This document shows positions 1-64,000 of a stretch of DNA of 64,000 bases, piece after piece. Each line of letters starts with the position of its first letter. Position 1 is the stretch's first letter. Position numbers and translations under genes: made by a program. The stretch comes from an uncultured Bryobacteraceae bacterium. GTDB taxonomy: Bacteria; Acidobacteriota; Terriglobia; Bryobacterales; Bryobacteraceae. Under the pieces are notes generated by a model. That model had not been told where the DNA came from. It ran no database searches and saw only the letters and a list, made by a program, of their open reading frames with translations. Where the stretch lies: positions 186,001 to 250,000 of the forward strand of contig CALDSU010000004.1 in assembly GCA_937924525.1 (NCBI GenBank), given 5' to 3'.

Positions 1-404
1 CCGATGGAGAGACGAAGCTGGAAGCCCCGGTGGAAGGGATCGCCGTGCGGCAGGTCCGCTTCGGGAACCGTTCCTCGGCGCGCGGCCCCCGCGCCGCGCC
101 CGAATGGTCGAACGGCGGGAACTCCTCGTGGCGGGCGGTCTCCGCGCGGGTGCGCAATCCCAATGATCACGCCATCGAGTGGGCGTGGCAGGCGACGCGT
201 GGCTTCCCCGATCAGTTCCGGCGTGACCGCCTCGTCCTGCTCGAGCGCAACGGCAGCTTCTCCCCCGGGAACAATGGCTACCCCGACTGGATCCAGCGGC
301 GCGACGGGACCATTCTCATCGCCGACTATACGAGCTCCGAGCCGCCCCGCGCGCGCCCGATCCTGCGCGTGTATCGGGTCCGCGAGGAGGAGGTGCGCGG
401 GTGA
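1..404 (+). CDS. 3' end of a possible sialidase/BNR-type secreted protein (partial)
   Basis: The reading frame is open from the first complete codon at position 3 to a TGA at 402-404, so the gene begins upstream of the window. About 133 residues are visible. Near the end a GYPDWIQRRDGTI segment is followed by ADYTSSEPP and a beta-strand-like LRVYRV. This resembles the last blade of exo-alpha-sialidase-like beta-propellers, where a GYPD..DG pattern precedes a tyrosine-containing strand. The family call rests on that short match only. The gene lies 181 bp upstream of the GntR regulator on the same strand, so it may belong to the same locus, but the gap argues against tight coupling. Any other beta-propeller hydrolase remains possible. 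Confidence 0.4.
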   Translation, partial: DGETKLEAPVEGIAVRQVRFGNRSSARGPRAAPEWSNGGNSSWRAVSARVRNPNDHAIEWAWQATRGFPDQFRRDRLVLLERNGSFSPGNNGYPDWIQRRDGTILIADYTSSEPPRARPILRVYRVREEEVRG

Positions 405-585
405 ACGATTCCGCCCCGGTCAGCCGCTTTCGTGAGCGATGTTCGCTTCCGCCGCTTTGGTTTCGACATTCGGATGGCCATCATGATCTGCCAGAAGAAG
501 GGCGACGGCCGCGCCTGCGGGAGGGAGACGCTCCGGCCTCCTGTTCAGGCGAAGCGCGGCGCCGCACGCTAGGAGAGAAATTGAC

Positions 586-1263
586 ATGCTGACCACAGAC
601 CGCAGATTCCCTGCGATGAAGGCCGGTCCGCTGCGTTCCCGCGTCGTCAACCTGCTCAAGGACGCCATCTTCTCAGGCAAGCTCGAGCCAGGCGAGGCGC
701 TGCCCGAAATGCGTCTGGCGCGGGAATTGCAAGTCAGCCAGGCCACGATACGCGAAGCGCTGGTCCAGCTCGAACAGCTTGGGCTGGTGGTCCGGGAGGC
801 CAATCGCGGGACGAACGTCACCCGGTTCTCCGCCCGCGAGATTGAAGAGCGGGCGCAACTGCGCATTCTGCTCGAAGGCGAAGCCATGGAGCAGGCCGCC
901 CGCCAGCTCACCGAGGGCGACTACGCGCGGCTGGCCGCACTGCAGGCCGCCTTCGAGGAGAAGATCGACGGCGACGATCATTTCGGCCGCATCGAGGCGG
1001 ATCTGGCCTTCCATCGCTACATCTGGGAGCGCAGCGGCAACACGACGCTGCTGCGCCTGCTGGAGCAGTTGACCACACCTTTGTTTGCGTTCACCTGCAT
1101 GCTGCGCAGCCGGAAGATCGTCACCTCGCGGGTGGTCGTGAATCCGCATGAGCGCCTGATTGAGGCGATGCGCTCGGGGGACCGCGAATTGATGCGGAAG
1201 CGCATCCGTGAGCACATTGAGACGTCCTCCGCCGCCTTCCTGCGCGCGCAGGCCGGGCGCTAG
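586..1263 (+). CDS. GntR-family transcriptional regulator, FCD (FadR-type) subfamily
   Basis: 225 residues. The N-terminal winged helix (about 14-80) shows the GntR pattern: LLKDAIFSGKLEPGE, then RLARELQVSQATIREAL and LEQLGLV. The C-terminal all-helical part (about 85-220) has the FCD layout with RLLLE..-type helix, a D..FH segment (ADLAFHRYIW) and a later H (HERLIEA) as likely metal or ligand ligands. Such proteins usually repress genes for sugar acids or organic acids and release DNA when the pathway intermediate binds. It lies 12 bp upstream of an aldolase gene, so the aldolase/oxidoreductase pair is the natural target. The ATG at 586 has an AGGAGAG 8 bp upstream; an internal ATG at 616 is the alternative start. 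Confidence 0.9.
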   Translation: MLTTDRRFPAMKAGPLRSRVVNLLKDAIFSGKLEPGEALPEMRLARELQVSQATIREALVQLEQLGLVVREANRGTNVTRFSAREIEERAQLRILLEGEAMEQAARQLTEGDYARLAALQAAFEEKIDGDDHFGRIEADLAFHRYIWERSGNTTLLRLLEQLTTPLFAFTCMLRSRKIVTSRVVVNPHERLIEAMRSGDRELMRKRIREHIETSSAAFLRAQAGR

Positions 1264-1275
1264 GCTAGGAGACCC

Positions 1276-2055
1276 ATGATCCGCAACCGCCTGAAGGAGA
1301 AGCTGGACGCGGGAACCACGGCGCTCGGCGCCGCCATTTCGATCCCTTCCACCGAAACCGTGGAGCTGCTGGCGAGGATGAGCTTCGACTGGCTGTTCGT
1401 CGATACCGAGCATGCGCCGCTCAGCCCGGAGTTATTGGGACCGTTGCTTCAGGTGGGGCGCCTGGGCGAAGCGACGCCGGTGGTGCGCGTGGCGTGGAAC
1501 GACCCCGTCGCCATCAAGAAATGCCTGGACGTGGGCGCCCAGGGCATCATCGTGCCGTGGGTCAACAACCGGGCGCAGGCCGAAGCCGCCGTGCGCGCGG
1601 CACGCTACCCGCCGCAGGGGCTGCGCGGTTTCGGACCCCGCTGGCTGGTGCTCGCCGGCGAGGACCTGATGACCTACAACCGCGAGGCCAACGAACAGAT
1701 CCTGGTCATCGTACAGATCGAGAGCCTGGAGGCGGTCGAGAACCTCGAAGCCATCCTGTCGGCGCCAGGAGTCGACGGTTTCATGATCGGACCCGCGGAC
1801 CTCGCCAATTCGATGGGGTTCCCAGGCGAGTTCGGCAATCCCGCGGTGGAGGACATGATCGCGCAGATCGTCGAGCGCGGGCGCCAGGTGAATGCGCTGG
1901 CCGCTTACCCGCCGGCGCCGCCGGCGGTCTGTCAGCAGCGGATCGAGCAGGGCTTCCGCATGGTCTGCCTGGGCAGCGACCTGTCTATGCCGCGGACGGG
2001 CGCACGGGCGGTGCTCGAGAGCAGGGGGAGACCGCTCTATGCTCCGCGCGGCTGA
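1276..2055 (+). CDS. HpcH/HpaI-family aldolase (2-keto-3-deoxy acid aldolase type)
   Basis: 259 residues, full length for the family. It is a class II, metal-dependent pyruvate aldolase that cleaves 2-keto-3-deoxy sugar acids or the related hydroxyheptenedioate. Family landmarks are visible in order: the opening RNRLKEKLDAGTT, DWLFVDTEHAPL, VGAQGIIVPWVNN near residue 100, RYPPQGLRGFGPR, then IVQIESLEAVENL with the metal-binding Glu, and GPADLANSMG carrying the metal-binding Asp. Closest known activities are those of RhmA/GarL/HpcH; which substrate is used cannot be read here. An AGGAGA lies 5 bp before the ATG. It overlaps the next gene by 17 bp and follows the GntR gene, suggesting a small catabolic operon. 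Confidence 0.9.
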   Translation: MIRNRLKEKLDAGTTALGAAISIPSTETVELLARMSFDWLFVDTEHAPLSPELLGPLLQVGRLGEATPVVRVAWNDPVAIKKCLDVGAQGIIVPWVNNRAQAEAAVRAARYPPQGLRGFGPRWLVLAGEDLMTYNREANEQILVIVQIESLEAVENLEAILSAPGVDGFMIGPADLANSMGFPGEFGNPAVEDMIAQIVERGRQVNALAAYPPAPPAVCQQRIEQGFRMVCLGSDLSMPRTGARAVLESRGRPLYAPRG

Positions 2056-3649
2056 TCTGGTCGTTTGCGGCGGGGGCGTGGGCGGATGCGCCGCGGCCCT
2101 CGCCGCCTGCCGCGCCGGGCTGCAAGTCGTCCTGACCGAGGAGTTCGCCTGGATCGGCGGTCAATTGACGTCGCAGGCCGTTCCCCCGGACGAGCACGGC
2201 TGGATCGAGCGCTTTGGCTGTACCGCATCCTACCGGCGCTTCCGGGACGGCGTGCGCCGCTACTACCGCGAGCATTACCCGCTCACGGACGCGGCCCGCG
2301 CGCGCGCGGCGCTGAACCCAGGCAACGGCTGGGTGTCGCCGCTGTGCCACGAACCGCGTGTCGCGCTGGCGGTCATCGAAGCGATGCTCGCGCCGTACGT
2401 GGCGTCGGGACGGCTTGTGATCCTGCGCCGCCACCGGCCGGAATCGGCCGCCACGGCGGGCAACCAGGTCCGGAGGGTGACGCTGCGGAATCTCGACGCC
2501 GGCGACCGGGTGGCCATCGAAGCTCCCTGGTTTGTCGACGCCACCGAACTCGGCGACTTGCTGCCGCTCACGGAGACGGAATTCGTCACCGGTTCAGAAG
2601 CCCGTGCGGAAACCGGCGAGCCCTCGGCGGGTGAGATCGCGCGTCCGGACAACACGCAGGCCTTTTCCGTTTGCTTCGCGATGGAGTATCGCGCCGGCGA
2701 GCACCACGTGACGCCGCGTCCGGAGCGATATGCTTTCTGGCGGGACTATGTGCCGCGCCTCACGCCGCCGTGGCCCGGCAAGCTCCTGAACTGGGACGTG
2801 CCGCACCCGCGCACGATGGAGAAGCTCCGCTACCGCTTCGACCCCACGGGCGAAGACGGCAAGGCATTCTCCGGGCTCTGGACCTACCGCCGCATTCTCG
2901 ACCGCGCCAACTTCACGCCGGGCTTTTTCCGGAGCGATGTGTGCCTGGTGAACTGGCCGCTGATCGATTACCTGGAAGGCGACCTTTGCACGGCGGACGC
3001 GGCGCGGCGCGGACGCCTGATCCAGGAAGCCCGGCAGATGAGCCTGTGCGTATTCCACTGGCTGCAAACCGAGGCCCCGCGGCCGGACGGCGGCGCGGGG
3101 TGGCCGGGACTGCGGCTGCGGCCGGACTTGCTCGGCTCGGCCGACGGCCTGGCCCAGGCGCCGTACATCCGCGAGTCGCGGCGCATCCGCGCGCTCTACA
3201 CCGTGTCTGAGACCGATGTGTCCGCCGCGCACCGTCCGGGCCAGACGCTCGGCCAGCGCTATCCGGATTCCGTGGGTGTCGGCTACTACCGGATCGACCT
3301 GCATCCGAGCACCGGCGGCGACAACTACCTCGATGTCCCGGCGCTGCCGTTTGAGATCCCGCTGCGCGCCCTGGTCCCCCGGCGGATGGAGAACCTGCTG
3401 GCGGGAGCGAAAAACCTCGGCGTGACCCACATCACCAACGGCTGCTACCGCCTCCACCCCGTGGAATGGAATATCGGCGAGGCCGCGGGAGAGCTGGCCG
3501 CTTGGTGCCAGCGCCGAAAAATGCGGCCGGCCGACGTGGCCGAACGCCCGCGGGATTTCCAGGAGGCGCTCCGGTCAGCCGGCTTCGAGTTGCACTGGCC
3601 CGACGGCCTCCGGCTCGAAGAAGGCGACCCGCACATGCACGCGCGCTGA
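2039..3649 (+). CDS. FAD-dependent oxidoreductase (FAD_oxidored / xanthan-lyase-associated type)
   Basis: 536 residues from the ATG at 2039. The N-terminus carries the dinucleotide-binding motif GGGVGGCAAALAA after a hydrophobic strand, followed by an EEF..IGGQLTSQ segment typical of the FAD_oxidored family (PF12831). FVDATELGDLLPL near residue 165 is another family landmark, as is the C-terminal LLAGAKNLGVTHIT region, where the flavin contacts are expected. No signal peptide is seen, so it is probably cytoplasmic. The start overlaps the end of the aldolase gene by 17 bp, so the two are translationally coupled. The substrate is unknown; neighbours suggest oxidation of a sugar acid or hydroxy acid. 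Confidence 0.85.
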   Translation: MLRAADLVVCGGGVGGCAAALAACRAGLQVVLTEEFAWIGGQLTSQAVPPDEHGWIERFGCTASYRRFRDGVRRYYREHYPLTDAARARAALNPGNGWVSPLCHEPRVALAVIEAMLAPYVASGRLVILRRHRPESAATAGNQVRRVTLRNLDAGDRVAIEAPWFVDATELGDLLPLTETEFVTGSEARAETGEPSAGEIARPDNTQAFSVCFAMEYRAGEHHVTPRPERYAFWRDYVPRLTPPWPGKLLNWDVPHPRTMEKLRYRFDPTGEDGKAFSGLWTYRRILDRANFTPGFFRSDVCLVNWPLIDYLEGDLCTADAARRGRLIQEARQMSLCVFHWLQTEAPRPDGGAGWPGLRLRPDLLGSADGLAQAPYIRESRRIRALYTVSETDVSAAHRPGQTLGQRYPDSVGVGYYRIDLHPSTGGDNYLDVPALPFEIPLRALVPRRMENLLAGAKNLGVTHITNGCYRLHPVEWNIGEAAGELAAWCQRRKMRPADVAERPRDFQEALRSAGFELHWPDGLRLEEGDPHMHAR

Positions 3650-3733
3650 CCGGCCAGCGCGGCGTCGCTTCCGGCATCGCCGCCGCATTCCCTGGTTAGG
3701 CCCGTTTGCTGCGGCCCGCGGCGAGGCATCTTC

Positions 3734-5128
3734 CTACGCCGTCTGCCGCCGCAGGTGATACACCGCGGCGCCGAGTCCGATCACCCCCAGTGCGGAGAGC
3801 GAGGCCACCGGCTGAAACAGCACCCCGTAGGTGGTCATGCCCAGGCCCACCAGCACATAGAGGACCGGGATCAGCGGATAGCAAAAACTCACCGCGCGGA
3901 GGCGCTGCCAGCCCGGACGCCGCCGGAACACGAACAGCGAGCCCACCGCCAGAACCGTGAAAATCGTCAAGCTGAAGCCGATGAACACGAATAGGTCCGG
4001 GATGGGCGTCAAGGTCATCAGGATGGAACAAACGCCCTGGCTGACGATGGCGAACACGGGCGTCCGCCACTGGGGATGCACGCGCGCGGCGGCGGCAAAG
4101 AAGGCGCCGTTCTTCGCCATCGCGTAATAGACCCGCGGGCCGATGGTCACCATCGCGTTCACGGTGGACATGATGGAAATCGCCATCAACGCGCTAAACA
4201 GCGCCGCGCCGGAAGGCCCGAATAGATTCTCCGCGCTCAGCCTGCCGACGGCCACCACCCCCTGCATTTGCGCCACAGGCGTCGAGTAAATGAAGATCAT
4301 GTTCAACCCGACATACAAGGCCGTCACCACCGCGGTGCCAATGGCCAGCGCGGCGGGCAGCGTCCGCTCCGGATTGCGAAGTTCCTCGGCGATATAGGTG
4401 GCGGCGTTCCAGCCGCTGTAACCGACCATGACCCAGAGAAGCTGGATCATGAACGACACTGGCAAAGACTGCGACGTATCGCGGGGCGCCGTTTGCGAGA
4501 AGTGTTCCCAGCTGCCCTGTCCCAGCCAGAACCCGAACACGATCAGGGCGACAATCACCAGCACCTTCGCCGCGGTCAGCGCGTTCTGGATGCGGGCCAC
4601 GCGGGCCACGCCGACCAGGTTCAGCAGCGTGAACGCCGCGATCAGCGCGGACGCCAGCAACTGCGCACCGCCGAGCTTGATGGTGAACGCGCCGCTGCCC
4701 GCCGCGTAGATCACGTTCGAGGAACTGACCGCGGGGAAGAAATACGCGACGTAGTTGGCGAAAATCAGCGCCGCCGTCGCGACGGGCGCCGAAAACCCCG
4801 AGAAGAACGAGACCCAGCCGGTCATGAAGCCCCAGGCCGGCCCATAGGCTTGCGTCAGGTAGACGTATTCGCCCCCGGAACTAGGGAAGTTCACGCCCAG
4901 TTCGGAATAGCTGAATGCGCCGGCGAGCGCAAACAGGGCGCCCAGGAACCACGCCAGCAGGATCAGCATGGGATCGCCCAGCGCCTGGGCCATGAATCCG
5001 GTGGCGCCAAAAATCGCGGCGCCGATCATGTTGGACACCACCAGGGCGGTGGCGCTCACCAGGCCGAGTTGGCGGAGCAGGGCGGGGGACGCCTCGCCAC
5101 GCGGGGAGCCGACGCTGCCGGAAGCCAT
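3734..5128 (-). CDS. APC-superfamily amino acid permease
   Basis: 464 residues from the ATG at 5128, just ahead of the conserved core. About twelve hydrophobic segments can be traced. The first contains the APC signature SNMIGAAIFGATGF, with the unwound glycine-rich part of TM1 that binds substrate, and the FPSSGGEYVYLTQAYG segment after TM2-3 is also diagnostic. It probably imports an amino acid or polyamine by proton symport across the cytoplasmic membrane. The reading frame stays open upstream to about 5296 but that part is the antisense of the preceding gene and has no family match. It lies 13 bp downstream of a small secreted-protein gene on the same strand. Confidence 0.9.
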   Translation of the reverse strand: MASGSVGSPRGEASPALLRQLGLVSATALVVSNMIGAAIFGATGFMAQALGDPMLILLAWFLGALFALAGAFSYSELGVNFPSSGGEYVYLTQAYGPAWGFMTGWVSFFSGFSAPVATAALIFANYVAYFFPAVSSSNVIYAAGSGAFTIKLGGAQLLASALIAAFTLLNLVGVARVARIQNALTAAKVLVIVALIVFGFWLGQGSWEHFSQTAPRDTSQSLPVSFMIQLLWVMVGYSGWNAATYIAEELRNPERTLPAALAIGTAVVTALYVGLNMIFIYSTPVAQMQGVVAVGRLSAENLFGPSGAALFSALMAISIMSTVNAMVTIGPRVYYAMAKNGAFFAAAARVHPQWRTPVFAIVSQGVCSILMTLTPIPDLFVFIGFSLTIFTVLAVGSLFVFRRRPGWQRLRAVSFCYPLIPVLYVLVGLGMTTYGVLFQPVASLSALGVIGLGAAVYHLRRQTA

Positions 5129-5141
5129 GGCGAGTGACGGG

Positions 5142-5534
5142 CTACAGCTTTTCGGCGGTGCGCTGTGCGACCAGGTTTTGCGCGCCTTCCTTGCCCTTGG
5201 TGGTCCGCGTGAGCCGCAACGTGTCGCCCTCCAGCTTACCCGTAAAGACCATGGTCTCCGGGCGGTAACCTTCGTCGTACTGGAACACCACTTCAAAGGA
5301 GACGCGGTTGCGTGCCACCTTGCCGTTCTGAATATACAGGTCGGCGGCAGGGCCGATCCGCACTTTGCCGGTCAGCTTCTCCTTGACCGTGGCGAACTGA
5401 AACCACATCTCGCGCGAACGGCCCTGGCGATCCTGATACTTGGCCAGCCAAATCCCATCCAGAGACCCTGCCAGCAATGGCGCGGACAGCAGCGCCCAGG
5501 CGATGAACGCGCACAGCCGTCGGGAAAAACGCAT
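5142..5534 (-). CDS. Small secreted protein of unknown function (paralogue of 21823-22236)
   Basis: 130 residues. An N-terminal signal peptide is clear: MRFSRR, a hydrophobic stretch to about residue 20, and a likely cleavage after LLAG. The mature part is short and beta-rich: SLDGIW, MWFQF, EKLTGKV, then VFTGKLEGDTLRLTR. No named family is recognised. The same order of motifs (SL.GIW, FQF, EKLTGK, F.GKL.G.TL.LTR) recurs in the protein at 21823-22236, so the two form a paralogous family. The alternating strands and repeated GKL/GDTL turns suggest a small lipocalin-like barrel, which is an inference. It sits between a radical SAM gene and a permease gene on the same strand. Confidence 0.75.
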   Translation of the reverse strand: MRFSRRLCAFIAWALLSAPLLAGSLDGIWLAKYQDRQGRSREMWFQFATVKEKLTGKVRIGPAADLYIQNGKVARNRVSFEVVFQYDEGYRPETMVFTGKLEGDTLRLTRTTKGKEGAQNLVAQRTAEKL

Positions 5535-5564
5535 GACACTGAAATTGTAACCGATGGCGGACGC

Positions 5565-6590
5565 TCAGCAGCCGTTTGCCCCCTGCCCGTTCGCGCGCCC
5601 CAGGGAAAGGTACCGCGTCACGTTCTCCCACAGCAGCCGGCGGAAGGACTTGTCCAGATTTGAACGGATGGCGACGTAGCACTCGTCGCACCGGTTATGC
5701 CGGGTGAACTCTTCCACCATGCGCCCCTGTTCGTGCAGTTCGTAGCGGTGGAACTGCATCGAGCAAGGCTGGAGCTTGCCGTCGGCGGTCACCACCAGGA
5801 ACCGGAGGCCGGCTTTACAGCCAGGCGCGCCGCCGGTCTCAAAATAGCGGCGGGTGGCTTCCAGCGTGCTGGGCGCGCTGACGATGAAGCGCCCGCCGTT
5901 GCGCCGCTGTTCCAGCCTCTCGAACTGCTCCCGCAGGACGCGCAGTTGCTCCGGGGTGTTCAGGAAGTAGGCGCGGTTTCCGGTGCGGCGCGGCGAGTAC
6001 GCGCTGTAACAGATGTTGACGCCCCAAGCCTTCGCTTGGTCCGCCGCCGCGTTGATTTCGTCGACGTTGACCGCCGTGATGCAGGTGTTCAGCACGATGT
6101 CGTCGTAGCCGTGGGCGGCGCAGCGCGGAATCGTGTCGTTCAAATGCGCGTACAGGCCGGGATAGCACCGGAACTCGTCGTGGCGCGCATCGGGAAAATC
6201 CAGGCTGACGGAGAACTGATCGACTCCGGCGCGGCGCAGCTCCAGGTAGCGCTCCTCAGTCATCAGCGACCAGGAAGAAACCAGCAAAATGTAGGGCAGG
6301 CCCGAGCGGGACTTGATGTTGCGGACCACGTCGGCCAGATCGTCGCGCAGCAGGGGCTCGCCTCCGGAAACCTGCACCACGCAGGGGCGCAGCGTCTCCA
6401 TATAGCGGCGGTAGTCCGCCGGCTTCAGGTTGCGGGATTCGTCGCGCGGACCGCCGTGGTCGCAGTGGCGGCAATAGCAGGTGCACGCATCGGTGACCTC
6501 GAAGGAGACCACGATGGGCCGCTCGGCGATCCAGTTATGGGCGCCCCGAGCGATGATCTGGAGCGATTCCCGCAATGGCACTTTGCGCAT
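5565..6590 (-). CDS. Radical SAM protein with SPASM-like C-terminus
   Basis: 341 residues. The radical SAM [4Fe-4S] motif is CTCYCRHC, giving CX3CX2C at C36, C40 and C43. VVQVSGGEPLLRDDL near residue 90 is the SAM-binding GGEP motif. The C-terminal third has the cysteines expected of a SPASM or twitch domain: GCKAGLRF, DGKLQPCSMQ and CDECYVA, for one or two auxiliary clusters. Such enzymes modify peptides or act as anaerobic sulfatase-maturase or heme-pathway relatives. No short precursor peptide with a clear core is seen beside it, so the substrate is unknown. It is followed after 30 bp by the small secreted-protein gene and preceded by an aldo/keto reductase gene on the same strand. Confidence 0.85.
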   Translation of the reverse strand: MRKVPLRESLQIIARGAHNWIAERPIVVSFEVTDACTCYCRHCDHGGPRDESRNLKPADYRRYMETLRPCVVQVSGGEPLLRDDLADVVRNIKSRSGLPYILLVSSWSLMTEERYLELRRAGVDQFSVSLDFPDARHDEFRCYPGLYAHLNDTIPRCAAHGYDDIVLNTCITAVNVDEINAAADQAKAWGVNICYSAYSPRRTGNRAYFLNTPEQLRVLREQFERLEQRRNGGRFIVSAPSTLEATRRYFETGGAPGCKAGLRFLVVTADGKLQPCSMQFHRYELHEQGRMVEEFTRHNRCDECYVAIRSNLDKSFRRLLWENVTRYLSLGRANGQGANGC

Positions 6591-6621
6591 GAAATTGCGT
6601 TTCCTCTCCTGCGCTCCGTTT

Positions 6622-7557
6622 TTACACCGCCGGCCCGCGCAGCGGTCCCCAGGCGGCGGCCATCTGCTTGCCGCGCGCCGCGGCGTCGCTCAATTGCTGA
6701 GGCTCCAGCGGCCGGAAGGCGCGGGCCGCCGCCAGTCCCTGGCGCATTTCCGCCGGCGTTCGGAAGCCAATGATGGCTACCGAGACACCCGCCAGGCCCC
6801 ACACGTAGCGCAGGGTGGTCTCGTAGTCGGCCGGGCTGGCCAGACGCGCGCCCCCGGGCGCCGGTCCGCCGAGCACCTTCATGGCAATCACGCCGATTTG
6901 CCGCTTCCGCGCCTCGGGCAGCACCTTTTCTTCGAAACCGTAAATGTAGCGCTCGACAAAGTTCAGCGTGCACATCAGCAGCTCAAACTCTCCTGTCTCC
7001 AGGGCCGGCAGCACCCGCGCCGGCCGCAGGTGGCTGGTCAGACCAATATGCTTGATCATGCCCTGCTTCTTGGCCTCGCGGAGGCCTCCCAGGGTGCCGG
7101 AATCGGACAGGGCCAGTTCCAACGTGGGGTACCGGTCGTCGCGGCTGAGATTGTGAATGTGGACGCAGTCCAGGTGATCGGTTTGGAGTTTGCGAAGGCT
7201 GTCGCGGATCTGGTACAGCACGTCGCCCTTTGTCAGGGTCTGCACTTTCGACACCAGGAAGACGCGATCACGGCGACCCTTGAGCGCAATTCCCACCTTT
7301 TCCTCTGAGAGCCGGTACGTCGGCGCGGTGTCGATGTAGTTGATGCCCTGGTCGATGCCTTCTCGCACCACCTGATCCACCGTGGCCTGCGGAACGTCCT
7401 CGTTGCCCAGGTGCTGTGCGCCCAAGCCGAGAATGGAGGCCTGGAACGGAATTTTGCCAAGCCGGCGGGTGGGCAGGGGAGCGCTTTGGCTGAGTCCCAC
7501 GCCCAGCGAGCCCGCCGCAGCCGAGCGGGCGAAACTTCTTCGCGTCATCGCATCCAT
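6622..7557 (-). CDS. Aldo/keto reductase with twin-arginine signal
   Basis: 311 residues. The N-terminus MTRRSFARSAAAGSLGVGL is a twin-arginine type signal, so the enzyme is probably exported folded, with its cofactor. The barrel carries the AKR tetrad in order: D76 and Y81 (YIDTAPTY), K104 (LVSKV) and H135 (CVHIHNL). SILGLGAQHLG matches the start of the family's first strand. The likely role is NADPH-dependent reduction, or the reverse, of an aldehyde or ketone; Tat-exported AKRs are frequent in Acidobacteria, but their substrates are mostly unknown. The start could be at 7557 or at the next ATG at 7548. It leads a four-gene minus-strand cluster. Confidence 0.88.
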   Translation of the reverse strand: MDAMTRRSFARSAAAGSLGVGLSQSAPLPTRRLGKIPFQASILGLGAQHLGNEDVPQATVDQVVREGIDQGINYIDTAPTYRLSEEKVGIALKGRRDRVFLVSKVQTLTKGDVLYQIRDSLRKLQTDHLDCVHIHNLSRDDRYPTLELALSDSGTLGGLREAKKQGMIKHIGLTSHLRPARVLPALETGEFELLMCTLNFVERYIYGFEEKVLPEARKRQIGVIAMKVLGGPAPGGARLASPADYETTLRYVWGLAGVSVAIIGFRTPAEMRQGLAAARAFRPLEPQQLSDAAARGKQMAAAWGPLRGPAV

Positions 7558-7673
7558 GCCGTCATTCTAGGCCGCTCCTGCCTGGCAGACAACCCCGAGC
7601 GCAGGAGGGCGCTCGGCGCCCGCGAGGTCGCGCCCCCTTTTGGTAACCCAAGCCCGGAGCGCCGAATCCTACA

Positions 7674-10649
7674 ATGAAGAGGTTGATGTCCAACCGGTTT
7701 GCCCTGATTTTCCTCCTCGCCCCGATGCTGTGGGGCCGCTCCGCGCCGGAAACCTGCGGTACAGAACCGACGACGCGCGCCGAGGAATTGTTCCTTCACC
7801 AGCGCGCGGAGCAGGCGCCCTTGCGCAAAGCTGCCAGGGCCGCCGGACTCCCCCGCTGGACACGGGCGCCCCGCGCCGACATCGGCGAGATCGCCATCGT
7901 CGAGGATGCGGACGGCGTCGTGGCCCGCCGCAACCCCTTCAACCTGGACGAGCGGACGCTGGCGTTCCTTCCCGCCGAAGCCGGGGCCGCGGCCTACCGC
8001 CTGCACGTCTCCGCCGGAAGCTATGACGCGCCAGCCTCGGCCGCAGCCACCCCCGTCACCGGATTGGGCGATGACGACACACGGCCGCACCCGCTGCCGT
8101 TCGTGTTTCCATTTTTTGGTCGTCAATACGACCGGCTTTTTATCAACTCGGACGGAAACCTGACGTTTGGCGAAGGCGACGGCGCGACCGCCACGCGCTC
8201 CCTCGGCCGCCTGACCAGCGGGCCGCCCCGGATTGCGCCTCTGTTCACCGACCTGGACCCCAGCCGGCGCCCCGATTCGGTGCGCGTGCTGGCGGAAGCC
8301 CAGCGCTTTGTGGTCTCCTGGGACGGCGTGCCGGAGTATAGCGACTTCGGACTCGCGCCGCGGCACACCTTTCAGATCCGCCTCTATCCGGACGGACGCA
8401 TCGAGATGGCGTACGCCGGCGTGCCGATCCGGGAGGCCGTGACCGGCATCTCCCCGGGCGGGCTGGGAACGCCTGTGAGCGTGCTGTCGTTTGTGGAGGG
8501 CAGCGCGGAAACCTTCCGCGGCGCGGTGGCGGAACGCTTTTCGGCCTCGGAGGCCTTGGATATGGCCACCGCCGCGCAGAAGTTCTATCAGAATCACGAC
8601 GATGCCTACGACTATTTGATGTTCTTTAACGCCCTGGGGCTGCCCACTCGTCCCGGGTCTTCCGCCGTGGCGCTGGAAGTGACGGTGCGCAACAACCGCA
8701 CGGGCTACGGTGACCCGTTTGTGGAAATCGGCCAGCAGTACGGATCGGCCCACCGGCTTCAAGCGGTGATCAACATGGGTCCGGTGGGCCAATATCCCAT
8801 CAACCCCAACGGGTTTGTCGCCTCGCGGGGCACCACGCGCGACACGCCCGTCACCATCATGGCGCACGAAGCCGGCCACCTGTTCCTGGCCTTTGCCAGC
8901 GTACGCGACCAGGTGGGCGGTCTGCCCATGCTGGGCTTCCAAAGCGCGCACTGGGCTTTCACGTTCAACTCCGAAGCCTCGGTGCTGGAAGGCAACCGGA
9001 TCCAGGACCTCGGTCCGGGTGCGTTTCCGCGTTTTCTCACCGTGGGCGTGACGGAGGGGTTTTCCCCGTTGGATCAGTATCTGATGGGGCTGCGTGCGCC
9101 GGAGGAAGTGCCCCCATCGTTTTACGTGGCCAACGCGGGTCCGCGCTTCACCAATCGTCTGCCCCAGTTGGACGTGGCGTTTGATGGACAGCGCGTGAAC
9201 GTCCGCGTGGAGGAAGTCATTGAGGCGGAGGGGAGGCGGACGCCCGATCACACCGTTGCGCAGCGGAGGTTTCGCTTTGCCGTGATTCTGGTGGTCGCTG
9301 CCGGGACCGAGCCGACGGCGGAAGTGATCCAGCAGGTGGACGGCTACCGGCGCGAGTTCGAAGCCTTCTACCGGCGGGCCACCAGTGAGCGCGCCGTGGC
9401 GGACACTTCCCTGCGGCGGGCGCTGAAGCTGAGCGCCTGGCCTGCCGCCGGGGTGGTGGCGGGCTCGGCGGCGCCCATGACGCTCTCTGTGGAGCGGCCG
9501 CTGGAGGCGCCGCTCGCGGTGGCCCTGCGGATGCTGTCCGGCAACGCCTCGGCGCCCGCCACGGTAACGATCCCTGCGGGCCAGTCCCGGGTCTCGTTTC
9601 AGGTGGCCGGCGTACGGGCGGGAGTCGATGAACTCGCAGCCGAGGCGGCTGATCCGCGGTTTGGGCAGGCGTTCGCCCGCCTGCAAGTCATCGGGAACGC
9701 CGCCGAGCTACGCCTGGCCACGGTGTCGGGCGACCGCCAGCGTCCCGTTCCCGGCCAGCCTTTGGCGCAACCGGTCGTGTTCGCCGTGACGGACATCAAC
9801 GCCCTCCCATACCCCGGTATCCGGTTGCAGGTGGCCCTCGCCGGCGGCGGAACAGTGGAGCCCGCCACGCCGGTGACCGATGCCCAAGGCTTGGCATCTC
9901 TCCGCTGGACCCCGGGAGCAGAAGGGCCGCAAACGCTCACCGTCTCGCTGCCGGGAGGCGCTTCGGCCAGGGCTTCCACCGCCGCGCCGCGCCTCTTCCG
10001 CAGCGTGGTGAACGCGGCTTCGTTCAGCCCCGCCCTGGCTCCCGGGACCATCGCGACCCTGTTCGGCTCGGGCATGGTGGACGGCGCCCCCACTGCCGCG
10101 CGCACTGCTAACTGGCCCGTCGTGCTCGGCGAGGTTCGCCTGTTGGTGAATGACACCCCCGCGCCGCTGCTGTACGTGTCGGCGTCGCAGATCAATTTCC
10201 TGGTGCCTCCGAACACGCCGGTGGGAACGGCCCGCCTGACGCTGCTGCTCGACGGCTCGCCGGCCATCGCGCTGCCGGACGTGACCATTGCCGCCGCTGC
10301 GCCTGGAATCTTCTTCGACGCGGTGAGCGGCTATGGGGCCATCCTGAACGCCGGCGCCACGGAAACGACGTTCGACCGCCCGGCGGCGCGCGGCGGCGTG
10401 ATCGAAATCTACACCACCGGCCTGGGCGCCACGCGGCGGGAAGGCGCGCTCGCGCCGACGCTGGCTACGCCCGAGGTGACCGTCGCGGGCGCGCCGGCCC
10501 GGGTCTTGTACAGCGGCCTCGCGCCCGGATACGAGGGCCTCTACCAGGTGAACGCGGAAGTCCCCGCCGCGGCCGCCACGGGCCCCCAGCCCTTAAGAAT
10601 CTCGATCGGCGGCGCGGTCAGCAACATCGTTACCGTGGGAATACGTTGA
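7674..10649 (+). CDS. Secreted metalloprotease-like protein with nidogen-like, Ig-like and TIGR03437 C-terminal domains
   Basis: 991 residues. A signal peptide is visible (NRFALIFLLAPMLWG). Around 140-290 a region with FPFFGRQYDRLFINSDGNL and IAPLFTDLDPSR resembles a nidogen-like (NIDO) domain. HEAGH at residues 398-402 is a zinc-protease HEXXH motif, with no third ligand identified by eye. About 590-770 is beta-rich and includes a bacterial Ig-like segment (DAQGLASLRWTPG). The last 220 residues match the Solibacter C-terminal module TIGR03437: NAASFSPALAPGTIATLFG, YVSASQINFLVP, IYTTGLGATR and GLYQVNAEVP. The module is the main taxonomic marker of the window. The stop overlaps the start of the peroxiredoxin gene. 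Extracellular protein processing is an inference from the HEXXH motif. Confidence 0.82.
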   Translation: MKRLMSNRFALIFLLAPMLWGRSAPETCGTEPTTRAEELFLHQRAEQAPLRKAARAAGLPRWTRAPRADIGEIAIVEDADGVVARRNPFNLDERTLAFLPAEAGAAAYRLHVSAGSYDAPASAAATPVTGLGDDDTRPHPLPFVFPFFGRQYDRLFINSDGNLTFGEGDGATATRSLGRLTSGPPRIAPLFTDLDPSRRPDSVRVLAEAQRFVVSWDGVPEYSDFGLAPRHTFQIRLYPDGRIEMAYAGVPIREAVTGISPGGLGTPVSVLSFVEGSAETFRGAVAERFSASEALDMATAAQKFYQNHDDAYDYLMFFNALGLPTRPGSSAVALEVTVRNNRTGYGDPFVEIGQQYGSAHRLQAVINMGPVGQYPINPNGFVASRGTTRDTPVTIMAHEAGHLFLAFASVRDQVGGLPMLGFQSAHWAFTFNSEASVLEGNRIQDLGPGAFPRFLTVGVTEGFSPLDQYLMGLRAPEEVPPSFYVANAGPRFTNRLPQLDVAFDGQRVNVRVEEVIEAEGRRTPDHTVAQRRFRFAVILVVAAGTEPTAEVIQQVDGYRREFEAFYRRATSERAVADTSLRRALKLSAWPAAGVVAGSAAPMTLSVERPLEAPLAVALRMLSGNASAPATVTIPAGQSRVSFQVAGVRAGVDELAAEAADPRFGQAFARLQVIGNAAELRLATVSGDRQRPVPGQPLAQPVVFAVTDINALPYPGIRLQVALAGGGTVEPATPVTDAQGLASLRWTPGAEGPQTLTVSLPGGASARASTAAPRLFRSVVNAASFSPALAPGTIATLFGSGMVDGAPTAARTANWPVVLGEVRLLVNDTPAPLLYVSASQINFLVPPNTPVGTARLTLLLDGSPAIALPDVTIAAAAPGIFFDAVSGYGAILNAGATETTFDRPAARGGVIEIYTTGLGATRREGALAPTLATPEVTVAGAPARVLYSGLAPGYEGLYQVNAEVPAAAATGPQPLRISIGGAVSNIVTVGIR

Positions 10650-11104
10650 TGCTGGATTGGTGGTACGGAGAACTTTTGCCGCCCGGCGCCGCCGCGCCGG
10701 ATTTCTCGCTGCTGGACGACGACGGCAAACGCTGGACGCTCTCGGCCTTGCGAGGACGGCATGTGTTGCTGATCTTTTATCCCGGCGACAGCACGCCGGG
10801 ATGCACGAAGCAATTGTGCGAAATCCGTGACCAGTCGGCTGCCTGGGACGCCGCCGGCGTGCAGGTGCTGGGCATCAACCCGATGGGCCCGGCAAGCCAC
10901 GCCCGCTTCCGCCGCCGTTATGCGTTCCCTTTTCCCCTCCTGGCGGACGCGGGAGGAAAGGTATCGCGGCAGTATCACTGCGGATCGCTGGTGGTGCGCC
11001 GCACGGTTTATCTGCTCAGCCCGGACGGCCGCATCCTGTACGCCCGCCGCGGCATGCCCCTCAGTCCGGACATCCTGCGCGAAGCGGGCTTGCGCGCGGG
11101 GTAG
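10649..11104 (+). CDS. Peroxiredoxin, Bcp/PrxQ type
   Basis: 151 residues from the ATG at 10649, which overlaps the previous stop (TGATG). It reduces peroxides using a peroxidatic cysteine. FYPGDSTPGCTKQLCEIRD contains the family core with the peroxidatic C52 and, five residues later, the resolving C57, the spacing typical of the Bcp/PrxQ branch. PDFSLLDDDGKRWTLSALRG is the usual thioredoxin-fold opening. No export signal is present, so it is likely cytoplasmic. Coupling to a secreted TIGR03437 protein gives no obvious functional link and may reflect chance gene order. Confidence 0.9.
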   Translation: MLDWWYGELLPPGAAAPDFSLLDDDGKRWTLSALRGRHVLLIFYPGDSTPGCTKQLCEIRDQSAAWDAAGVQVLGINPMGPASHARFRRRYAFPFPLLADAGGKVSRQYHCGSLVVRRTVYLLSPDGRILYARRGMPLSPDILREAGLRAG

Positions 11105-11560
11105 ACCTGCGGCAACGAAAATAACTGGCGGCCTGGACTCACCGAAGTAAAGACATGCAACGTGGACGATCGAGACGCCTCGCCTCCTGGCCGCGCGCTG
11201 GCCGGCCCAAGCTTTGCGGGCGTTCCACGGCCTGGAAATACGGCCGGCCGGCGGTGCCGGTGCGGGGGCTGGCGGTCCCCCGGCTCGAAGAGTAACCGAA
11301 GGATCTTCGCCGACGCGGGACTCCCTCCAGGACGAACACATCCTCCGTTTCCCCAATCTCCAGGGCCAACACCTGGCTTCAAGGCAGAGGAGGACACGCT
11401 TAGCTTTCGCTGCTTCGACGCGGGGGACGGATCCGCAGGGACAAAGCGGGCGCGTGGGGAACTTGCCTGCGATTTCCGGCCCGCCAGGCCTCTCCTTAAG
11501 GCAGGCGAGCGGCGGCGTCCGACGCTTTCAAGACGACAGGAAAGATTAAAAAAGTTTCTC
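11105..11560. other. Gene-free stretch upstream of the ROK regulator
   Basis: No reading frame here has a convincing start, domain or codon bias. One long-range stem is visible: CTTGCCTGC near 11461 can pair with GCAGGCGAG near 11502, with one G-U pair. GCGTCCGACGC near 11515 forms a short hairpin. Nothing else was identified. Confidence 0.4.
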
Positions 11561-11614
11561 TTGACACGCGGACAAATCGGGACCATTGTTAGTTAGGTAA
11601 GTTAACGTACTTAC
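11561..11614 (+). promoter_or_regulatory. Likely promoter -35 and palindromic operator upstream of the ROK regulator
   Basis: TTGACA at 11561-11566 is a perfect -35 hexamer in an A/T-rich pocket unlike its surroundings. The matching -10 is not clear; CATTGT at 11584 is only 3/6. Downstream, GTAAGT (11597-11602) and ACTTAC (11609-11614) form a perfect inverted repeat around a 6-bp spacer, ending 11 bp before the ROK start codon. ROK regulators often repress their own gene, so this is the best operator candidate, with the receptor operon as a possible further target. Confidence 0.5.
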
Positions 11615-11625
11615 TCAGGGATCCT

Positions 11626-12819
11626 ATGGCCGACCCCAAGAGACTGCCGCGTATGGGCGCCTCCGGCATGCGCCGGATGAACGAGGCGCTGCTGCTGGAG
11701 CTGATACGGGAGAAAGGGGTTGTTTCCCGCGCGGAACTGGCCCGACTGAGCGGGCTGACCAAGCCGACAGTTTCGAGCCAGGTGGCGGGGTTGTTGCAGC
11801 GCGGGGTGGTGAAGGAAGAAGGGGCGGGCGAACCGGACGAGCGGGGAGGCAAGCCGCCCACGCTGCTGCGTTTCAACGCTGAGTGCGGGCTTTTGATCGC
11901 CGCGGAGATCGGGTCGCTGGCGACCCGGGTCTGGCTAACCGATCTCGACGGACAGCGGCTGGACTGTCAAAGCCGGAAGACGCGCCCGGAGATGGGCGCG
12001 GCGCAGGTTTTGCGCGACACGCAGACGGCCATCGACGGGGTGCTGGCGCGGGGCCGAGGCCGCAAGGGAAAGCTCGTGGTGGCGGCGATCGCCGCGCCGG
12101 GCCGGGTGGATGCGCGGACGGGCACTGTGCTCGAGGCCGGTAACGTGTTCCACTGGCGCAACGTGGCGGTGCGCCAGTTCTTCGAGAGTGAGCTCAAGGT
12201 GCCCGTGCTCGTCGAGAACGACGTCAACCTGGCGGCGTTGGGCGAGATGCATGCGGGGGTAGCGCAGGGAGTGCCGGACTTCGTGCTGGTCCGGTTAGGC
12301 ACCGGCGTCGGCGCGGGGCTGGTGCTGGGCGGCCGGTTATATGCGGGACACCACTGGGCGGCGGGCGAGATCGGGCACCTGGTTTTCGACCGGGCGGCGG
12401 CGGAGCGCGCCGACGACCGTGGATACCTGGAACGCTCGATCGGCAGCGACCAGGTGCGAGAGCGGCTCAAGCCGGCTCTGCCGGAGGCCGACCACCATGA
12501 CTTGGCGGGTGTTCTGAGCGAGGCCATGCGGCGTCGGGACCCGGTGGCTTCGGCAGTGGTAGAGGACTTGGCTTGCCAGTTGGGCGTGGCGATCGCCGAC
12601 TTGGCGGCTGTGGTCGATCCCGCGCTGATTGTCCTCGACGGAGAGATGTTCGAACTGGTGCTGGACCAGATTCGGGAGGTGGTAGGACGGGTCGTCACCT
12701 GGCCGGTTCGCGTCGAGCGGTCGGCGTTGGGAGACGACGCGGCGTTGTTGGGCGCCCTGGGCATGGCGCGCAGCGCAGGTCATGAGATCGTTTGCGGCCA
12801 CGGCCGCGGCGAGATGTAA
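11626..12819 (+). CDS. ROK-family transcriptional regulator (NagC/Mlc/XylR type)
   Basis: 397 residues. The N-terminal winged helix (about 15-75) reads NEALLLELIREKGVVSRAELARLSGLTKPTVSSQVAGLL, here split by the usual HTH turn. The ROK domain follows, with the sugar-kinase-like phosphate motifs: AAIAAPGRVD, VLVENDVNLAALGE and VRLGTGVGAGLVLGGRLYAG, then GEIGHLVFD. The cysteine cluster that binds zinc in NagC and Mlc after GEIGH is absent; the corresponding stretch is DRAAAERADDRGYLE. It probably senses a sugar or sugar phosphate and represses the receptor operon that starts 27 bp downstream. An AGGG lies 5 bp before the ATG. Confidence 0.9.
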   Translation: MADPKRLPRMGASGMRRMNEALLLELIREKGVVSRAELARLSGLTKPTVSSQVAGLLQRGVVKEEGAGEPDERGGKPPTLLRFNAECGLLIAAEIGSLATRVWLTDLDGQRLDCQSRKTRPEMGAAQVLRDTQTAIDGVLARGRGRKGKLVVAAIAAPGRVDARTGTVLEAGNVFHWRNVAVRQFFESELKVPVLVENDVNLAALGEMHAGVAQGVPDFVLVRLGTGVGAGLVLGGRLYAGHHWAAGEIGHLVFDRAAAERADDRGYLERSIGSDQVRERLKPALPEADHHDLAGVLSEAMRRRDPVASAVVEDLACQLGVAIADLAAVVDPALIVLDGEMFELVLDQIREVVGRVVTWPVRVERSALGDDAALLGALGMARSAGHEIVCGHGRGEM

Positions 12820-12846
12820 CCCAAGACGAGGGAGAGAGGCGACGAA

Positions 12847-15800
12847 ATGACTGCTTCCGTTTTCCGGGGCGCCACCATGCTGGGAGCGGCAATGGTGTGC
12901 TCTGTTGTTCTCCATGCGCAGATCGGCACGGGCGTGATCCGGGGCACGGTGTTCGATCCGGCGCGCGCGACGATTCCCCATGTCAGACTTACGCTGACGA
13001 ACACAGCGACCAACATTTCCCAGGAGGCGTCCTCGAACGAGGCGGGGCTGTTCCTCTTCACAAGTTTGCGCCCCGGGGCGTACCGGTTAGCCGCGGAAGC
13101 AGCGGGATTTAAGAAATGGAGCGGCGCCCTGACGCTGGTGGCCGGCCAGACCGCGGTGGTGGAGCCCACCCTGGAACTGGGCAGCCTGGAAGCGGTGGTG
13201 GAGGTGTCCAGCGCCGCGCCGGTGATCACCACCGAGAGCGCGGAGATCAGCGACGTCAAAGACAACGTGCGCATTCAGCAACTGCCGTTAAATGGCCGCT
13301 CGATCACGAACTTGTTCGACCTGACTCCGGGCGTGGTGGGCGGTGGCAATCCCCGCATCAACGGGCTGAAAGTCGGTTCCGCCGAGATCAATCTGGATGG
13401 CGTCTCGCTGGTGGACCGGTTTGGCGGCGGCATGGCGAGGGTGCAACCCGGCTTGGACACGGTGCAGGAGTTCCGCATCGAGACCGTGGGGAGCGGTGCG
13501 CAGTTTGCGCGCCCGGCGACCGTAACCGTGGTGACCAAGGGCGGCACCAATGAACTGCACGGCACGCTGTTCGAAACGTTCCGCAATAACGGCGGGGGGC
13601 TGCGCGCGCGGAAACGGCAGGAAGGCGACAAAAGCGCGTTCCTGGCGCGCAACGAGTTTGGTGTCTCCGCGGGCGGACCGGTTTTTCTGCCCAAACTGTT
13701 CGACGGCCGGAACAAGAGCTTCTGGTTCGTGGCCTTCGAGGGGCTGCGCCAGCGCGAGAAACAGTATTACCAGGACACCGTCGCCACGCCCGAGATGTTC
13801 GCGGGCAACCTCAGCAACGTAACCGACCGCAACGGAACGCCGTACTCAATCCTCGATCCCCTGTCGACCGGCGCCGATGGAAGGCGGGTTCCGTTTGTGG
13901 GGAACATCATTCCCGCCAGCCGGCTGGCGCCCTTCCTGGCGACAATGAAGTCCGTCACCCATGAGCCGACCAATAGCGTGAACCCCTACCTGGGTTACAA
14001 CATGCAGACGTTCTACCCGGTGAGGACCAACATGGATAACCTGACCATGCGTGGCGACCATCACTTCAACGAGAAGAACACGCTCAACGGCCGGCTCACC
14101 CACTCCCAGCTTGCGTTCAGACAGGCGGGCGGGCGGTACGGCGCGCCGCGCGAGGACATCCCGGATGGATTTGGCACCAGCCGCAACGATGCGGAAGTCT
14201 ACAACGCGAATGTCCGTTTCACCCACACCTTCAAGGCATCGCTGATCGGCGAGGTAATGGCGGCGGTCCACCGCGCTCCCAAGAGTTCCGGCACGCTCGC
14301 CGACAACACCGACTGGGCGAACCGGCTAGGCCTCCCGAACCCGTTTGGGGAGAGGGGGTGGCCTACCATGTACGCCCACAATCCGGACTGGTCGACGTAT
14401 TTTTCCTACAATGCCGACAACCGCAAGGACGAGATGCTGACCGCGTACATTTTGCAGCCCAATCTGACTTGGGTGAAACGCGCGCACACCTTCAAGTTCG
14501 GCGGGCAGTACCGGCAGGAGCAGAACAACATCCGCGAATTGCAACAGGCCATGGGAGAACACGACTTCGGCCATGAGTGGACGGCGCAATACGATCCTGC
14601 CACGGACGATGTCCGGTCGTTCACCGGGGACGGCTTCGCCACGATGGCGCTGGGATTGGCCAGCTACTACTCCGCGCAGTACAACCGCGGCTATTTCTAT
14701 TTCCGCCAGAAGGAAATCGGTTTGTATGCCGAGGATACGTGGAAAGTCACGCCAAGGCTGACGCTTACGCTGGGGCTCCGTTATGACCGCTGGACGCCCT
14801 ACAAGGAAAAGTTCGACCGGCTGGTGAACGTGGACCTGAACACCATCGGGAGTGTGTTTCAGGTGGTGACGCCTTTCAACACGGCCATGGAGTCGATCCC
14901 GGGACTTCCGCCCTCGCTGCTGGCCAGTTGGGCGGCGCGCGGCCTGACCTGGAGGACGGCGGACCAGGCCGGTCTGCCTGGATCGCTGATCCCGGCCGAC
15001 AACAACAACTTTGGCCCGCGGATCGGTTTTGCCTACAAGCTGACCAGGAATATGGTGGTGCGGGGCAGTTACGGCGAATATTTCTGGACGATGCCGCTGT
15101 CGCAGATCCTGCAAGCGTCGCGGACGAACCCGCCCTTCAATCTGCGATACGAGAACCCGGTCGCGTATCAAGACGGGACCGGGAGCTTCGGCGTGCGGAC
15201 CAGGCCAGCCGAGAATTTTTTCATCGGCAAGGCGTCGATCGACACCCAGGGGACGGTCAAACTGCCGCCCAGCGCCCGCCCCGGGGTCCCTTGGGACTTC
15301 CGGGACTGGCGCGACGGCCGGGCCCAATCCTGGCACTTCACCATCGAGCGCGAACTGATGAACATGACGTCTCTGCGGCTGAGCTACATCGGCACGCACG
15401 CGACGGGCCTGGAGCAGAAATTCAGCGCGAACTCGCGCGAGGCGGAGTTCAACTACGTGGCGCGAACGGGGCAAGCTCCTCCGGGCAACCGCGACCTGCT
15501 GCGCGTCAACCACAACTGGGCTCTGAACAACGCGACCAACAAGACCGGCTTCTCGAACACGAACTCGTTCCAAGCGGAGGTGGAACGGCGCTTCACCAAG
15601 GGAGCCGCGTTCCAGTGGTTCTACGTGTTTACGCGATCATTAACGACCTCGGACGCCGGGGGCTTCCAGAGCGGTGGCGGCAACATCAACTCGACCAACG
15701 GCGTTTCGCAGGTGCCCGAGAACATCCAGCTTCTGGGTGGCGGCGATTTGAGTTATGACCAGCGGCTGCGGCTTGGCTACCAGAACTCAACCAACGTTCC

Positions 15801-16461
15801 CCCGCACCAGATCCGCTGGAACGGCATTTACGACTTGCCGTTCGGGCGGGGCCAGAAGTTCGGGGGCAGCGTGTCGCGGGCCGTGGACGCGTTGATTGGC
15901 GGCTGGCAAATCGCGGGCATCGGCCAATGGCGCAGCGGATTCTGGGCGGGCATCAGCCCGAATCTGTACCTGTTCGGCAACCCGTCGTTATCGTCCCGCG
16001 AGCGGATCGAGTTGACCTTCGGCGGCCGCCGCCAGATTCTCTGGTGGGCGGGCGACTTTAATCCGACGCTGGCCACGGGGGTGGACCAAACGGCGCTCCA
16101 GCGTCTGGTTCCGCTGAATCGGGCGCAGCGGCTGGCGCGTCCGCTGGGAGCCAACTTCGACAACCGGTTGCCGCAGACCTTGGCTAACGGCACGGTCCGC
16201 CAGACCAGCGTTACCGAGACGGTGAACTGGAACGCCCGTGCCTTCTTCCTCGGGCCCAGCGCCTTTGGCCAGGACTTGTCCGTGTTCAAGAACTTCTCGC
16301 TGACTGAGCAGATCCGACTGCGCTTTACGGCGGACTTCTTCAACGCGTTCAACCACCCGTTCAACAATCCTGTACCCAATACCACCACTGGTTTGGTGGA
16401 CCTTTCGGTGCAGAACAACGATCCGCGCATCATCCAGTTCTCGCTCCGGCTTTCCTTCTGA
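12847..16461 (+). CDS. TonB-dependent receptor-like outer membrane protein with carboxypeptidase-regulatory N-terminus
   Basis: 1204 residues. A signal peptide (ATMLGAAMVCSVVLHAQ) is followed by a carboxypeptidase-regulatory-like beta-sandwich (about 30-110: GVIRGTVFDPARATIPHV, GLFLFTSLRPGAYRL). A plug-like region follows (QQLPLNGRSITNLFDLTPG, INLDGVSLVDRF), and then a large beta-barrel with many aromatic strand ends. The terminal FNAFNHPFNNP and IIQFSLRLSF are typical of the Oar-like/OmpA-related receptors expanded in Acidobacteria. It would import a bulky substrate across the outer membrane. No SusD-like lipoprotein is next to it. A GAGGGAGAGG lies before the ATG. The ROK gene upstream and the four overlapping genes downstream suggest one substrate-specific locus. 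Confidence 0.9.
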   Translation: MTASVFRGATMLGAAMVCSVVLHAQIGTGVIRGTVFDPARATIPHVRLTLTNTATNISQEASSNEAGLFLFTSLRPGAYRLAAEAAGFKKWSGALTLVAGQTAVVEPTLELGSLEAVVEVSSAAPVITTESAEISDVKDNVRIQQLPLNGRSITNLFDLTPGVVGGGNPRINGLKVGSAEINLDGVSLVDRFGGGMARVQPGLDTVQEFRIETVGSGAQFARPATVTVVTKGGTNELHGTLFETFRNNGGGLRARKRQEGDKSAFLARNEFGVSAGGPVFLPKLFDGRNKSFWFVAFEGLRQREKQYYQDTVATPEMFAGNLSNVTDRNGTPYSILDPLSTGADGRRVPFVGNIIPASRLAPFLATMKSVTHEPTNSVNPYLGYNMQTFYPVRTNMDNLTMRGDHHFNEKNTLNGRLTHSQLAFRQAGGRYGAPREDIPDGFGTSRNDAEVYNANVRFTHTFKASLIGEVMAAVHRAPKSSGTLADNTDWANRLGLPNPFGERGWPTMYAHNPDWSTYFSYNADNRKDEMLTAYILQPNLTWVKRAHTFKFGGQYRQEQNNIRELQQAMGEHDFGHEWTAQYDPATDDVRSFTGDGFATMALGLASYYSAQYNRGYFYFRQKEIGLYAEDTWKVTPRLTLTLGLRYDRWTPYKEKFDRLVNVDLNTIGSVFQVVTPFNTAMESIPGLPPSLLASWAARGLTWRTADQAGLPGSLIPADNNNFGPRIGFAYKLTRNMVVRGSYGEYFWTMPLSQILQASRTNPPFNLRYENPVAYQDGTGSFGVRTRPAENFFIGKASIDTQGTVKLPPSARPGVPWDFRDWRDGRAQSWHFTIERELMNMTSLRLSYIGTHATGLEQKFSANSREAEFNYVARTGQAPPGNRDLLRVNHNWALNNATNKTGFSNTNSFQAEVERRFTKGAAFQWFYVFTRSLTTSDAGGFQSGGGNINSTNGVSQVPENIQLLGGGDLSYDQRLRLGYQNSTNVPPHQIRWNGIYDLPFGRGQKFGGSVSRAVDALIGGWQIAGIGQWRSGFWAGISPNLYLFGNPSLSSRERIELTFGGRRQILWWAGDFNPTLATGVDQTALQRLVPLNRAQRLARPLGANFDNRLPQTLANGTVRQTSVTETVNWNARAFFLGPSAFGQDLSVFKNFSLTEQIRLRFTADFFNAFNHPFNNPVPNTTTGLVDLSVQNNDPRIIQFSLRLSF

Positions 16462-16777
16462 GACACCCCGGGCGGGCCGCCGCGGTGCGGTTCGCCCGTT
16501 CCTCAGCGGAATGGAACTTGGCGCATGACCCTCCCCAGTCCCCACAATCATGGGATGAAGATGCGGCCCACCTTAGCCATTTTCGTTCGAAAGCAAGCCC
16601 GCTTGGCCCTGCCGGCGAACCGTTCGTTCGCGCGGGCGGAGACTCAGGACCGCCGCGTGGCAGGAAGGTCAGGCCGGCGGCGTCCGAGCTGCGAGGGGCG
16701 CTCCGTTCTGAAGCCGGTTCCGGCGGGCGGGCCCCAAGTCCGGGGGCGCGAATGGGTTTTCCGGGGAGGCCGCTCCC
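16462..16777. other. Gene-free stretch after the receptor gene
   Basis: A GC-rich hairpin starts a few bases after the receptor stop: CGGGCG near 16469 can pair with CGCCCG near 16494, with no T-run following, so it could be a stabiliser or a weak terminator. Open frames here have no recognisable product. GGGGAGG at 16763-16769 is the ribosome binding site of the next gene. Confidence 0.4.
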
Positions 16778-18142
16778 TTGCCTGAACCGGGTCCGGCGCG
16801 GCTTCGCCGCGTGCTGACGCGGCGCGACTTGGTGCTCTACGGATTGGTCATCCTGACGCCCACCGCACCCTATCCGGTTTTCGGCATCGTCCAGCAAGTT
16901 TCTGCCGGTCATGCGGCGCTCAGCTACCTGGTGGCGATGACGGCCATGCTGTTCACGGCGGCCAGCTACGGCAAGATGGCGGCGGTGTTCCCGTCCGCCG
17001 GGTCCACCTATACCTACACGCAGCGCGGTCTGAACGAGCACGTGGGATTCCTGGCCGGCTGGGCGATGATTCTGGACTACTTCCTGATTCCGGTGCTCAG
17101 CGTGATCTACGCTTCGCTCACCGCAGCGCGGCTGGCGCCTCAGGCGCCTGCAGCCGGCTGGGCCGTTCTCCTTACCGCCGCCATCACAGCCGTGAATCTC
17201 CGCGGCATCAAGATGACCGCGCGGGCCAGCGGATGGCTGATGGCTGTGATGACTGGCTGCGCCATCCTGTTTATCGTGCTCGCGGCGAGTTACGTCGTTC
17301 GCGGGCAGGGTTGGCCGGGTTTGCTGGCCTGGCACGGTATTTTCCGCCCCGCGGAGTTCGCCTGGCCGCCGCTGCTGCTGGGAGCGGGCGTCGCCACCCT
17401 TTCGTACATCGGATTCGACGCCATCTCGACGCTCGCCGAAGACACCTTCGACCCCGTGCGCGACGTGGGATGGGCGACGGTGGCCGTGTGCTTGTTTCAG
17501 GGACTGATTTGCGTGGTCACGGTGTACCTGGCGGCGCTGGTGTGGCCGGATTTCCGTTCGTTTCCGGAGCCGGACACCGCCATTCTGGATATCGGGGTGC
17601 GCATCGGAGGGCAGGCGATGTTTGGCGCCTTGACGTTCATCCTGTTGGTGGCTGGCCTGGCCAGTGCGCTGACCGGACAGGCCGGCGCGTCGCGGCTGTT
17701 GCTGGGCATGGGCCGCGACGGAGTGATCTCGCCGCGGATTTTCGCCCGCATCGATGAGAAGCGTGCGACGCCGGTCCGAGGCATTCTTTTCCTGGGGACG
17801 GTGTCGCTGGCCGGCGCGATTCTGCTTCGCTTTCAACTAGCCGTGGAACTTTTGAATTTCGGCGCGCTGGCTGGCTTTCTGCTGGTGAATCTGAGCGTCG
17901 TGCGCCACTACTATTTCACCTTGCGCCGGCGGGGCGGATGGGAGATGGTGCATTCTCTCCTGTTCCCGTCGGCGGGAGCGCTGGCCTGCGGTTTTGTGTG
18001 GTTGAACCTTACGGCGAAAGCCAAGCTGGCCGGCTTCGCCTGGCTGGCGGCCGGGGTGCTGTACCTGGCGATGGTGACGCGCGGATTCCGGCTGGCCCCG
18101 AGCGCCTTGGACAGTCTGAAGGGAAACGCAGATGCCGACTGA
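16778..18142 (+). CDS. APC-superfamily permease (amino acid or polyamine importer type)
   Basis: 454 residues from a TTG at 16778. This start is chosen because GGGGAGG lies 8 bp upstream and the conserved part begins at once (LTRRDLVLYGLVILTPTAPYPVFG). About twelve membrane segments follow. FPSAGSTYTYTQRGLNEHVGF is the APC loop after TM2, split here by the usual glycines, and GFDAISTLAEDTFDP near residue 210 is the TM6 signature of PuuP-like transporters. It would import a small nitrogenous compound into the cytoplasm. Its stop overlaps the M20 peptidase start by 11 bp, the first of three overlaps in this operon. Confidence 0.88.
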   Translation: MPEPGPARLRRVLTRRDLVLYGLVILTPTAPYPVFGIVQQVSAGHAALSYLVAMTAMLFTAASYGKMAAVFPSAGSTYTYTQRGLNEHVGFLAGWAMILDYFLIPVLSVIYASLTAARLAPQAPAAGWAVLLTAAITAVNLRGIKMTARASGWLMAVMTGCAILFIVLAASYVVRGQGWPGLLAWHGIFRPAEFAWPPLLLGAGVATLSYIGFDAISTLAEDTFDPVRDVGWATVAVCLFQGLICVVTVYLAALVWPDFRSFPEPDTAILDIGVRIGGQAMFGALTFILLVAGLASALTGQAGASRLLLGMGRDGVISPRIFARIDEKRATPVRGILFLGTVSLAGAILLRFQLAVELLNFGALAGFLLVNLSVVRHYYFTLRRRGGWEMVHSLLFPSAGALACGFVWLNLTAKAKLAGFAWLAAGVLYLAMVTRGFRLAPSALDSLKGNADAD

Positions 18143-19424
18143 TCTTGAAATCGCGAAAGAAATTTTCGACTATGTGGACGCGCGGCAGGAAGCATTGCTG
18201 GAAACACTGCGGACTCTGGTCCGCATGCCCTCGGAGAACACGCCGCCCACCGGCGGGGAACTGGCGTGTCAGCAATACTGCGCGGACGTCTTGCGATCCC
18301 AGGGCTACGCGGTGGACGTTTACTCGCCGGACGAGGTGGCCGGGATGCGGGAGCACCCGTTGTTCCGTCCGGGCCGCGACTACCGGAACCGGCCGAACGT
18401 CGCCGGACGCCTGCCGGGGGCGGGCGGCGGAAGGTCGCTGATTCTGTCGGGCCATATTGACACGGTGCCTCGCGGGACGTTGCCTTGGACGCGAGATCCG
18501 TTTGGGGGCGGCCGCGACGGGAACCGGCTCTACGGCCGGGGCGCCAACGACATGAAAGGCGGTATCGCCACCAACCTGTTCGTGGCGGCCGCGGTCCGCG
18601 AGTTCGCGCTGCCGCTGCGCGGGACGCTGACCATCGAGTCGGTTGTGGACGAGGAATTCGGCGGGGTGAACGGCACGCTGGCCGGCCGCCTGCGCGGGCA
18701 CCTGGCTGACGCCGCGGTCCTGGCGGAGCCTTCGTTTCTGCGCGTCTGCCCGGCGCAGCGCGGCGGGCGCACCGCCCACCTCACCTTTCAAGTTCCCGCC
18801 ACGGGCATTCTATCGGCGGGGTTGGAAACCGGTGTGGCCGGGCAGGTGGCGTGGTTCCTCTCCCGCGTTCCCGATTTCGCGAAACTGCGGCAGGCTACCG
18901 CTCCCCGTCACCCACTGTATGCGGCCCTCGAGAACCCCGTGCCGGTCTCCGTGCTGAAGATCTACACGGGGCCTTGGGGGCCGGGCGAGCCCATGACCAC
19001 GGCGGCGACCTGTCAAGTGGAGCTTTGCTGGCAAACGATGCCCGGCGAAGAACGGGACGCCATCGACGCCCAGTTTCGCGATTGGCTGCGCGGCGTCGTG
19101 GACAGCAGGCCGGAACTGTTTCCGGTTGCGCCCAGGGTCAGCTTTCCTATTGAGTGGCTGCCCGCCGCGGTCACGGACGGGTCCAGCCCGCTGGTGCGCG
19201 ACTTCGCCGCGTGCGCCCGGGAGGCGGTCGGCGCGGAGCCTGTCATCGCGGGAATCGAGGGGCCTTGCGACCTGTTCTTGTTCAATCAGGCTTTTGGGAT
19301 TCCGGCGCTCCTGTGGGGGGTGCGGGGCGGCAACACTCATGCAGCGGACGAATACGTCGAGGTCGATAGCGTGATCGCAGCCGCTAAGACGTTGCTGTTG
19401 TTTGTTTACCGGTGGTGCATGTGA
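18132..19424 (+). CDS. M20-family metallopeptidase/deacylase (ArgE/DapE/carboxypeptidase G2 type)
   Basis: 430 residues. It is a di-zinc amidohydrolase. The metal-site motifs occur in order: LSGHIDTVP (His and Asp), YGRGANDMKGG (bridging Asp), VVDEEFGG (catalytic Glu and metal Glu) and the late GNTHAADEYVEV, whose His is a ligand. AHLTFQ.. begins the lid domain. The substrate cannot be read: family members remove acyl groups from amino acids or cleave C-terminal residues. No signal peptide. The start overlaps the permease stop and the end overlaps the next start (GTGA), so the product is probably made in step with the importer. It is distinct from the DapE-like protein at 45879. Confidence 0.88.
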   Translation: MPTDLEIAKEIFDYVDARQEALLETLRTLVRMPSENTPPTGGELACQQYCADVLRSQGYAVDVYSPDEVAGMREHPLFRPGRDYRNRPNVAGRLPGAGGGRSLILSGHIDTVPRGTLPWTRDPFGGGRDGNRLYGRGANDMKGGIATNLFVAAAVREFALPLRGTLTIESVVDEEFGGVNGTLAGRLRGHLADAAVLAEPSFLRVCPAQRGGRTAHLTFQVPATGILSAGLETGVAGQVAWFLSRVPDFAKLRQATAPRHPLYAALENPVPVSVLKIYTGPWGPGEPMTTAATCQVELCWQTMPGEERDAIDAQFRDWLRGVVDSRPELFPVAPRVSFPIEWLPAAVTDGSSPLVRDFAACAREAVGAEPVIAGIEGPCDLFLFNQAFGIPALLWGVRGGNTHAADEYVEVDSVIAAAKTLLLFVYRWCM

Positions 19425-21220
19425 GAAAAGCCAGTTTGTCCTTCGTGGTCGCGCTGAGCAGTGGCTTGGCGGCGGAGATCGGGTTGCTTCCGGAGTATGT
19501 CCGTCCCGACCCGTTCGGCGGGGTGGTCGCCGCCGACGCCGAGGCCGGGGTGAAGCCGTCTGCGCACCAGGTGTTGGATGCGGCGCGGGGAGGGTATGTG
19601 TCGTGCCATGTGGTGGTGGCGATTCCTCGCGAGCAAGCCGGCGCTTACGCCCTTGAAGTGTCCGGACCATTGCCGGTCGATCTGTATCGCGAGTGGTTTC
19701 ACCGTCTGCGCGCCAGCCAAGCCTATTATCCGGACGCGCTCATCCCGGTTCGGTCTCCGTATCGCTCGCGGCTGCCTGAACCGGACAACGTCATTCCCAA
19801 CCAGACCGCGCAGTCGTTCTGGCTGGACATCTGGACGCCGCCAGACGCCGGGGCCGGCGAGCGGACCATCACGGTGTCGCTTACCGCCGGTAAGGAGGTC
19901 CGCCGCGCGACGATCACGGTGCGGGTGCTGGGGGCGTTGACGCCAGCCGCGGATGTGGTCACCATGGACCACAATTCGTACGGCACGTCCTGGCTGAGCG
20001 CACAATACCCGAGTCTGGCCGCGCGCGGGGGACTCCGGTTTCACTTGAGCGGCGAATTCTTCGCGCTGATTCATTCCTATCACCGGCTGTTTTACGAACA
20101 TCGCGGCGTGTTTCATCAGCTTGGCTACGGACATGGCGGCAAAGTCGGCCCGGAGTTCGCGCCGCGCCTGGCGGGGACGGGCAAGACGAAGCGCATCGCC
20201 GACTGGACGCTCTATGATCAGCACTACGGCCCGCTGCTGGATGGTTCGGCGATGGCGGGCACCCGGCGCGGACAGGCGCCGATCCCTTTTGTGTACTTGC
20301 CGATAAACCCCGAGTGGCCGGCTTCCTACGTATGGTGGGACGAGCCCGGCTACGAACGCGAGTTCGTCAACGTGGTGAGCCAAATGGAACGTCACTTTCG
20401 GGAAAAAGGCTGGACTCGCACCAAGTTCGAGATGTTTTTCAACCACAAGAAGCGCTACAAGGCCTTTGACTGGGACGGCGACGAGACGCGGTTTCCGGAC
20501 GACTTTCCCTACTTTCGCGAGTACGCCCGTTTGCTCAAGCTGGCCGTGCCGGCGGACTCCCCTGTCCAGTTCGTCTACCGCGCGGACGTGAGCTGGCAAA
20601 TGGAACGGCAGTTCCGGGAACTCGCCAGTGCGATTAACTTCTGGGTTTGCGGGGGCGGCATGTTCGGCTGGAATGCGGGGTACGCGGCGGAGCTGCGGCG
20701 GCGCGGCCACATCGTTTGGACGTATGGCGGCACGCCGCCGGTGGAGTCGTCCGCGTCTTCCATCACGTTGGAGGTGCTGCGGCCCTGGATCCTGGGGATC
20801 GACGGGTTTGTCCGCTGGCAGACGGTCCAGTCGGGCCCCGATCCGTGGTTCCACTTTGACGGTGGCGGCGAAACGATGGTCTATCCCGGCGACCGGTTTG
20901 GCCTTGACGGACCCCTGGCGTCCATCCGGCTGAAACTGGAGCGGAACGCGCTCCAGGACCTAGCGCTGCTGGATTCATTCGGGACGAGGCGTTCTCCGGA
21001 GACGCTGCGCGCGGAGGCGGCGCGGCGCTACAACGGCACGTTGCCGCGCGACTGGCGCGCCCCACGGCCCGCGCTGGCCGAAACAGATCCGCTGGAGTGG
21101 TCCAACGCCAGCATTGAAGAAGCGATCCCGCGAGACGCGCGATTTGAGAAACTTGCTCCGGGAGCGTGGCAGCGAGTGAGAGACTATGCGCTGGAGCTCG
21201 CGCGGGAGGTGCAACCATGA
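19421..21220 (+). CDS. Secreted GH123/DUF4091-like glycosidase
   Basis: 599 residues from GTG at 19421, which overlaps the previous stop; a signal peptide follows directly (LSFVVALSSGLAAE). The N-terminal part (about 60-190) is beta-sandwich-like with an IWTPPDAGAGERTITV segment, as in the accessory domain of GH123-like proteins. The central part has barrel-like segments (FVYLPINPEWPASYVWWDEPGYEREF, shortened here, and FFNHKKRYKAFDWDGDE). The C-terminal WTYGGTPPVESSASS and DGPLASIRLKLERNALQDLALLD match the usual end of DUF4091/GH123 proteins. GH123 enzymes act on N-acetyl-hexosamines, but the catalytic Asp-Glu pair was not assigned, so substrate and even activity are inference. Confidence 0.65.
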   Translation: MRKASLSFVVALSSGLAAEIGLLPEYVRPDPFGGVVAADAEAGVKPSAHQVLDAARGGYVSCHVVVAIPREQAGAYALEVSGPLPVDLYREWFHRLRASQAYYPDALIPVRSPYRSRLPEPDNVIPNQTAQSFWLDIWTPPDAGAGERTITVSLTAGKEVRRATITVRVLGALTPAADVVTMDHNSYGTSWLSAQYPSLAARGGLRFHLSGEFFALIHSYHRLFYEHRGVFHQLGYGHGGKVGPEFAPRLAGTGKTKRIADWTLYDQHYGPLLDGSAMAGTRRGQAPIPFVYLPINPEWPASYVWWDEPGYEREFVNVVSQMERHFREKGWTRTKFEMFFNHKKRYKAFDWDGDETRFPDDFPYFREYARLLKLAVPADSPVQFVYRADVSWQMERQFRELASAINFWVCGGGMFGWNAGYAAELRRRGHIVWTYGGTPPVESSASSITLEVLRPWILGIDGFVRWQTVQSGPDPWFHFDGGGETMVYPGDRFGLDGPLASIRLKLERNALQDLALLDSFGTRRSPETLRAEAARRYNGTLPRDWRAPRPALAETDPLEWSNASIEEAIPRDARFEKLAPGAWQRVRDYALELAREVQP

Positions 21221-21759
21221 GGTTGCTTTTGCTGCTGTGGGCGCTGGCCGGACCGGCGGCGGCGTTCACCCTCGACGAGGTGGCTGCCATCGCGGAAGTG
21301 ATGGTGGACGGCGATCTGGCGAAGCGCATCCAGACGCCGCGCTCGCTGGCCAAAATGGTCACCGTGGATCCGCGCGATGAATGGGCGCCCGGCGACAATT
21401 ACGCTGTCGATCATGCATCGTTTCTGCGGATGAAGAAAACGCTGGTTCGCTTGGCGCGCCTGTGCCCATCGGCGTGCGACGTCAATCTGTGGAAGCCGGT
21501 GCCGGGCCTGGCGGATCGCATTCAAATTCTGGTCCGCAACGTCAATGAGATGAGCCAATTCTGGCCCTGGGGCGCATTGCACCAAAAGACGCCGCCGGAG
21601 ATGCGGCGGGTGCTGGAAACCGGCCGCCGGGAGCTCGTCCGCCGCCGTCCGGGCATGACGTCCGTGCTGGCGCCCGTCTCCGATAGTCTGGGGGACGTCG
21701 TGGCGCTGGTGGAGGTGGTCAGCCAGGACCATCCCGATCCGCAGGAAAACGTGAAGTAA
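21217..21759 (+). CDS. Small secreted protein of unknown function
   Basis: 180 residues from ATG at 21217, overlapping the previous stop (ATGA). A signal peptide is clear (RLLLLLWALAGPAAA). The mature part is mostly helical by composition: LDEVAAIAEVMVDGDLA, FLRMKKTLVRLARLCPSACDV, RIQILVRNVNEMSQ. Two cysteines lie close together (LCPSACDV), possibly a disulfide. No family is recognised. As last gene of a four-gene overlapping run after a TonB-type receptor it may be a periplasmic helper of that locus, which is inference. Confidence 0.7.
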   Translation: MRLLLLLWALAGPAAAFTLDEVAAIAEVMVDGDLAKRIQTPRSLAKMVTVDPRDEWAPGDNYAVDHASFLRMKKTLVRLARLCPSACDVNLWKPVPGLADRIQILVRNVNEMSQFWPWGALHQKTPPEMRRVLETGRRELVRRRPGMTSVLAPVSDSLGDVVALVEVVSQDHPDPQENVK

Positions 21760-21822
21760 GAGGGGGAGGCTGGCTTGCAGTCCCGAGCGCGCTCTCTTGT
21801 CCGCGCTGCTGGGGCCACGCGT

Positions 21823-22236
21823 TCACCAAAGGCGTTTCAGCGTGATTGGTTGTCTGGCGTCGCTTCTGGTCTGGACGCCGCCCGCATTGCCGGCGTTGGT
21901 GGACGATTCGCGCTGGCGGGTCAGTTCCAGCGTCTCCCCCAAGAGCTTTCCTTCGAAACGGAGACGGGTGGTGTTGAGCTGATTGCCTGCCTGTTCGGAG
22001 GTGATGACGACGAACCAGAGCGTATCGCCAGTCACCCGGCCCTTGGCGATGCGGGTGCTGCCGGAATCGCCGTAGAGCTTGCCGGTGAGCTTCTCGCCCC
22101 GCTGCTGGAACTGAAAGGCGATGTCCTGCTCGAGGCCCTCGCGCACCGTGATGCGGCCCACCCAGATGCCGGTCAGCGAGGCCGCCGAAGCGGCCGGCGC
22201 CAGCAGCAGCCACGCCACCATGAGGAATCTCGGCAT
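21823..22236 (-). CDS. Small secreted protein of unknown function (paralogue of 5142-5534)
   Basis: 137 residues from the ATG at 22236, chosen because a signal peptide begins there (MPRFLMVAWLLLAPAASA). Extending the frame upstream would only run into the preceding gene. The mature part reads SLTGIWVGR, IAFQFQQRGEKLTGKLYG, then RFEGKLLGETLELTR, the same block order as the protein at 5142-5534. It starts 1 bp after the stop of the DUF1552 gene, so it is translated from the same message. Role unknown; a small beta-barrel is inferred from the pattern of strands. Confidence 0.75.
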   Translation of the reverse strand: MPRFLMVAWLLLAPAASAASLTGIWVGRITVREGLEQDIAFQFQQRGEKLTGKLYGDSGSTRIAKGRVTGDTLWFVVITSEQAGNQLNTTRLRFEGKLLGETLELTRQRESSTNAGNAGGVQTRSDARQPITLKRLW

Positions 22237-22237
22237 C

Positions 22238-23569
22238 TTACGACCGCAGCAAACCCGGGAGTTTGCCGCTGCTGTCGGCAAACCGCTCGACCGGCGCGCC
22301 GAAGGCGTCCAGCATCGACAGATAGAGGTTGGCCGCCGGAGTGTCCTCGGGGAAGACCAGGTGCTGGCCTGCGTCGAGTCGGCCGCCCGCCCGGCCGCCG
22401 AGCACGAGGGGCAGCTTGTGCGGGTCGTGCCGGTCTCCGTCGCTCAGGGCGGAGGCAAACAGCACCATCGAGTTGTCCAGTATGTTCGACTCGCCCTCCC
22501 GCAGGTTGCGGAGCCGGCGGAGCAGGTAGGCGAACTGTTCGACGTGCCACCGGTTGATGAGGAAATACTCGCGCAGCTTGGCGGGATCCTTCTGGTGATG
22601 CGAGACGTCGTGATGGCCGGCGGTGACGCCCTCCAGGAACCGGAAGCTGACGTTGCTGACGGCGTTGCCAAACATGAAGGTGGCCACGCGCGTGGTGTCG
22701 CTCTGGAAAGCCGCCGCGATCATGTCCAGCATGAGCCGGACGTGTTCGGCATGGCCGGCGGGATGCGGCACGGGGGCCTGCTTGGGGTCGAGGGGCGCGC
22801 GGGGACGCCATCTCGTCTGAGACGCGCTGTTGGAGCGTTCCACCCGCTCTTCCAGCGAGCGCATCACGGATAGGTATTCGTCCAGCCGGACCTGGTCAGC
22901 CGCGCCCACTTGGCCGCGGAGACGCCGCGCATCGGCCAGCACCCGGTCAAGCAGCAGTCCGTCCAGGCGCGCCGAGTGCGCGGGAGTCCCCGCGGCGGCG
23001 CGAAACAGGCGTTCCCACACCAGCCGAGGATTGATTTCCCGGGCGAGCGGCGTGGTGGGGCTGCTCCAGGCGATGTGCGAGCCGTAAATCCGCGTGTAGC
23101 CCACCACCAGATCCACGCCGATGGCCACCGGCGTGACGCCCAATTCCAGGGAGGGCAGCGGCGTTCGCCGCGCCACCGCCTTCGCCGCCACCTGGTCCAT
23201 CGAGACGCCGTTGGCGATGTCCGCTCCGGGTGTCTTTTTGATGGTGGCGCACGTGAGGATGGCGGACTCCTTCACGTAATGGCCGTCGCCTCCCTTGGTA
23301 GCCTCATTCCACAAGTTGGACACCACCGTGAGGTCGTCGCGCAGATCCGCCAGCGGCTCGAGCGCGGGAGACAGCGCGAAGCCGCGGCCGGCCTCGGGAG
23401 GCGTCCACATCGCGGTGTTCACCCCATTGGGCATGTACAGCACGGCCAGCCTCACCGGAGGCTTGGCGGACGCCGGCGGCGTCCGGGCGGCCATTGCTTC
23501 CAGCCAGGGAAGGCCAAGCGTGACGCCGGCGCCGCGCAACACGGTTCTCCGCGAAAGGGGATGACTCAC
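22238..23569 (-). CDS. DUF1552-family protein with twin-arginine signal
   Basis: 443 residues. The N-terminus SHPLSRRTVLRGAGVTLGLPW is a Tat signal (slightly shortened here at its end). Family landmarks are VRLAVLYMPNGVNTAMWTP, ATKGGDGHYVKESAILTC, the LPSLELGV.P segment, and the late TAGHHDVSHHQ and DNSMVLFASALSDGDRHD. DUF1552 proteins are abundant in Planctomycetes, Verrucomicrobia and Acidobacteria, nearly always encoded beside DUF1592-type cytochrome-like proteins, and resemble alkaline-phosphatase-fold hydrolases; their function is unknown. Here the start overlaps the stop of the DUF1592 gene by 4 bp (ATGA), fixing the order of translation. Confidence 0.9.
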   Translation of the reverse strand: MSHPLSRRTVLRGAGVTLGLPWLEAMAARTPPASAKPPVRLAVLYMPNGVNTAMWTPPEAGRGFALSPALEPLADLRDDLTVVSNLWNEATKGGDGHYVKESAILTCATIKKTPGADIANGVSMDQVAAKAVARRTPLPSLELGVTPVAIGVDLVVGYTRIYGSHIAWSSPTTPLAREINPRLVWERLFRAAAGTPAHSARLDGLLLDRVLADARRLRGQVGAADQVRLDEYLSVMRSLEERVERSNSASQTRWRPRAPLDPKQAPVPHPAGHAEHVRLMLDMIAAAFQSDTTRVATFMFGNAVSNVSFRFLEGVTAGHHDVSHHQKDPAKLREYFLINRWHVEQFAYLLRRLRNLREGESNILDNSMVLFASALSDGDRHDPHKLPLVLGGRAGGRLDAGQHLVFPEDTPAANLYLSMLDAFGAPVERFADSSGKLPGLLRS

Positions 23570-25479
23570 CGGACCGAGGACTCCTTTCTCGATATCGACG
23601 CCGCCTGCGAGGGCGCCTGCATCCGGAACGGGATGCTCCCTACGATCCCATCAATCAAGGCCTGCGCCCGGTAGTCGTGGGCGCGCACATGCTCCACAAT
23701 CTGCTCGACCGCGCAGGCGTCGGTGAGCGTGAGGCCGCGGCCCAGGGCGTATCCCAGCATCTTCGCCGTGAGGTTGCGGACGAAGGCGTCCTTCCGCTCC
23801 AGCAGGACTTTCTTGAGCTCGGCCGGCCCGCGGAAGCGAACGCCGCCCGGCAATTCGCCGGCGTGGTCGATGGGTTTGCCCCCTTCCTCATCGCGCCAGC
23901 GCCCAAGGACATCGTAATTCTCCAGCGCGAAACCCAGCGGATCGATCCGGCTATGGCAACTGCCGCAGGCGGGATCCGCGCGGTGCCGCTCCAGCCGTTC
24001 CCGCACCGACGCCGCCGCCAGGATCTGACCGGGCTGGTCCAAAGGAGGAACGCCGGGCGGCGGGGGGGGCGGGGGCTCGCCCAAAAGAGCTTCCAGGATG
24101 AACGCTCCACGCAGCACCGGGCTGGTCCGGTAGGGATACGAGGACACCGCCAGCACCGCCGGCATCCCCAACAGGCCGCCCCGATGCGAGCCCTCCGGCA
24201 ACTCCACCCACTGGGGCTGTTTTCTCCGGTCCTTGCGGACCGCCAGTTCGAAACCGAATAGTTTCGACAGATTGCTGGTGCCCACCGTATGTGGCGAGTC
24301 GAGGAAATCGGTGAGCGGCAGGTCCCGCACGAAAACCTCCTGGAAGAACAGCACCGGCTGGAGGCGGATGTCGGACCGCAGTTCTTCGTCGGCGGCGTAC
24401 TGCGGAAACAGCTTGGCATCGGGCGCCTTGTCGGTGAGCAGCGCGCGCGTGCCGAGCCACTGTTCGACGAAACGCTGCGCGAAGCCGAGCGCGCGGTCGT
24501 GCCGCAGCATGCGCCGCGTGAGGACGCCCAGCACTTGCGGATCATGCAGCTTGCCGGCTGCGGCTACGTCGAACAACAGTTCGTCGGGCATGCTGCCCCA
24601 GAGGAAGTACGACAGACGCGAGGCCAGCGCGTAGGAATCCAGCGGGCGGGGCTCCGGGGAGGAATGGGGGGCTTCCACGCGGAAGAGGAACGACGGGGAA
24701 ATCAGCGCGCCGCGCAGCGCGAAAAATACCGCCCCGTCGTACGGCTGCCCGAGCCGGCGGGCGGCATGAAATAGCCCCAGGTAGGACGCCACCTCGTCCG
24801 CCGTCACTGGGCGGCGGAACGCCTTCGGGAGAAAGTCCTCGAGAACCGCCCGCGCCGCCTGGCCTTCCGTCAGGCCGTTCCCGGGTGAGGCGATCAGCAC
24901 CTTGAGGCGCGACTTGTGCTCCTTGGCGGCGTAGTCGATGGCAAACTTGGCCACCTCGAGATACTTCTCGGCCAGCAGCGGGGAGAGGAACAGCGTCTCC
25001 GCCGCGTTGTCGAATCCCTCGCCGCCCGCGCCGTCGGCAGGCAGGGCGCTGGCGATGTCGAGATGGATGTCCAGCAGGTCGCGCAGGGTGGCGGCGTACT
25101 CGTCGCGATTCAAGCGGCGCACCACCGCGGGACCCGGCGCCGGTCCCAGGGCGCAAATTTCCCGGCGCAGAGCCTGCTCGGCCCATTGGGAGAACCGCTC
25201 GACCTCGTCGAGAGACGGCGCCAGCGCGCCTCGAGGGGGCATTTCGTGGTTCCGCACGCGGCGAATGAGGGAGGTCCAGGTCTGCGCTTGGGAGCGGAGA
25301 CTGGTCTCCGCCGCGACTGCCTCCACGCGAAAGCCTCCCGCGGCGCTCCTTCCCTGGTGGCATGCGCGGCAGTATTTGCCCAGGAAATGCCGGCTTTGCC
25401 CGAACGAGTACGGTGACGCGCAAACCGGCGCGTTCAGCAGAGCCGCGAGCAAAAGGCGACGGGCCAGAAGGGAAGACAT
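23566..25479 (-). CDS. DUF1592/DUF1588/DUF1585-family protein with heme-binding CxxCH motifs
   Basis: 637 residues from the ATG at 25479, chosen for the signal peptide MSSLLARRLLLAALLNAPVCA; the frame stays open further upstream but overlaps the antisense of another gene. YCRACH (C37, C40, H41) is a c-type heme site in a cytochrome-like N-terminus. VRRLNRDEYAATLRDLLDI opens the DUF1587/DUF1592 region, DSYALASRLSYFLWGSMPD follows, then ACGSCHSRIDPLGFALE of DUF1588 with a second CxxCH, and a DUF1585-like tail (LTAKMLGYALGRGLT). These multi-domain proteins are exported and typically paired with DUF1552. An electron-transfer role is suggested by the hemes but not proved. Confidence 0.88.
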   Translation of the reverse strand: MSSLLARRLLLAALLNAPVCASPYSFGQSRHFLGKYCRACHQGRSAAGGFRVEAVAAETSLRSQAQTWTSLIRRVRNHEMPPRGALAPSLDEVERFSQWAEQALRREICALGPAPGPAVVRRLNRDEYAATLRDLLDIHLDIASALPADGAGGEGFDNAAETLFLSPLLAEKYLEVAKFAIDYAAKEHKSRLKVLIASPGNGLTEGQAARAVLEDFLPKAFRRPVTADEVASYLGLFHAARRLGQPYDGAVFFALRGALISPSFLFRVEAPHSSPEPRPLDSYALASRLSYFLWGSMPDELLFDVAAAGKLHDPQVLGVLTRRMLRHDRALGFAQRFVEQWLGTRALLTDKAPDAKLFPQYAADEELRSDIRLQPVLFFQEVFVRDLPLTDFLDSPHTVGTSNLSKLFGFELAVRKDRRKQPQWVELPEGSHRGGLLGMPAVLAVSSYPYRTSPVLRGAFILEALLGEPPPPPPPGVPPLDQPGQILAAASVRERLERHRADPACGSCHSRIDPLGFALENYDVLGRWRDEEGGKPIDHAGELPGGVRFRGPAELKKVLLERKDAFVRNLTAKMLGYALGRGLTLTDACAVEQIVEHVRAHDYRAQALIDGIVGSIPFRMQAPSQAASISRKESSVR

Positions 25480-25550
25480 GTCTTGCGCGCAAAACCGGTC
25501 TGGAAACGGTTTCTCCGAGATTCTACCCTTTTTGCGCGTGCGCCGGACGA

Positions 25551-27371
25551 TTACTGGCGGTAGCGGGTCCAGAGACGAAGCTGGGCCTGGGCTTCGGGCT
25601 CCCGCCCCGCGCGGCGCGCCACTTCGGCGCGGAGTTGAAACAGCCTGGGGAAGCCCAGGTGGGCCAGTACGGGCATCCCGGTGGCGGGAATCAACGGGGT
25701 GGTCGCAACCAGGGCCGGAACCTCGTCCCAGCGGCCCGCCTGAGCCAGGGCCCAGGCGCGGTAGACCTGGACGGGGTCGCCCGGCTGCCCGAAGCTCTGG
25801 GTCATCCACTCTTGCAGGGGCGTCTCGGCTTCCGCATAGTGGCCATGCAGGAGCAAAGCGACGGCCAGGAAGGTGGGGCGCAGCGCCGCGGCGCGGGGCT
25901 GCGCCGCGAACCACTGGTCCGCCCGGCGGAACCAGTCGCCAGGCCCCGGCGCGTGCTGTGTCGCAAAGGCCGCCAGCGCGATAATCGGGCTTTGGGCGCC
26001 CAGTCGCCCGGCGGCCTGCGCATGGGCGCGGGCGCGCGCCTGCTCGCCGGATTCCCAGCGCCAGAAGGCGGCTTGGGCGTGCCCGATCGCGCGCAGCACC
26101 GGCGGCAGCGCGGCGCCGTGCAACGCCGTTTCCAGACGCGCAAGGCCCGCGGCCCGGCGTCCGCTCAAGTACTCCCATTCCGCCCGCCGAAGCGGCGTCT
26201 GGCGATCCTGCCTTTCTTCGCGCGCCCGGAGATATTCGGCGAACGTCCGGTCGGCGGCATCCCGGTCGCCGTCCCACAGCAAGGCGAAGGCCGCCTTGTA
26301 GAGCGCGATCGAGTCGGCAAAATCCGGGTTCATCCGGAACGCCTCGCGATAGTCAGTGGCCGCCTCGCGGTAGCGGTTGTGCAGGTAGAGCACATCGCCG
26401 CGGGTGTCGAGCGCGTTGGGATCATCCGGCCGCAGCCGCCGATAGCGACCGGCGGCCTCGAGCGCGGAGGCCACGTTTCCACCGTACGCGCGGGCGTACG
26501 CAAGCTGGTTGAGCACCTCCACGTTGTCCGGATAAAGTTCCAGCGCGCGCTCAAACAGCTTCACGGCGGCGGTCACCTGGCCGGCGCGCAGGCGCGTTTC
26601 GGCGGCGCGCGCCATCAACGCCGGATCCTGGAGCAGCCCGGCCAGCGTGCTCAGCGAGTCGGCTTGCAACTTCCGGTCGGCGGTCAGACCGGCGCCTTCG
26701 ACGCCGATCCGGGCGGCGTCGATTTCGTCGCGCACCGCCAGGCTGCGCGCGCGCTCCAGCACCTCGCCGGCCCAGGCGCGATCGCCGGCGGCGGAGGCGA
26801 GCTGAAGCGCGGCGACGTACGGCAAACCGAATCCGGGATCCAGTTCCATCGCCTTTTGCAGGCGGAAGCGTCTGTCCCCCGGAGTTTGCTCGAGCAGGCC
26901 GCGGCAGTATTGCTCGAGGGCCGCGAGGGAATCGGTGGTGAAGGGGCGGGCGGCGGGATCGATTGCCCGGGCAATGGCTCCCGTCACGGCGAGCAGGTCC
27001 CGCCCGGTCCCCTCGGCTCTCACCTCCCGCATCTCGCCAGGCGCGGCCGGGGTTTCCACCGTCGCTTCCACCGTCAAACGCCCCCCCGCCATAACGAACG
27101 ATCCCGAGACGATCCGCGTGGCGCCGCTGGCGATGGCCTGGTGCCGCTGGCCGCTCACATCGTCACCGGCGAGCAGCAGGATCGTCCGGCCAGGTCCTCG
27201 CAATTGCACGTGCAACTGTTCGGGAATCGCCCGCTCGATCCAGCGGTGCGCGTCGTCGGCGGAGAGATCGTCAAAACGCAGCAACGCCAGCCGCTCGGGC
27301 GCCGGGGCGGGCGAACGCTGGCATCCGGCCAGAACGGCGCAGAGCGCCGCCAGCAGACCAGCCCTTCTCAC
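25551..27371 (-). CDS. Lipoprotein with tetratricopeptide repeats
   Basis: 606 residues. A lipoprotein signal ends in LAGC near residue 17, so the mature protein is probably lipid-anchored. Residues 30-150 resemble the FlgO/TolB-like N-terminus found in TPR proteins that follow adenylate-cyclase-type regulators (LALLRFDDLSADDAHRWIE, shortened, and IVSGSFVMAGGRLTVEATV). From about 190 onward TPR-like helical pairs follow: FERALELYPDNVEVLNQLAYA and AATDYREAFRMNPDF are the clearest. It presumably scaffolds other proteins at the membrane. Its start overlaps the stop of the second TPR gene by 4 bp. Confidence 0.78.
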   Translation of the reverse strand: MRRAGLLAALCAVLAGCQRSPAPAPERLALLRFDDLSADDAHRWIERAIPEQLHVQLRGPGRTILLLAGDDVSGQRHQAIASGATRIVSGSFVMAGGRLTVEATVETPAAPGEMREVRAEGTGRDLLAVTGAIARAIDPAARPFTTDSLAALEQYCRGLLEQTPGDRRFRLQKAMELDPGFGLPYVAALQLASAAGDRAWAGEVLERARSLAVRDEIDAARIGVEGAGLTADRKLQADSLSTLAGLLQDPALMARAAETRLRAGQVTAAVKLFERALELYPDNVEVLNQLAYARAYGGNVASALEAAGRYRRLRPDDPNALDTRGDVLYLHNRYREAATDYREAFRMNPDFADSIALYKAAFALLWDGDRDAADRTFAEYLRAREERQDRQTPLRRAEWEYLSGRRAAGLARLETALHGAALPPVLRAIGHAQAAFWRWESGEQARARAHAQAAGRLGAQSPIIALAAFATQHAPGPGDWFRRADQWFAAQPRAAALRPTFLAVALLLHGHYAEAETPLQEWMTQSFGQPGDPVQVYRAWALAQAGRWDEVPALVATTPLIPATGMPVLAHLGFPRLFQLRAEVARRAGREPEAQAQLRLWTRYRQ

Positions 27372-28159
27372 AGCACCCGGGGCTGGAAGGCCAGCAATTC
27401 CTGAAATTCCGGCGACTCCCGGATCGCGGCAAACTCGCTGTCCTCCATCAGCTTGTGGCGATCCTTGAAACCCTCCTCGAGCGCCCGCCGCAGGTATTGC
27501 AGCGCGCGGTCCTTGAAGCCCGCCTGCGCATAGGTCTTCGCCATGTAGTAATGGAACTTCGCCTTTTCCTCGACCGACCGCTCCTGGAGGACGGTGCCAT
27601 ACCCGCTGCGGTGCTCGAAGACCTCGGGATCGAGCTCCAGGGCCTTCTGATACGCCGCCATGGCTTGCTTGTATCGCTTGCGCGCAAACTCCGCCGTGCC
27701 CAGATTGCTGTAAATGGAAGCCGAGTTCGGCGCAAGCTTCAGCGCGCGCTTGTAGTGCGCGACCGCGCGCCGGTAGCTCCTCTCGGCGTAGTAGACGGTG
27801 CCGATGTTATTAATCGCCTCCGAATAGTTCCGGTCCATTTTGACGGCCTGCTGGTAGTAGCGCCGGGCCTGCACCAGTTGCAACATTTGATGGTGAGCGA
27901 TGCCGATCTTGTTGATCACTACCGCCGTCTGGGGTTGTACCTGGCGATACGTTTCGATGGCTTCGCGATACATTTTTCGCGCCATCAGGATGTCGCCGCG
28001 ATGTTCCAGGGTAAGCGGGGCGGGCGAAGGCGAAGCAACGGACGCGGGGGGCGGGACCGCCGGATTGCCCGGAACGAGCGCTTGTTGCGCGGTCGCGGGC
28101 TGCGGCACACCCACGCCCAACGCCGCCATGAATCCGGCCAGCAAGCGTGCGGTGACCAT
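27368..28159 (-). CDS. Secreted TPR-repeat protein
   Basis: 263 residues. A signal peptide (MVTARLLAGFMAALGVGVPQ..TAQQ) is followed by a Pro/Ala-rich linker to about residue 50. Four to five TPR units then repeat with the canonical spacing: GDILMARKMYREAIETYR, INNIGTVYYAERSYRRAVAHY, YSNLGTAEFARKRYKQAMAAY and YYMAKTYAQAGFKDRALQYL, with acidic or proline caps between. It should bind partner proteins in the periplasm. It overlaps the next TPR gene by 4 bp and follows the penicillin-binding-protein gene by 15 bp, which hints at a cell-envelope role. Confidence 0.82.
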   Translation of the reverse strand: MVTARLLAGFMAALGVGVPQPATAQQALVPGNPAVPPPASVASPSPAPLTLEHRGDILMARKMYREAIETYRQVQPQTAVVINKIGIAHHQMLQLVQARRYYQQAVKMDRNYSEAINNIGTVYYAERSYRRAVAHYKRALKLAPNSASIYSNLGTAEFARKRYKQAMAAYQKALELDPEVFEHRSGYGTVLQERSVEEKAKFHYYMAKTYAQAGFKDRALQYLRRALEEGFKDRHKLMEDSEFAAIRESPEFQELLAFQPRVL

Positions 28160-28174
28160 TTCGATTCCCCGCTT

Positions 28175-30715
28175 TTATTTGAACACACGCAGCAGCCGCT
28201 GAAAAATCCCCCGCCGTTCCTTCTTCGGTTCGGGCGCCGGCGCCGGCGCGGCCGCAGCCGCGGGCTCCTGCTGCTGCCGGGCCAGCAACTCGACGCGTTC
28301 CTTGCCCGCGGCGTCAGAGGTTTCCGCCACGGTCGGTCCGGGCGCCGGCTGATCCCAGCCGGCTACGTGCGTGACGGACCCGTGCCCACCCCCGTGCAGG
28401 AAGCAGCGCCGGCCGACCGGTTCGGTGCCGGCGATGAACACCTCGGTGCGCGTGGCCGGGCAATTTGGGGTCGCCGGTTCCCCAGACAGTGGATCCACCT
28501 GGATCGTCGTGACGCCTTCCGGCGCTTCGAACGGCTTGGCGTCGCGATACTCTTTGAGCTGAAGAGCGCGCTTCATGAATTCCGCCCAGATCGGCAAGGC
28601 GGATTTGGCGCCCTCCAGGCCCAGGTCGCGATTGTCGTCGAGGCCCACCCATACCACGCACAGCAGCTTGGAGGTGAATCCCGCAAACCACCCGTCATGC
28701 GAACTGCCGGTCTTGCCGGCGACCGGCACGGTGATGCCGCGCGAGCGAATCCCCGCCGCCGTGCCGCTGCGCGTGACCTCCTCCAGCATGTTCACCATCA
28801 TGAACGCTACCCGCGGATCCAGCACCTGCTGGGTTTCGGGTTGATGAGCAAACAACACCTGGCTGTTGGTGGCCTTCACCAGCGAAATCCAGTGCGGTTT
28901 TACCCACATCCCCCGGTTGGCGAAGATCGTATAAGAACCGGCTACCTCGATCGGCGTCACTTCGTAAGCGCCCAGCGCGATCGCCGGCGTGGGCTTGATC
29001 TGATAATTCATGCCTGCCCGCCGCGCGAGATCGGAGACCTTTTCGTAGCCCACCATTTCGGCGATCTTCACGGTGGGGATGTTCAGACTTTTCGCCAGGG
29101 CCTGGCGGAGGGTGACTTCTCCATAGTACTTGTCGCCGAAATTACCCGGCTCATACGGCTTGTCGTCGAACCAGAAGGTGGTTGGCTCGTCCATCACCCG
29201 CGTGGAAGGAGTCAAAACCTCCATCCTCCCTTCCTCCAGAGCCGTGTTGAGCGCAGCGGTGAAGACGAAAGGCTTGAAGACGGACCCGGGCTGGCGCTTG
29301 GCCAGGGCGCGGTTCAGTTGGCTGACCCCGTAGTTGCGCCCGCCCACCAAGGCCTTGACCTCGCCGGTATACGGGTCCAGGGCTACCAGCGCGACCTGCG
29401 CCTCGGGCGGCGTCACCCCTTTGAAGCGCCGTTGCTTGCGCAGCTGGGCGTCCACCAGTTGAATTCCCGCCTGGACCGCCTCGACCGCCGCCTGCTGGAG
29501 TTCCAGATCCAGCGTCGTATAGACGCGGTAAGCATCCGCCCGGAAGTCACGGTCCTGAAAACGCCGTTCCAGTTCGGCATTCACCAGGTCCACAAAGTAG
29601 GGCGCTTCGCTGGATTCGACCGCGCCAGGGGCCAGTTTGAGGGGCGCCTCGACGGCCAGGGCGTACTCGCGGTCGGTCAGAAAACCGTTCTGGCGCATCA
29701 GCGACAGCACCACATTCCGCCGCTCGCGCATGCGTTCGGGGTGGCGGAAGGGATTGTAGTAGCTGGGCAACTGAATCAAACCCGCCAGCATCGCCGCTTC
29801 CGGCAGGTCCAACTGGCGGATGTCCTTGTTCAGGTAGGCTTGCGCGGCCTGGCCAAAGCCGGCAATCGCGAAACTACCCCGGCGTCCGAGGTCGACGTGA
29901 TTGGCGTAATACTCGAAAATTTCCTTTTTCGTCAGCCGCTGCTCCAGTTGCAGGGTGATCATCACCTCAGCCAGTTTCCGCTTCCAGCTCTTGCTTGAGT
30001 TCAGCCAGAAGCCGCGGGCCAACTGCATGCTGAGGGTGGACGCGCCTTCTTTCTTGTAGCCTTCGCGCAGGTCGACGTACGCCGCCTTCAGAATTCGGAG
30101 CGGATCGAACCCGGCGTGCTGAAAAAACCGCTTATCCTCGGCGGAAATCACCGCCTGGACCAGCACCGGCGGGATGTCCTCGAAGGCGACGAGGCGCCGC
30201 TTTTCGCGCTTGCGGTCCGACAGGTTGGTGATGAGCTCCGGCTCCAGCAGGTAGCGAGTCCGGCGGGTGTTGTCCTGGGTGGAGACGATCTCCACGACGC
30301 GGTGGTCGCGCAGCTTGATGACCGCCGCCTCCTGTTGGAGGGCGTCGGGTCCCGGGAAGATTTCGACGGCGTCCGGGCGCACATGGTGCCAGCCGGTGCG
30401 ATTGGTCCGGGCCGCGCCGTACCCGGCGCGGCGGAGCATGGTGACCAGTTCCTGGGCCGCCAGTACGTCGCCCACCGAGATCACCCGCGGCGCGGCATAA
30501 ATCCGGGAGGTCCTCGCAAAGGGGCCCTGGGTGAGCTTCTGGTCGATGAGCCGGGCGTATTTGGTGTAGTAGAAGGCGAAGACGCCCGTCCCGGCGAGCA
30601 GGAGCAGCACCGCAAGCGCCAGGACGGTCTTGCCGACGGGGCCGAGCAGAAGCCGGGCCAGCCACGTGCCGGAGCGCACCTTCCAACGTTTCCCGGGCAT
30701 GCCAACCCCCTCCAT
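28175..30715 (-). CDS. Class A penicillin-binding protein (bifunctional transglycosylase/transpeptidase)
   Basis: 846 residues. A membrane anchor lies at about 25-50 (VLALAVLLLLAGTGVFAFYY). Residues 65-150 resemble the UB2H domain of PBP1B (YAAPRVISVGDVLAAQ). The GT51 glycosyltransferase has AEDKRFFQHAGFD with the catalytic E193, GASTLSMQLARGFWL and KKEIFEYYANHVDLG. The transpeptidase has SVFK with S478/K481, SLN (KSLNIPT) and KTGSSHDGWF. The tail is Ala/Pro/Lys-rich. It polymerises and crosslinks peptidoglycan on the outer face of the cytoplasmic membrane. The start could be at 30715 or at the ATG of MPGKRWK at 30700. It is co-directional with the TPR genes. Confidence 0.95.
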   Translation of the reverse strand: MEGVGMPGKRWKVRSGTWLARLLLGPVGKTVLALAVLLLLAGTGVFAFYYTKYARLIDQKLTQGPFARTSRIYAAPRVISVGDVLAAQELVTMLRRAGYGAARTNRTGWHHVRPDAVEIFPGPDALQQEAAVIKLRDHRVVEIVSTQDNTRRTRYLLEPELITNLSDRKREKRRLVAFEDIPPVLVQAVISAEDKRFFQHAGFDPLRILKAAYVDLREGYKKEGASTLSMQLARGFWLNSSKSWKRKLAEVMITLQLEQRLTKKEIFEYYANHVDLGRRGSFAIAGFGQAAQAYLNKDIRQLDLPEAAMLAGLIQLPSYYNPFRHPERMRERRNVVLSLMRQNGFLTDREYALAVEAPLKLAPGAVESSEAPYFVDLVNAELERRFQDRDFRADAYRVYTTLDLELQQAAVEAVQAGIQLVDAQLRKQRRFKGVTPPEAQVALVALDPYTGEVKALVGGRNYGVSQLNRALAKRQPGSVFKPFVFTAALNTALEEGRMEVLTPSTRVMDEPTTFWFDDKPYEPGNFGDKYYGEVTLRQALAKSLNIPTVKIAEMVGYEKVSDLARRAGMNYQIKPTPAIALGAYEVTPIEVAGSYTIFANRGMWVKPHWISLVKATNSQVLFAHQPETQQVLDPRVAFMMVNMLEEVTRSGTAAGIRSRGITVPVAGKTGSSHDGWFAGFTSKLLCVVWVGLDDNRDLGLEGAKSALPIWAEFMKRALQLKEYRDAKPFEAPEGVTTIQVDPLSGEPATPNCPATRTEVFIAGTEPVGRRCFLHGGGHGSVTHVAGWDQPAPGPTVAETSDAAGKERVELLARQQQEPAAAAAPAPAPEPKKERRGIFQRLLRVFK

Positions 30716-30749
30716 CTTCGCATAACCGATTCCGGCGCACGGCCGGCGG

Positions 30750-31088
30750 TTACTGTCCTCCCGCTCCAGGATAGAAGTGCAAATCGACCCGGTAGGGACC
30801 CAGTTCGACCGGCACCCGGTAGCGCACCTCGACCCTCATTCGGTCTCCCGAACGGTCGATTCGCACATCGTTGGCCTTTACGGGCAGTCCCAGGTTTTGG
30901 GCGGCCTGCACGATCTGAATCCGCAGCATCGCGTCGGGACGCGTCCGGCTGTCCTCGCGTTGCGCCAGTTCCGCCACGTACCGTTGCAGTTCGAGGTTGC
31001 GCGCGTACACGGGGAGGATGGCCGCGCTGATCGCCACCAGAACCACCGCCAGGACCGTAGCCGCGACGAGGCGGATACGCTGTTCCAT
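30750..31088 (-). CDS. Small single-pass membrane protein of unknown function
   Basis: 112 residues from ATG at 31088. One membrane segment at about 6-28 (LVAATVLAVVLVAISAAIL), then a short charged region and an antiparallel beta-like C-terminus (DRMRVEVRYRVPVELG, YRVDLHFYPG). It resembles the small DUF4845-like proteins encoded beside cell-envelope or secretion genes, but the match is not firm. The frame stays open to 31631 in the antisense of secA; that extension has no family match and is not used. It lies 35 bp before the penicillin-binding-protein gene and 148 bp from the divergent secA. Confidence 0.7.
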   Translation of the reverse strand: MEQRIRLVAATVLAVVLVAISAAILPVYARNLELQRYVAELAQREDSRTRPDAMLRIQIVQAAQNLGLPVKANDVRIDRSGDRMRVEVRYRVPVELGPYRVDLHFYPGAGGQ

Positions 31089-31197
31089 CTCTTGAAGATT
31101 GTAGCCCTGGGTCTGGTCTGGCGGAAGCGCGCCCGCCGAGGCGAGGCTCAGCGGAGGCTGAGGCGAACTGCCGCTTTCGCGAGGGTGCGGGAGGGAC

Positions 31198-31232
31198 GGT
31201 GGAGTACACTGAAATAGTGGGAAGCTGCCACC
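31198..31232 (+). promoter_or_regulatory. Hairpin in the secA leader
   Basis: GGTGG at 31198-31202 can pair with CCACC at 31228-31232. Inside it CACT and AGTG form a second stem around a GAAAT loop. The GGGAAG ribosome binding site at 31219-31224 lies within the structure and the ATG follows at 31237, so folding could limit secA translation. A -10-like TACACT lies at 31205-31210 without a convincing -35. Confidence 0.35.
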
Positions 31233-31236
31233 AAAT

Positions 31237-34095
31237 ATGATTGACGCGATTCTGGCCAAGGTGTTTGGCACCAAACACGAGCGGGAAGTCAAGAAGATGC
31301 TCCCGCTGGTTGCAGCCATCAACGACTGGGAGCCGCGTCTGGAACGGCTCTCGGACGCCGACCTGGCCGCCAAGACCCCGGAGTTCAAGCAGCGGATCGC
31401 GAACGGCGAACCGCTCGACGACCTCCTGATCGAGGCGTTCGCCGTCTGCCGCGAGGCCGCCCGCCGGACCGTACGCATGCGGCACTTCGACGTCCAGTTA
31501 ATGGGCGGCATCGTGCTGCACCGCGGCAAGATCGCCGAGATGAAGACCGGGGAAGGGAAGACCCTGGTGGCGACGCTTCCCGTGTATCTGAACAGCCTGG
31601 CCGGGCGGGGCGTGCACGTCGTGACGGTCAACGACTACCTGGCGCGCCGCGACGCCGAATGGATGGGCCGGATTTATAAATTCCTCGGCTGTTCGGTCGG
31701 CACCATCGTCCATGACCTGACGGACCAGGAGCGGAAACAGGCGTATGGCTCCGACATCACTTACGGCACCAACAACGAGTTTGGCTTCGATTATCTGCGC
31801 GACAACATGAAGTTCCGCCTGGAGGACTGCGTCCAGCGCGAACATTATTTCGCGATCGTCGACGAAGTCGACTCGATTTTGATCGATGAAGCACGCACGC
31901 CGTTGATCATTTCGGGCCCAAGCGAGGAATCGACCGACAAGTATTACAAGGTGAACCGGATCATTCCCAAGCTCGAGCGCGGCGAGGTGCACGAAGGCAA
32001 GGAACCGGGCCAGAAGTGGACGACGGGGGATTTCACGGTCGATGAGAAGCACCGGACCGTGGCGCTCACCGAGCAGGGCGTCTCCAAGGTCGAAAAACTC
32101 CTCAACATCCCCAACCTGTACGATCCGCAGTACATCGAGATGAACCACCACGTGCAGCAGGCGTTGCGGGCGCACGTGCTGTACCACCGCGACAAGGACT
32201 ACGTCGTCAAGGATGGCCAAGTCATTATCGTGGACGAGTTCACCGGGCGCCTGATGCCCGGGCGCCGGTGGTCGGACGGGCTCCATCAGGCGGTGGAGGC
32301 CAAGGAAGGCGTCAAGATTGAACGCGAGACCCAGACGCTGGCCACCATTTCGTTCCAGAATTACTTCCGCATGTACAAAAAGCTGGCCGGCATGACGGGA
32401 ACCGCGGATACCGAGGCTGCTGAATTTCAGAAGATTTACAACCTGGACGTGGTGGTAATTCCTACAAACCGGCCGCTGCGGCGCAAGGAATTTTCGGATA
32501 TCGTCTACCGCACCGAGGAAGAAAAATTCCGCAACGCCGCCCGGGAGATCAAGCAGATCCACGAGACCGGGCAGCCTGTGCTGGTCGGCACCATTTCGGT
32601 CGAGAAGTCCGAGCGCCTCTCGAGCCAGTTGAAGCGCATGGGCGTGCGTCACGAGGTGTTGAACGCCAAGAACCATGAGCGCGAGGCGTTTATCGTGGCG
32701 CAGGCGGGGCGCAAGGGCGCGGTCACCGTCTCGACCAACATGGCCGGACGCGGCACCGACATCCTGCTGGGCGGCAACCCTGAGTTCATGGCGCAGGAAG
32801 AGTGCCTGAAGCAGAAGACGGCCGAAACGCTGCTGACCGAACCGGAGACCGTCACGGCGGACGATCACTACTACTACTTTCAGCGCATGGGCGCCCACTA
32901 CCGCGTGGCCCGTGAGCGCTGGGATCCGGTGTACGCCAAGTACAAGGCGATTTGCGACGCCGAACACGACGAGGTGGTCAAACTGGGCGGTCTGCATATC
33001 GTGGGCACCGAGCGGCACGAGTCGCGGCGCATCGATAACCAGTTGCGCGGGCGCTCCGGCCGCCAGGGCGACCCGGGCAGCGCCCGCTTCTTCCTCTCGC
33101 TCCAGGACGACCTGCTCCGCATTTTCGGGGGAGAGCGCATGCAGAACCTGATGCTGCGCCTCGGCATGGAAGAGGACGTGCCCATCGAGTCGAAGCTGAT
33201 CACCAAGCGCATCGCCGCGGCGCAGAAGGCCGTGGAGACGCAGAACTTCGAAGCCCGCAAGCACCTGATCGAATACGACGACGTGATGAACAAGCAGCGG
33301 CAGGCCATCTACGGGATGCGCCGCCAGTTGCTGGAGGGGCAGGACCAACGCGAACGCGTGTTCGAAATGGTCCGCAACATCCTGGGCTCGTTCATCGACA
33401 TGCGCTGCCCGGAAGACGCCCATCCCGACACCTACGACCTGGAGGGGCTGCGCAACGACGTCCTGACCCAGTTCGGCCACAAGATCGACGTGGGCGCACT
33501 CCGGATGCAGAGCCGTCTCGACATCGAGGACGGCATCTTTGAATTGCTGGAGAAGAAGTACCAGGAGAAAGAAGATCTTGTCGGCGCGGAGGTTTTGCGG
33601 CAGACCGAACGCATCGTCATGCTGCAGGTGATCGACGACCAGTGGAAAGACCACCTGCTGTCGATGGATCACCTCAAGGAGGGCATCGGGCTGCGGGGTT
33701 ACGGCCAGAAGGATCCGCTGGTTGAGTACAAGAAAGAATCCTTCCAGATGTTCCAGGATCTGATGGAACGGATCGAAGACGAAACCGTGCGGTACCTGTT
33801 TTTCCTGCGTCCGGTGCAGGAGGAACTGCCGGTGCTTCCGTTCGAGGATGAGGAACCGGAGGAACCGCCTCCGGCGTTGGTCACGCCGCAGCGGCACGCC
33901 GCGCAATCGCAGTTCGAAGATTTTACGCGCAACATCCACCGCAAGAAAGAGAAGGAAATGGCCGAGTTGCAGATGGTGGGCGGCGACGGCGGAGCGACGG
34001 GGCCCCGGCCGGTGATCGCCGGGGCCAAAGTGGGACGAAACGATCCCTGCCCGTGCGGCAGCGGCAAGAAATACAAGAAGTGCCATGGCGCGTAG
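31237..34095 (+). CDS. secA: Protein translocase ATPase SecA
   Basis: 952 residues, full length. SecA drives export of unfolded preproteins through SecYEG by ATP hydrolysis. Walker A is MKTGEGKT at 102-109, and the DEAD-like box lies in [20 protein letters not shown]. Further landmarks are [30 protein letters not shown] and [16 protein letters not shown]. The helical region between the second motor parts is enlarged ([19 protein letters not shown]), as in several non-proteobacterial SecA proteins. The C-terminus ends in the zinc-binding [18 protein letters not shown] that contacts SecB or ribosomes. It overlaps the next gene by 11 bp, so SecA synthesis and that of the downstream protein are coupled. 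Confidence 0.98.
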
Positions 34096-35125
34096 CAAGG
34101 GCCCTTTCCTGCTGCTGCTGTTCGCGCTGTCCCCGGCGCTGGCGGCGATCCTGCCGGAGCAGTGGGCCGGCGCCACCCGTGGAGCGGTGTCCCGCCCCGC
34201 CTTGACCGACCGCAAGATCTGGGATGAATACGGCGTCCTGGATCTGGAGCAGGCGGAGTATGCGCCGAGTGGCGGCGCGACCGCCGAGCCGGCCACCGCC
34301 GGCGGCGAACCCGAACCTCTCACCGCGACCAAGCCGTTTACCATTCAGGCGTTCCGGCTGCGCGATGCGACGTCCGCCATGGCGGCGTTTCAGTGGCAGG
34401 TGCCCGCCGGCGCACAGATCCCGAACCCCGACCAATTGCTGGCCCGGATGCCGGATGGAGGCGCGTGGGCCGCCTTCGGCAATTACCTCCTCCGCTTCGC
34501 GGGCATCCAGCCGGCCATGGCGGACGTGACGAGTCTGGTGGCAGTCCTGCCCCGATTGGAAGACGCTCCCCTTCCCGTCCTGCCAAGCTATTTGCCTGCC
34601 GACGGGTTAGTGGCGGGCAGCCGGCGTTACGTTTTTGGCCCCGACGCACTGGCGGCCTTTGAACCCAAGATCGCCCCCTCCCTGGCGGCGTTCCACACCG
34701 GCGCGGAGGGACAGTTGGCTGACTACCAGTTCGAGAAGGGGCCGGTACGGTTGGCCATCTTCAGCTACCCGACGCCGGCGATCGCCAAGGAGCGTTTCGC
34801 CGAGTTCTCCAAACTGCCCGGAACCCTCACCAAGCGCTCTGGAACCCTGGTGGTCGCCCTGCTTGATCCGCCCGACCTGGACGAAGCCGAGCGACTGCTG
34901 GCCAAGATCCGGTTTCAAGGGCACATCACCTGGAATGAGCGGACTCCCACCCGGCGGGACAATCTGGCCGACCTGATCCTCAATGTTTTTCTGCTGGTCG
35001 GCGTCCTGATGGCGTTCTTCCTCGTGGCGGGTCTGGCCTTTGGCGGTGTTCGCACCTTCCTGCGCCGGGGTGGAAAAGGGGGAGAGGACGAAGCGATGAT
35101 CACTCTCCACCTGAGCGATCGGTAA
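34085..35125 (+). CDS. Exported membrane protein, probably DUF6599 family
   Basis: 346 residues. A signal peptide ([14 protein letters not shown]) starts the protein and a second membrane segment lies near the C-terminus ([25 protein letters not shown], shortened), with a short Arg/Lys-rich tail inside. The middle (about 90-290) is a globular exported region: [43 protein letters not shown]. The block order matches proteins annotated in Acidobacteria as DUF6599, with unknown function; this naming is from memory. It overlaps the end of secA by 11 bp. Confidence 0.7.
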
Positions 35126-35274
35126 ACCATCCCGGATCTATACCTTAGATTCGAAACCAGGGTGTCGAAAGGACCTTCTTGTCCGGTTTTGAACAGGTTG
35201 TGGAAATTCTGTGGAAAGTATAAGTACTATGTTATGAATGGATTAGCCTCCGATAAAACGCGTGGGCTTTTTGC
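35126..35274. other. Gene-free A/T-rich stretch with two DnaA-box-like sites
   Basis: TGTGGAAAT at 35199-35207 and TGTGGAAAG at 35210-35218 are spaced 11 bp apart. On the other strand each matches the DnaA box TTATCCACA at 7 of 9 positions. No dnaA or dnaN gene is nearby. The rest of this stretch shows only a weak 4-bp hairpin (GGAC/GTCC near 35171). Confidence 0.3.
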
Positions 35275-35304
35275 TTGACTTCACCCCTGCCCGGAAATTA
35301 GTAT
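35275..35304 (+). promoter_or_regulatory. Sigma-70-type promoter for a candidate small RNA
   Basis: TTGACT (35275-35280, 5 of 6 to the -35 consensus) is followed after 18 bp by TAGTAT (35299-35304, 4 of 6). It points away from the preceding gene and towards a stretch with no reading frame. Transcription would start near 35311. Confidence 0.5.
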
Positions 35305-35310
35305 CCAATT

Positions 35311-35420
35311 ACCAAAAGTTTTTGACGGTTGCGTAGTCCGTCGAAACTGATTCTCCCATAACATCACCCCAACGTAAGGGGTGGGAAGAGGCCTGCCAGT
35401 GATGGTAGGCCTTTTGCTTT
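35311..35420 (+). ncRNA. Candidate small RNA, three hairpins
   Basis: About 110 nt between a promoter and an intrinsic terminator, without a plausible reading frame. Three hairpins follow in order. The first is GACGG/CCGTC (35324-35328 with 35338-35342), extended by TTT/AAA across one bulge. The second is CACCCC/GGGGTG (35365-35370 with 35378-35383) around an AACGTAA loop. The third is the terminator at 35389-35412. The RNA lies between the end of the secA operon and the convergent MPN-like gene. No known RNA family is recognised, so the call is based on layout alone. Confidence 0.5.
35389..35420 (+). terminator. Intrinsic terminator
   Basis: AGGCCTGCC (35389-35397) pairs with GGTAGGCCT (35404-35412) over nine base pairs with one G-U pair and a 6-nt loop, followed by TTTTGCTTT. 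On the other strand it could also help end the convergent MPN-like gene. Confidence 0.8.
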
Positions 35421-35530
35421 GTTGGGGTTGACAGGTCAGCGGCGCAAGATTCCGACTGGGCGCCTGCCCGGGGTGCGTCCCTCTGCCCGGCGGCGGCTGA
35501 CGAAGGCTCGGCGCCGAGCTGCGGGGTCGT

Positions 35531-36526
35531 TTACGGCGCCGGGCGGACGAAGCCAAAGGTGGCGCTTTCTTCGATGCGGCGTCCCGCTACCGTCTCGACT
35601 CTCAAGCGAACCTCCACCTGACTCGTTCGAGCGAAGTAGTAGACGCTGCCCTGGCGCAGTTCGAAGGGTTCCAGCGAAGTGGTGGCCAGCGCCTCCCCCT
35701 CCCGGATTTCGACGATCCCTCCCCGGATCTCCTCCAGGATAGGGGCGGCGCGATTCCAGTCAATGCGCACGCGGCCGTCGCTGCCGGTGACGCGAAGACC
35801 TAGCGTTTGGTCTTTGGGCAGCCACAGGGCGCCAGCCAGCATCGCGACGACGACGACGAGGAACAAGCCCCATGCCGCGACGTGGTGGGAGCGCCGCTCC
35901 CGGGGGTTGGGCGCCCCGGGTTTGGCGTTCGGTTTCGGCGGCGCCGGAAGAGGACTCGCCGGCGCGTCGGAACGCCTTTCTACAGGGTCCAGGACCGCCT
36001 TGGCCAGTTCGACCTCCGCGAAACCCGAGTCAGGGTCCAGTACGCCATCGACGGAGGGGAAGAACACCTTGGCCCGAGTGGGTGAACCTAAATCGGGCTT
36101 CAGCACCAGTAGGAATTGAAAGGCGTCAGGAAAATACTGGCTGTGGAAGGTGATATCTTCGGCGGCGGGCAGCAGCGGCCCGCGGGTCCGCGAGCGATAC
36201 CAGCCCACCACCACCATTCCGTGCAGCAGCGGATCCAGCCGCCAGTCGCCCATCTGCCGGGATAGGAGGGAGTGGTCCGCAGGCGAGAGCACAAAACCGG
36301 GCCCCTGGGCGTGTTCGCAGAAAATCGGCCGGTGGGCCAGCAGGTCGACCTGGTTGCCGATCCGCTTTCCGAACAGGAGACCGCCGATTTCCAGTCCTCC
36401 GCGCCGAAACGTCAGGAACGACTCGGTCACGGCAAGGTTGATTTGTTCCAGCAGCCCGGCGGAGGTCCGAATGGCGAACGGACACCTCGGGCTGGACCAG
36501 AGGGTGGTAGAGGCCGCCTCCGCCAC
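35531..36526 (-). CDS. MPN/JAB-like membrane protein lacking the JAMM metal site
   Basis: 331 residues from a GTG at 36526, chosen because an AAAGG lies just upstream and conserved sequence starts soon after. The first half resembles an MPN (JAB) domain: EIGGLLFGKR, CEHAQGPGFVLSPADHS, VVVGWYRSRTRG, then FQFLLVLKPD. In catalytic MPN domains the segment GWYHSHPG carries two zinc-binding His; here both are Arg (RSRT), and the later Ser is Ala (PAAED). It is therefore probably a non-catalytic MPN fold. One membrane segment lies at about 225-245 (LFLVVVVAMLAGALWL), followed by a beta-rich exported domain of about 85 residues. The function is unknown. Confidence 0.7.
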   Translation of the reverse strand: MAEAASTTLWSSPRCPFAIRTSAGLLEQINLAVTESFLTFRRGGLEIGGLLFGKRIGNQVDLLAHRPIFCEHAQGPGFVLSPADHSLLSRQMGDWRLDPLLHGMVVVGWYRSRTRGPLLPAAEDITFHSQYFPDAFQFLLVLKPDLGSPTRAKVFFPSVDGVLDPDSGFAEVELAKAVLDPVERRSDAPASPLPAPPKPNAKPGAPNPRERRSHHVAAWGLFLVVVVAMLAGALWLPKDQTLGLRVTGSDGRVRIDWNRAAPILEEIRGGIVEIREGEALATTSLEPFELRQGSVYYFARTSQVEVRLRVETVAGRRIEESATFGFVRPAP

Positions 36527-36664
36527 TGCCTTTATTCTACGCCGTCGCCCCCCCCCGTTGCCTAGCAGCCGCGGCGACTTCAAGAGTGCCGCCCGTTTTT
36601 TGCGCGGAAAGCCTGCGGGATTTTCATGGGTTGGACGGGCGGAGGAAGGCCTATAATAAGGGGA

Positions 36665-37249
36665 GTGTCCAAGCTGAAAGACCTCGAGCAGCGCCTCGAG
36701 CGTGCCGAACAGCAACTACGCCTCTTCCAGCGGGTTAGCCGGTTTCTTGTAAAGGACATCAGTCTCCCTGACGTTTTGCAGGGCATCGTGTCGCTGGTGG
36801 TGGAGTACATGCAGTGCGACTCCTGTCTGATTTACCTCAAAGACGGAAACGAACTCGTGCTGTGCGCGTCGAGCCATCCCAACCCGGGCGCGATTGGCCG
36901 CGTCCGCCTGCGCTTGGACGAGGGGCTCACCGGCTGGGTGTCCCGGGAGCGCCGTTTGCTGGCGATATCCCGGGAGGCCTACAATGATTCGCGGTTTAAG
37001 CGGTTCAACGAACTGCCCGAGGATACCTACGAGGCATTCCTTTCCGCTCCGGTGATTGCGCGCAACCGGGTGGTGGGTGTGATCAACGTGCAACATCGGG
37101 CGCCGCATCCCCACACGGGCGCGGAGATGGAAGCGCTGACCACGCTGGGCGAGCAGATCGGGTGCGCCCTGGTGCTGGCGCGGCTGGATTCGGAGTCCCT
37201 GGCGGCGGCGAACCACGCCGAGTGGGTGCTCGCCGCGGTCCGCCGCTGA
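36665..37249 (+). CDS. GAF-domain protein
   Basis: 194 residues from a GTG at 36665 with AAGGGGA just upstream. An N-terminal coiled coil (KDLEQRLERAEQQLRLFQRV) leads into one GAF domain of about 150 residues: LPDVLQGIVSLVVEYMQCDSC (shortened), IYLKDGNELVL, LDEGLTGWVSRERRLLAI, then APVIARNRVVGVINVQHR. GAF domains bind small ligands or act in signalling. No output domain is attached, so it likely works by dimerising through the coiled coil or with a partner. It is followed after 8 bp by the BNR-repeat gene and is divergent from the MPN-like gene. Confidence 0.88.
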   Translation: MSKLKDLEQRLERAEQQLRLFQRVSRFLVKDISLPDVLQGIVSLVVEYMQCDSCLIYLKDGNELVLCASSHPNPGAIGRVRLRLDEGLTGWVSRERRLLAISREAYNDSRFKRFNELPEDTYEAFLSAPVIARNRVVGVINVQHRAPHPHTGAEMEALTTLGEQIGCALVLARLDSESLAAANHAEWVLAAVRR

Positions 37250-37257
37250 GCAGAAGG

Positions 37258-38349
37258 ATGTGCGTCCGGCTGATCGCGGGGCCGTTGCTGGCGGCGGCGT
37301 TGCTGGCGGCTCAGCCTCGCTGGGAACTGCAATACTTCCACGACGAAGACGAGGCCAGCCTCGCGCTCGCCGATTTACAGTTTCCTTCGAACCGGCGGGG
37401 CGTCGCCGTTGGGGTACTGACCGCCAAAGGACGGACTCAGCCGGTATGCCTCGTCACCGCCGATGGCGGCGTGAAGTGGAGTACGGTGCGACTCCGGGCC
37501 GAACCCGTCTCGCTTTTTTTCCTTGATGACAGTTCGGGCTGGATGGTCACCGGCGATGGGCTGTGGGTCACCGAAGAGTCTGGTCTCACTTGGCGGAAGC
37601 TTGGGGCGCCGAAGGATCTGTTGCGGGTCCACTTCTTGGATTCACAACGGGGATTCGGCGTCGGATTGCAGCGGAAAGCCTGGCGGACTACCGATGGCGG
37701 CAAGAACTGGGAACGCATCCGGGAGACCGTTGAAATGAGCGGGGATCCCAATCGCGTGGTGCTGGGCTGGATCGAGTTCCTGGACCAGCGGCGCGGGCTC
37801 ATTACAGGTTGGAACCGCTCCCGCAGCGAGGAGAGCGATCTCCCCGACTGGATGGACCCCCAGCGTCCCAAACGCCGCGTGCGACCGACTCTAAGTGTGA
37901 CGCTCGAGACCAACGATGGAGGACGGACCTGGACCCCGTCCAGTTCATCCATGTTTGGCAGGGTCACGCGGACGCGCTTCGACCAGAGGGGAACTTTGTG
38001 GCTGGTCGAATTCCCGAGCCACTTCGACTGGCCGAGCGAGGTGTTCTGGTCGCAATGGAGATCCTCAGAGGCCAGCAGAGTTTTTCGCACCAAAGAGGTG
38101 CGGGTCACCGACGTCATGTGGCGCCAGGAGTACGCCTATGTGGCGGGCGTGGCGCACCGCGGCCAACTGGCGGAGTCACCGGTGCCCGCGCCGGTTCGCG
38201 TGCTCCGGAGCAGGGACCTGAGCCATTGGGAAGACATGGAGGCCGACTACCGGGCGGTGGCGAGGCGCGTGTTTCTGGCGGCGAGCCGAGAGGGCGGATT
38301 GTGGCTGGCCACGGATACGGGGATGATCCTGCGCCTGGCGGAGCGCTGA
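37258..38349 (+). CDS. Secreted BNR/Ycf48-like beta-propeller protein
   Basis: 363 residues from ATG at 37258, 5 bp after an AAGG. A signal peptide is clear (LIAGPLLAAALLAAQ). Repeats of the Asp-box kind recur: TADGGVKW, TEESGLTW, TTDGGKNW and TNDGGRTW, each in a four-strand blade, as in Ycf48/HCF136-like assembly factors and BNR glycosidases. A proline- and arginine-rich insert breaks the series after blade three. No catalytic residues of a sialidase were found, so a binding or assembly role is more likely. It is probably co-transcribed with the GAF gene. Confidence 0.8.
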   Translation: MCVRLIAGPLLAAALLAAQPRWELQYFHDEDEASLALADLQFPSNRRGVAVGVLTAKGRTQPVCLVTADGGVKWSTVRLRAEPVSLFFLDDSSGWMVTGDGLWVTEESGLTWRKLGAPKDLLRVHFLDSQRGFGVGLQRKAWRTTDGGKNWERIRETVEMSGDPNRVVLGWIEFLDQRRGLITGWNRSRSEESDLPDWMDPQRPKRRVRPTLSVTLETNDGGRTWTPSSSSMFGRVTRTRFDQRGTLWLVEFPSHFDWPSEVFWSQWRSSEASRVFRTKEVRVTDVMWRQEYAYVAGVAHRGQLAESPVPAPVRVLRSRDLSHWEDMEADYRAVARRVFLAASREGGLWLATDTGMILRLAER

Positions 38350-38480
38350 AACGTTTTCCTCACGCTTTGTTTTTTCCACACCGGTTCCACGGGAGATGCT
38401 TGCTATGTATCTCAAAAGAAGCCCTTTATTTCTTGAGGAAATCGACACGAAATTGTCATTTTTCTCTTGAACTTCCGCCG
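38350..38480. other. A/T-rich spacer between the BNR gene and the structured region
   Basis: This stretch is richer in A and T than its surroundings. TTTTCCACA near 38372 is 8 of 9 to a DnaA box, probably by chance. GACA/TGTC with a CGAAAT loop near 38444-38457 is followed by ATTTTTCTC and may be a weak terminator of the BNR gene. TTGAAC at 38467-38472 is the best -35-like hexamer but its -10 partner (CATGCT at 38490) is poor. Confidence 0.35.
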
Positions 38481-39148
38481 CGGTTGAGCCATGCTGGAGA
38501 CGGTTCCAAGAGGTTCGAGGAAGCAACGAGCCGCGGGGGACGTAACGAACCGGAAGCGTTGAAGCTGCTCCCGAGCATTTCGATGAGCGGGGGAGGCGGA
38601 GCAACTGGGAAACGGGCGTACTTCGACGGCGGGCTTCCGGAGGACGGTTGGGAAACCGTGATGAACTGGAGGGGTCGCCAGGCCCCGAAGGGGAGCGGGA
38701 GCCCGATCTGAATTCGGACCGGGATCGAACCGGGGAGCAACGGAAGCCGGGACCCCTAGCGGCTCGAGAGCGAAGGGAAACGGTCTCGAACGGGCTCCAA
38801 CGTCGGACTCGGGAGTCAACCAGACGCGCCGGGAACGTTGACCTCGCGCCGGACGCCGGTAACACGGCGGCTGACGTGGGCGAGCGAAAGGCGTGCTGGA
38901 AGAATCGGCCCCGGACGTTCTGGATTTGCTGAGGCGCCTGGGAGCGTTGAGCCGGCTTTTCGTAATCAGTAAGGCCGGGGAGCGAGCAGGATGTCTTCCT
39001 TCCGGAACGCACCGCACCGTCCGGACTGAGCTAGCCGGTGGCGGGCGGAGTTGGGGACTTGGGTCACTTGGAACCACTTCCGTTTTTGAGAGCGCTTTCC
39101 GAACCGGCTCGATTCCTTGGCGGGAAAACGAGCCGGTTTCGTGTTTTT
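38480..39148 (+). ncRNA. Candidate long structured non-coding RNA, about 650 nt
   Basis: No reading frame on either strand has a credible product: translations are Arg/Pro/Ser-rich, as seen when structural RNA is translated. The plus strand is rich in A and G, and folds by eye into many perfect stems. These are GGTTCG/CGAACC (38512/38546), ACGGTT/AACCGT closed by a GGGA tetraloop (38644-38659), GTCAAC/GTTGAC (38815/38837), CGCCG/CGGCG (38854-38869), CCGGC/GCCGG near 38952-38978, and an 8-bp stem with one bulge at 39001-39025. It ends in a strong terminator at 39102-39148. The start is uncertain because no clear promoter was found. No known RNA family is recognised. Confidence 0.45.
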
Positions 39149-42100
39149 GCGGTCCCCGCTCCTCGCTCGATTGCGGTTACGTAGGCCAGCGGATACGGCG
39201 CCAGGCATGCGTACATCGCCAGGATCTTGCCGAATCCCCGTCCGGCTCGCGCCTCTCCGCCAAAAGACTCCATATTCTCTAGCGCCCGCTCCGCCGCCTG
39301 GCGCAGCACGGCCTTCAGCCGATCGCCGCCGGCACGCCGGTGCGCGAAAACCATGCCGTCCAGCAGCAGGAAATTCAGTGCATCGGCGGCTTCCAACGCG
39401 CTGGCCCGCGGGCAGGAACTGTACTTGAAGCGGCCCGCCTCCGGCACCCACAGGTGGTTTAACAGAAACTCCGCCCCGCGCTCGACCGCCTGCGCGGCGC
39501 GTTCATCGCCCGTCAGCGCGAAGTAGCGCCGCAAGCCGGCCAGCATCACGCCCTGCATGTAGCCCAGCTCTCCGCGATGTTCCGGTTCGTTCGGATGCGA
39601 GCAGATATGCAGGCGGTTCCAACCGCCGTCGGCCTCCTGTCTTTCCAGCGCCCGTTCCACGATCAGCCTGGCGGCGTTCAGGTGGACCGGATCCCCCGTG
39701 GCCTGGTAGACGGCGGTGGTCAGCACCAGGTGCCAACCGGCGATGCGAGCGTCGGCGAAGTCGTAAGCGCGGGTTTCGTAAATGCCGTAGCGGTCCGCGA
39801 CTTTGCGGCTGGTCTCGAGCGAGCGGCGGTCGCCGGTCAGGTAATAGTAGTTGAGGTGGCCGTCCACGAACACGTGATCGACCGTGAGAATTCCCACCGC
39901 GATTCCCTGGTTCGGCACGGGGCTTTGCGCCCAGTAGCCTCCGGTGTGCCCGATGGCGTGGTGGTAGGCGCCGCCCACGCGGGACCCCTCGCGATGGCCC
40001 TGAATGGTGTCTACATCGCGATGGTGCCACTCGGCCTCCTCGGCGATCCGGAAAAAGCGCATATCCCCCGTGCGGAGGAACTGAAGCAGCATGGCGTTCG
40101 CCATATCGTATTCGCAGTTACCCCAGTTGATCCCGCGCTCGCCCCACCAGTCGCCGAAATTCAGCATGCCGTAAGCGCGGTCCCGCTCGCGATCCTCCAG
40201 GTAGTCGTCAACCGCGCGGGCGATAGCGGCGTCGTACCGCGCGGCCAGGCCCGGAGCGCCCGGCGCGGGCATCTCGCCAAACACGCGGCTTCCCACGTAC
40301 CAGGCGGGTGAGGCTAACGCCAACAAGGGCGCGCGCTGCGTCTCTACCGGCGAGGTCACGGGCTCGGCCGCAGGCCGCAAGTCCAGCCAGAATTCGTGTG
40401 TCTTGCTCATCCCCTGGCGGATGTCATACCGGCCGTGCCGCAGGTAAAAGTACAGCCGGTGTTCATCCACCGTGCCCCGCGCCGCTGCGTAGGAATCCGC
40501 CGGGAGTTCCGGGCAAAGGCCAAACTCGATGCCGCGGGGCGTCACGGCGATCTCTTTGGGGTAGTTCTGCCAGAAGTCTCGGGCGGCGAGCGCGACCCGG
40601 TAGCGCGGGTTGGACCACTGGGCCCAACCGTTGGCGCGGCGGCCGGTTTCCCGTTCGCCGGCGCCGGCAAGGAAAGTATACCGGTCATCAGTGTCCTGGC
40701 GAAGGCGGGCGGTCTCCGCGGGCGATTCGCCGCGCCGCCCTTCCAGGTTCCAGGCGGTCCGTTCCTCGCCCAGCGGCAGCTGGAGCATTAGTTGGCGGAT
40801 GCGCGTGAACTCCGCCGCCCCGTGATCGTTCTCGAAGGTGTAGCGCACACGCAGAAAAGGCTGTCCCGCGTAAGCGTCCAGACGAAGGACGTAGCCGAAC
40901 AACGTCTCGCCGGCGGCATTCCGGTGGTGTCCGCGCACCAGGACGGAGGCGCGCACTGGACCTCGTTCTTCGACGGCGACCTCGTCTGGCGGGCCGAGGG
41001 TCCGGAACGGCTGGCCCTGCTCATCCCGGAGCACGAATTCGGCAGGGGCGGCGGGCGATAGGATCCGCTCCCCTTTGCGGAACACCCCGTCCCGGTTGGC
41101 GTCGAGCCACAGAGACTCCAGGAAACCCGAGTTCCGCCGCGCGATGGTAAAGCGCAGCGGGCCGGTGGTGATGTCGACCTGATCGGGAGTTTCGTTGACC
41201 CGGAGCGGGCCTGCCGGTGCGCGCCGGCGCACGGCCGAGCCGTATTCCAGCCGGTACGCTCCGCTGGCTTTGCCCAAAAAGTCCACCAGCGCCCACTTCA
41301 CCGCGCCTCCCGGCCAGCGAGCCAGCACGGAGGCTTGCAGCGGCGTCTCCCGGCCGGCGGCGTCCAGCAGACGGAGACCCGCCGCCGAGCCCAGCGCGCC
41401 TTCCGGGAACGGAATCCCTGAAGACACCGGAAACGGCGCATCCGGAGCCCTGGCATCGGAACTCTGGACGGTGAGCGGAAGACGCGCCCGCCGGACCGTG
41501 CCAGCCGGTTCGCGCGGCGCATCCAACCGCACGGTCTGCCATGGCGTTTCCGCCGCTTCTCCAGACCGGGCGCCCGCGCGGATCCGGAAGCGGTACGTGC
41601 GCCCCCACTCGAGGCCGGACCGGATGACGCGGTGGTTGCGCACGGGTGTGTCTTCCGCCTGAGTCTCCACCTGCTGAACCCCAGCCGCTTGCCACTCCAG
41701 GGTTGCGGCGGCCGGCCAGTTGGTCAGCCAACCCACGGTCACCCGGCGGCCGGCGGCGTCGGGCACGGCCATCACGTGACGGATGGTCAGCTCCGGACGC
41801 CGGGGCGCGGGCCGGGCGGCGAGCAGGTACATCGCTTCGATGCGATATGCGCCCTCCCCGGTGAGCGTCTCGAAGTGCACCATTTCCCCGCCGCGAAATT
41901 CGACGGGTTGCGTCAGGAAAAACAGCCGCTCGCGCCGGTCGTCCAGGTTGGCGAAAGCGGCGCCCTGCTCGCGATCGTCCACCGAAATGCGGATACGCTC
42001 ATCGCCCGGCCCGTCGTAGATCTGAATCGCGGGATGGTAGCTTCCCGGTGTGCGGACGCTGACGGACAGACGCCCCCTGCGGTCACTCAGCCGGACCGAC

Positions 42101-42306
42101 GGAACGCGGACGGGCGACCGGTCGTCGGTGAACCCCTCGCGCTGGGCCTCGTGCGGCGCGAAGCGAACGTTCTTCGGGTCCGCGGCGATGGCCTCGAGGA
42201 CGTCCAATCCCCAGGTGGACTCGACGCGGTTTGGCGGATCGGCCGCCGCCGGTGCGCCGATCGCCAGCATCGACCATAGGGCGCCTGGCGCCCACGCGGT
42301 CCGCAT
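39064..42306 (-). CDS. Exo-rhamnogalacturonan lyase-like protein (PcRGLX/YetA type)
   Basis: 1080 residues from ATG at 42306, where a signal peptide begins (ALWSMLAIGAPAAA). Residues 60-165 form a carbohydrate-binding-like sandwich, and 165-255 an FN3-like domain (RTYRFRIRAG). From about 285, FPVSSGIPFPEGALGSA and RWPGGAVKWALVDFLG match the first RIFT-barrel domain of PcRGLX/YetA proteins. The last third is an alpha/alpha toroid with EWHHRDVDTIQGHREGS and AYHHAIGHTGGYW. Relatives remove disaccharides from the ends of rhamnogalacturonan I. The final 35 codons overlap the antisense terminator at 39102-39148 and look added beyond the conserved end near AYVTAIE. It follows the ceramidase-like gene by 52 bp. 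Confidence 0.78.
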   Translation of the reverse strand: MRTAWAPGALWSMLAIGAPAAADPPNRVESTWGLDVLEAIAADPKNVRFAPHEAQREGFTDDRSPVRVPSVRLSDRRGRLSVSVRTPGSYHPAIQIYDGPGDERIRISVDDREQGAAFANLDDRRERLFFLTQPVEFRGGEMVHFETLTGEGAYRIEAMYLLAARPAPRRPELTIRHVMAVPDAAGRRVTVGWLTNWPAAATLEWQAAGVQQVETQAEDTPVRNHRVIRSGLEWGRTYRFRIRAGARSGEAAETPWQTVRLDAPREPAGTVRRARLPLTVQSSDARAPDAPFPVSSGIPFPEGALGSAAGLRLLDAAGRETPLQASVLARWPGGAVKWALVDFLGKASGAYRLEYGSAVRRRAPAGPLRVNETPDQVDITTGPLRFTIARRNSGFLESLWLDANRDGVFRKGERILSPAAPAEFVLRDEQGQPFRTLGPPDEVAVEERGPVRASVLVRGHHRNAAGETLFGYVLRLDAYAGQPFLRVRYTFENDHGAAEFTRIRQLMLQLPLGEERTAWNLEGRRGESPAETARLRQDTDDRYTFLAGAGERETGRRANGWAQWSNPRYRVALAARDFWQNYPKEIAVTPRGIEFGLCPELPADSYAAARGTVDEHRLYFYLRHGRYDIRQGMSKTHEFWLDLRPAAEPVTSPVETQRAPLLALASPAWYVGSRVFGEMPAPGAPGLAARYDAAIARAVDDYLEDRERDRAYGMLNFGDWWGERGINWGNCEYDMANAMLLQFLRTGDMRFFRIAEEAEWHHRDVDTIQGHREGSRVGGAYHHAIGHTGGYWAQSPVPNQGIAVGILTVDHVFVDGHLNYYYLTGDRRSLETSRKVADRYGIYETRAYDFADARIAGWHLVLTTAVYQATGDPVHLNAARLIVERALERQEADGGWNRLHICSHPNEPEHRGELGYMQGVMLAGLRRYFALTGDERAAQAVERGAEFLLNHLWVPEAGRFKYSSCPRASALEAADALNFLLLDGMVFAHRRAGGDRLKAVLRQAAERALENMESFGGEARAGRGFGKILAMYACLAPYPLAYVTAIERGAGTAKTRNRLVFPPRNRAGSESALKNGSGSK
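39102..39148 (+). terminator. Intrinsic terminator of the structured-RNA region
   Basis: AACCGGCTCG (39102-39111) pairs perfectly with CGAGCCGGTT (39129-39138) over ten base pairs around a 17-nt loop, followed by TCGTGTTTTT. The T-run exists only in the plus orientation. It lies inside the last codons of the minus-strand lyase gene. Confidence 0.65.
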
Positions 42307-42358
42307 GCGTTTCCTCCTCGCCTTTCTCCGCCGGTTGCCCGCCGAGCGCCGCCCGGCC

Positions 42359-43732
42359 TTACCCACCCAGCGACCGCAGCGCCGCCAGGGATTCCGCGAC
42401 GGCCGCCGCTCCGGCATCCCGGGTGAAGGGAAGCTCGCGAATCGCTTTCGGGACGTGCAGGGAAGCGTAACTCATGCGGTCGACTTCGTAGGCGTCGGGC
42501 AGGTAGCTCACCGACCCGTTCGCGTAGCCAAGGATCAGCAGGTCTTCGTGCGGCCAGCCCTGGCGGATTTCCAGCGCCAGCGTGCTGAAGAACTCGGCGG
42601 GGTTGGTCACCACCCACGCGTCGCCGATCCGCATCGCCTGGAAATGCGCGCGCCGCGTCTCCGGCTGGGTTTCGAGCAGCGGCAGCGCATGCTCGCCCCA
42701 CCGCACCGCGAAGCGGGAGACCGCTTCCACGGCGCGTTCCACGCTGCCCCCGTAACGTTCGGGCAGCCGGTGAGGGAAGCAGACCACCTTGCTGGCGATG
42801 CCGTTGACCCAATCGGTGGTGTCCCCCGTCGCCAGCCGGTGCTTGCCCTCGTCGTACATGCTCAGGACTTCTTCCCGCGTCCAGCGGCGGACGGGCAGCA
42901 GTCCCTCGCGTTCCACCGCCGCGATGCCCGGCGTAGTGATCTCGCGGGCGGATTCGAGCGCCCGGCGCGCGGCTTCGAACACGATCGCACCCGCCTCGCG
43001 ATAGCGCTCCGGGGTCCAGTAGGCGAGCTTCGGCTGCGAGTCGCCGCACGATCCTTGAAGATAGAGGGCGGTGACGCCCGGCCAGGTTTCTTCGATCAGG
43101 TCTACGACGTGGCCAGGCCAGTCGCGGGAGACGGAACGGGGTTCCACCTGCCAGAACACCGTGGGGTGGGTATGGAAGTTGATGGCGGCCGCCAGCGGAC
43201 TGCCGTCCGCGCGGATGACCCACAGCGCGCCCAGCCGCTCGTCCACCGGCCCGCCCTCGCGCGTGCGGTTATAGCTGAACCCCGTCAGCCTGGCCGCTCC
43301 CACTTGCAGGCGCGCGGGTTCGCGAGCGCGCCACGCTCCGATGATCGCCTGCGCCGTCCTGGCGATGGTCTGTTCGACATAGTCGCCGCTGACTTCGCCG
43401 GCGCCGTCGAACAACGCCATGGTCGGCGCATTGTGGCTATGGGAGCAGTTCACGCAAATCGCTTCCGGGCGCAGGCCGGTCTCGGCGGCGGCCCGCGCGC
43501 GAATCGCCTCGACCGCCGGCCGGTCCGCATAGAGCACATCGAGCGCGGTCAAGGCCACGCTCTGGCCGCGCTCGTCGCTCAGCACCAGCGCCGTGGCGTG
43601 CAGATCGTCATGCACGCGGTCCCAAGTGCGGTTCAGGTAATAGCCGAGTCCCGCCAGTTCGACGCCCGGCGGAGGCGTAATGATCGTGCGGGCGACTCCG
43701 GCTTGCCACATCGGGGTTTGCTGCGCGGACAT
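42359..43732 (-). CDS. Neutral/alkaline ceramidase-superfamily hydrolase
   Basis: 457 residues. No signal peptide is obvious, so it may be cytoplasmic. The N-terminal layout is that of neutral ceramidase: ARTIITPPPGVELAGLGYY, LTALDVLY, then CVNCSHSHNAP whose two His are zinc ligands, and AINFHTHPTVF with further metal or catalytic His. YLQGSCGDSQPK aligns with the NGDxSP-like loop that carries the nucleophilic Ser in ceramidases, and NPAEFFSTLALEIRQ follows. Many bacterial members hydrolyse other amides or esters, so ceramide as substrate is uncertain. A GGAGAA precedes the ATG. It leads a two-gene run with the lyase-like protein. Confidence 0.82.
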   Translation of the reverse strand: MSAQQTPMWQAGVARTIITPPPGVELAGLGYYLNRTWDRVHDDLHATALVLSDERGQSVALTALDVLYADRPAVEAIRARAAAETGLRPEAICVNCSHSHNAPTMALFDGAGEVSGDYVEQTIARTAQAIIGAWRAREPARLQVGAARLTGFSYNRTREGGPVDERLGALWVIRADGSPLAAAINFHTHPTVFWQVEPRSVSRDWPGHVVDLIEETWPGVTALYLQGSCGDSQPKLAYWTPERYREAGAIVFEAARRALESAREITTPGIAAVEREGLLPVRRWTREEVLSMYDEGKHRLATGDTTDWVNGIASKVVCFPHRLPERYGGSVERAVEAVSRFAVRWGEHALPLLETQPETRRAHFQAMRIGDAWVVTNPAEFFSTLALEIRQGWPHEDLLILGYANGSVSYLPDAYEVDRMSYASLHVPKAIRELPFTRDAGAAAVAESLAALRSLGG

Positions 43733-44164
43733 GGTCCCATTCTCCTGCCCTGCGCGTCGGGGAGCAAACCCCGTTCTGCCGCCGGCGGGGAATGCGGGTA
43801 TGTTCCGCCCAGTCGACGGCGTGGCGAAGCGGCGCCAGGCGACGTAGCTGATCGCCCGGTGCGGGCGGAGGCTCTGGGCATCTGTGATTCCGCACTTCCG
43901 CTATCTGGCCACCCTTTTCTACGATCGGGCAGGCGCTGACGGGCGGATTTGTGATCGTCGCGCCAGCCCCCCTTCGAGCCTTAACCCGTCCGGGTGACGT
44001 GGTAAAGGTTAGAGGTCAGCTCGTCAGCTTCCGGTGCTTGCGGCGCGAAGCTGGCTGCGATGACCGGGCTCGGATCGGCTCCCCTGTCCTGGTGACCAGG
44101 CGCGACCGAAGATCGCCGTCAGATGCCTGCCAGGACCGAGGTTGCTTACCCGTTTGCCAGTCTT
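43733..44164. other. Divergent gene-free stretch between the ceramidase-like gene and vapB
   Basis: No supported gene. Two small hairpins are visible: CGGGG/CCCCG at 43758-43773, which would lie in the leader of the minus-strand gene, and CCTGG/CCAGG at 44088-44100. A short frame at 43951-44178 has no recognisable product. Confidence 0.4.
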
Positions 44165-44192
44165 ATGGCATTTTGTAATCAGTATATGCCAT
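44165..44192 (+). promoter_or_regulatory. Operator-like inverted repeat of the vapBC operon
   Basis: ATGGCAT (44165-44171) and ATGCCAT (44186-44192) are a perfect 7-bp inverted repeat with a 14-bp A/T-rich spacer, ending 11 bp before the vapB start. Just after it ATCATGAT (44191-44198) is a perfect palindrome. Ribbon-helix-helix antitoxins bind such sites to repress their own operon. Confidence 0.6.
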
Positions 44193-44203
44193 CATGATAA
44201 CAA

Positions 44204-44455
44204 ATGGTCCGGACACAAATTCAGATCACCGAAGAGCAGGCCGCCAGTCTGCGGTCTATGTCCGCAGAGCGCCGTCAGCCTATCGCCGAGCTGATTCGGA
44301 CGAGCATCGATTTATTTCTTCAGAAAGAAGTGGGCGTCAGCCGTGAGCGGAAACGAGCCAGGGCCAAGAGCGCCGCGGGGCGGTTCGCTTCTTCGTCTGC
44401 GGATGCCAGCGCGGAACACGACAGATACCTGGCAGGGGCTTTCGGCGGGCAATGA
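44204..44455 (+). CDS. vapB: VapB-type ribbon-helix-helix antitoxin
   Basis: 83 residues. The N-terminus VRTQIQITEEQAASLRSMS fits a ribbon-helix-helix DNA-binding domain: one strand, then two helices (PIAELIRTSIDLFLQKE). The Arg/Lys-rich middle and flexible Ser/Ala tail would wrap the toxin. It would neutralise VapC and autorepress through the repeat just upstream. Its stop overlaps the vapC start by 4 bp. No good ribosome binding site precedes the ATG. The base composition is visibly more A/T-rich than the neighbours, which suggests acquisition by transfer. Confidence 0.82.
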   Translation: MVRTQIQITEEQAASLRSMSAERRQPIAELIRTSIDLFLQKEVGVSRERKRARAKSAAGRFASSSADASAEHDRYLAGAFGGQ

Positions 44456-44850
44456 CCTTTGTAGATACATCCGCAATCTACGCCATTCTCGACCGGAACG
44501 ACGCAAATCATGATGTCGCCAAGACCTGTTGGTTCGCTCTCCTCGATTCCAACGATTTGCTCTTCACGACGAACTACATTGTTGTCGAGAGTTGTGCGCT
44601 GGCCCAGAGCCGGTTGGGGTTGGATGCCGTACGTGCGATCCAAGAGGACCTTCTGCCGGTGATGGAGATGGTCTGGGTGGATGAAGCCACTCACTCTTTG
44701 GCCATGACCGCGCTGCTGGCGGCGCAACGGCGAAAGCTGAGCCTGGTCGATTGCGTCAGCTTCGCCGTCATGCGGGCGAGAGGCTCGCAAGTCGCGTTCG
44801 CATTCGACGAACATTTCGGGGAGGAACGCTTCGGGTTCCCCACAGGATGA
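44452..44850 (+). CDS. vapC: VapC-type PIN-domain toxin ribonuclease
   Basis: 132 residues, the usual VapC length. The PIN active-site acids are all present: D5 (FVDTSAIYA), E46 (NYIVVES), D100 (LSLVDCVSF) and D119 (AFDEHFG). These coordinate Mg or Mn for RNA cleavage; VapC toxins typically cut tRNA or the rRNA loop. The catalytic set is intact, so the toxin should be active when not bound by VapB. Translation is coupled to vapB by ATGA. Confidence 0.92.
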   Translation: MTFVDTSAIYAILDRNDANHDVAKTCWFALLDSNDLLFTTNYIVVESCALAQSRLGLDAVRAIQEDLLPVMEMVWVDEATHSLAMTALLAAQRRKLSLVDCVSFAVMRARGSQVAFAFDEHFGEERFGFPTG

Positions 44851-45167
44851 TGGCGCCAACGGAGACGGCGCCGCACAGCTGCAAACCGTTTCCGGGTTGC
44901 TGGACTGGGGAGAGGCCCGTTTCCCGCTCTCTCCCGTCCGCGTGGCCTCGCAGAGGACTTCGCCGATCGGTCCCGCGTCGGCCATATCTCGGCAGGTCCG
45001 CGCCCTGCCGCAAAACTCAGGGAACCGCCGCCGGGTCCGCGTGGTATTCTGAAAAGGCTACCGGAGGGGTAGTGTTTCCGCTTGCTACGTTCGTCCGCTG
45101 AAGATCCGGCCTAGACTAGCTCGCCAGTGTAAGTTCGCCCGCAAGGGACAGTGAAGGAGTTCATTCA
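44851..45167. other. Gene-free stretch between vapC and the RRM gene
   Basis: A long hairpin is visible at 44902-44939: GGAC plus GGGAGAG pair with CTCTCCC plus GTCC across a 2-nt bulge. It has no T-run, so it may protect or end the vapBC message. TATTCT near 45044 and TAGACT near 45113 are -10-like but lack clear partners. AAGGAG lies 9 bp before the RRM start. Confidence 0.4.
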
Positions 45168-45515
45168 ATGACCAACATCTTTGTAGGAAACCTCTCCTAC
45201 CAGACCACGCAAGAGGAGCTTGAGGCTGCCTTTTCGGCGTACGGCGCCGTAGATCGGGTCAGCGTGGTCCGCGACCGCGGCACGGGGCAGTCCCGCGGCT
45301 TCGGGTTTGTGGAGATGCCGAACAGCGACGAGGCCTCGCGCGCGATCACCGGCTTAAACGGCCGCGAGCTGAACGGCCGGGCGTTGAGCGTCAACGAGGC
45401 GCGGCCACGCGAGGAGCGCCGCGGAGATGCGCGTTTTGGCGGAGGCCGCCCGTCGGGCCGTCCCGGCGGGGGCGGATTCGGGGGCGGCCGCAACCGGCGT
45501 GAGCCCCGCTGGTAG
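45168..45515 (+). CDS. RNA-binding protein with one RRM domain and Gly/Arg-rich tail
   Basis: 115 residues. A single RRM of about 80 residues shows RNP2 (IFVGNLSY) and RNP1 (RGFGFVEM), with the usual LNGRELNGRALSVNEA end. The tail is Gly/Arg-rich (GGGGFGGGRNRREPRW), as in bacterial cold-inducible Rbp proteins of cyanobacteria and Acidobacteria. It likely binds single-stranded RNA. The gene has its own strong ribosome binding site (GAAGGAG) and its own terminator, so it is probably a single-gene unit. Confidence 0.93.
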   Translation: MTNIFVGNLSYQTTQEELEAAFSAYGAVDRVSVVRDRGTGQSRGFGFVEMPNSDEASRAITGLNGRELNGRALSVNEARPREERRGDARFGGGRPSGRPGGGGFGGGRNRREPRW

Positions 45516-45545
45516 TCTCCATCCGCCCCAGACTGGAGTTTGAAG

Positions 45546-45578
45546 AGGAGCGCCGTTTGGCGCTCCTGTTCGCTTTTT
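45546..45578 (+). terminator. Intrinsic terminator of the RRM gene
   Basis: AGGAGCGCC (45546-45554) pairs perfectly with GGCGCTCCT (45559-45567) around a GTTT loop, followed by GTTCGCTTTTT. It sits 11 bp before the promoter of the lysine operon and insulates the two units. Confidence 0.9.
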
Positions 45579-45589
45579 GGGGGCGGAGT

Positions 45590-45619
45590 TTGACGCCCGC
45601 CCCCGCGCTTCGCTATCCT
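45590..45619 (+). promoter_or_regulatory. Promoter of the riboswitch-controlled lysine operon
   Basis: TTGACG (45590-45595, 5 of 6) is followed after 18 bp by TATCCT (45614-45619, 4 of 6). Transcription would begin near 45626, exactly where the first stem of the riboswitch starts. The agreement of the two independent signals supports both. Confidence 0.65.
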
Positions 45620-45625
45620 GAAACG

Positions 45626-45816
45626 TCTGATAGAGGCGCGGAGGCGAAGAGTACCCTGGCTGCGGTGACCGCCCGTTCGGGAGGCCGGGGGAAAGGCGCC
45701 TGGGAGTAGTTTCCGCCGAAGCCAGGCCAGCGACGGGAGCGGTCAGGGCTGGGGGCCTGTGGCGAAGAGCCGGGCCACTGTCATCCGCGGTTCGCCGCGG
45801 ATGGAGCGCTATCAGG
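45626..45816 (+). promoter_or_regulatory. Lysine riboswitch (L-box)
   Basis: The aptamer matches known lysine riboswitches in order. Helix P1 is TGATAG (45628-45633) with CTATCA (45809-45814), extended by C-G and G-U pairs. Core segments follow: AGAGGCGCGG, GAAGAGTA (loop-E-like turn), GGAAAGGCGCC, GCCGAAGCC (45715-45723), GGGCTGGGGGCC and the hallmark ACTGTCA (45777-45783). P5 is CATCCGCGG/CCGCGGATG around a TTCG loop (45782-45803), followed by GGAGCG before P1 closes. It binds lysine and would lower expression of the six downstream lysine-pathway genes. No terminator with a T-run follows, so control may be at translation, or by Rho. Confidence 0.93.
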
Positions 45817-45878
45817 AAGCGCCCCATCTCCGCCTACCCGCTCGAGAGCAGCCTTCCTGCCCGCTCCCCATCACGCTT

Positions 45879-46910
45879 ATGGACCTATTCGCACTGACGC
45901 GCACGCTGGTCGATATCGAATCGATCACCGGCAACGAAGAGCAGGTGGGGTTGTTCCTGCTGGATTACCTCGGCGCTCTCGCCTCGCGCCATGGCGGGCG
46001 GGTGGAACGCCTGGAGGTGGAACCCCGCCGGTTCAACGTGCTCGCCACCTTCGGCGAGAAACCGCTGGTGACCCTCTCCACCCACTTCGACACGGTGCCG
46101 CCGTTTTTCCCGTCGCGCGAGGACGAGGAGTTTATCTGGGGCCGCGCCGCCTGCGACACCAAGGGCATCATCGCCGCGATGATCAAAGCGGCCGAGGCGC
46201 TGCTGGAAGCCGGTGAAAACCGCGGCCTGGGGCTGCTGTTCGTGGTGGGCGAGGAGCGCAACAGCGCCGGCGCGTTTGTGGCGGCGCGCAACCCGCGCGG
46301 TTCGCGCTACCTGATCAACGGAGAACCTACGGAGAACAAACTGGCGCTGGGCTCGAAGGGCGCCCTGCGTTACGAGATTCTGGCGCGTGGCAAGATGGCG
46401 CATTCGGCGTACCCGCACCTGGGCGATTCGGCCATCGATAAGCTGCTGGACGCGCTGGCGGCGCTTCGCGCCATCGAACTGCCCGTCGACGAGGTGCTGG
46501 GTCCCAGCACCTTGAACATCGGCACGCTGGCCGGCGGGCGCGCGCCGAATGTCATCGCCGACGAAGCCAAGGCCGAGGTGTTCATCCGGCTGGTAGGCGA
46601 TTCGGCGGCGACGCGCGCCGCGGTGGAGCGCGCCTGCGCCGGGCGGGCGGAAGCTCGCGTCGTGCTGGAAATTCCCGCCGTGCGCCTCGGTTCGCTGCCG
46701 GGGTTCGCCACCGACGTGATGGCCTACACCACGGACATCCCGGCGTTTGGGACCAGTTGGGGGCAGCCGTTCCTGATCGGTCCCGGCTCGATCCACGTGG
46801 CGCACACCCTCGAGGAGCGCGTGCCGAAGCGACAGCTCCGGGAAGCGGTGGAACTCTACAAGGACCTGGTGAGAAGTTTATGGAACCGAGAATCGAATGC
46901 GGCATTTTAG
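45879..46910 (+). CDS. dapE: M20-family deacylase, probable succinyl-diaminopimelate desuccinylase
   Basis: 343 residues from ATG at 45879; the frame is open further upstream but that part lies in the riboswitch. Zinc-enzyme motifs: LSTHFDTVPPF (His, Asp), WGRAACDTKGI (bridging Asp), VVGEERNSAGA (catalytic and metal Glu), INGEPTENKLALGSKG, and a final IHVAHTLEERV. It would remove succinate from N-succinyl-LL-diaminopimelate in lysine synthesis. The assignment depends on context, since the succinyl-transferase gene dapD closes the same operon; by sequence alone an ArgE- or LysK-like role is possible. There is no visible ribosome binding site before the ATG, which fits riboswitch control of this start. 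It overlaps asd by 31 bp. Confidence 0.8.
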   Translation: MDLFALTRTLVDIESITGNEEQVGLFLLDYLGALASRHGGRVERLEVEPRRFNVLATFGEKPLVTLSTHFDTVPPFFPSREDEEFIWGRAACDTKGIIAAMIKAAEALLEAGENRGLGLLFVVGEERNSAGAFVAARNPRGSRYLINGEPTENKLALGSKGALRYEILARGKMAHSAYPHLGDSAIDKLLDALAALRAIELPVDEVLGPSTLNIGTLAGGRAPNVIADEAKAEVFIRLVGDSAATRAAVERACAGRAEARVVLEIPAVRLGSLPGFATDVMAYTTDIPAFGTSWGQPFLIGPGSIHVAHTLEERVPKRQLREAVELYKDLVRSLWNRESNAAF

Positions 46911-47929
46911 GCGCCACCGGCATGGTGGGCCAGCATTTTGTCAAGTTTCTGCAAGGCCACCCGCAGTTCGCGCTGACCTGGCTGGGCGCCAGCGACCGCT
47001 CGGCGGGCAAAAAGTACAAGGATGCCGCCAAGTGGCATCTGGGCGGCGTCACGCCGGAATCGGTGGCGGATTTGACCGTCGAGGAGTCGAAGCCGGGAAA
47101 CGCGCCCAAGCTGGTGTTCTCGGCGATGGACGCCTCGGTGGCGACGGAGATTGAGCAAGCGTTCGCGCAGGCGGGCCACGTGGTGGTGTCGAACTCGCGC
47201 AACCATCGCATGGAGCGCGACGTGCCGCTGCTGGTGCCCGAGATCAACGCGGACCATCTCAAGCTGATCCCGGTGCAACAGCGGCATCGCGGCTGGAAGG
47301 GGCAGATTGTGACCAATCCGAACTGCTCGACCGTAGTGCTGACCATGGGTTTGGCGGCGATGAAGCCGTTCGGAATCCGGCGGGTGATGGTGACCACGCT
47401 TCAGGCCATCTCCGGCGCCGGGTATCCGGGCGTACCGTCCATGGACATCAACGCGAACGTCATTCCGTTCATCGGCGGCGAGGAGTCCAAAATGGAAACC
47501 GAGACCCAGAAGATCCTCGGTGACTTCGCCGGCGACCATATCGAACCGCTGCGCGCGCGCGTGAGCGCGCACTGCAACCGCGTACCGGTGGTGGACGGGC
47601 ACCTGGCCACGGTCTCGGTCGAGTTCGAGAAGAAACCTACCGAAGCCGATCTGATGGCGGCGATCGAGGGGTTCACCGGCGTGCCGCAGCAGCGCAAACT
47701 GGCCAGCGCGCCCGCGCGGCCGGTGATCTACATGCACGAGGCGGACCGCCCGCAACCGCGCAAGGACGTGGAGCGCGAGCGTGGCATGGCGGCGTTTGTC
47801 GGCCGGCTGCGGCCTTGTCCCGTGCTGGACTGGAAATTCATCGCGCTGGGTCATAACACCGTCCGCGGAGCGGCGGGCGCGGCCGTGCTGAATGCGGAAT
47901 TGATGGTGGCGGAGGGACTGCTCGACTAA
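46880..47929 (+). CDS. asd: Aspartate-semialdehyde dehydrogenase
   Basis: 349 residues from ATG at 46880. It reduces aspartyl phosphate to aspartate semialdehyde with NADPH. The nucleotide loop GILGATGMVGQHF opens the protein, and the catalytic cysteine is C149 in VTNPNCST. SGAGYPGVPSMDINANVIPFI is split here by the family's glycines, and HCNRVPVVDGH carries the active-site His region. The sequence belongs to the archaeal/fungal-type branch rather than the E. coli type. It overlaps dapE at its start, and its stop is immediately followed by the lysC ATG. Confidence 0.95.
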   Translation: MEPRIECGILGATGMVGQHFVKFLQGHPQFALTWLGASDRSAGKKYKDAAKWHLGGVTPESVADLTVEESKPGNAPKLVFSAMDASVATEIEQAFAQAGHVVVSNSRNHRMERDVPLLVPEINADHLKLIPVQQRHRGWKGQIVTNPNCSTVVLTMGLAAMKPFGIRRVMVTTLQAISGAGYPGVPSMDINANVIPFIGGEESKMETETQKILGDFAGDHIEPLRARVSAHCNRVPVVDGHLATVSVEFEKKPTEADLMAAIEGFTGVPQQRKLASAPARPVIYMHEADRPQPRKDVERERGMAAFVGRLRPCPVLDWKFIALGHNTVRGAAGAAVLNAELMVAEGLLD

Positions 47930-49303
47930 ATGATTGTCATGAAGTTCGGCGGTTCGTCGGTGGAATCGGCGGCCGCCATTGAACGAGTCGCGGCGATTGT
48001 CCGGGCGCGGCTGGACCGCCGCCCGGCGGTGGTGGTGTCGGCGATGGGCAAGACCACCAACAAGCTGCTGGCCATGGCCTCGACCGCCGCCGCCGGCCGG
48101 CGCGAGGAGGCCCTCGGGCAGCTTCAGGATCTGCGCGAGTTTCACCTGCGGGAATCCGGCCTGCTGGTTGCCGAAGCAGGCCGCGGCGAAGTTCATGCCG
48201 CGCTGGAAGAGCACTTCCAGGAACTGGCCGAACTGGTGAAGGGGCTCGCGATTCTCGGAGAACTCACGCCCCGCTCGATCGACGCGATCTCCAGCTACGG
48301 CGAACGCCTGTCCAGTTTCATTGTGACGCACGCCTTCCGGGCGCTGGGAATTCCCGCGGTACATCTCGATTCCCGGAAGGTGATCATCACCGATCGCCGC
48401 CACACTCAGGCCGCCCCGCTCTACGCCGCCACCTACGCCAGGCTCCGGGAAACCGTGCCGCCGTTGCTCCGCGACCGCGTGGTGGTGATGGGCGGTTTCA
48501 TCGGCGCGACGGAAGACGGGGTCACGTCGACGCTCGGCCGCGGCGGCTCCGACTTTTCCGCCTCGCTGGTGGGGGCGGGCATTGGCGCCGAGGAAATCCA
48601 GATCTGGACCGATGTCGACGGCATGTTGACCGCCGATCCCACCGTGTACCCCGGCGGCTTTCGCCTGAAAGCGATTTCGTTCGCCGAAGCTTCCGAACTG
48701 GCCTATTTCGGCGCCAAGGTGTTGCATCCGTCCACGGTCCTGCCCGCCATGGACCGAAAAATCCCGGTGCTGATTCTGAACTCCCGGCGGCCCGATGTTG
48801 CCGGGACGCGCGTGGTGGCCGATGCGGTGCCATGCCGGAATGTCGTCAAGTCCATCTCCTGCAAGCGCGGCGTGACGGTGGTCAACATCGCATCCACGCG
48901 CATGTTGATGGCGTACGGCTTTCTGAAGCGGATCTTCGAGGTGTTTGAGCGGTACGAAACCCCGGTCGACATGCTGGCCACCTCCGAGGTCAGCGTTTCG
49001 CTGACCATCGACCACGCGGCGCGCCTGGAGGCCATCTGCGAGGAACTCCGCGGGTTCTCCGAGGTCGCCGTGGAGACCGGCCAGGCCATCATTTGCGTGG
49101 TGGGCGAGAACATCCGCCACACGCCCGGCGTCGGGGCGCGGGTGTTCAAGGCGCTGAACGGCGTCAACATCCGGATGATCTCGCAAGGCGCTTCGCGGCT
49201 GAATCTGGGCCTGGTGGTAGCGGAAGCGGATCTCGGCGCCGCGGTAGCGGCGCTCCACCAGGAATTGTTCGACGACCCCGACCCGGAGGTGTTTGAGGCG
49301 TGA
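47930..49303 (+). CDS. lysC: Aspartate kinase with ACT domains
   Basis: 457 residues. It phosphorylates aspartate, the first step of lysine, threonine and methionine synthesis. MKFGGSSVESAAA opens the kinase, SSYGERLSS and TLGRGGSDFSASLVGAG are substrate- and ATP-site segments, and EIQIWTDVDGMLTADP is the family signature. The C-terminal part (about 305-457) holds two ACT domains, the usual site of lysine or threonine feedback (KRGVTVVNIASTRM, VVGENIRHTPGVGARVFKAL). So control acts twice: lysine riboswitch on expression and probably allostery on the enzyme. The ATG follows the asd stop directly; the second ATG at 47939 is an alternative start. Confidence 0.95.
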   Translation: MIVMKFGGSSVESAAAIERVAAIVRARLDRRPAVVVSAMGKTTNKLLAMASTAAAGRREEALGQLQDLREFHLRESGLLVAEAGRGEVHAALEEHFQELAELVKGLAILGELTPRSIDAISSYGERLSSFIVTHAFRALGIPAVHLDSRKVIITDRRHTQAAPLYAATYARLRETVPPLLRDRVVVMGGFIGATEDGVTSTLGRGGSDFSASLVGAGIGAEEIQIWTDVDGMLTADPTVYPGGFRLKAISFAEASELAYFGAKVLHPSTVLPAMDRKIPVLILNSRRPDVAGTRVVADAVPCRNVVKSISCKRGVTVVNIASTRMLMAYGFLKRIFEVFERYETPVDMLATSEVSVSLTIDHAARLEAICEELRGFSEVAVETGQAIICVVGENIRHTPGVGARVFKALNGVNIRMISQGASRLNLGLVVAEADLGAAVAALHQELFDDPDPEVFEA

Positions 49304-49989
49304 AGCTCGCGCTGGTAGGGTACGGCAAAATGGGGCGGATGATCGAGAGTCTCGCCCCGGAGTATGGCGGCTGCGTGACGCTGCGGCTGGACGAGCATAA
49401 CAACGCCGGTTACGAGGGGATCACGCGCGAGAACTTCGCCGGCGTGGACGTCGCCATCGACTTCTCGACGCCGGCGGCGGCGGCGGAGAACATCTCGCGG
49501 ATCGCGGCGCTGGGCGTGAACATCGTGGTGGGCACCACCGGCTGGCTGGAGCACCTGGAGGAGATTCGCCAGACCGTGGCCCGAACCGGCATCGGCTTGG
49601 TGTGGAGTCCCAATTATTCGATTGGGGTGCAGATCTTTTTCCGGCTGGCGGCCGAAGCCGCCCGGCTGCTCGCCCCGCACCCGGCCTATGAGGCTTGGGG
49701 CTATGAGATCCATCACTCCGCGAAAAAAGACGCTCCCTCCGGCACCCTGCTCAAACTGGTGGAAGAGATGCGGCGCGCGGGGTACGATCGAAGGATCGAC
49801 GTGGCCTCCAACCGCGCGGGCACGATGGCCGGTACGCACGAAATCGGCTTTGACGCGGCGGCGGACACCATCACGCTGCGCCATACGGCGCGCAACCGGG
49901 AGGGCTTTGCCCGGGGCGCGCTGCACGCCGCCCGCTGGGTGGCCGGCAAACAGGGCTTTTACGAGTTTTCGCAGGTGCTGTTCGGCTAG
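49300..49989 (+). CDS. dapB: 4-hydroxy-tetrahydrodipicolinate reductase
   Basis: 229 residues from a GTG at 49300 overlapping the lysC stop (GTGA). It reduces hydroxytetrahydrodipicolinate with NAD(P)H. KLALVGYGKMGRMIE is the nucleotide-binding loop; VAIDFSTPAAAAENI and VVGTTGW are family signatures, and EIHHSAKKDAPSGTLLKL carries the catalytic His-His and Lys. It is shorter than the E. coli protein (273), mainly by a shorter region after the first strand, as in several short-form DapB proteins. Confidence 0.95.
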   Translation: MKLALVGYGKMGRMIESLAPEYGGCVTLRLDEHNNAGYEGITRENFAGVDVAIDFSTPAAAAENISRIAALGVNIVVGTTGWLEHLEEIRQTVARTGIGLVWSPNYSIGVQIFFRLAAEAARLLAPHPAYEAWGYEIHHSAKKDAPSGTLLKLVEEMRRAGYDRRIDVASNRAGTMAGTHEIGFDAAADTITLRHTARNREGFARGALHAARWVAGKQGFYEFSQVLFG

Positions 49990-50017
49990 CCGCGCAGCCA
50001 GGCAGGAGGAGGAAACG

Positions 50018-50920
50018 ATGTTCACAGGATGTGGCACCGCGCTGGTCACCCCGTTCTCGCGCGACCGAATGCTGGACGAAGAGGCGCTGCGGCAACTGAT
50101 CCGGCGTCAGATCGAGGCGGGGATCAACTTCCTGGTGCCGTGCGGCACCACCGGCGAGAGCCCGACCCTGAGCCGCGCCGAGCATCTCCGCGTCGTGGAG
50201 ATCACGGTGGAGGAGACGCGCGGAAAGGTGCCCGTGCTCGCGGGGGCGGGCGGCTACAACACCGCCGAGGTCATCGAACTGGTGGGCGACCTGGCGGACC
50301 GCGGCGTGGACGGCATTCTTTCCGTAACGCCGTACTACAACAAACCGACGCAGGACGGCTTGATCCAGCACTACGAAGCCATCGCCGCCAGCACCACTTT
50401 GCCGATCATCATTTACAGCGTGCAGGGGCGGACCGGCGTCAACGTGGAGCCGTCCACGCTGGCGCAACTGGCCGAAATCGACAACATCATCGGCGTCAAG
50501 GAGGCTTCCGGGAGCATTCAGCAGATCGCCCAGGTACTCCAGAAAGTTCCCGACGATTTCCTGGTCCTATCCGGTGACGACGCCCTGACGCTGCCGCTCA
50601 TGGCTTTGGGCGGCAAAGGGATCATCTCGGTGGTGTCCAATGAGATCCCGGCGGAGATGACGGCCCTGGCGCAGTGCTGCCTGCGCGGGGATTTCCTTTC
50701 CGCGCGCGCCATCCACCGCCGGTATCACTCCCTGATGGAAGTGAATTTCGTCGAGTCGAATCCGATCCCGGTGAAAGCTGCGTTGGGGCTGATGGGCTTG
50801 CTGGATCCGGTGTACCGCCTGCCGCTGACGCCGCCCCGTCCGGACAGCCTGCAAAAGATCCTGCGGGTGCTCGAAGACCTCGAACTGGTCCGCACCCGCA
50901 GCGCGCCGGTGGCGCACTAG
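50018..50920 (+). CDS. dapA: 4-hydroxy-tetrahydrodipicolinate synthase
   Basis: 300 residues from ATG at 50018 with GGAGGAGG just upstream. It condenses pyruvate with aspartate semialdehyde. The Schiff-base lysine is K161 (IIGVKEASG), with Y133 and R138 (YSVQGRTG), at the same numbers as in E. coli; the usual YNVPGRTG is here YSVQGRTG. The phosphate/carboxylate loop is PCGTTGESPT and the barrel reads VLAGAGGYNT and VTPYYNKPTQDG. It is the branch-point enzyme of the pathway. Confidence 0.96.
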   Translation: MFTGCGTALVTPFSRDRMLDEEALRQLIRRQIEAGINFLVPCGTTGESPTLSRAEHLRVVEITVEETRGKVPVLAGAGGYNTAEVIELVGDLADRGVDGILSVTPYYNKPTQDGLIQHYEAIAASTTLPIIIYSVQGRTGVNVEPSTLAQLAEIDNIIGVKEASGSIQQIAQVLQKVPDDFLVLSGDDALTLPLMALGGKGIISVVSNEIPAEMTALAQCCLRGDFLSARAIHRRYHSLMEVNFVESNPIPVKAALGLMGLLDPVYRLPLTPPRPDSLQKILRVLEDLELVRTRSAPVAH

Positions 50921-50927
50921 GGTTTCC

Positions 50928-51770
50928 ATGCCTCTCTCCACGGAAATCGAAGCTTTGTTTGACCACCCGCCCGAGTCCTACACGGCGGAGCATTTTCAGA
51001 TCTTCCAGGCGTTCAAGGAGGAGTTGAACGCGGGCCGGGTCCGCGCGGCCGAACCGGACGCCGCTGCGCCGCTCGGCTGGCGGGTGAACCGTTGGGTGAA
51101 GAAAGGAATTCTGCTGGGCTTCCGGATGGGCCAGGTGGTCGACATGTCCGCCGACCGCGCCCGCCAGCCGTGGTTCGACAAGGCCACCTACCCGGTGCGG
51201 CAGTTCCGCGTGGACAGCGGCGTGAGGATCGTCCCTGGCGGTTCGAGCATCCGGGACGGCTGCTTCGTGGCGCGCGGCGTGACGTGCATGCCCCCGATGT
51301 ACATCAACGTGGGCGCCTACGTGGATGCCGGGACCATGGTCGATTCGCACGCGCTGGTGGGCAGTTGCGCTCAGATTGGCAAGAACTGCCACCTGTCGGC
51401 GGCCGCGCAAATCGGCGGGGTCTTGGAGCCTGTGGGCGCGCTGCCGGTCATTATCGAGGACGACGTGCTGGTGGGCGGCAACTGCGGCGTCTATGAGGGA
51501 ACGATGGTGGGGCGGCGCGCCGTGCTGGGCACGGGGACCATTCTGAACCGCTCGACTCCGGTCTACGATCTGGTGCGCGGGGTCGTGCACCAGGCCACCG
51601 ATGATCAGCCGCTGGTGATTCCCGCGGAAGCCGTGGTCGTGGCGGGTTCGCGCGCGATTTCCAGCGGCAAAGGTAAAGATTGGGGCATCTCGCTCTACAC
51701 GCCCGTGATCGTCAAGTATCGGGATGCGAAAACCGACGCCAGGATCCAACTGGAGGACCTGCTGCGGTAA
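50928..51770 (+). CDS. dapD: Tetrahydrodipicolinate N-succinyltransferase
   Basis: 280 residues. It transfers succinyl from succinyl-CoA to tetrahydrodipicolinate. An N-terminal helical part (about 1-100) precedes a left-handed beta-helix made of hexapeptide repeats: GGSSIRDGCFVARGVTCMPP, INVGAYVDAGTMVDSHALVG and VLVGGNCGVYEGTMVG. The C-terminal YTPVIVKYRDAKTDARIQ closes the fold. Its presence shows that this organism uses the succinylase branch, which supports calling the first operon gene dapE. The aminotransferase and the epimerase dapF are not in the window. Confidence 0.96.
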   Translation: MPLSTEIEALFDHPPESYTAEHFQIFQAFKEELNAGRVRAAEPDAAAPLGWRVNRWVKKGILLGFRMGQVVDMSADRARQPWFDKATYPVRQFRVDSGVRIVPGGSSIRDGCFVARGVTCMPPMYINVGAYVDAGTMVDSHALVGSCAQIGKNCHLSAAAQIGGVLEPVGALPVIIEDDVLVGGNCGVYEGTMVGRRAVLGTGTILNRSTPVYDLVRGVVHQATDDQPLVIPAEAVVVAGSRAISSGKGKDWGISLYTPVIVKYRDAKTDARIQLEDLLR

Positions 51771-51825
51771 CGATTTGGGCTTTACGGCCGCCTGTACTGG
51801 CGTAGTAGTCTTAGGATAGAGAGTG

Positions 51826-53127
51826 ATGCAGGCCAGCAAGGTATTGACCGCAGGCGGGCTGTTTGCTACCGCCGCCGCACTGGGCGGCTGGGCGCTGACC
51901 GCTTTCCTGGGTTCCGGTTCCGCTCAATCTCCGGCCAGGCGCGGCCCGGACTCCCCATCCGCGCTGGTGCAGACGGCCGCCGTCGACCGCGGGCCGGTCG
52001 AGCGGACGGTTCGCGTCGCCGGTCACACCATGGCGCGTAACTTCGTCTCGATCACCGCCCTCCGGATGCGCGGCCCGGATTCCGGCCGCACGCTGGTCCT
52101 CATTTACCTGGCCGAAGGCGGCAAGTTTGTCAAGAAAGGCGAAATCGTAGCGCAGATCGACGCCCAGAGCTTGAAGGACCACGTCGACGATGTGCACTCC
52201 CAAGTAGTGCAAGCCGAGGCCGACATTATCAAGCGGAAAGCGGAACAGGCCATCGACCGCGAGAACCTGCGGCAGAGCCTCCGCCAGGCGAAGGCGGAAT
52301 GGGATGCCGCGAAACTCGACGCCAGCGCAGCCGAGATCCGGACGCCCATCGACCGCGAACTCCTGCAACTCTCGGTGGACGAAGCGGCGGCGCGGTACAA
52401 AGAACTCGAGCAGGACGTGAAAACGCAGGAAGAGGCTTTCCGGGCGGAAATCCGGATCCTGGAGCTCACCAAAGAGCGCCACGTCCGCCATCGGGACCGG
52501 CACGCGCACGACCTGGAGCGCTTCACCATGCGGTCTCCCATCGACGGCGTGGTGGTGCGCGAATCGTTCTGGCGCGGCGGCATGCAGCAGGGTCAGTTTG
52601 ACACGGGCGACACCGTCACGCCTGGCACCACCTTCCTGAAGATCGTCAATCCGGGCGACATGCAGATGATGGGCTCCATCAGCCAGACGGTCGCCGACGA
52701 AGTGCGCATCGGGCAGCCCGCCTTGATTCGTTTCGATGGCTACCCGGAGCTGCAACTGCCGGGCCGGGTGCGTCTGGTCGGCCAGATGGCGTCGGGCGGC
52801 TGGCGGCAACAATTTTGGACGCGCTGGATGTCGGTCACGCTGGACATTCTCGGCAATGATCCGCGGGTGATTCCCGACCTGTCGACCAGCGCCGATATCG
52901 TGGTGGGGCGGAAGGAAAATGTGCTCCGCGTGCCCATGGCCGCGCTGACGAACGAGGGGATCCGCACGTTTGTACAGGTTTTTGATGCCGGACGGGCCGA
53001 ACGGCGGGAAGTGGAAGTCGGCCTCCGCGGGCAGGATCATGCCGAGATCCTGAGCGGCTTGAAGGAAGGCGAACGCGTCCTGGTGCAACCCACGGAGGTT
53101 CCGCCGGACGCCCGCCCGGCGACTTAA
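51826..53127 (+). CDS. Periplasmic adaptor (membrane fusion) protein, HlyD/MacA-like
   Basis: 433 residues from ATG at 51826. A membrane anchor or signal lies at about 8-30 (LTAGGLFATAAALGGWALTAF). Then a first beta/lipoyl half (YLAEGGKFVKKGEIVAQID), a long coiled coil of about 110 residues (KAEADIIKRKAEQAIDREN-type heptads, then QSLRQAKAEWDAAKLDAS), and the second lipoyl half (RSPIDGVVVRESFWRGG). The end (LRVPMAALTNEGIRTFV, VEVGLRGQDHAEILSGLKEGERVLV) is the usual adaptor tail. Such proteins bridge an inner-membrane pump and an outer-membrane channel. No pump gene is adjacent, so it is an orphan here. It begins 55 bp after dapD. Confidence 0.82.
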   Translation: MQASKVLTAGGLFATAAALGGWALTAFLGSGSAQSPARRGPDSPSALVQTAAVDRGPVERTVRVAGHTMARNFVSITALRMRGPDSGRTLVLIYLAEGGKFVKKGEIVAQIDAQSLKDHVDDVHSQVVQAEADIIKRKAEQAIDRENLRQSLRQAKAEWDAAKLDASAAEIRTPIDRELLQLSVDEAAARYKELEQDVKTQEEAFRAEIRILELTKERHVRHRDRHAHDLERFTMRSPIDGVVVRESFWRGGMQQGQFDTGDTVTPGTTFLKIVNPGDMQMMGSISQTVADEVRIGQPALIRFDGYPELQLPGRVRLVGQMASGGWRQQFWTRWMSVTLDILGNDPRVIPDLSTSADIVVGRKENVLRVPMAALTNEGIRTFVQVFDAGRAERREVEVGLRGQDHAEILSGLKEGERVLVQPTEVPPDARPAT

Positions 53128-53206
53128 GAAACTGACGCCTTGTTCCCGTCCGGCATTTCCCTTGGGGGCGCGCGGGACGCTACCCTCAGGCGAGGAGCAC
53201 TTCGCC

Positions 53207-55489
53207 ATGTACGCCCCCGCCATCCTTGGTCTGCTAGTTTCGGCCGCATCGATTGCCGCCGCTGCTTCTCCCGGCGCCAGCCGGGCCGCGCGCTACGGTC
53301 TGGATTTCGACACGCCCGTCTCCACGTGGGATGAAGCTCTGCCCCTGGGAAACGGTCTGTTGGGGGCGTTGGTCTGGGGCGACGGGCAGCCGCTGCGGAT
53401 TTCGTTGGACCGCTCGGATCTGTGGGACCTGCGGCTGGTTCCGGAATTTCAATCCGAGGAATACCGGTTCAGTCTGCTGCGCGAGTGGAAGGAGGCGGGG
53501 CGCTGGAAAGACATCCGCCGGGTATACGAGGAGCCCTACCACCGGCCCGCGCCGACGAAGATCCCGGCGGGACGAATTGAAGTCGCGGTGAACGGGGCGG
53601 GAGCGTTTCGGGACACCCGCCTGACGCTGGTGGAGCCGGAAGCTTCGCTGCGCTGGACCGACGGCTCCAGGGCCGCCGTCATGGTGCACGCCGTCGAACC
53701 GGCGGGCATGATGCGCTTCACGGGCCGCGCCGCGCCCGCCTTCCGCCTGGCGCCGCCGCCCTTCTCTGGAACCGTGAAAAACGCGGCGAAAGGAAGCATC
53801 GCGGCAGGCGACTTGGCGCAGTTGGGTTATCCCGCACCCATAACCCGCGTCGGCGAACACTGGCAGGGGTATGAACAGGAGGGCGCGGAGGGATTTCGCT
53901 TTGCGGTGTACTTGACCTGGCGGAAGCAAGGCGACGCCTGGGAGGCGGCCTGGTCGATCGCCTCGAGTTTCGACGGGCCGGATCCTTACGCCCGGGCCAG
54001 GCGTCAGGCCGAGGGAGCGCTCGTCCGGGGCTACGCGGGTATGTTCGCGTCGCACCGGGAGTGGTGGAACCGCTTCTGGAGCCAGTCTTCCGTCGAAGTT
54101 CCGCAACCGGCCGTCGAGCGGCAGTGGTATCTGGACACCTACAAGTTCGGCGCCGCGGCGCGGCGGGGCGCGCCTCCGATTACGCTCCAGGCCGTGTGGA
54201 CGGCCGACAACGGCCAGTTACCGCCCTGGAAAGGCGACTACCATCACGACCTCAACACCCAACTGAGTTACTGGCCGTGCTACAGCGGCAACCGCCTGGA
54301 AGACGGTCTTGGGTATCTCGACTGGCTCTGGCAAACGCGCCCGGCGGCATTCGCCTGGACACGGCGCTTCTTCGGCCTGCCCGGCCTCAACGTGCCGATG
54401 ACCGCCGACCTCAACGGGAACCAGATCGGCGGCTGGGTGCAGTACACCCATTCGGCGACCACCGCCGCCTGGCTAGCGCACCATTTTTACCTGCACTGGA
54501 AGTACAGCGCCGACCGCCAGTTCTTGCAGGATCGCGCGTATCCCTATCTGCGTGACGCCAGCGAGTTCATCGACGCCTACACCGCCGAAAAAGACGCAGC
54601 CGGCAAACGGCGCCATCCGCTGAGTTCCTCGCCCGAGATTCATGACAACAGGCTGCAAGCGTGGTTTCCCACCATCACCAATTACGACCTGGCGCTGAAT
54701 CGCTGGCTGCTGGCCGCCACGGCCGAACTGGCGGAGGAACTCGGCCGGGGAGCCGAAGCGCGGCGCTGGCGCGCCGTCCTGGCGGAAATGCCGGAATTCG
54801 CGCTGGGCGACGACGGGCGTCTGCTGGTGGCGGCGGGGCATCCGCTGGCCGAGTCCCACCGCCACCTGTCGCACCTGATGGCGATTCACCCGCTGGGCTT
54901 GATCGATCTGGCCGGGGGAGACCGAGCCGCGCGCACCATCCGCGCCACGCTGGCCGACCTGGACCGCTTGGGCACGTCCCAATGGTGCGGGTACACCTTT
55001 GCGTGGCTGGCCAGCGTAGCCGCGCGCGCCCGCGACGGGGCAAAAGCCGCGCGGGCGCTGGAGATCTTTGCGACCGCGTTCGTGCTCCGGAACGGCTTTC
55101 ACGCGAACGGCGACCAGTCGGGCAAGGGCTATTCGACGTTTACCTACCGCCCGTTTACGCTGGAAGGCAATTTCGCCTATGCGGCCGGCTTGCAGGAGAT
55201 GCTGCTGCAAAGCCATCGTGGGGAGATCGACGTGTTCCCCGCGATTCCCGCGTCTTGGCATGACGCGGCCTTTGCCACCCTCCGCGCACAGGGAGCGTTC
55301 CTGGTGTCGGCGCGGCGGACCGGAGGTAGCGTGGAGTGGGTCGAGATTACGGCGGAACGGGGCGGCGCGTGCCGGTGGCGGTCGCCCTGGACCGGCCGGG
55401 TGGAAACGCTGGTCCTGACCGCGGGCGAACAGCGGCGGCTCACGCCGGACGCCCCCGGAGTCCGTCCTCGTCGGGCGCAGAGGAGATAA
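53207..55489 (+). CDS. GH95-like glycoside hydrolase, exported
   Basis: 760 residues from ATG at 53207, where a signal peptide starts (ILGLLVSAASIAAAAS). The N-terminal domain has the GH95 opening WDEALPLGNGLLGALVWGDG. The alpha/alpha barrel shows WTADNGQLPPWKGDYHHD with LNTQLSYWP, SSSPEIHD, ESHRHLSHL, and YRPFTLEGNFAYAAGLQEML. In characterised GH95 alpha-L-fucosidases the late motif is IDGNFG with a catalytic Asp; here it is LEGNFA, and one of the two Asn in the NxN motif is Asp (DLNTQ). The fold is well supported but the substrate (fucosides, galactosides or others) is open. It is followed by a GH42-like gene after 227 bp. Confidence 0.8.
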   Translation: MYAPAILGLLVSAASIAAAASPGASRAARYGLDFDTPVSTWDEALPLGNGLLGALVWGDGQPLRISLDRSDLWDLRLVPEFQSEEYRFSLLREWKEAGRWKDIRRVYEEPYHRPAPTKIPAGRIEVAVNGAGAFRDTRLTLVEPEASLRWTDGSRAAVMVHAVEPAGMMRFTGRAAPAFRLAPPPFSGTVKNAAKGSIAAGDLAQLGYPAPITRVGEHWQGYEQEGAEGFRFAVYLTWRKQGDAWEAAWSIASSFDGPDPYARARRQAEGALVRGYAGMFASHREWWNRFWSQSSVEVPQPAVERQWYLDTYKFGAAARRGAPPITLQAVWTADNGQLPPWKGDYHHDLNTQLSYWPCYSGNRLEDGLGYLDWLWQTRPAAFAWTRRFFGLPGLNVPMTADLNGNQIGGWVQYTHSATTAAWLAHHFYLHWKYSADRQFLQDRAYPYLRDASEFIDAYTAEKDAAGKRRHPLSSSPEIHDNRLQAWFPTITNYDLALNRWLLAATAELAEELGRGAEARRWRAVLAEMPEFALGDDGRLLVAAGHPLAESHRHLSHLMAIHPLGLIDLAGGDRAARTIRATLADLDRLGTSQWCGYTFAWLASVAARARDGAKAARALEIFATAFVLRNGFHANGDQSGKGYSTFTYRPFTLEGNFAYAAGLQEMLLQSHRGEIDVFPAIPASWHDAAFATLRAQGAFLVSARRTGGSVEWVEITAERGGACRWRSPWTGRVETLVLTAGEQRRLTPDAPGVRPRRAQRR

Positions 55490-55716
55490 CTCGATTCAGA
55501 CGCTCCGCCGCACGCTGGCGCTGCGCAAGACGTCGCGCTTTCCCGCGCCGCTGGTCGTGGCGGCGAAGAGCGCCCTCGTCGTAGCCGGGGAAGCCGCCGG
55601 CCCCGCGGCGGGTTGACGTGGGACGCCCAACAGCAGAAAGTAAAAGGGACGTGTTCTTCGGAGTGCGGCTCCGGCGCCGGTCCGCAGACAACCTTAGGAA
55701 TCTGGCAGGTACCTGG

Positions 55717-57993
55717 ATGGCCTCGTTACGCCTTTCGTGTCTCCTCTTGACTTTTCCCTTCGCCACGGCGGCTATCGCCGCCGATCTCGCCCAGTGGAGC
55801 GCCGCCGCGCCCGCCAAGGCCGCCGGCGTGCAACTGCTCAAGCAGGGCGAAGCGTGGACCCTGGAATCGTCCCCCGCCGGGGCGGTGGCGGCGATCAAAC
55901 CCCTTCACGACTACTACCGGCGCGCCACTTACGCCCTGCAACTTGCGCAGCCCTCGCCGGATGGCGCGTGGCTTGTCCTTTCCTATCTCGACAAAGGCTA
56001 CGGACTGATCACGCTCGGCACGCGCGCGGGACGCCGCGGCGGCGGAGGCATCCGCGCGCAGGACCAATGGGGCGTCGCCCGGCTCAATACCGGCAAGATC
56101 CGCCGCGCGGTGTTCCGCCTGCCGCAAGGCTCCACCGAACTCCACTTGGCCGGGATCACGCACTTGTCCGGGGTGACGGTCACCGACCAGAAGCCTCCCT
56201 ATGAAGCCGCGCCCAGGGTGGAACCCTTTTTCAAACCGGATCGCCCGATCGATCTGGTCATCAACTCCGGCGCGGACGCCAGCACGCTGGACGGCCTCGA
56301 AAACTCGCTCGCGAACCTGCGCAACCTGCTCCCGTTGGGCCGCGCCCTCGGATTTAACGGCGTGGAGAGCTACGTCAAGTGGAACTTCGTCGAGCGCGAG
56401 CGCGGCGTGTTCGACTGGAGCTTCTATGACGCCGTGGTGGCCGAATGCCAGCGGCACGGCATGCGGTGGTTTCCCCTGATTATCGTCGGTTCGGCCTACG
56501 CCCTGCCGGACTGGTTCTTCAACTCGCCAGAACACTTCCGGTACCAGTGTCTGGAGCATGGTTTGGAGACCGACATCCCCACCATCTTCCACGATGCGCA
56601 GGTGAAATACGTCCGGCGTTTCTTGCAGGAGTTCGGCAAGCACTACGGCGCGAACCCCGCGCTGCAAGGCATCCGGCTGGGCCCCACGGCGAACTACGGC
56701 GAAGCGCAGTACCCGGCGACGGGCAACTGGGGCTACAAAGGCCAGCCGCTCCACACGCACCTGGGCTACTGGGTGGGCGACGACGGCGCGGCGGTAGCCT
56801 TCCGCGAGCGCCTGCGCTCGCGCTACGCCACCATCGGCGATCTGAACAAGGCTTGGGGCGGCGCCCGGTACCCGTCGTTCGAAGCGGTAAAGCCCTTCCT
56901 GCCGATTACCGCGCTGAACCAGCGCATGCGGCAGGATTTCTCCACCTGGTACATGGACGCCATGACCGAATGGTGCGACAAGTGGGCGAAGTGGGCGCGC
57001 GCAGCAATGCCGGACATCCCGATCTACCAGTCGTCGGGCGGCTGGGGCGCGGTAGAGATCGGCACCGACTATATCGCCCACACCAAGAGCATCGCGGCGC
57101 TCAAAGGCGGCATCCGTCTGACCAATGAGAACGACAGTTACGTGAACAATTTCTGCGTCACGCGGCCGGCGGCCTCGGCCGCGCGCTTCTACGGCGCGAT
57201 GTTCGGCACCGAACCGGCGGGATTTGGGAGCCGCCGCGGCGTCATGAATCGCCTGTACAACATCATCACCAACGACGGGCGGCATTTGTTCTTCTACCAG
57301 GGCAACCTGTACGACAACGACCAGGCGATCGATGGCTGGGTGGCCAATGCCCCGCTGCTGAACCAGCGCGCCCGGCCGATGGTGGACGTCGGCGTGTTTT
57401 ACCCCGACACTGCCAATAAGCTGGACGACGCCATCATGCGCCACCTGCGCGGCTCCACGTTCTTCCACGCCGCTTACGCCATGCGCTCGGTAATGGACTA
57501 CGACTTTGTCGGCGAGCAGATGATTCTGGACGGCGCCCTCGACCGGTTCAAAGTGCTGGTGATTCTCGAGGGGCGCGTGACGGAGCAGGCGGTCCTCGAA
57601 AAGATGGACCAGTGGATTCGGGCGGGCGGGATTCTGATCTTCCCCTTGCGAGTCGGGTCCCGCACGCCGCCACTGGCGAGCGTGGAAGAGGATGCCTCTA
57701 TCTTTGAGCGCTGGAAAAGCGGGGACACCGGGAAGGGGCGCCTGATGATCTACGAGTGGCATCCGGAGTTGAAGTACTACATGGCGTACCTGCGTAAGAC
57801 GCTTCGCGACCTGCCCGCAATCCGGCCCGAGATCCGGCGAGCGCTCGCCATCGAGAAGCCCGAGGATACCTACTGGAGCGTGCTGGCCAACGGAAAGCTG
57901 GTGCTGCTCAGCTACGGCGACGATCCGGCCATCGTCCGCCTGCCGGGCGGGAAGACGCTGCGCATGGAGCCGTACACGATTGCGATCAACTAA
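55717..57993 (+). CDS. GH42-like beta-galactosidase-type glycosidase, exported
   Basis: 758 residues from ATG at 55717 with a signal peptide (LRLSCLLLTFPFATAAIAA). An N-terminal sandwich (about 35-185) precedes a TIM barrel: ESYVKWNFVERERGVFDWSF, GMRWFPLIIVGSAYALPDWF, and GIRLGPTANYGEAQYP whose Glu is a candidate acid/base. A second Glu in RLTNENDS and the closing region with a class I amidotransferase-like fold (VLVILEGRVTEQAVLEKM) fit the GH42/GH14 clan pattern. Exact family and substrate are uncertain; beta-galactoside cleavage is the working guess. It stands downstream of the GH95-like gene and could share substrates with it. Confidence 0.72.
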   Translation: MASLRLSCLLLTFPFATAAIAADLAQWSAAAPAKAAGVQLLKQGEAWTLESSPAGAVAAIKPLHDYYRRATYALQLAQPSPDGAWLVLSYLDKGYGLITLGTRAGRRGGGGIRAQDQWGVARLNTGKIRRAVFRLPQGSTELHLAGITHLSGVTVTDQKPPYEAAPRVEPFFKPDRPIDLVINSGADASTLDGLENSLANLRNLLPLGRALGFNGVESYVKWNFVERERGVFDWSFYDAVVAECQRHGMRWFPLIIVGSAYALPDWFFNSPEHFRYQCLEHGLETDIPTIFHDAQVKYVRRFLQEFGKHYGANPALQGIRLGPTANYGEAQYPATGNWGYKGQPLHTHLGYWVGDDGAAVAFRERLRSRYATIGDLNKAWGGARYPSFEAVKPFLPITALNQRMRQDFSTWYMDAMTEWCDKWAKWARAAMPDIPIYQSSGGWGAVEIGTDYIAHTKSIAALKGGIRLTNENDSYVNNFCVTRPAASAARFYGAMFGTEPAGFGSRRGVMNRLYNIITNDGRHLFFYQGNLYDNDQAIDGWVANAPLLNQRARPMVDVGVFYPDTANKLDDAIMRHLRGSTFFHAAYAMRSVMDYDFVGEQMILDGALDRFKVLVILEGRVTEQAVLEKMDQWIRAGGILIFPLRVGSRTPPLASVEEDASIFERWKSGDTGKGRLMIYEWHPELKYYMAYLRKTLRDLPAIRPEIRRALAIEKPEDTYWSVLANGKLVLLSYGDDPAIVRLPGGKTLRMEPYTIAIN

Positions 57994-58002
57994 CCGTCAT
58001 GC

Positions 58003-58199
58003 GAGCCACGAGCGGCGGCGAGCGGAAAAAAACTTCGAAACACCCTGATCGAAAGAGGCGATCTGTCCTTGGTTTGTTCACACACCCGGCAGCGAGGGGC
58101 CTCTGCGCGCGCGAGGCGGGCGAGCCGTCGCAAGCAAGGCAAGAATGAGGCGTCCGTAAACGCCAGCGGCTCGCCCGCTCGCTCCCCCGCGGGAGGCTC
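58003..58199. repeat. REP-like intergenic element
   Basis: A block starting GAGCCACGAGCGGC at 58003-58025 has an imperfect inverted counterpart at 58175-58199, which begins CCGCTCGCTCCC and ends GAGGCTC. The same GAGCC..CGA..CGG..GAGCGAG design recurs at 61028-61104. It lies between two convergent genes. Confidence 0.5.
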
Positions 58200-58201
58200 A
58201 G

Positions 58202-58223
58202 GGAAAACGGCTGAGGGTTTTCC
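58202..58223. other. Hairpin between convergent genes
   Basis: GGAAAAC (58202-58208) pairs perfectly with GTTTTCC (58217-58223) around an 8-nt loop. It lies 25 bp after the end of the minus-strand ABC-F gene and may help end transcription from either side, although no long T-run follows. Confidence 0.45.
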
Positions 58224-58247
58224 GTCGCCGGCCGCCCGCGCCAACGG

Positions 58248-60041
58248 TCAGGCGCGTTTGCTCTCCAGTTCCGCCCAGCGCGCATAGAGCAGGTCCACCG
58301 CGGCTTTGGCTTCCTCAAAAGCGCGATAGGCCCGTTCGAGTTCGCGCGGGTCGGAGACGACGTCTGGGGCTTCGAGGCGCGCCTCGCGCACGGCAAGTTC
58401 CGCCTCCGCGTCCAGGATGCGCGCTTCCATTTGCTCGTACTCGCGCGCTTCCAGGTAGGAGAGTTTTCGTTTTGGGGGAGTACCCGCGGGGGCGCGGGCG
58501 GGCGCGCTCTCTTTCGGCTTGGAGACGCGCCTGGCCGCCTGCGCCTGCTGCCACTGCGAGAAATCGGCGTAGAACTCGCCGCCACCCTGGCCGTCCAGCG
58601 CGAGCAGGACGGTGGAGACGCGGTCGAGCAGGTAGCGGTCGTGTGTCACCAGGACGAGCGCGCCGGGGAAGTCGAGCAGGCTCTCCTCCAGGACCTCGAG
58701 CGTCGGGATATCGAGGTCGTTGGTGGGTTCGTCCAGCAGCAACAGGTCCGCGGGTTGGAGCATCAGGCGCGCAATCAGCAGCCGCGCCTGCTCTCCGCCG
58801 GAGAGCGAAGCGACGGGCTGCTCGAGTTGCTCGGGTCGGAAGAGGAACCGCTTGGCCCAGCCGTTCACGTGCAGCGGGCGCTCGCGGTAGAGCACCGTGT
58901 CGCCCTCCGGACACAGGGCCCGGCGAAGGGACTGGGTCGGATCGAGCGCGCGGCGGTCCTGATCGAAATAGACCACCTTGAGCTTGTCCGCGCGCTCGAT
59001 CTCGCCCGCATCCGGCGCCGCCTCACCGCTGAGCAGGCGCAGCAGTGTGGTCTTACCGCATCCGTTCGGGCCGAGCAACCCGAGGCGGGTTCCGGGCCCC
59101 AGTACGAAGCTGAGATCGCGAAACAAGAACCGGCCGCCCAGTTGTTTCGAGACGCCACGCAGGGCTAGCAGCCGCCTGGTCTTGCGGCCCGTCGCCAGGA
59201 AATCGATCGCCGCACTGCCGCTCGCGCTCCGCGCCTGGGCGTCCGCGAGTTCCTCCATCAGACGGCCGGCGGACTCGATGCGCGCCCTGGACTTGGTGGT
59301 CCGCGCTTTGGGTCCGCGCCGCAACCACTCGATCTCCCGGCGGACCAGCGTGGCGAGGGCCTCGCGCTGTCTGGCCTGCGCCTGCAAGAACTCCTCGCGG
59401 CGCTCCAGAAACTCGCTGTAGTTGCCTTTGGTCTGGAACGCGCCGTCCGGGTAGGCGCGGTTGACCTCGATCAGGTGCGTGGCCACGTTCTCGAGGAAAT
59501 AACGGTCGTGGCTAACGGTGAGTGAAGCAAAGCGCGCCCCGGTGAGCAAGGCTTCCAGCCAGAGAATGCCGGCCACGTCGAGATGGTTGGTCGGCTCGTC
59601 CAGCAGCAGCAGGTCGGGTTCGGCCATCAGGGCTTCCGCGATCGCCAGGCGTTTCCGCCACCCCCCGGATAATTCGGCGACGGGTTGGTCGCCGCGCGTG
59701 AAGCCGCCGCGCCCCAGTCCTTCGGCCAGGCGCGCGAGCCGGCCTGCTTCCTCCTGGTTCGGAGGCAACGCGCGCTCCAGCACCTGCGCGACCGTCAGTC
59801 CGGCGGGAAACGATTCTTCCTGCCGCACGTACGCCACGCGCGCCTGCTTGCGGAGCGAGACCGTACCCTCGTCGGGGGTATCCTGCTGCGCGAGAATGCC
59901 GAGCAAGGTTGATTTGCCTGCCCCGTTCGGGCCGATCAGACCCACGCGGTCGCCGTCAAAGACGCTCAAAGACACGTTCTCGAAGACGGTGCGCACACCG
60001 AAGCGCTTGGCCAGCGACTGGCAGTTTAAGACAAGAGCCAT
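58248..60041 (-). CDS. ABC-F ATPase, Uup type
   Basis: 597 residues without membrane segments. Two ABC modules are complete: Walker A GPNGAGKST and GPNGCGKTT, signatures LSGGWRKRL and LSGGEQARL, Walker B LLLLDEPTNHLD and LLLLDEPTNDLD. The linker between them (about 230-310) is a charged coiled coil (RREIEWLRRGPKARTTKSRA), the P-site tRNA interaction motif region of ABC-F proteins. A C-terminal coiled coil (about 525-597) follows a basic Pro/Ala linker, as in Uup, which binds DNA and ribosomes. It likely acts on stalled ribosomes. Its start is 46 bp from a divergent dehydrogenase gene. Confidence 0.93.
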   Translation of the reverse strand: MALVLNCQSLAKRFGVRTVFENVSLSVFDGDRVGLIGPNGAGKSTLLGILAQQDTPDEGTVSLRKQARVAYVRQEESFPAGLTVAQVLERALPPNQEEAGRLARLAEGLGRGGFTRGDQPVAELSGGWRKRLAIAEALMAEPDLLLLDEPTNHLDVAGILWLEALLTGARFASLTVSHDRYFLENVATHLIEVNRAYPDGAFQTKGNYSEFLERREEFLQAQARQREALATLVRREIEWLRRGPKARTTKSRARIESAGRLMEELADAQARSASGSAAIDFLATGRKTRRLLALRGVSKQLGGRFLFRDLSFVLGPGTRLGLLGPNGCGKTTLLRLLSGEAAPDAGEIERADKLKVVYFDQDRRALDPTQSLRRALCPEGDTVLYRERPLHVNGWAKRFLFRPEQLEQPVASLSGGEQARLLIARLMLQPADLLLLDEPTNDLDIPTLEVLEESLLDFPGALVLVTHDRYLLDRVSTVLLALDGQGGGEFYADFSQWQQAQAARRVSKPKESAPARAPAGTPPKRKLSYLEAREYEQMEARILDAEAELAVREARLEAPDVVSDPRELERAYRAFEEAKAAVDLLYARWAELESKRA

Positions 60042-60075
60042 GAGAGAGCTTTCTTACGATCTTAGCGGCCAACCG

Positions 60076-60081
60076 TACAAT
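60076..60081 (+). promoter_or_regulatory. -10 element suggesting a leaderless start
   Basis: TACAAT (5 of 6 to consensus) ends 6 bp before the GTG at 60088, so transcription would begin at or next to that codon. The corresponding -35 (CTTACG near 60053) is weak. Confidence 0.4.
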
Positions 60082-60087
60082 AGCGGA

Positions 60088-61023
60088 GTGAGCCGTCCTC
60101 TTGACGTGGTTCTCGTCGGCCTGATTGCGCGCCTCGGCCGCGACCTCCTGGCCTCTGCGGTGCAGACGCCGGTTACCCTGCGCGAGCATCCTTGCGACCT
60201 GGCTGAAGCGGAAGTGCTGATTGGCCAGCCCATTACGCCCCGCATGCTCGCCCAAGCGCCCAAACTGCGCCTGGTGCACGCGGCCGGGGCGGGATGGGAC
60301 GCCATCGCTACCTGGGAGTTGCGGCCGGGAATTCCCGTCTGCAACGTCTACCACCACGAACACGCCATCGCCGAATACGTGATCATGGCGATGCTGGCCT
60401 TGGAGCGCGATCTGCGCGGCCTGCACGAGCGCACGCGCCGGGGCGACTGGACCGGCAGCGCCGTCGGCAGCGCGCCCCGGGCCCGCGAACTCGGCGGGCT
60501 GACGCTGGGTATTCTTGGCTTTGGCCACATCGGCCAAGAGGCGGCCCGCCTGGCCGAGGCGCTCGGGATGCGCGTCCGCGCGCTGCGAAGCGGCCATTCC
60601 CGCGAGGAGTTTGAGGACCTGCTCCGCACTGCCGATCACCTCCTGCTGGCGTGCCCCCTCACCGACGCCACCCGTAACCTGATCGGTGAGCCGGAACTGC
60701 GCATGATGAAGCCGGACGCGTTCCTGATCAACGTGGCGCGCGGCGAGATCGTCCGGGAGGAGGCGCTCTACCGGGCGCTCAAAGAACGATGGATTCGCGG
60801 CGCGGCGCTCGACGTCTGGTACCGCTATCCCAAACCCTCCGAACCCAATCGCTTGCCCTTTACCGAGCCGTTCGGCGAACTGGACAACGTCATTCTGAGC
60901 CCGCACAGTTCCGGTTGGACCAGCCGCACGCTTGAATTGCGCATGCGGGACATCGCCGCCAACCTCGACCGGCTGGCCCGCGGGGAGCCACTCGAGCGCG
61001 TCGTCTTCCTGAAGGAAACGTGA
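60088..61023 (+). CDS. D-isomer-specific 2-hydroxyacid dehydrogenase
   Basis: 311 residues from GTG at 60088. An upstream in-frame ATG at 60040 would overlap the start codon of the divergent ABC-F gene and adds no conserved sequence. The NAD-binding domain carries GILGFGHIGQEAARLAEALG. Catalytic residues are the Arg in INVARGEIV, a Glu/Asp in ALDVWYRYP and the His in LSPHSSGWT. It interconverts a 2-keto acid and a D-2-hydroxy acid, probably a glyoxylate/hydroxypyruvate-reductase-like activity; the substrate is not fixed by sequence. No ribosome binding site is visible, which agrees with a leaderless message. Confidence 0.88.
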   Translation: MSRPLDVVLVGLIARLGRDLLASAVQTPVTLREHPCDLAEAEVLIGQPITPRMLAQAPKLRLVHAAGAGWDAIATWELRPGIPVCNVYHHEHAIAEYVIMAMLALERDLRGLHERTRRGDWTGSAVGSAPRARELGGLTLGILGFGHIGQEAARLAEALGMRVRALRSGHSREEFEDLLRTADHLLLACPLTDATRNLIGEPELRMMKPDAFLINVARGEIVREEALYRALKERWIRGAALDVWYRYPKPSEPNRLPFTEPFGELDNVILSPHSSGWTSRTLELRMRDIAANLDRLARGEPLERVVFLKET

Positions 61024-61027
61024 CGGG

Positions 61028-61104
61028 GAGCCGCGACCGGCAGGGAGCGGGCCGGATGGACTCGCAACCCCAACGCTCGGCCCACTCGCTCCCGCTCGTG
61101 GCTC
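61028..61104. repeat. REP-like inverted repeat element
   Basis: A 26-nt block at 61028-61053 and its inverted counterpart at 61079-61104 match at 21 of 26 positions, with a 25-nt spacer. The left block begins GAGCCGCGACCGGC, the right block ends CGTGGCTC. The element starts 5 bp after the dehydrogenase stop and shares its design with the block at 58003-58199. Confidence 0.6.
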
Positions 61105-61218
61105 GGCATGATGGAACCCCGGCCTGAACGGGAAAAAAGCCGCCAGCGCCACCGGGCAGCCCTTCTGCCTGTGCGCAACTTCCCGGCGGCTCCAAGGCGG
61201 CTGGTATAGTGGAAAGCA

Positions 61219-61515
61219 ATGTCTCCCGTCCCGCCCAGAATACGGCTGCAAAGCCGTGGCGACTACCGCGAGCACTACGCCAACAGCGTGCAGATCCGGC
61301 TCAACCTGTGGGATTTCTTCCTGCTCTTCGGCACCGTCCAGCAAACGCAGCCGGATGAAGTGGAAATTCATAACTTCCAGGGAATCTATCTGAGCCCCCA
61401 GCAGGCCAAGGCGTTTCTGAACGTGCTGCAACACAACGTGCAGCAATACGAACAGACCTTCGGAGAGATCAAACTGGAGCCCGCGGCGCATCAGCCGGAC
61501 CGCACCTTGCAGTAA
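61219..61515 (+). CDS. DUF3467-family small protein
   Basis: 98 residues. The conserved core is YANSVQIRLNLWDFFLLFG followed by NFQGIYLSPQQAKAFLNVLQ and NVQQYEQTFGEI, the standard DUF3467 pattern. The family is small, cytoplasmic, widespread and of unknown function. A TATAGT -10-like site at 61205-61210 and a GGAAAG at 61211-61216 precede the ATG, so either a very short leader or a normal ribosome binding site is possible. The stop overlaps the next start by 1 bp. Confidence 0.88.
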   Translation: MSPVPPRIRLQSRGDYREHYANSVQIRLNLWDFFLLFGTVQQTQPDEVEIHNFQGIYLSPQQAKAFLNVLQHNVQQYEQTFGEIKLEPAAHQPDRTLQ

Positions 61516-63038
61516 TGCCCTGGAAGCGGAGGAGGCGTAGTTCTCGCCGCCCGTGGCGCGTGGCCGGACTCGCCGCCGCCCTGGCGATGCTCGTGCTCGC
61601 CTTGCACCTGCCCTTTCTCCATCTGCCGTTTCACTGGGATGAGGCCGGGCAGTTCGTGCCGGCGGCGCTGGACCTTTACCGCTACGGCGACCTGATTCCG
61701 CGGTCCGCTACGCCGAACGTGCACCCGCCCGGAGTTATGCTCTACCTGGCGGCGGTGTGGAAAGTTTTCGGGTTCTCCATTCCCGCCACGCGGATCGCCA
61801 TGCTGCTGCTCGCTGGGACGGGCGTCTTTTTGGCCTTTCTCCTGGCGGTGGAACTGTGCCGCGCCACGCCCGGCGTGCCGGCTTTTCTGGCCGTCGTGTT
61901 CCTGCTGGCGTCGCCCATCTTTTACACGCAGGCCATGATGGCCCAACTCGACATGCCCGCGATGGTGTTCACCCTGCTGGCGTTCTGGTTGTTTTTGCGG
62001 GACCGCTGCGCCCTGGCCGCGGCGGCGTGCGCGGTCCTGGTGATCGTGAAGGAAACCGGATTGCTGGCGCCGCTGGTCTTCGGCGCCGTGCTGCTCTGGG
62101 AAGGACGCCGCCGTGCGGCGCTGTGGTTCCTGCTGCCTGCCATCCCGTTGCTCGCCTGGGTGGCGTACGTCCGGTCGCGAACCGGAAACGCGCTCGGCGA
62201 TGAGTACTTCGCCACCTACAATCTGCAATACCTCCTGCACCCGGTGCGCGCGGCGGTGGCGTTCGTCCGCCGGATGTATCACCTGTTGTTCGAGAATTTT
62301 CATTGGCTCGGAGCCCTGAGCGTGCTGGCCGCGGTCTGGTACGCGAATCCGTTCCGCACGCGGGGATGGGCTGTGGCGGGGTTGCTGACGGCCGCGCATG
62401 TGGCGGCCTTCAGCGTGTTCGGTGGGGCGATCCTCGAGCGCTACCTGCTGCCGGTCCTGCCGCTGGTGCTGATCGCCATCGCCGCAGCGCTGAGCGCCTT
62501 GCCGAGCCTGGTTTCCGCCGCCGGAAGCGCCGCGCTCACGGCGGGCCTGGTCCTGTCGCACTTCTGGAATCCGCCGTACCCCTTTCCTTACGAAAACAAC
62601 CTGGCCATGGTGGATTTCGTCGAACTCCAGCAAACCGCGGCGCACTACCTCGAACAGAATTACGCCAACGCGCGGATCGCCACCGCCTGGCCGATGAGCG
62701 AGGCGCTGCGTAATAAGGACCTGGGCTATGTTTCTTTCGGCCACCCGGTGATTCGCCTGGCCGACTTCTCCCCCCACTCGCTGGATCGCGTGCCGCGCGG
62801 CGCGGCGGATGTTTTCGTGGTGTTCTCGCGCGAGTGGAATCCGCCGCACAACCTGCTGCGGATTCCGGCGGTCGAGAAATTCTGGCGGCGGTTCTTCGGA
62901 TACCAGGGTCAGGTGTCCGCCGGGTTGATTGAAGCGCGCCTGGGGATGAAACAGGTACAGATGTGGAGCCAGCGCGGGCAGTGGATCATCATCCTGGCGG
63001 CGCGTCAGCCCCGCCCTCCCTTGCATCTGCCCTACTGA
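61515..63038 (+). CDS. GT39-like membrane glycosyltransferase (ArnT/PMT type)
   Basis: 507 residues with about ten membrane segments. After a basic N-terminus and TM1, the first periplasmic loop has FHWDEAGQFVPAA, whose Asp-Glu matches the catalytic acid pair of GT39/GT83 enzymes. NVHPPGVMLYLAAVWKVFG and MAQLDMPAMVFTLLAFWLF are further family-like segments, and the C-terminal 130 residues are a soluble periplasmic domain. These enzymes move a sugar from a polyprenyl phosphate to lipid A, protein or another lipid. The acceptor is unknown. It is coupled to the DUF3467 gene. Confidence 0.82.
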   Translation: MPWKRRRRSSRRPWRVAGLAAALAMLVLALHLPFLHLPFHWDEAGQFVPAALDLYRYGDLIPRSATPNVHPPGVMLYLAAVWKVFGFSIPATRIAMLLLAGTGVFLAFLLAVELCRATPGVPAFLAVVFLLASPIFYTQAMMAQLDMPAMVFTLLAFWLFLRDRCALAAAACAVLVIVKETGLLAPLVFGAVLLWEGRRRAALWFLLPAIPLLAWVAYVRSRTGNALGDEYFATYNLQYLLHPVRAAVAFVRRMYHLLFENFHWLGALSVLAAVWYANPFRTRGWAVAGLLTAAHVAAFSVFGGAILERYLLPVLPLVLIAIAAALSALPSLVSAAGSAALTAGLVLSHFWNPPYPFPYENNLAMVDFVELQQTAAHYLEQNYANARIATAWPMSEALRNKDLGYVSFGHPVIRLADFSPHSLDRVPRGAADVFVVFSREWNPPHNLLRIPAVEKFWRRFFGYQGQVSAGLIEARLGMKQVQMWSQRGQWIIILAARQPRPPLHLPY

Positions 63039-64000
63039 CTATGCGCCCTTGAGTTTGCGGATTTCCGCGGCCAGCGCCGGGACCACCTGGAACAAGTCGC
63101 CTTCGATGCCGTAGTGCGCCGCCTCGAAGATGGGGGCGTCGGGGTCCTTGTTGATGGCCAGAATGCACTTGGAACCCTTCATGCCCACTAGGTGCTGGAT
63201 GGCGCCCGAGATGCCGACGGCGACATAGAGCTTGGGGGCCACGGTCTGCCCGCTGGAGCCCACCTGCCGTTCCATGGGCAACCAGCCGTTATCGCAAATG
63301 GGACGCGAGGCGGCCAATTCGGCGCCCAAGGCCTTCGCCAAGTCCTCGACCACGGGAAGGTTGCCGGCCTCCTTGATGCCTCGCCCCACCGAGACAATGA
63401 TCTCCGCCGTGCTCAAATCGACCGCGCGCGCGGTCTCGCGAAACCGCGGCTCCGGCCGGGTCCGGATCGCCGCGGGATCGAGTTCGGGCGTGAACACCTC
63501 GACGGCGGCAGCGCCGGAAGCGACCGCCTCAGCCCGGTAAGCGCCTGCCTGAAGCGAAACGAACGCCGGCGGCGGCGCCGTAAAACGGACATCCGCGTAC
63601 AGTTTGCCCTGGAACAACTGCCGCACCGCGACAAGGCCGTTCGCCTCCGCCCGGAGGGCCACGACATCGCTGACCAAAGCCCGCCCGCACGCCGCGGCCA
63701 GTTTCGGCGCGAAGTCGCGCACCTGGTAAGTATGGGGAAACAGCACCAGGCGCGGCTGCACCCGGTCCAGCAACTGCCGCAGCGCGGCCGTGAACGCGTC
63801 GGGCGTATAGTCCGCCAGCAGCGCGTGGTCCACCCGCCAGATCGTCTCCGCCTGCCGGGTGGCCGCCTCGCCGGCCAGCGCGGAAAGACCATGCCCCAGC
63901 ACCGCCGCGGCTGCCGGCACGCCCCATTCGCCGGCGACCTGCTGGGCCGCCGCCAGGGTCTCCCACGCCTGCCGGTGCCAGGCCCCGTCCTGCTGTTCCA
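63039..64000 (-). CDS. etfA: Electron transfer flavoprotein alpha subunit (partial at the window end)
   Basis: About 320 residues are visible and the frame continues past the window edge; the first visible codons read [19 protein letters not shown], close to the normal N-terminus. The N-terminal domain includes [19 protein letters not shown]. The C-terminal FAD-binding domain has [19 protein letters not shown], then [31 protein letters not shown] (shortened to its landmarks: [10 protein letters not shown]) and [19 protein letters not shown], then [17 protein letters not shown]. With EtfB it carries electrons from acyl-CoA and other dehydrogenases to the quinone pool. The etfB gene would lie just upstream, outside the window. 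Confidence 0.94.

Follow-up and report, generated by a model that had tools for sequence, protein, structure and literature searches.

Nucleotides 38502-39075 on the plus strand of the window (the whole 64,000-nucleotide stretch of Bryobacteraceae DNA that was analysed) form one copy of a large structured RNA, which measures 574 nt here and about 600 nt in the class as a whole. This putative RNA, with its predicted transcript, almost certainly represents a real, previously uncatalogued class of structured RNA. It is apparently a stand-alone RNA gene of the Bryobacterales, vertically inherited in the chromosome and mostly present in a single copy. That this order might possess a long non-coding RNA of a new class had been proposed in a first-pass annotation of the sequence, and the proposal is now supported by homologs, by covariation and by the null result against Rfam.

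Extent, classification and distribution of the element

The conserved element is bounded by GGTTCCAAGAGG and CACTTGGAACC and is followed by a T-rich tail. In the aligned copies the start GGTTCCAAGAGGTT and the end TCACTTGGAACC are invariant, T-rich sequence comes after the end, and conservation stops downstream of the element 3' end. The span of 38480-39148 originally assigned to the RNA is therefore shifted with respect to the conserved element and takes in unconserved sequence. The main features at this level are as follows.

38502-39075, plus strand: large structured RNA (homology, comparative structure, excess of G.U pairs over A.C mismatches)
39076-39087, plus strand: T-rich tail after the closing helix P1, probable transcript end (T-rich run after CTTGGAACC in the full-length copies listed)
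39102-39138, plus strand: hairpin earlier described as the terminator, outside the element and within the 3' end of a minus-strand open reading frame

The inverted repeat of the earlier terminator is indeed present (39102-39114/39126-39138, with 92% of 13 nt complementary), but it does not belong to the conserved part: it starts 27 nt past the conserved 3' end and is unaligned in the 18-row alignment. Terminator-like hairpins within 150 nt downstream occur in 10/66 copies, including that of the window, versus 3/66 for a control stretch, so that the hairpin at 39102-39138 may be a local back-up terminator. Among inverted repeats of at least 12 nt in the region 38350-39200 only this repeat was found, so that the other perfect or near-perfect stems reported earlier are shorter. 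The minus-strand open reading frame 39064-42417, which encodes a PcRGLX-like protein and contains the hairpin, ends inside the last 12 nt of the RNA and thus forms a tail-to-tail gene overlap with it.

Open reading frames are present on paper at the locus (ORF list). When 18 copies including that of the window are compared, with frames counted from the element ends, all six frames are interrupted: for each of them there is at least one copy whose longest open run is as short as 33, 38, 48, 61, 65 and 39 codons, respectively. A protein-coding reading was rejected since no frame stays open across these 18 copies, which agrees with the earlier statement that the locus holds no credible gene. The plus strand of the window element is purine-rich, as had also been noticed, with a purine fraction of 0.59 (59%) and a G+C fraction of 0.65.

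The element belongs to no Rfam 15 family, as it does not reach the gathering score of any covariance model. In a search of the whole window only a lysine riboswitch elsewhere scores above the cut-off, and in the region 38300-39300 at E≤10 the best match has an E-value of 1.5 and is unrelated. For 19 of the 20 first-round loci (L017 included, though a non-homolog, and L008 left out) the sole match was to a tRNA in a flank, and the homologs themselves were unmatched. The Rfam check proposed in the first-pass annotation hence comes out null for the window copy and for its homologs alike. The families covered by this search presumably include OLE, GOLLD, ROOL and HEARO. The lysine riboswitch, the sole above-cut-off match in the window, lies at 45623-45819 on the plus strand and scores 59.8 bits. 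A disguised RNase P RNA and a disguised 6S RNA were both rejected, because the same genome contains an ordinary RNase P RNA (contig C8, 283.9 bits) and an ordinary 6S RNA (contig C16, 62.2 bits). In open-licence literature, searched by titles and abstract starts, no paper among the matches listed deals with the RNA. The Solibacter-1 motif, from the same broad group of Acidobacteria, is known here from its table row alone, where it is listed from the relative Solibacter usitatus with a '?' as to its being an RNA and with no Rfam number (PMC2864571). The RNA might be or contain this motif, and would then have been noticed already. This seems very doubtful, as the description of a motif from one genome alone presumably required it to occur there several times, and the present RNA occurs in one to three copies per genome.

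With the stretch of the first-pass annotation as DNA query, matches were obtained in 18/61 genomes, including the genome of origin, mostly as two end blocks. Of 20 loci fetched, 19 are matched in a profile search (nhmmer), and for most of them the match covers all 600-700 nt; L017 is spurious and has no nhmmer match, and L008 is cut by the end of its contig. A covariance model built on the first 128 positions of the element detects the RNA in 143/237 genomes of the family, in 96 of the 148 good-quality genomes and in 58/76 genera, so that homologs in related genomes, whose absence would have spoken against the original proposal, are plentiful. A second covariance model with more divergent sequences gives 144/237. 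Counted from the listing, the 143 positive genomes contain one match in 112 cases, two in 30 and three in one. Two genomes of a sister family (f2) of the same order are also positive, with E-values of 9e-21 and 7e-23, and among the matches listed for family f3 there is only one, with an E-value of 0.35. In a sample of 396 genomes from the phylum two are positive, both of which are family members, and in a sample of 399 genomes from the class 65 are positive, comprising 63 family members and two weak matches in a genus of family f7. The latter were dropped because they have no 3' end, are unmatched by the full profile and look coding-like (judged by eye).

An exact-pattern search over the GTDB species genomes returns 91 stretches, and 78 of the 80 listed titles are those of Acidobacteria-type organisms. 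The remaining titles are 'Arcobacter sp.' (L087), a metagenome-assembled genome with 66% GC in which the upstream gene falls into a cluster common to other carriers, and 'Acidimicrobiia' (L118), a metagenome-assembled genome whose contig has the same length as contig C5 of the family member G030. Viral contigs give no matches to one exact pattern, and phages and plasmids give no blastn match. In the samples searched, the RNA is confined to one order, in the family and f2.

About 40% of the family genomes have no match under both models, and the RNA has therefore either been lost or gone undetected in many lineages. The genera g5, g51 and g53 have no positives by either model, although several of their genomes are of good quality. 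Since they are absent from both the 143 and the 144 positives in spite of this quality, the RNA has probably been lost in these whole lineages, and a comparison of their gene content with that of carriers could point to its function.

The gene neighbourhood was compared for 76 copies with flanks (75 and that of the window). A BNR-type homolog of the window protein encoded at 37162-38349 lies directly upstream on the same strand in 29/76; downstream, on the opposite strand, there is a PabC-like gene in 33/76 and one for a zinc-ribbon protein in 21. Where a nearest downstream gene was called, it is convergent in 49 cases and co-directional in 20, by crude gene calls. Pfam assignments were made for the window proteins, among which are BNR/YCF48-like, GAF and PcRGLX-like proteins; the names PabC, zinc ribbon, GT9, JAB and HipA-like at other loci were given by eye. 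The recurring neighbours and the downstream orientation fit an independent, vertically inherited RNA gene. ROOL and GOLLD RNAs are often found in phages, and a mobile or phage-derived origin could be imagined here as well, given the 31 genomes with two or three copies and the different gene neighbourhoods in which copies are found. Such an origin is highly improbable in view of the recurring gene order described above, the restriction to one order in the samples searched, and the unmatched viral contigs (exact pattern), phages and plasmids.

Fold, kink-turn modules and the 3' hairpin

The 122 full occurrences reduce to 80 distinct sequences of 492-613 nt, and to 73 after copies at least 93% identical were dropped, with a mean identity of 55%. 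The structure rests on the sequence alignment of these 73 and was partly fitted to it. Covariation was assessed with a tree-shuffle test of our own in the spirit of R-scape, using a G statistic with product correction and a null in which substitutions are reshuffled along a FastTree tree (30 replicates). Ten column pairs have E<0.1 against this tree-based null, and nine of the ten exceed all null values; each pair is canonical in 88-100% of the sequences with several pair types; covarying pairs, which the first-pass annotation had named as a check on its proposal, are thus found. In the model of 136 pairs, 8932/9802 cells are canonical and 113 pairs show at least one double change. The canonical fraction is 91.1%, versus 33.7-46.6% with partners slid by 1-3 columns. 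An RNAalifold fold of the first, 17-row alignment contained 131 pairs, 92 of them with a double change.

Because the model was fitted to the 73 sequences, it was also applied to 14 held-out copies, which are what remains of 20 validation loci after the removal of three that had already been used and three (L236-L238) without recognisable ends, the latter still matching the profile. In the held-out copies 1409/1719 cells are canonical (82.0%), versus 34.1-47.5% when slid. G.U pairs (1525) greatly outnumber A.C mismatches (156), from which it follows that the plus strand is the RNA.

38502-38510, plus strand: P1 5' strand GGTTCCAAG, pairs with 39067-39075, 100% canonical
39067-39075, plus strand: P1 3' strand CTTGGAACC, conserved RNA end (comparative fold)
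38535-38624, plus strand: domain I (comparative fold)
38631-38911, plus strand: domain II, with three arms (comparative fold)
38915-39011, plus strand: domain III (comparative fold)
39025-39039, plus strand: 3' hairpin with a 7-nt loop, A-GCUAGC; self-complementary loop hexamer at 39030-39035, proposed kissing-loop contact

Helix P1 closes the molecule, and P2, with the consensus CAGC/GCUG, leads to the three domains. P1 is nearly invariant and 100% canonical (rounded) over the 73 sequences; single changes are seen in L021/L063 and in L138, and compensatory changes on both sides of one pair in the held-out copies L239, L243 and L252. The GNRA-closed stem previously assigned to 38644-38659 is a local hairpin of the window copy, whereas the comparative fold pairs this strand far away, and 38646-38652 can form 7 bp with 38702-38708 in the window (pairing read by eye).

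The most prominent feature of the fold is a single module, 5'-C-NNN-GA-UCC...GGGGA-G-3', which recurs in five places and consists of a C-helix pair, a 3-nt bulge, tandem G.A pairs and an NC-helix. The words GGGAAAC and CGAAC(C/G), which had earlier been noticed as recurring, are real and are read here as parts of the conserved k-turn strands and of the CGAACGGG/AACGGG motifs. The positions in the window are listed below.

38555-38565, plus strand: k-turn 1, bulged strand, intact in the window; partner 38596-38603; 68/73 fit
38596-38603, plus strand: k-turn 1, non-bulged strand (comparative fold)
38657-38667, plus strand: k-turn 2, bulged strand, does not fit in the window (-1 pair read as U.G); partner 38690-38698; 66/73 fit
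38690-38698, plus strand: k-turn 2, non-bulged strand (comparative fold)
38741-38792, plus strand: k-turn 3 region, degenerate in the window (small deletion, gap in the window row); 48/72 fit
38834-38846, plus strand: k-turn 4, bulged strand, intact in the window; partner 38877-38886; 61/72 fit
38877-38886, plus strand: k-turn 4, non-bulged strand (comparative fold)
38942-38955, plus strand: k-turn 5, bulged strand, intact in the window; partner 38975-38985; 55/72 fit
38975-38985, plus strand: k-turn 5, non-bulged strand (comparative fold)

The counts in this list are the numbers of sequences that fit the k-turn consensus when judged by a fixed set of criteria. Random window pairs from the same RNAs fit it in 1510/20000 cases (7.6%), and when the windows of the modules are shifted by 30-60 columns the fits number no more than 16/71. 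All five modules fit in 32/73 sequences, four in 28, three in 11 and two in 2, and in the held-out copies modules 1 to 5 fit in 10, 10, 6, 12 and 7 of 14. Modules 1, 4 and 5 fit in the copy of the window, unlike modules 2 and 3; in our reading module 2 is weakened by a U.G pair at -1 and module 3 has been lost to a small deletion. Most of these modules are very probably genuine k-turns, as predicted from their sequences. They share with the standard kink-turn (Kt-7 class) the C:G pair that closes the C-helix, the 3-nt bulge and the tandem G.A/A.G pairs, as well as U.G, A.G or C.C at the 3b:3n position. Actinomyces-1, drum, HOLDH and RAGATH-18 RNAs, in contrast, have one putative k-turn each. 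The 5'-domain model produces a second, weak match (E 0.006-0.025) about 290-460 nt downstream within the same RNA (G039:C389:4225, G033:C38:9132, G219:C101:203457, G173:C60:9638 and G037:C632:2354), which suggests that the domains may have arisen by internal duplication of the k-turn module.

The -1b:-1n pair is C:G in 287/298 fits (68/68, 65/66, 44/48, 56/61 and 54/55 for modules 1 to 5). The commonest 3b:3n combination is U.G in modules 1, 2, 3 and 5 and C.C in module 4; the commonest combinations listed include no Watson-Crick pair. According to the part of the published rules cited here, C:G at -1, a G at 3n or a C at 3b, and a non-Watson-Crick 3b:3n pair favour protein-free folding in metal ions (PMC8191799). 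L7Ae-type proteins (PF01248) were found in 0/121 genomes of the family, and 7/14 control genomes are positive. Given this agreement with the rules, and given that the family genomes searched yielded no L7Ae-type protein, the k-turns would be expected to fold by themselves in Mg2+ alone. The k-turns might instead dock a k-turn-binding protein, the scaffold working only as a ribonucleoprotein: a module repeated five times would be well matched to a protein bound in several copies, and the sections of the OLE work cited describe a need for the L7Ae homolog OapC at its k-turn (PMC9723947). We consider this possible but rather unlikely, given the null search for PF01248 and the fact that the k-turn sequences are those of classes folding without protein.

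The GGGGA strands of the modules call to mind CsrB and CsrC, which are stand-alone sponge RNAs with many GGA words. The present RNA resembles them in both respects, and CsrA occurs in 47/61 family genomes, so that titration of CsrA by the repeated GGA motifs could be envisaged. In the RNA described here, however, GGGGA lies in helices and internal loops opposite GAUCC and not in hairpin loops. In addition, the genome of the window (G000, 99.3% complete) has the RNA and no CsrA match, as have G003, G012, G021 and G033, while G004, G024 and G104 have CsrA and no match to the RNA. A CsrB-type sponge is accordingly extremely unlikely.

The loop of the 3' hairpin typically consists of one base followed by a hexamer, which is GCAUGC in 54 sequences, GCUAGC in 7 (including that of the window), GCGCGC in 1 and UCAUGA in 1. 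Strict palindromes thus account for 63/72 hexamers; 68/72 are self-complementary when G.U pairs are allowed and 4/72 are not, and L010 has no loop hexamer. In the held-out copies the 3' zone contains GCAUGC or GCUAGC in 11/14 cases, the exceptions being L242, L246 and L252. The two central, adjacent bases of the hexamer switch between AU and UA with at least 3 changes on the tree. As adjacent bases cannot pair within one chain, this switch is a signature of a dimer. The same argument from covariation of adjacent bases has been used for homodimer contacts of OLE and GOLLD RNAs, as the passages cited describe (PMC12286853). Judging from this pattern, the RNA probably homodimerises through the loop hexamer.

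Promoter and upstream region

The upstream region contains a conserved promoter of the sigma-70 type, which ends 6 nt before GGTTCC and places the predicted RNA 5' end at 38502. Conservation extends further, to about -165.

38467-38472, plus strand: -35 element TTGAAC, at the place of the conserved TTGAC
38490-38495, plus strand: -10 element CATGCT, with 6 nt between it and the RNA 5' end
38372-38380, plus strand: DnaA-box-like site TTTTCCACA, 130 bp before the RNA 5' end (consensus TTWTNCACA)
38385-38390, plus strand: half box TTCCAC, beginning 13 nt downstream of where the full box begins
38433-38441, plus strand: conserved upstream element TTGAGGAAA (upstream consensus)

Among the 74 copies with enough upstream DNA, with spacers of 16-18 nt allowed, 72 have TTGAC with a spacer of 17 or 18 nt, and the -35 element of the window is one of the other two. 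The lack of a clear promoter had been named as the weak point of the original proposal; TTGAAC and CATGCT, 17 nt apart, nevertheless occupy the place of the conserved promoter. Further conserved words between about -165 and -70 are AAAACA, gTAAc, TTGAaaACA and AATAAA, in addition to TTGAGGAAA.

TTWTNCACA is the DnaA consensus, in which the free position varies. An exact match to it lies within -150 to -100 in 62/73 copies, versus 0/73 for a control stretch, leaving 11/73 copies without an exact box there; in 56/73 copies the box starts between -132 and -128. Its free position likewise varies here, being C, T, G or A. In total, the 200 bp upstream of 76 copies contain 56 exact boxes, versus 3 in 556,662 other bases, and the site at 38372 is the only TTWTNCACA in the 64-kb window. 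The usual locus has one full box and a half box, with TNCAC at +13 in 52/55 half-box matches. In five pairs of copies from the same genome the exact box is present at both copies in three and at one only in two. We are slightly inclined to think that DnaA acts at this candidate site, to judge from the sequence and position of the box.

Alternatively, the conserved entity might be the DNA itself, a DnaA-titrating or origin-like site with the RNA as by-product or primer-like transcript. The fixed place of the box in most copies, its rarity elsewhere and the AT-rich, conserved upstream region would agree with this. Yet the RNA covaries over its length, a locus usually offers a single full box and a half box, and only three of the five same-genome pairs have the exact box at both copies. 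Furthermore, GC skew in G182 (80 samples of 20 kb, 1.6 Mb, giving a noisy curve) has its minimum at about 2.0 Mb, near dnaA (1.77 Mb), and its maximum at about 4.0 Mb, near the RNA (3.92 Mb). On the same noisy curve, identification of the RNA locus as oriC was rejected. A conserved DNA site as the primary entity is thus improbable. In G183 the RNA lies 0.29 Mb from dnaA, hence the position of the RNA with respect to this gene varies.

Exact DnaA boxes number 9 in G182 (4.4 Mb, one of them at the RNA) and 7 in G183, fewer than for a reversed-pattern control, and an exact TTATNCACA is present in none of six fetched dnaA loci (L148-L153). In view of this scarcity, the origin of the family may use non-consensus boxes.

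Proposed role and relation to known RNAs

Taken as a whole, the observations are explained by a self-dimerising RNA scaffold with predicted DnaA-tied synthesis, an explanation that we regard as reasonably likely. The sigma-70-type promoter would drive synthesis of an RNA from 38502, whose 5' and 3' ends would form P1. Three domains would hang from P1, with recurring internal loops that follow the k-turn consensus. The k-turns could fold in Mg2+ without protein and bend the arms into a compact particle, and two molecules might join by the kissing loop into a homodimer, either RNA-only or as the core of a ribonucleoprotein. In the manner of OLE, ROOL and GOLLD RNAs, such a homodimer would act as a structural scaffold. 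Less securely, synthesis may respond to DnaA through the box at -130, and therefore to replication or growth state.

One of the closest parallels is OLE RNA, which is described in the sections cited as a stand-alone, highly structured RNA of about 600 nt that contains a k-turn, and which forms homodimers with a kissing loop covarying at adjacent positions (PMC12286853, PMC9723947); the corresponding dimer is predicted here. The same sections describe one k-turn in OLE RNA, as opposed to the five modules found here (PMC12286853, PMC9723947). The present RNA differs further in having no Rfam match, in its different phylum and in its DnaA-box promoter, and the L7Ae-family partner of the OLE ribonucleoprotein (YbxF/OapC) is unmatched here (PF01248, 0/121). 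GOLLD and ROOL are large RNA-only homo-oligomers with kissing loops, some of them self-complementary, in the account cited (PMC12286853), and only the loop signature is shared with them. In contrast to GOLLD and ROOL, the RNA described here has no Rfam match, is chromosomal with a recurring gene order, and is unmatched in the viral, phage and plasmid sequences. The features of ornate homo-oligomers that can be read at the sequence level, a self-complementary loop and covariation of adjacent nucleotides, are both present.

Bacteria have few classes of large structured RNA, and several of these are still without a settled function. The RNA is widespread in bacteria that are known chiefly through environmental genomes, and it offers several handles: a defined promoter, a nearly invariant end helix, rule-bound predicted k-turns, a single hexamer that should govern dimer formation and a DnaA box. 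It also raises the question of what k-turns do in a lineage whose searched genomes gave no L7Ae-type protein. For a giant RNA, a promoter linked to DnaA would be an uncommon clue to function. In its boldest form, which we hold to be less likely than not, the proposal is that a protein-free homodimeric particle of self-folding k-turns, controlled by DnaA, couples a cell-scale process to the chromosome cycle. If this were true, the process that a structural RNA ties to the chromosome cycle might be the timing of replication, the organisation of the nucleoid or envelope, or the arrest of growth, and such coupling would span a whole order of soil bacteria.
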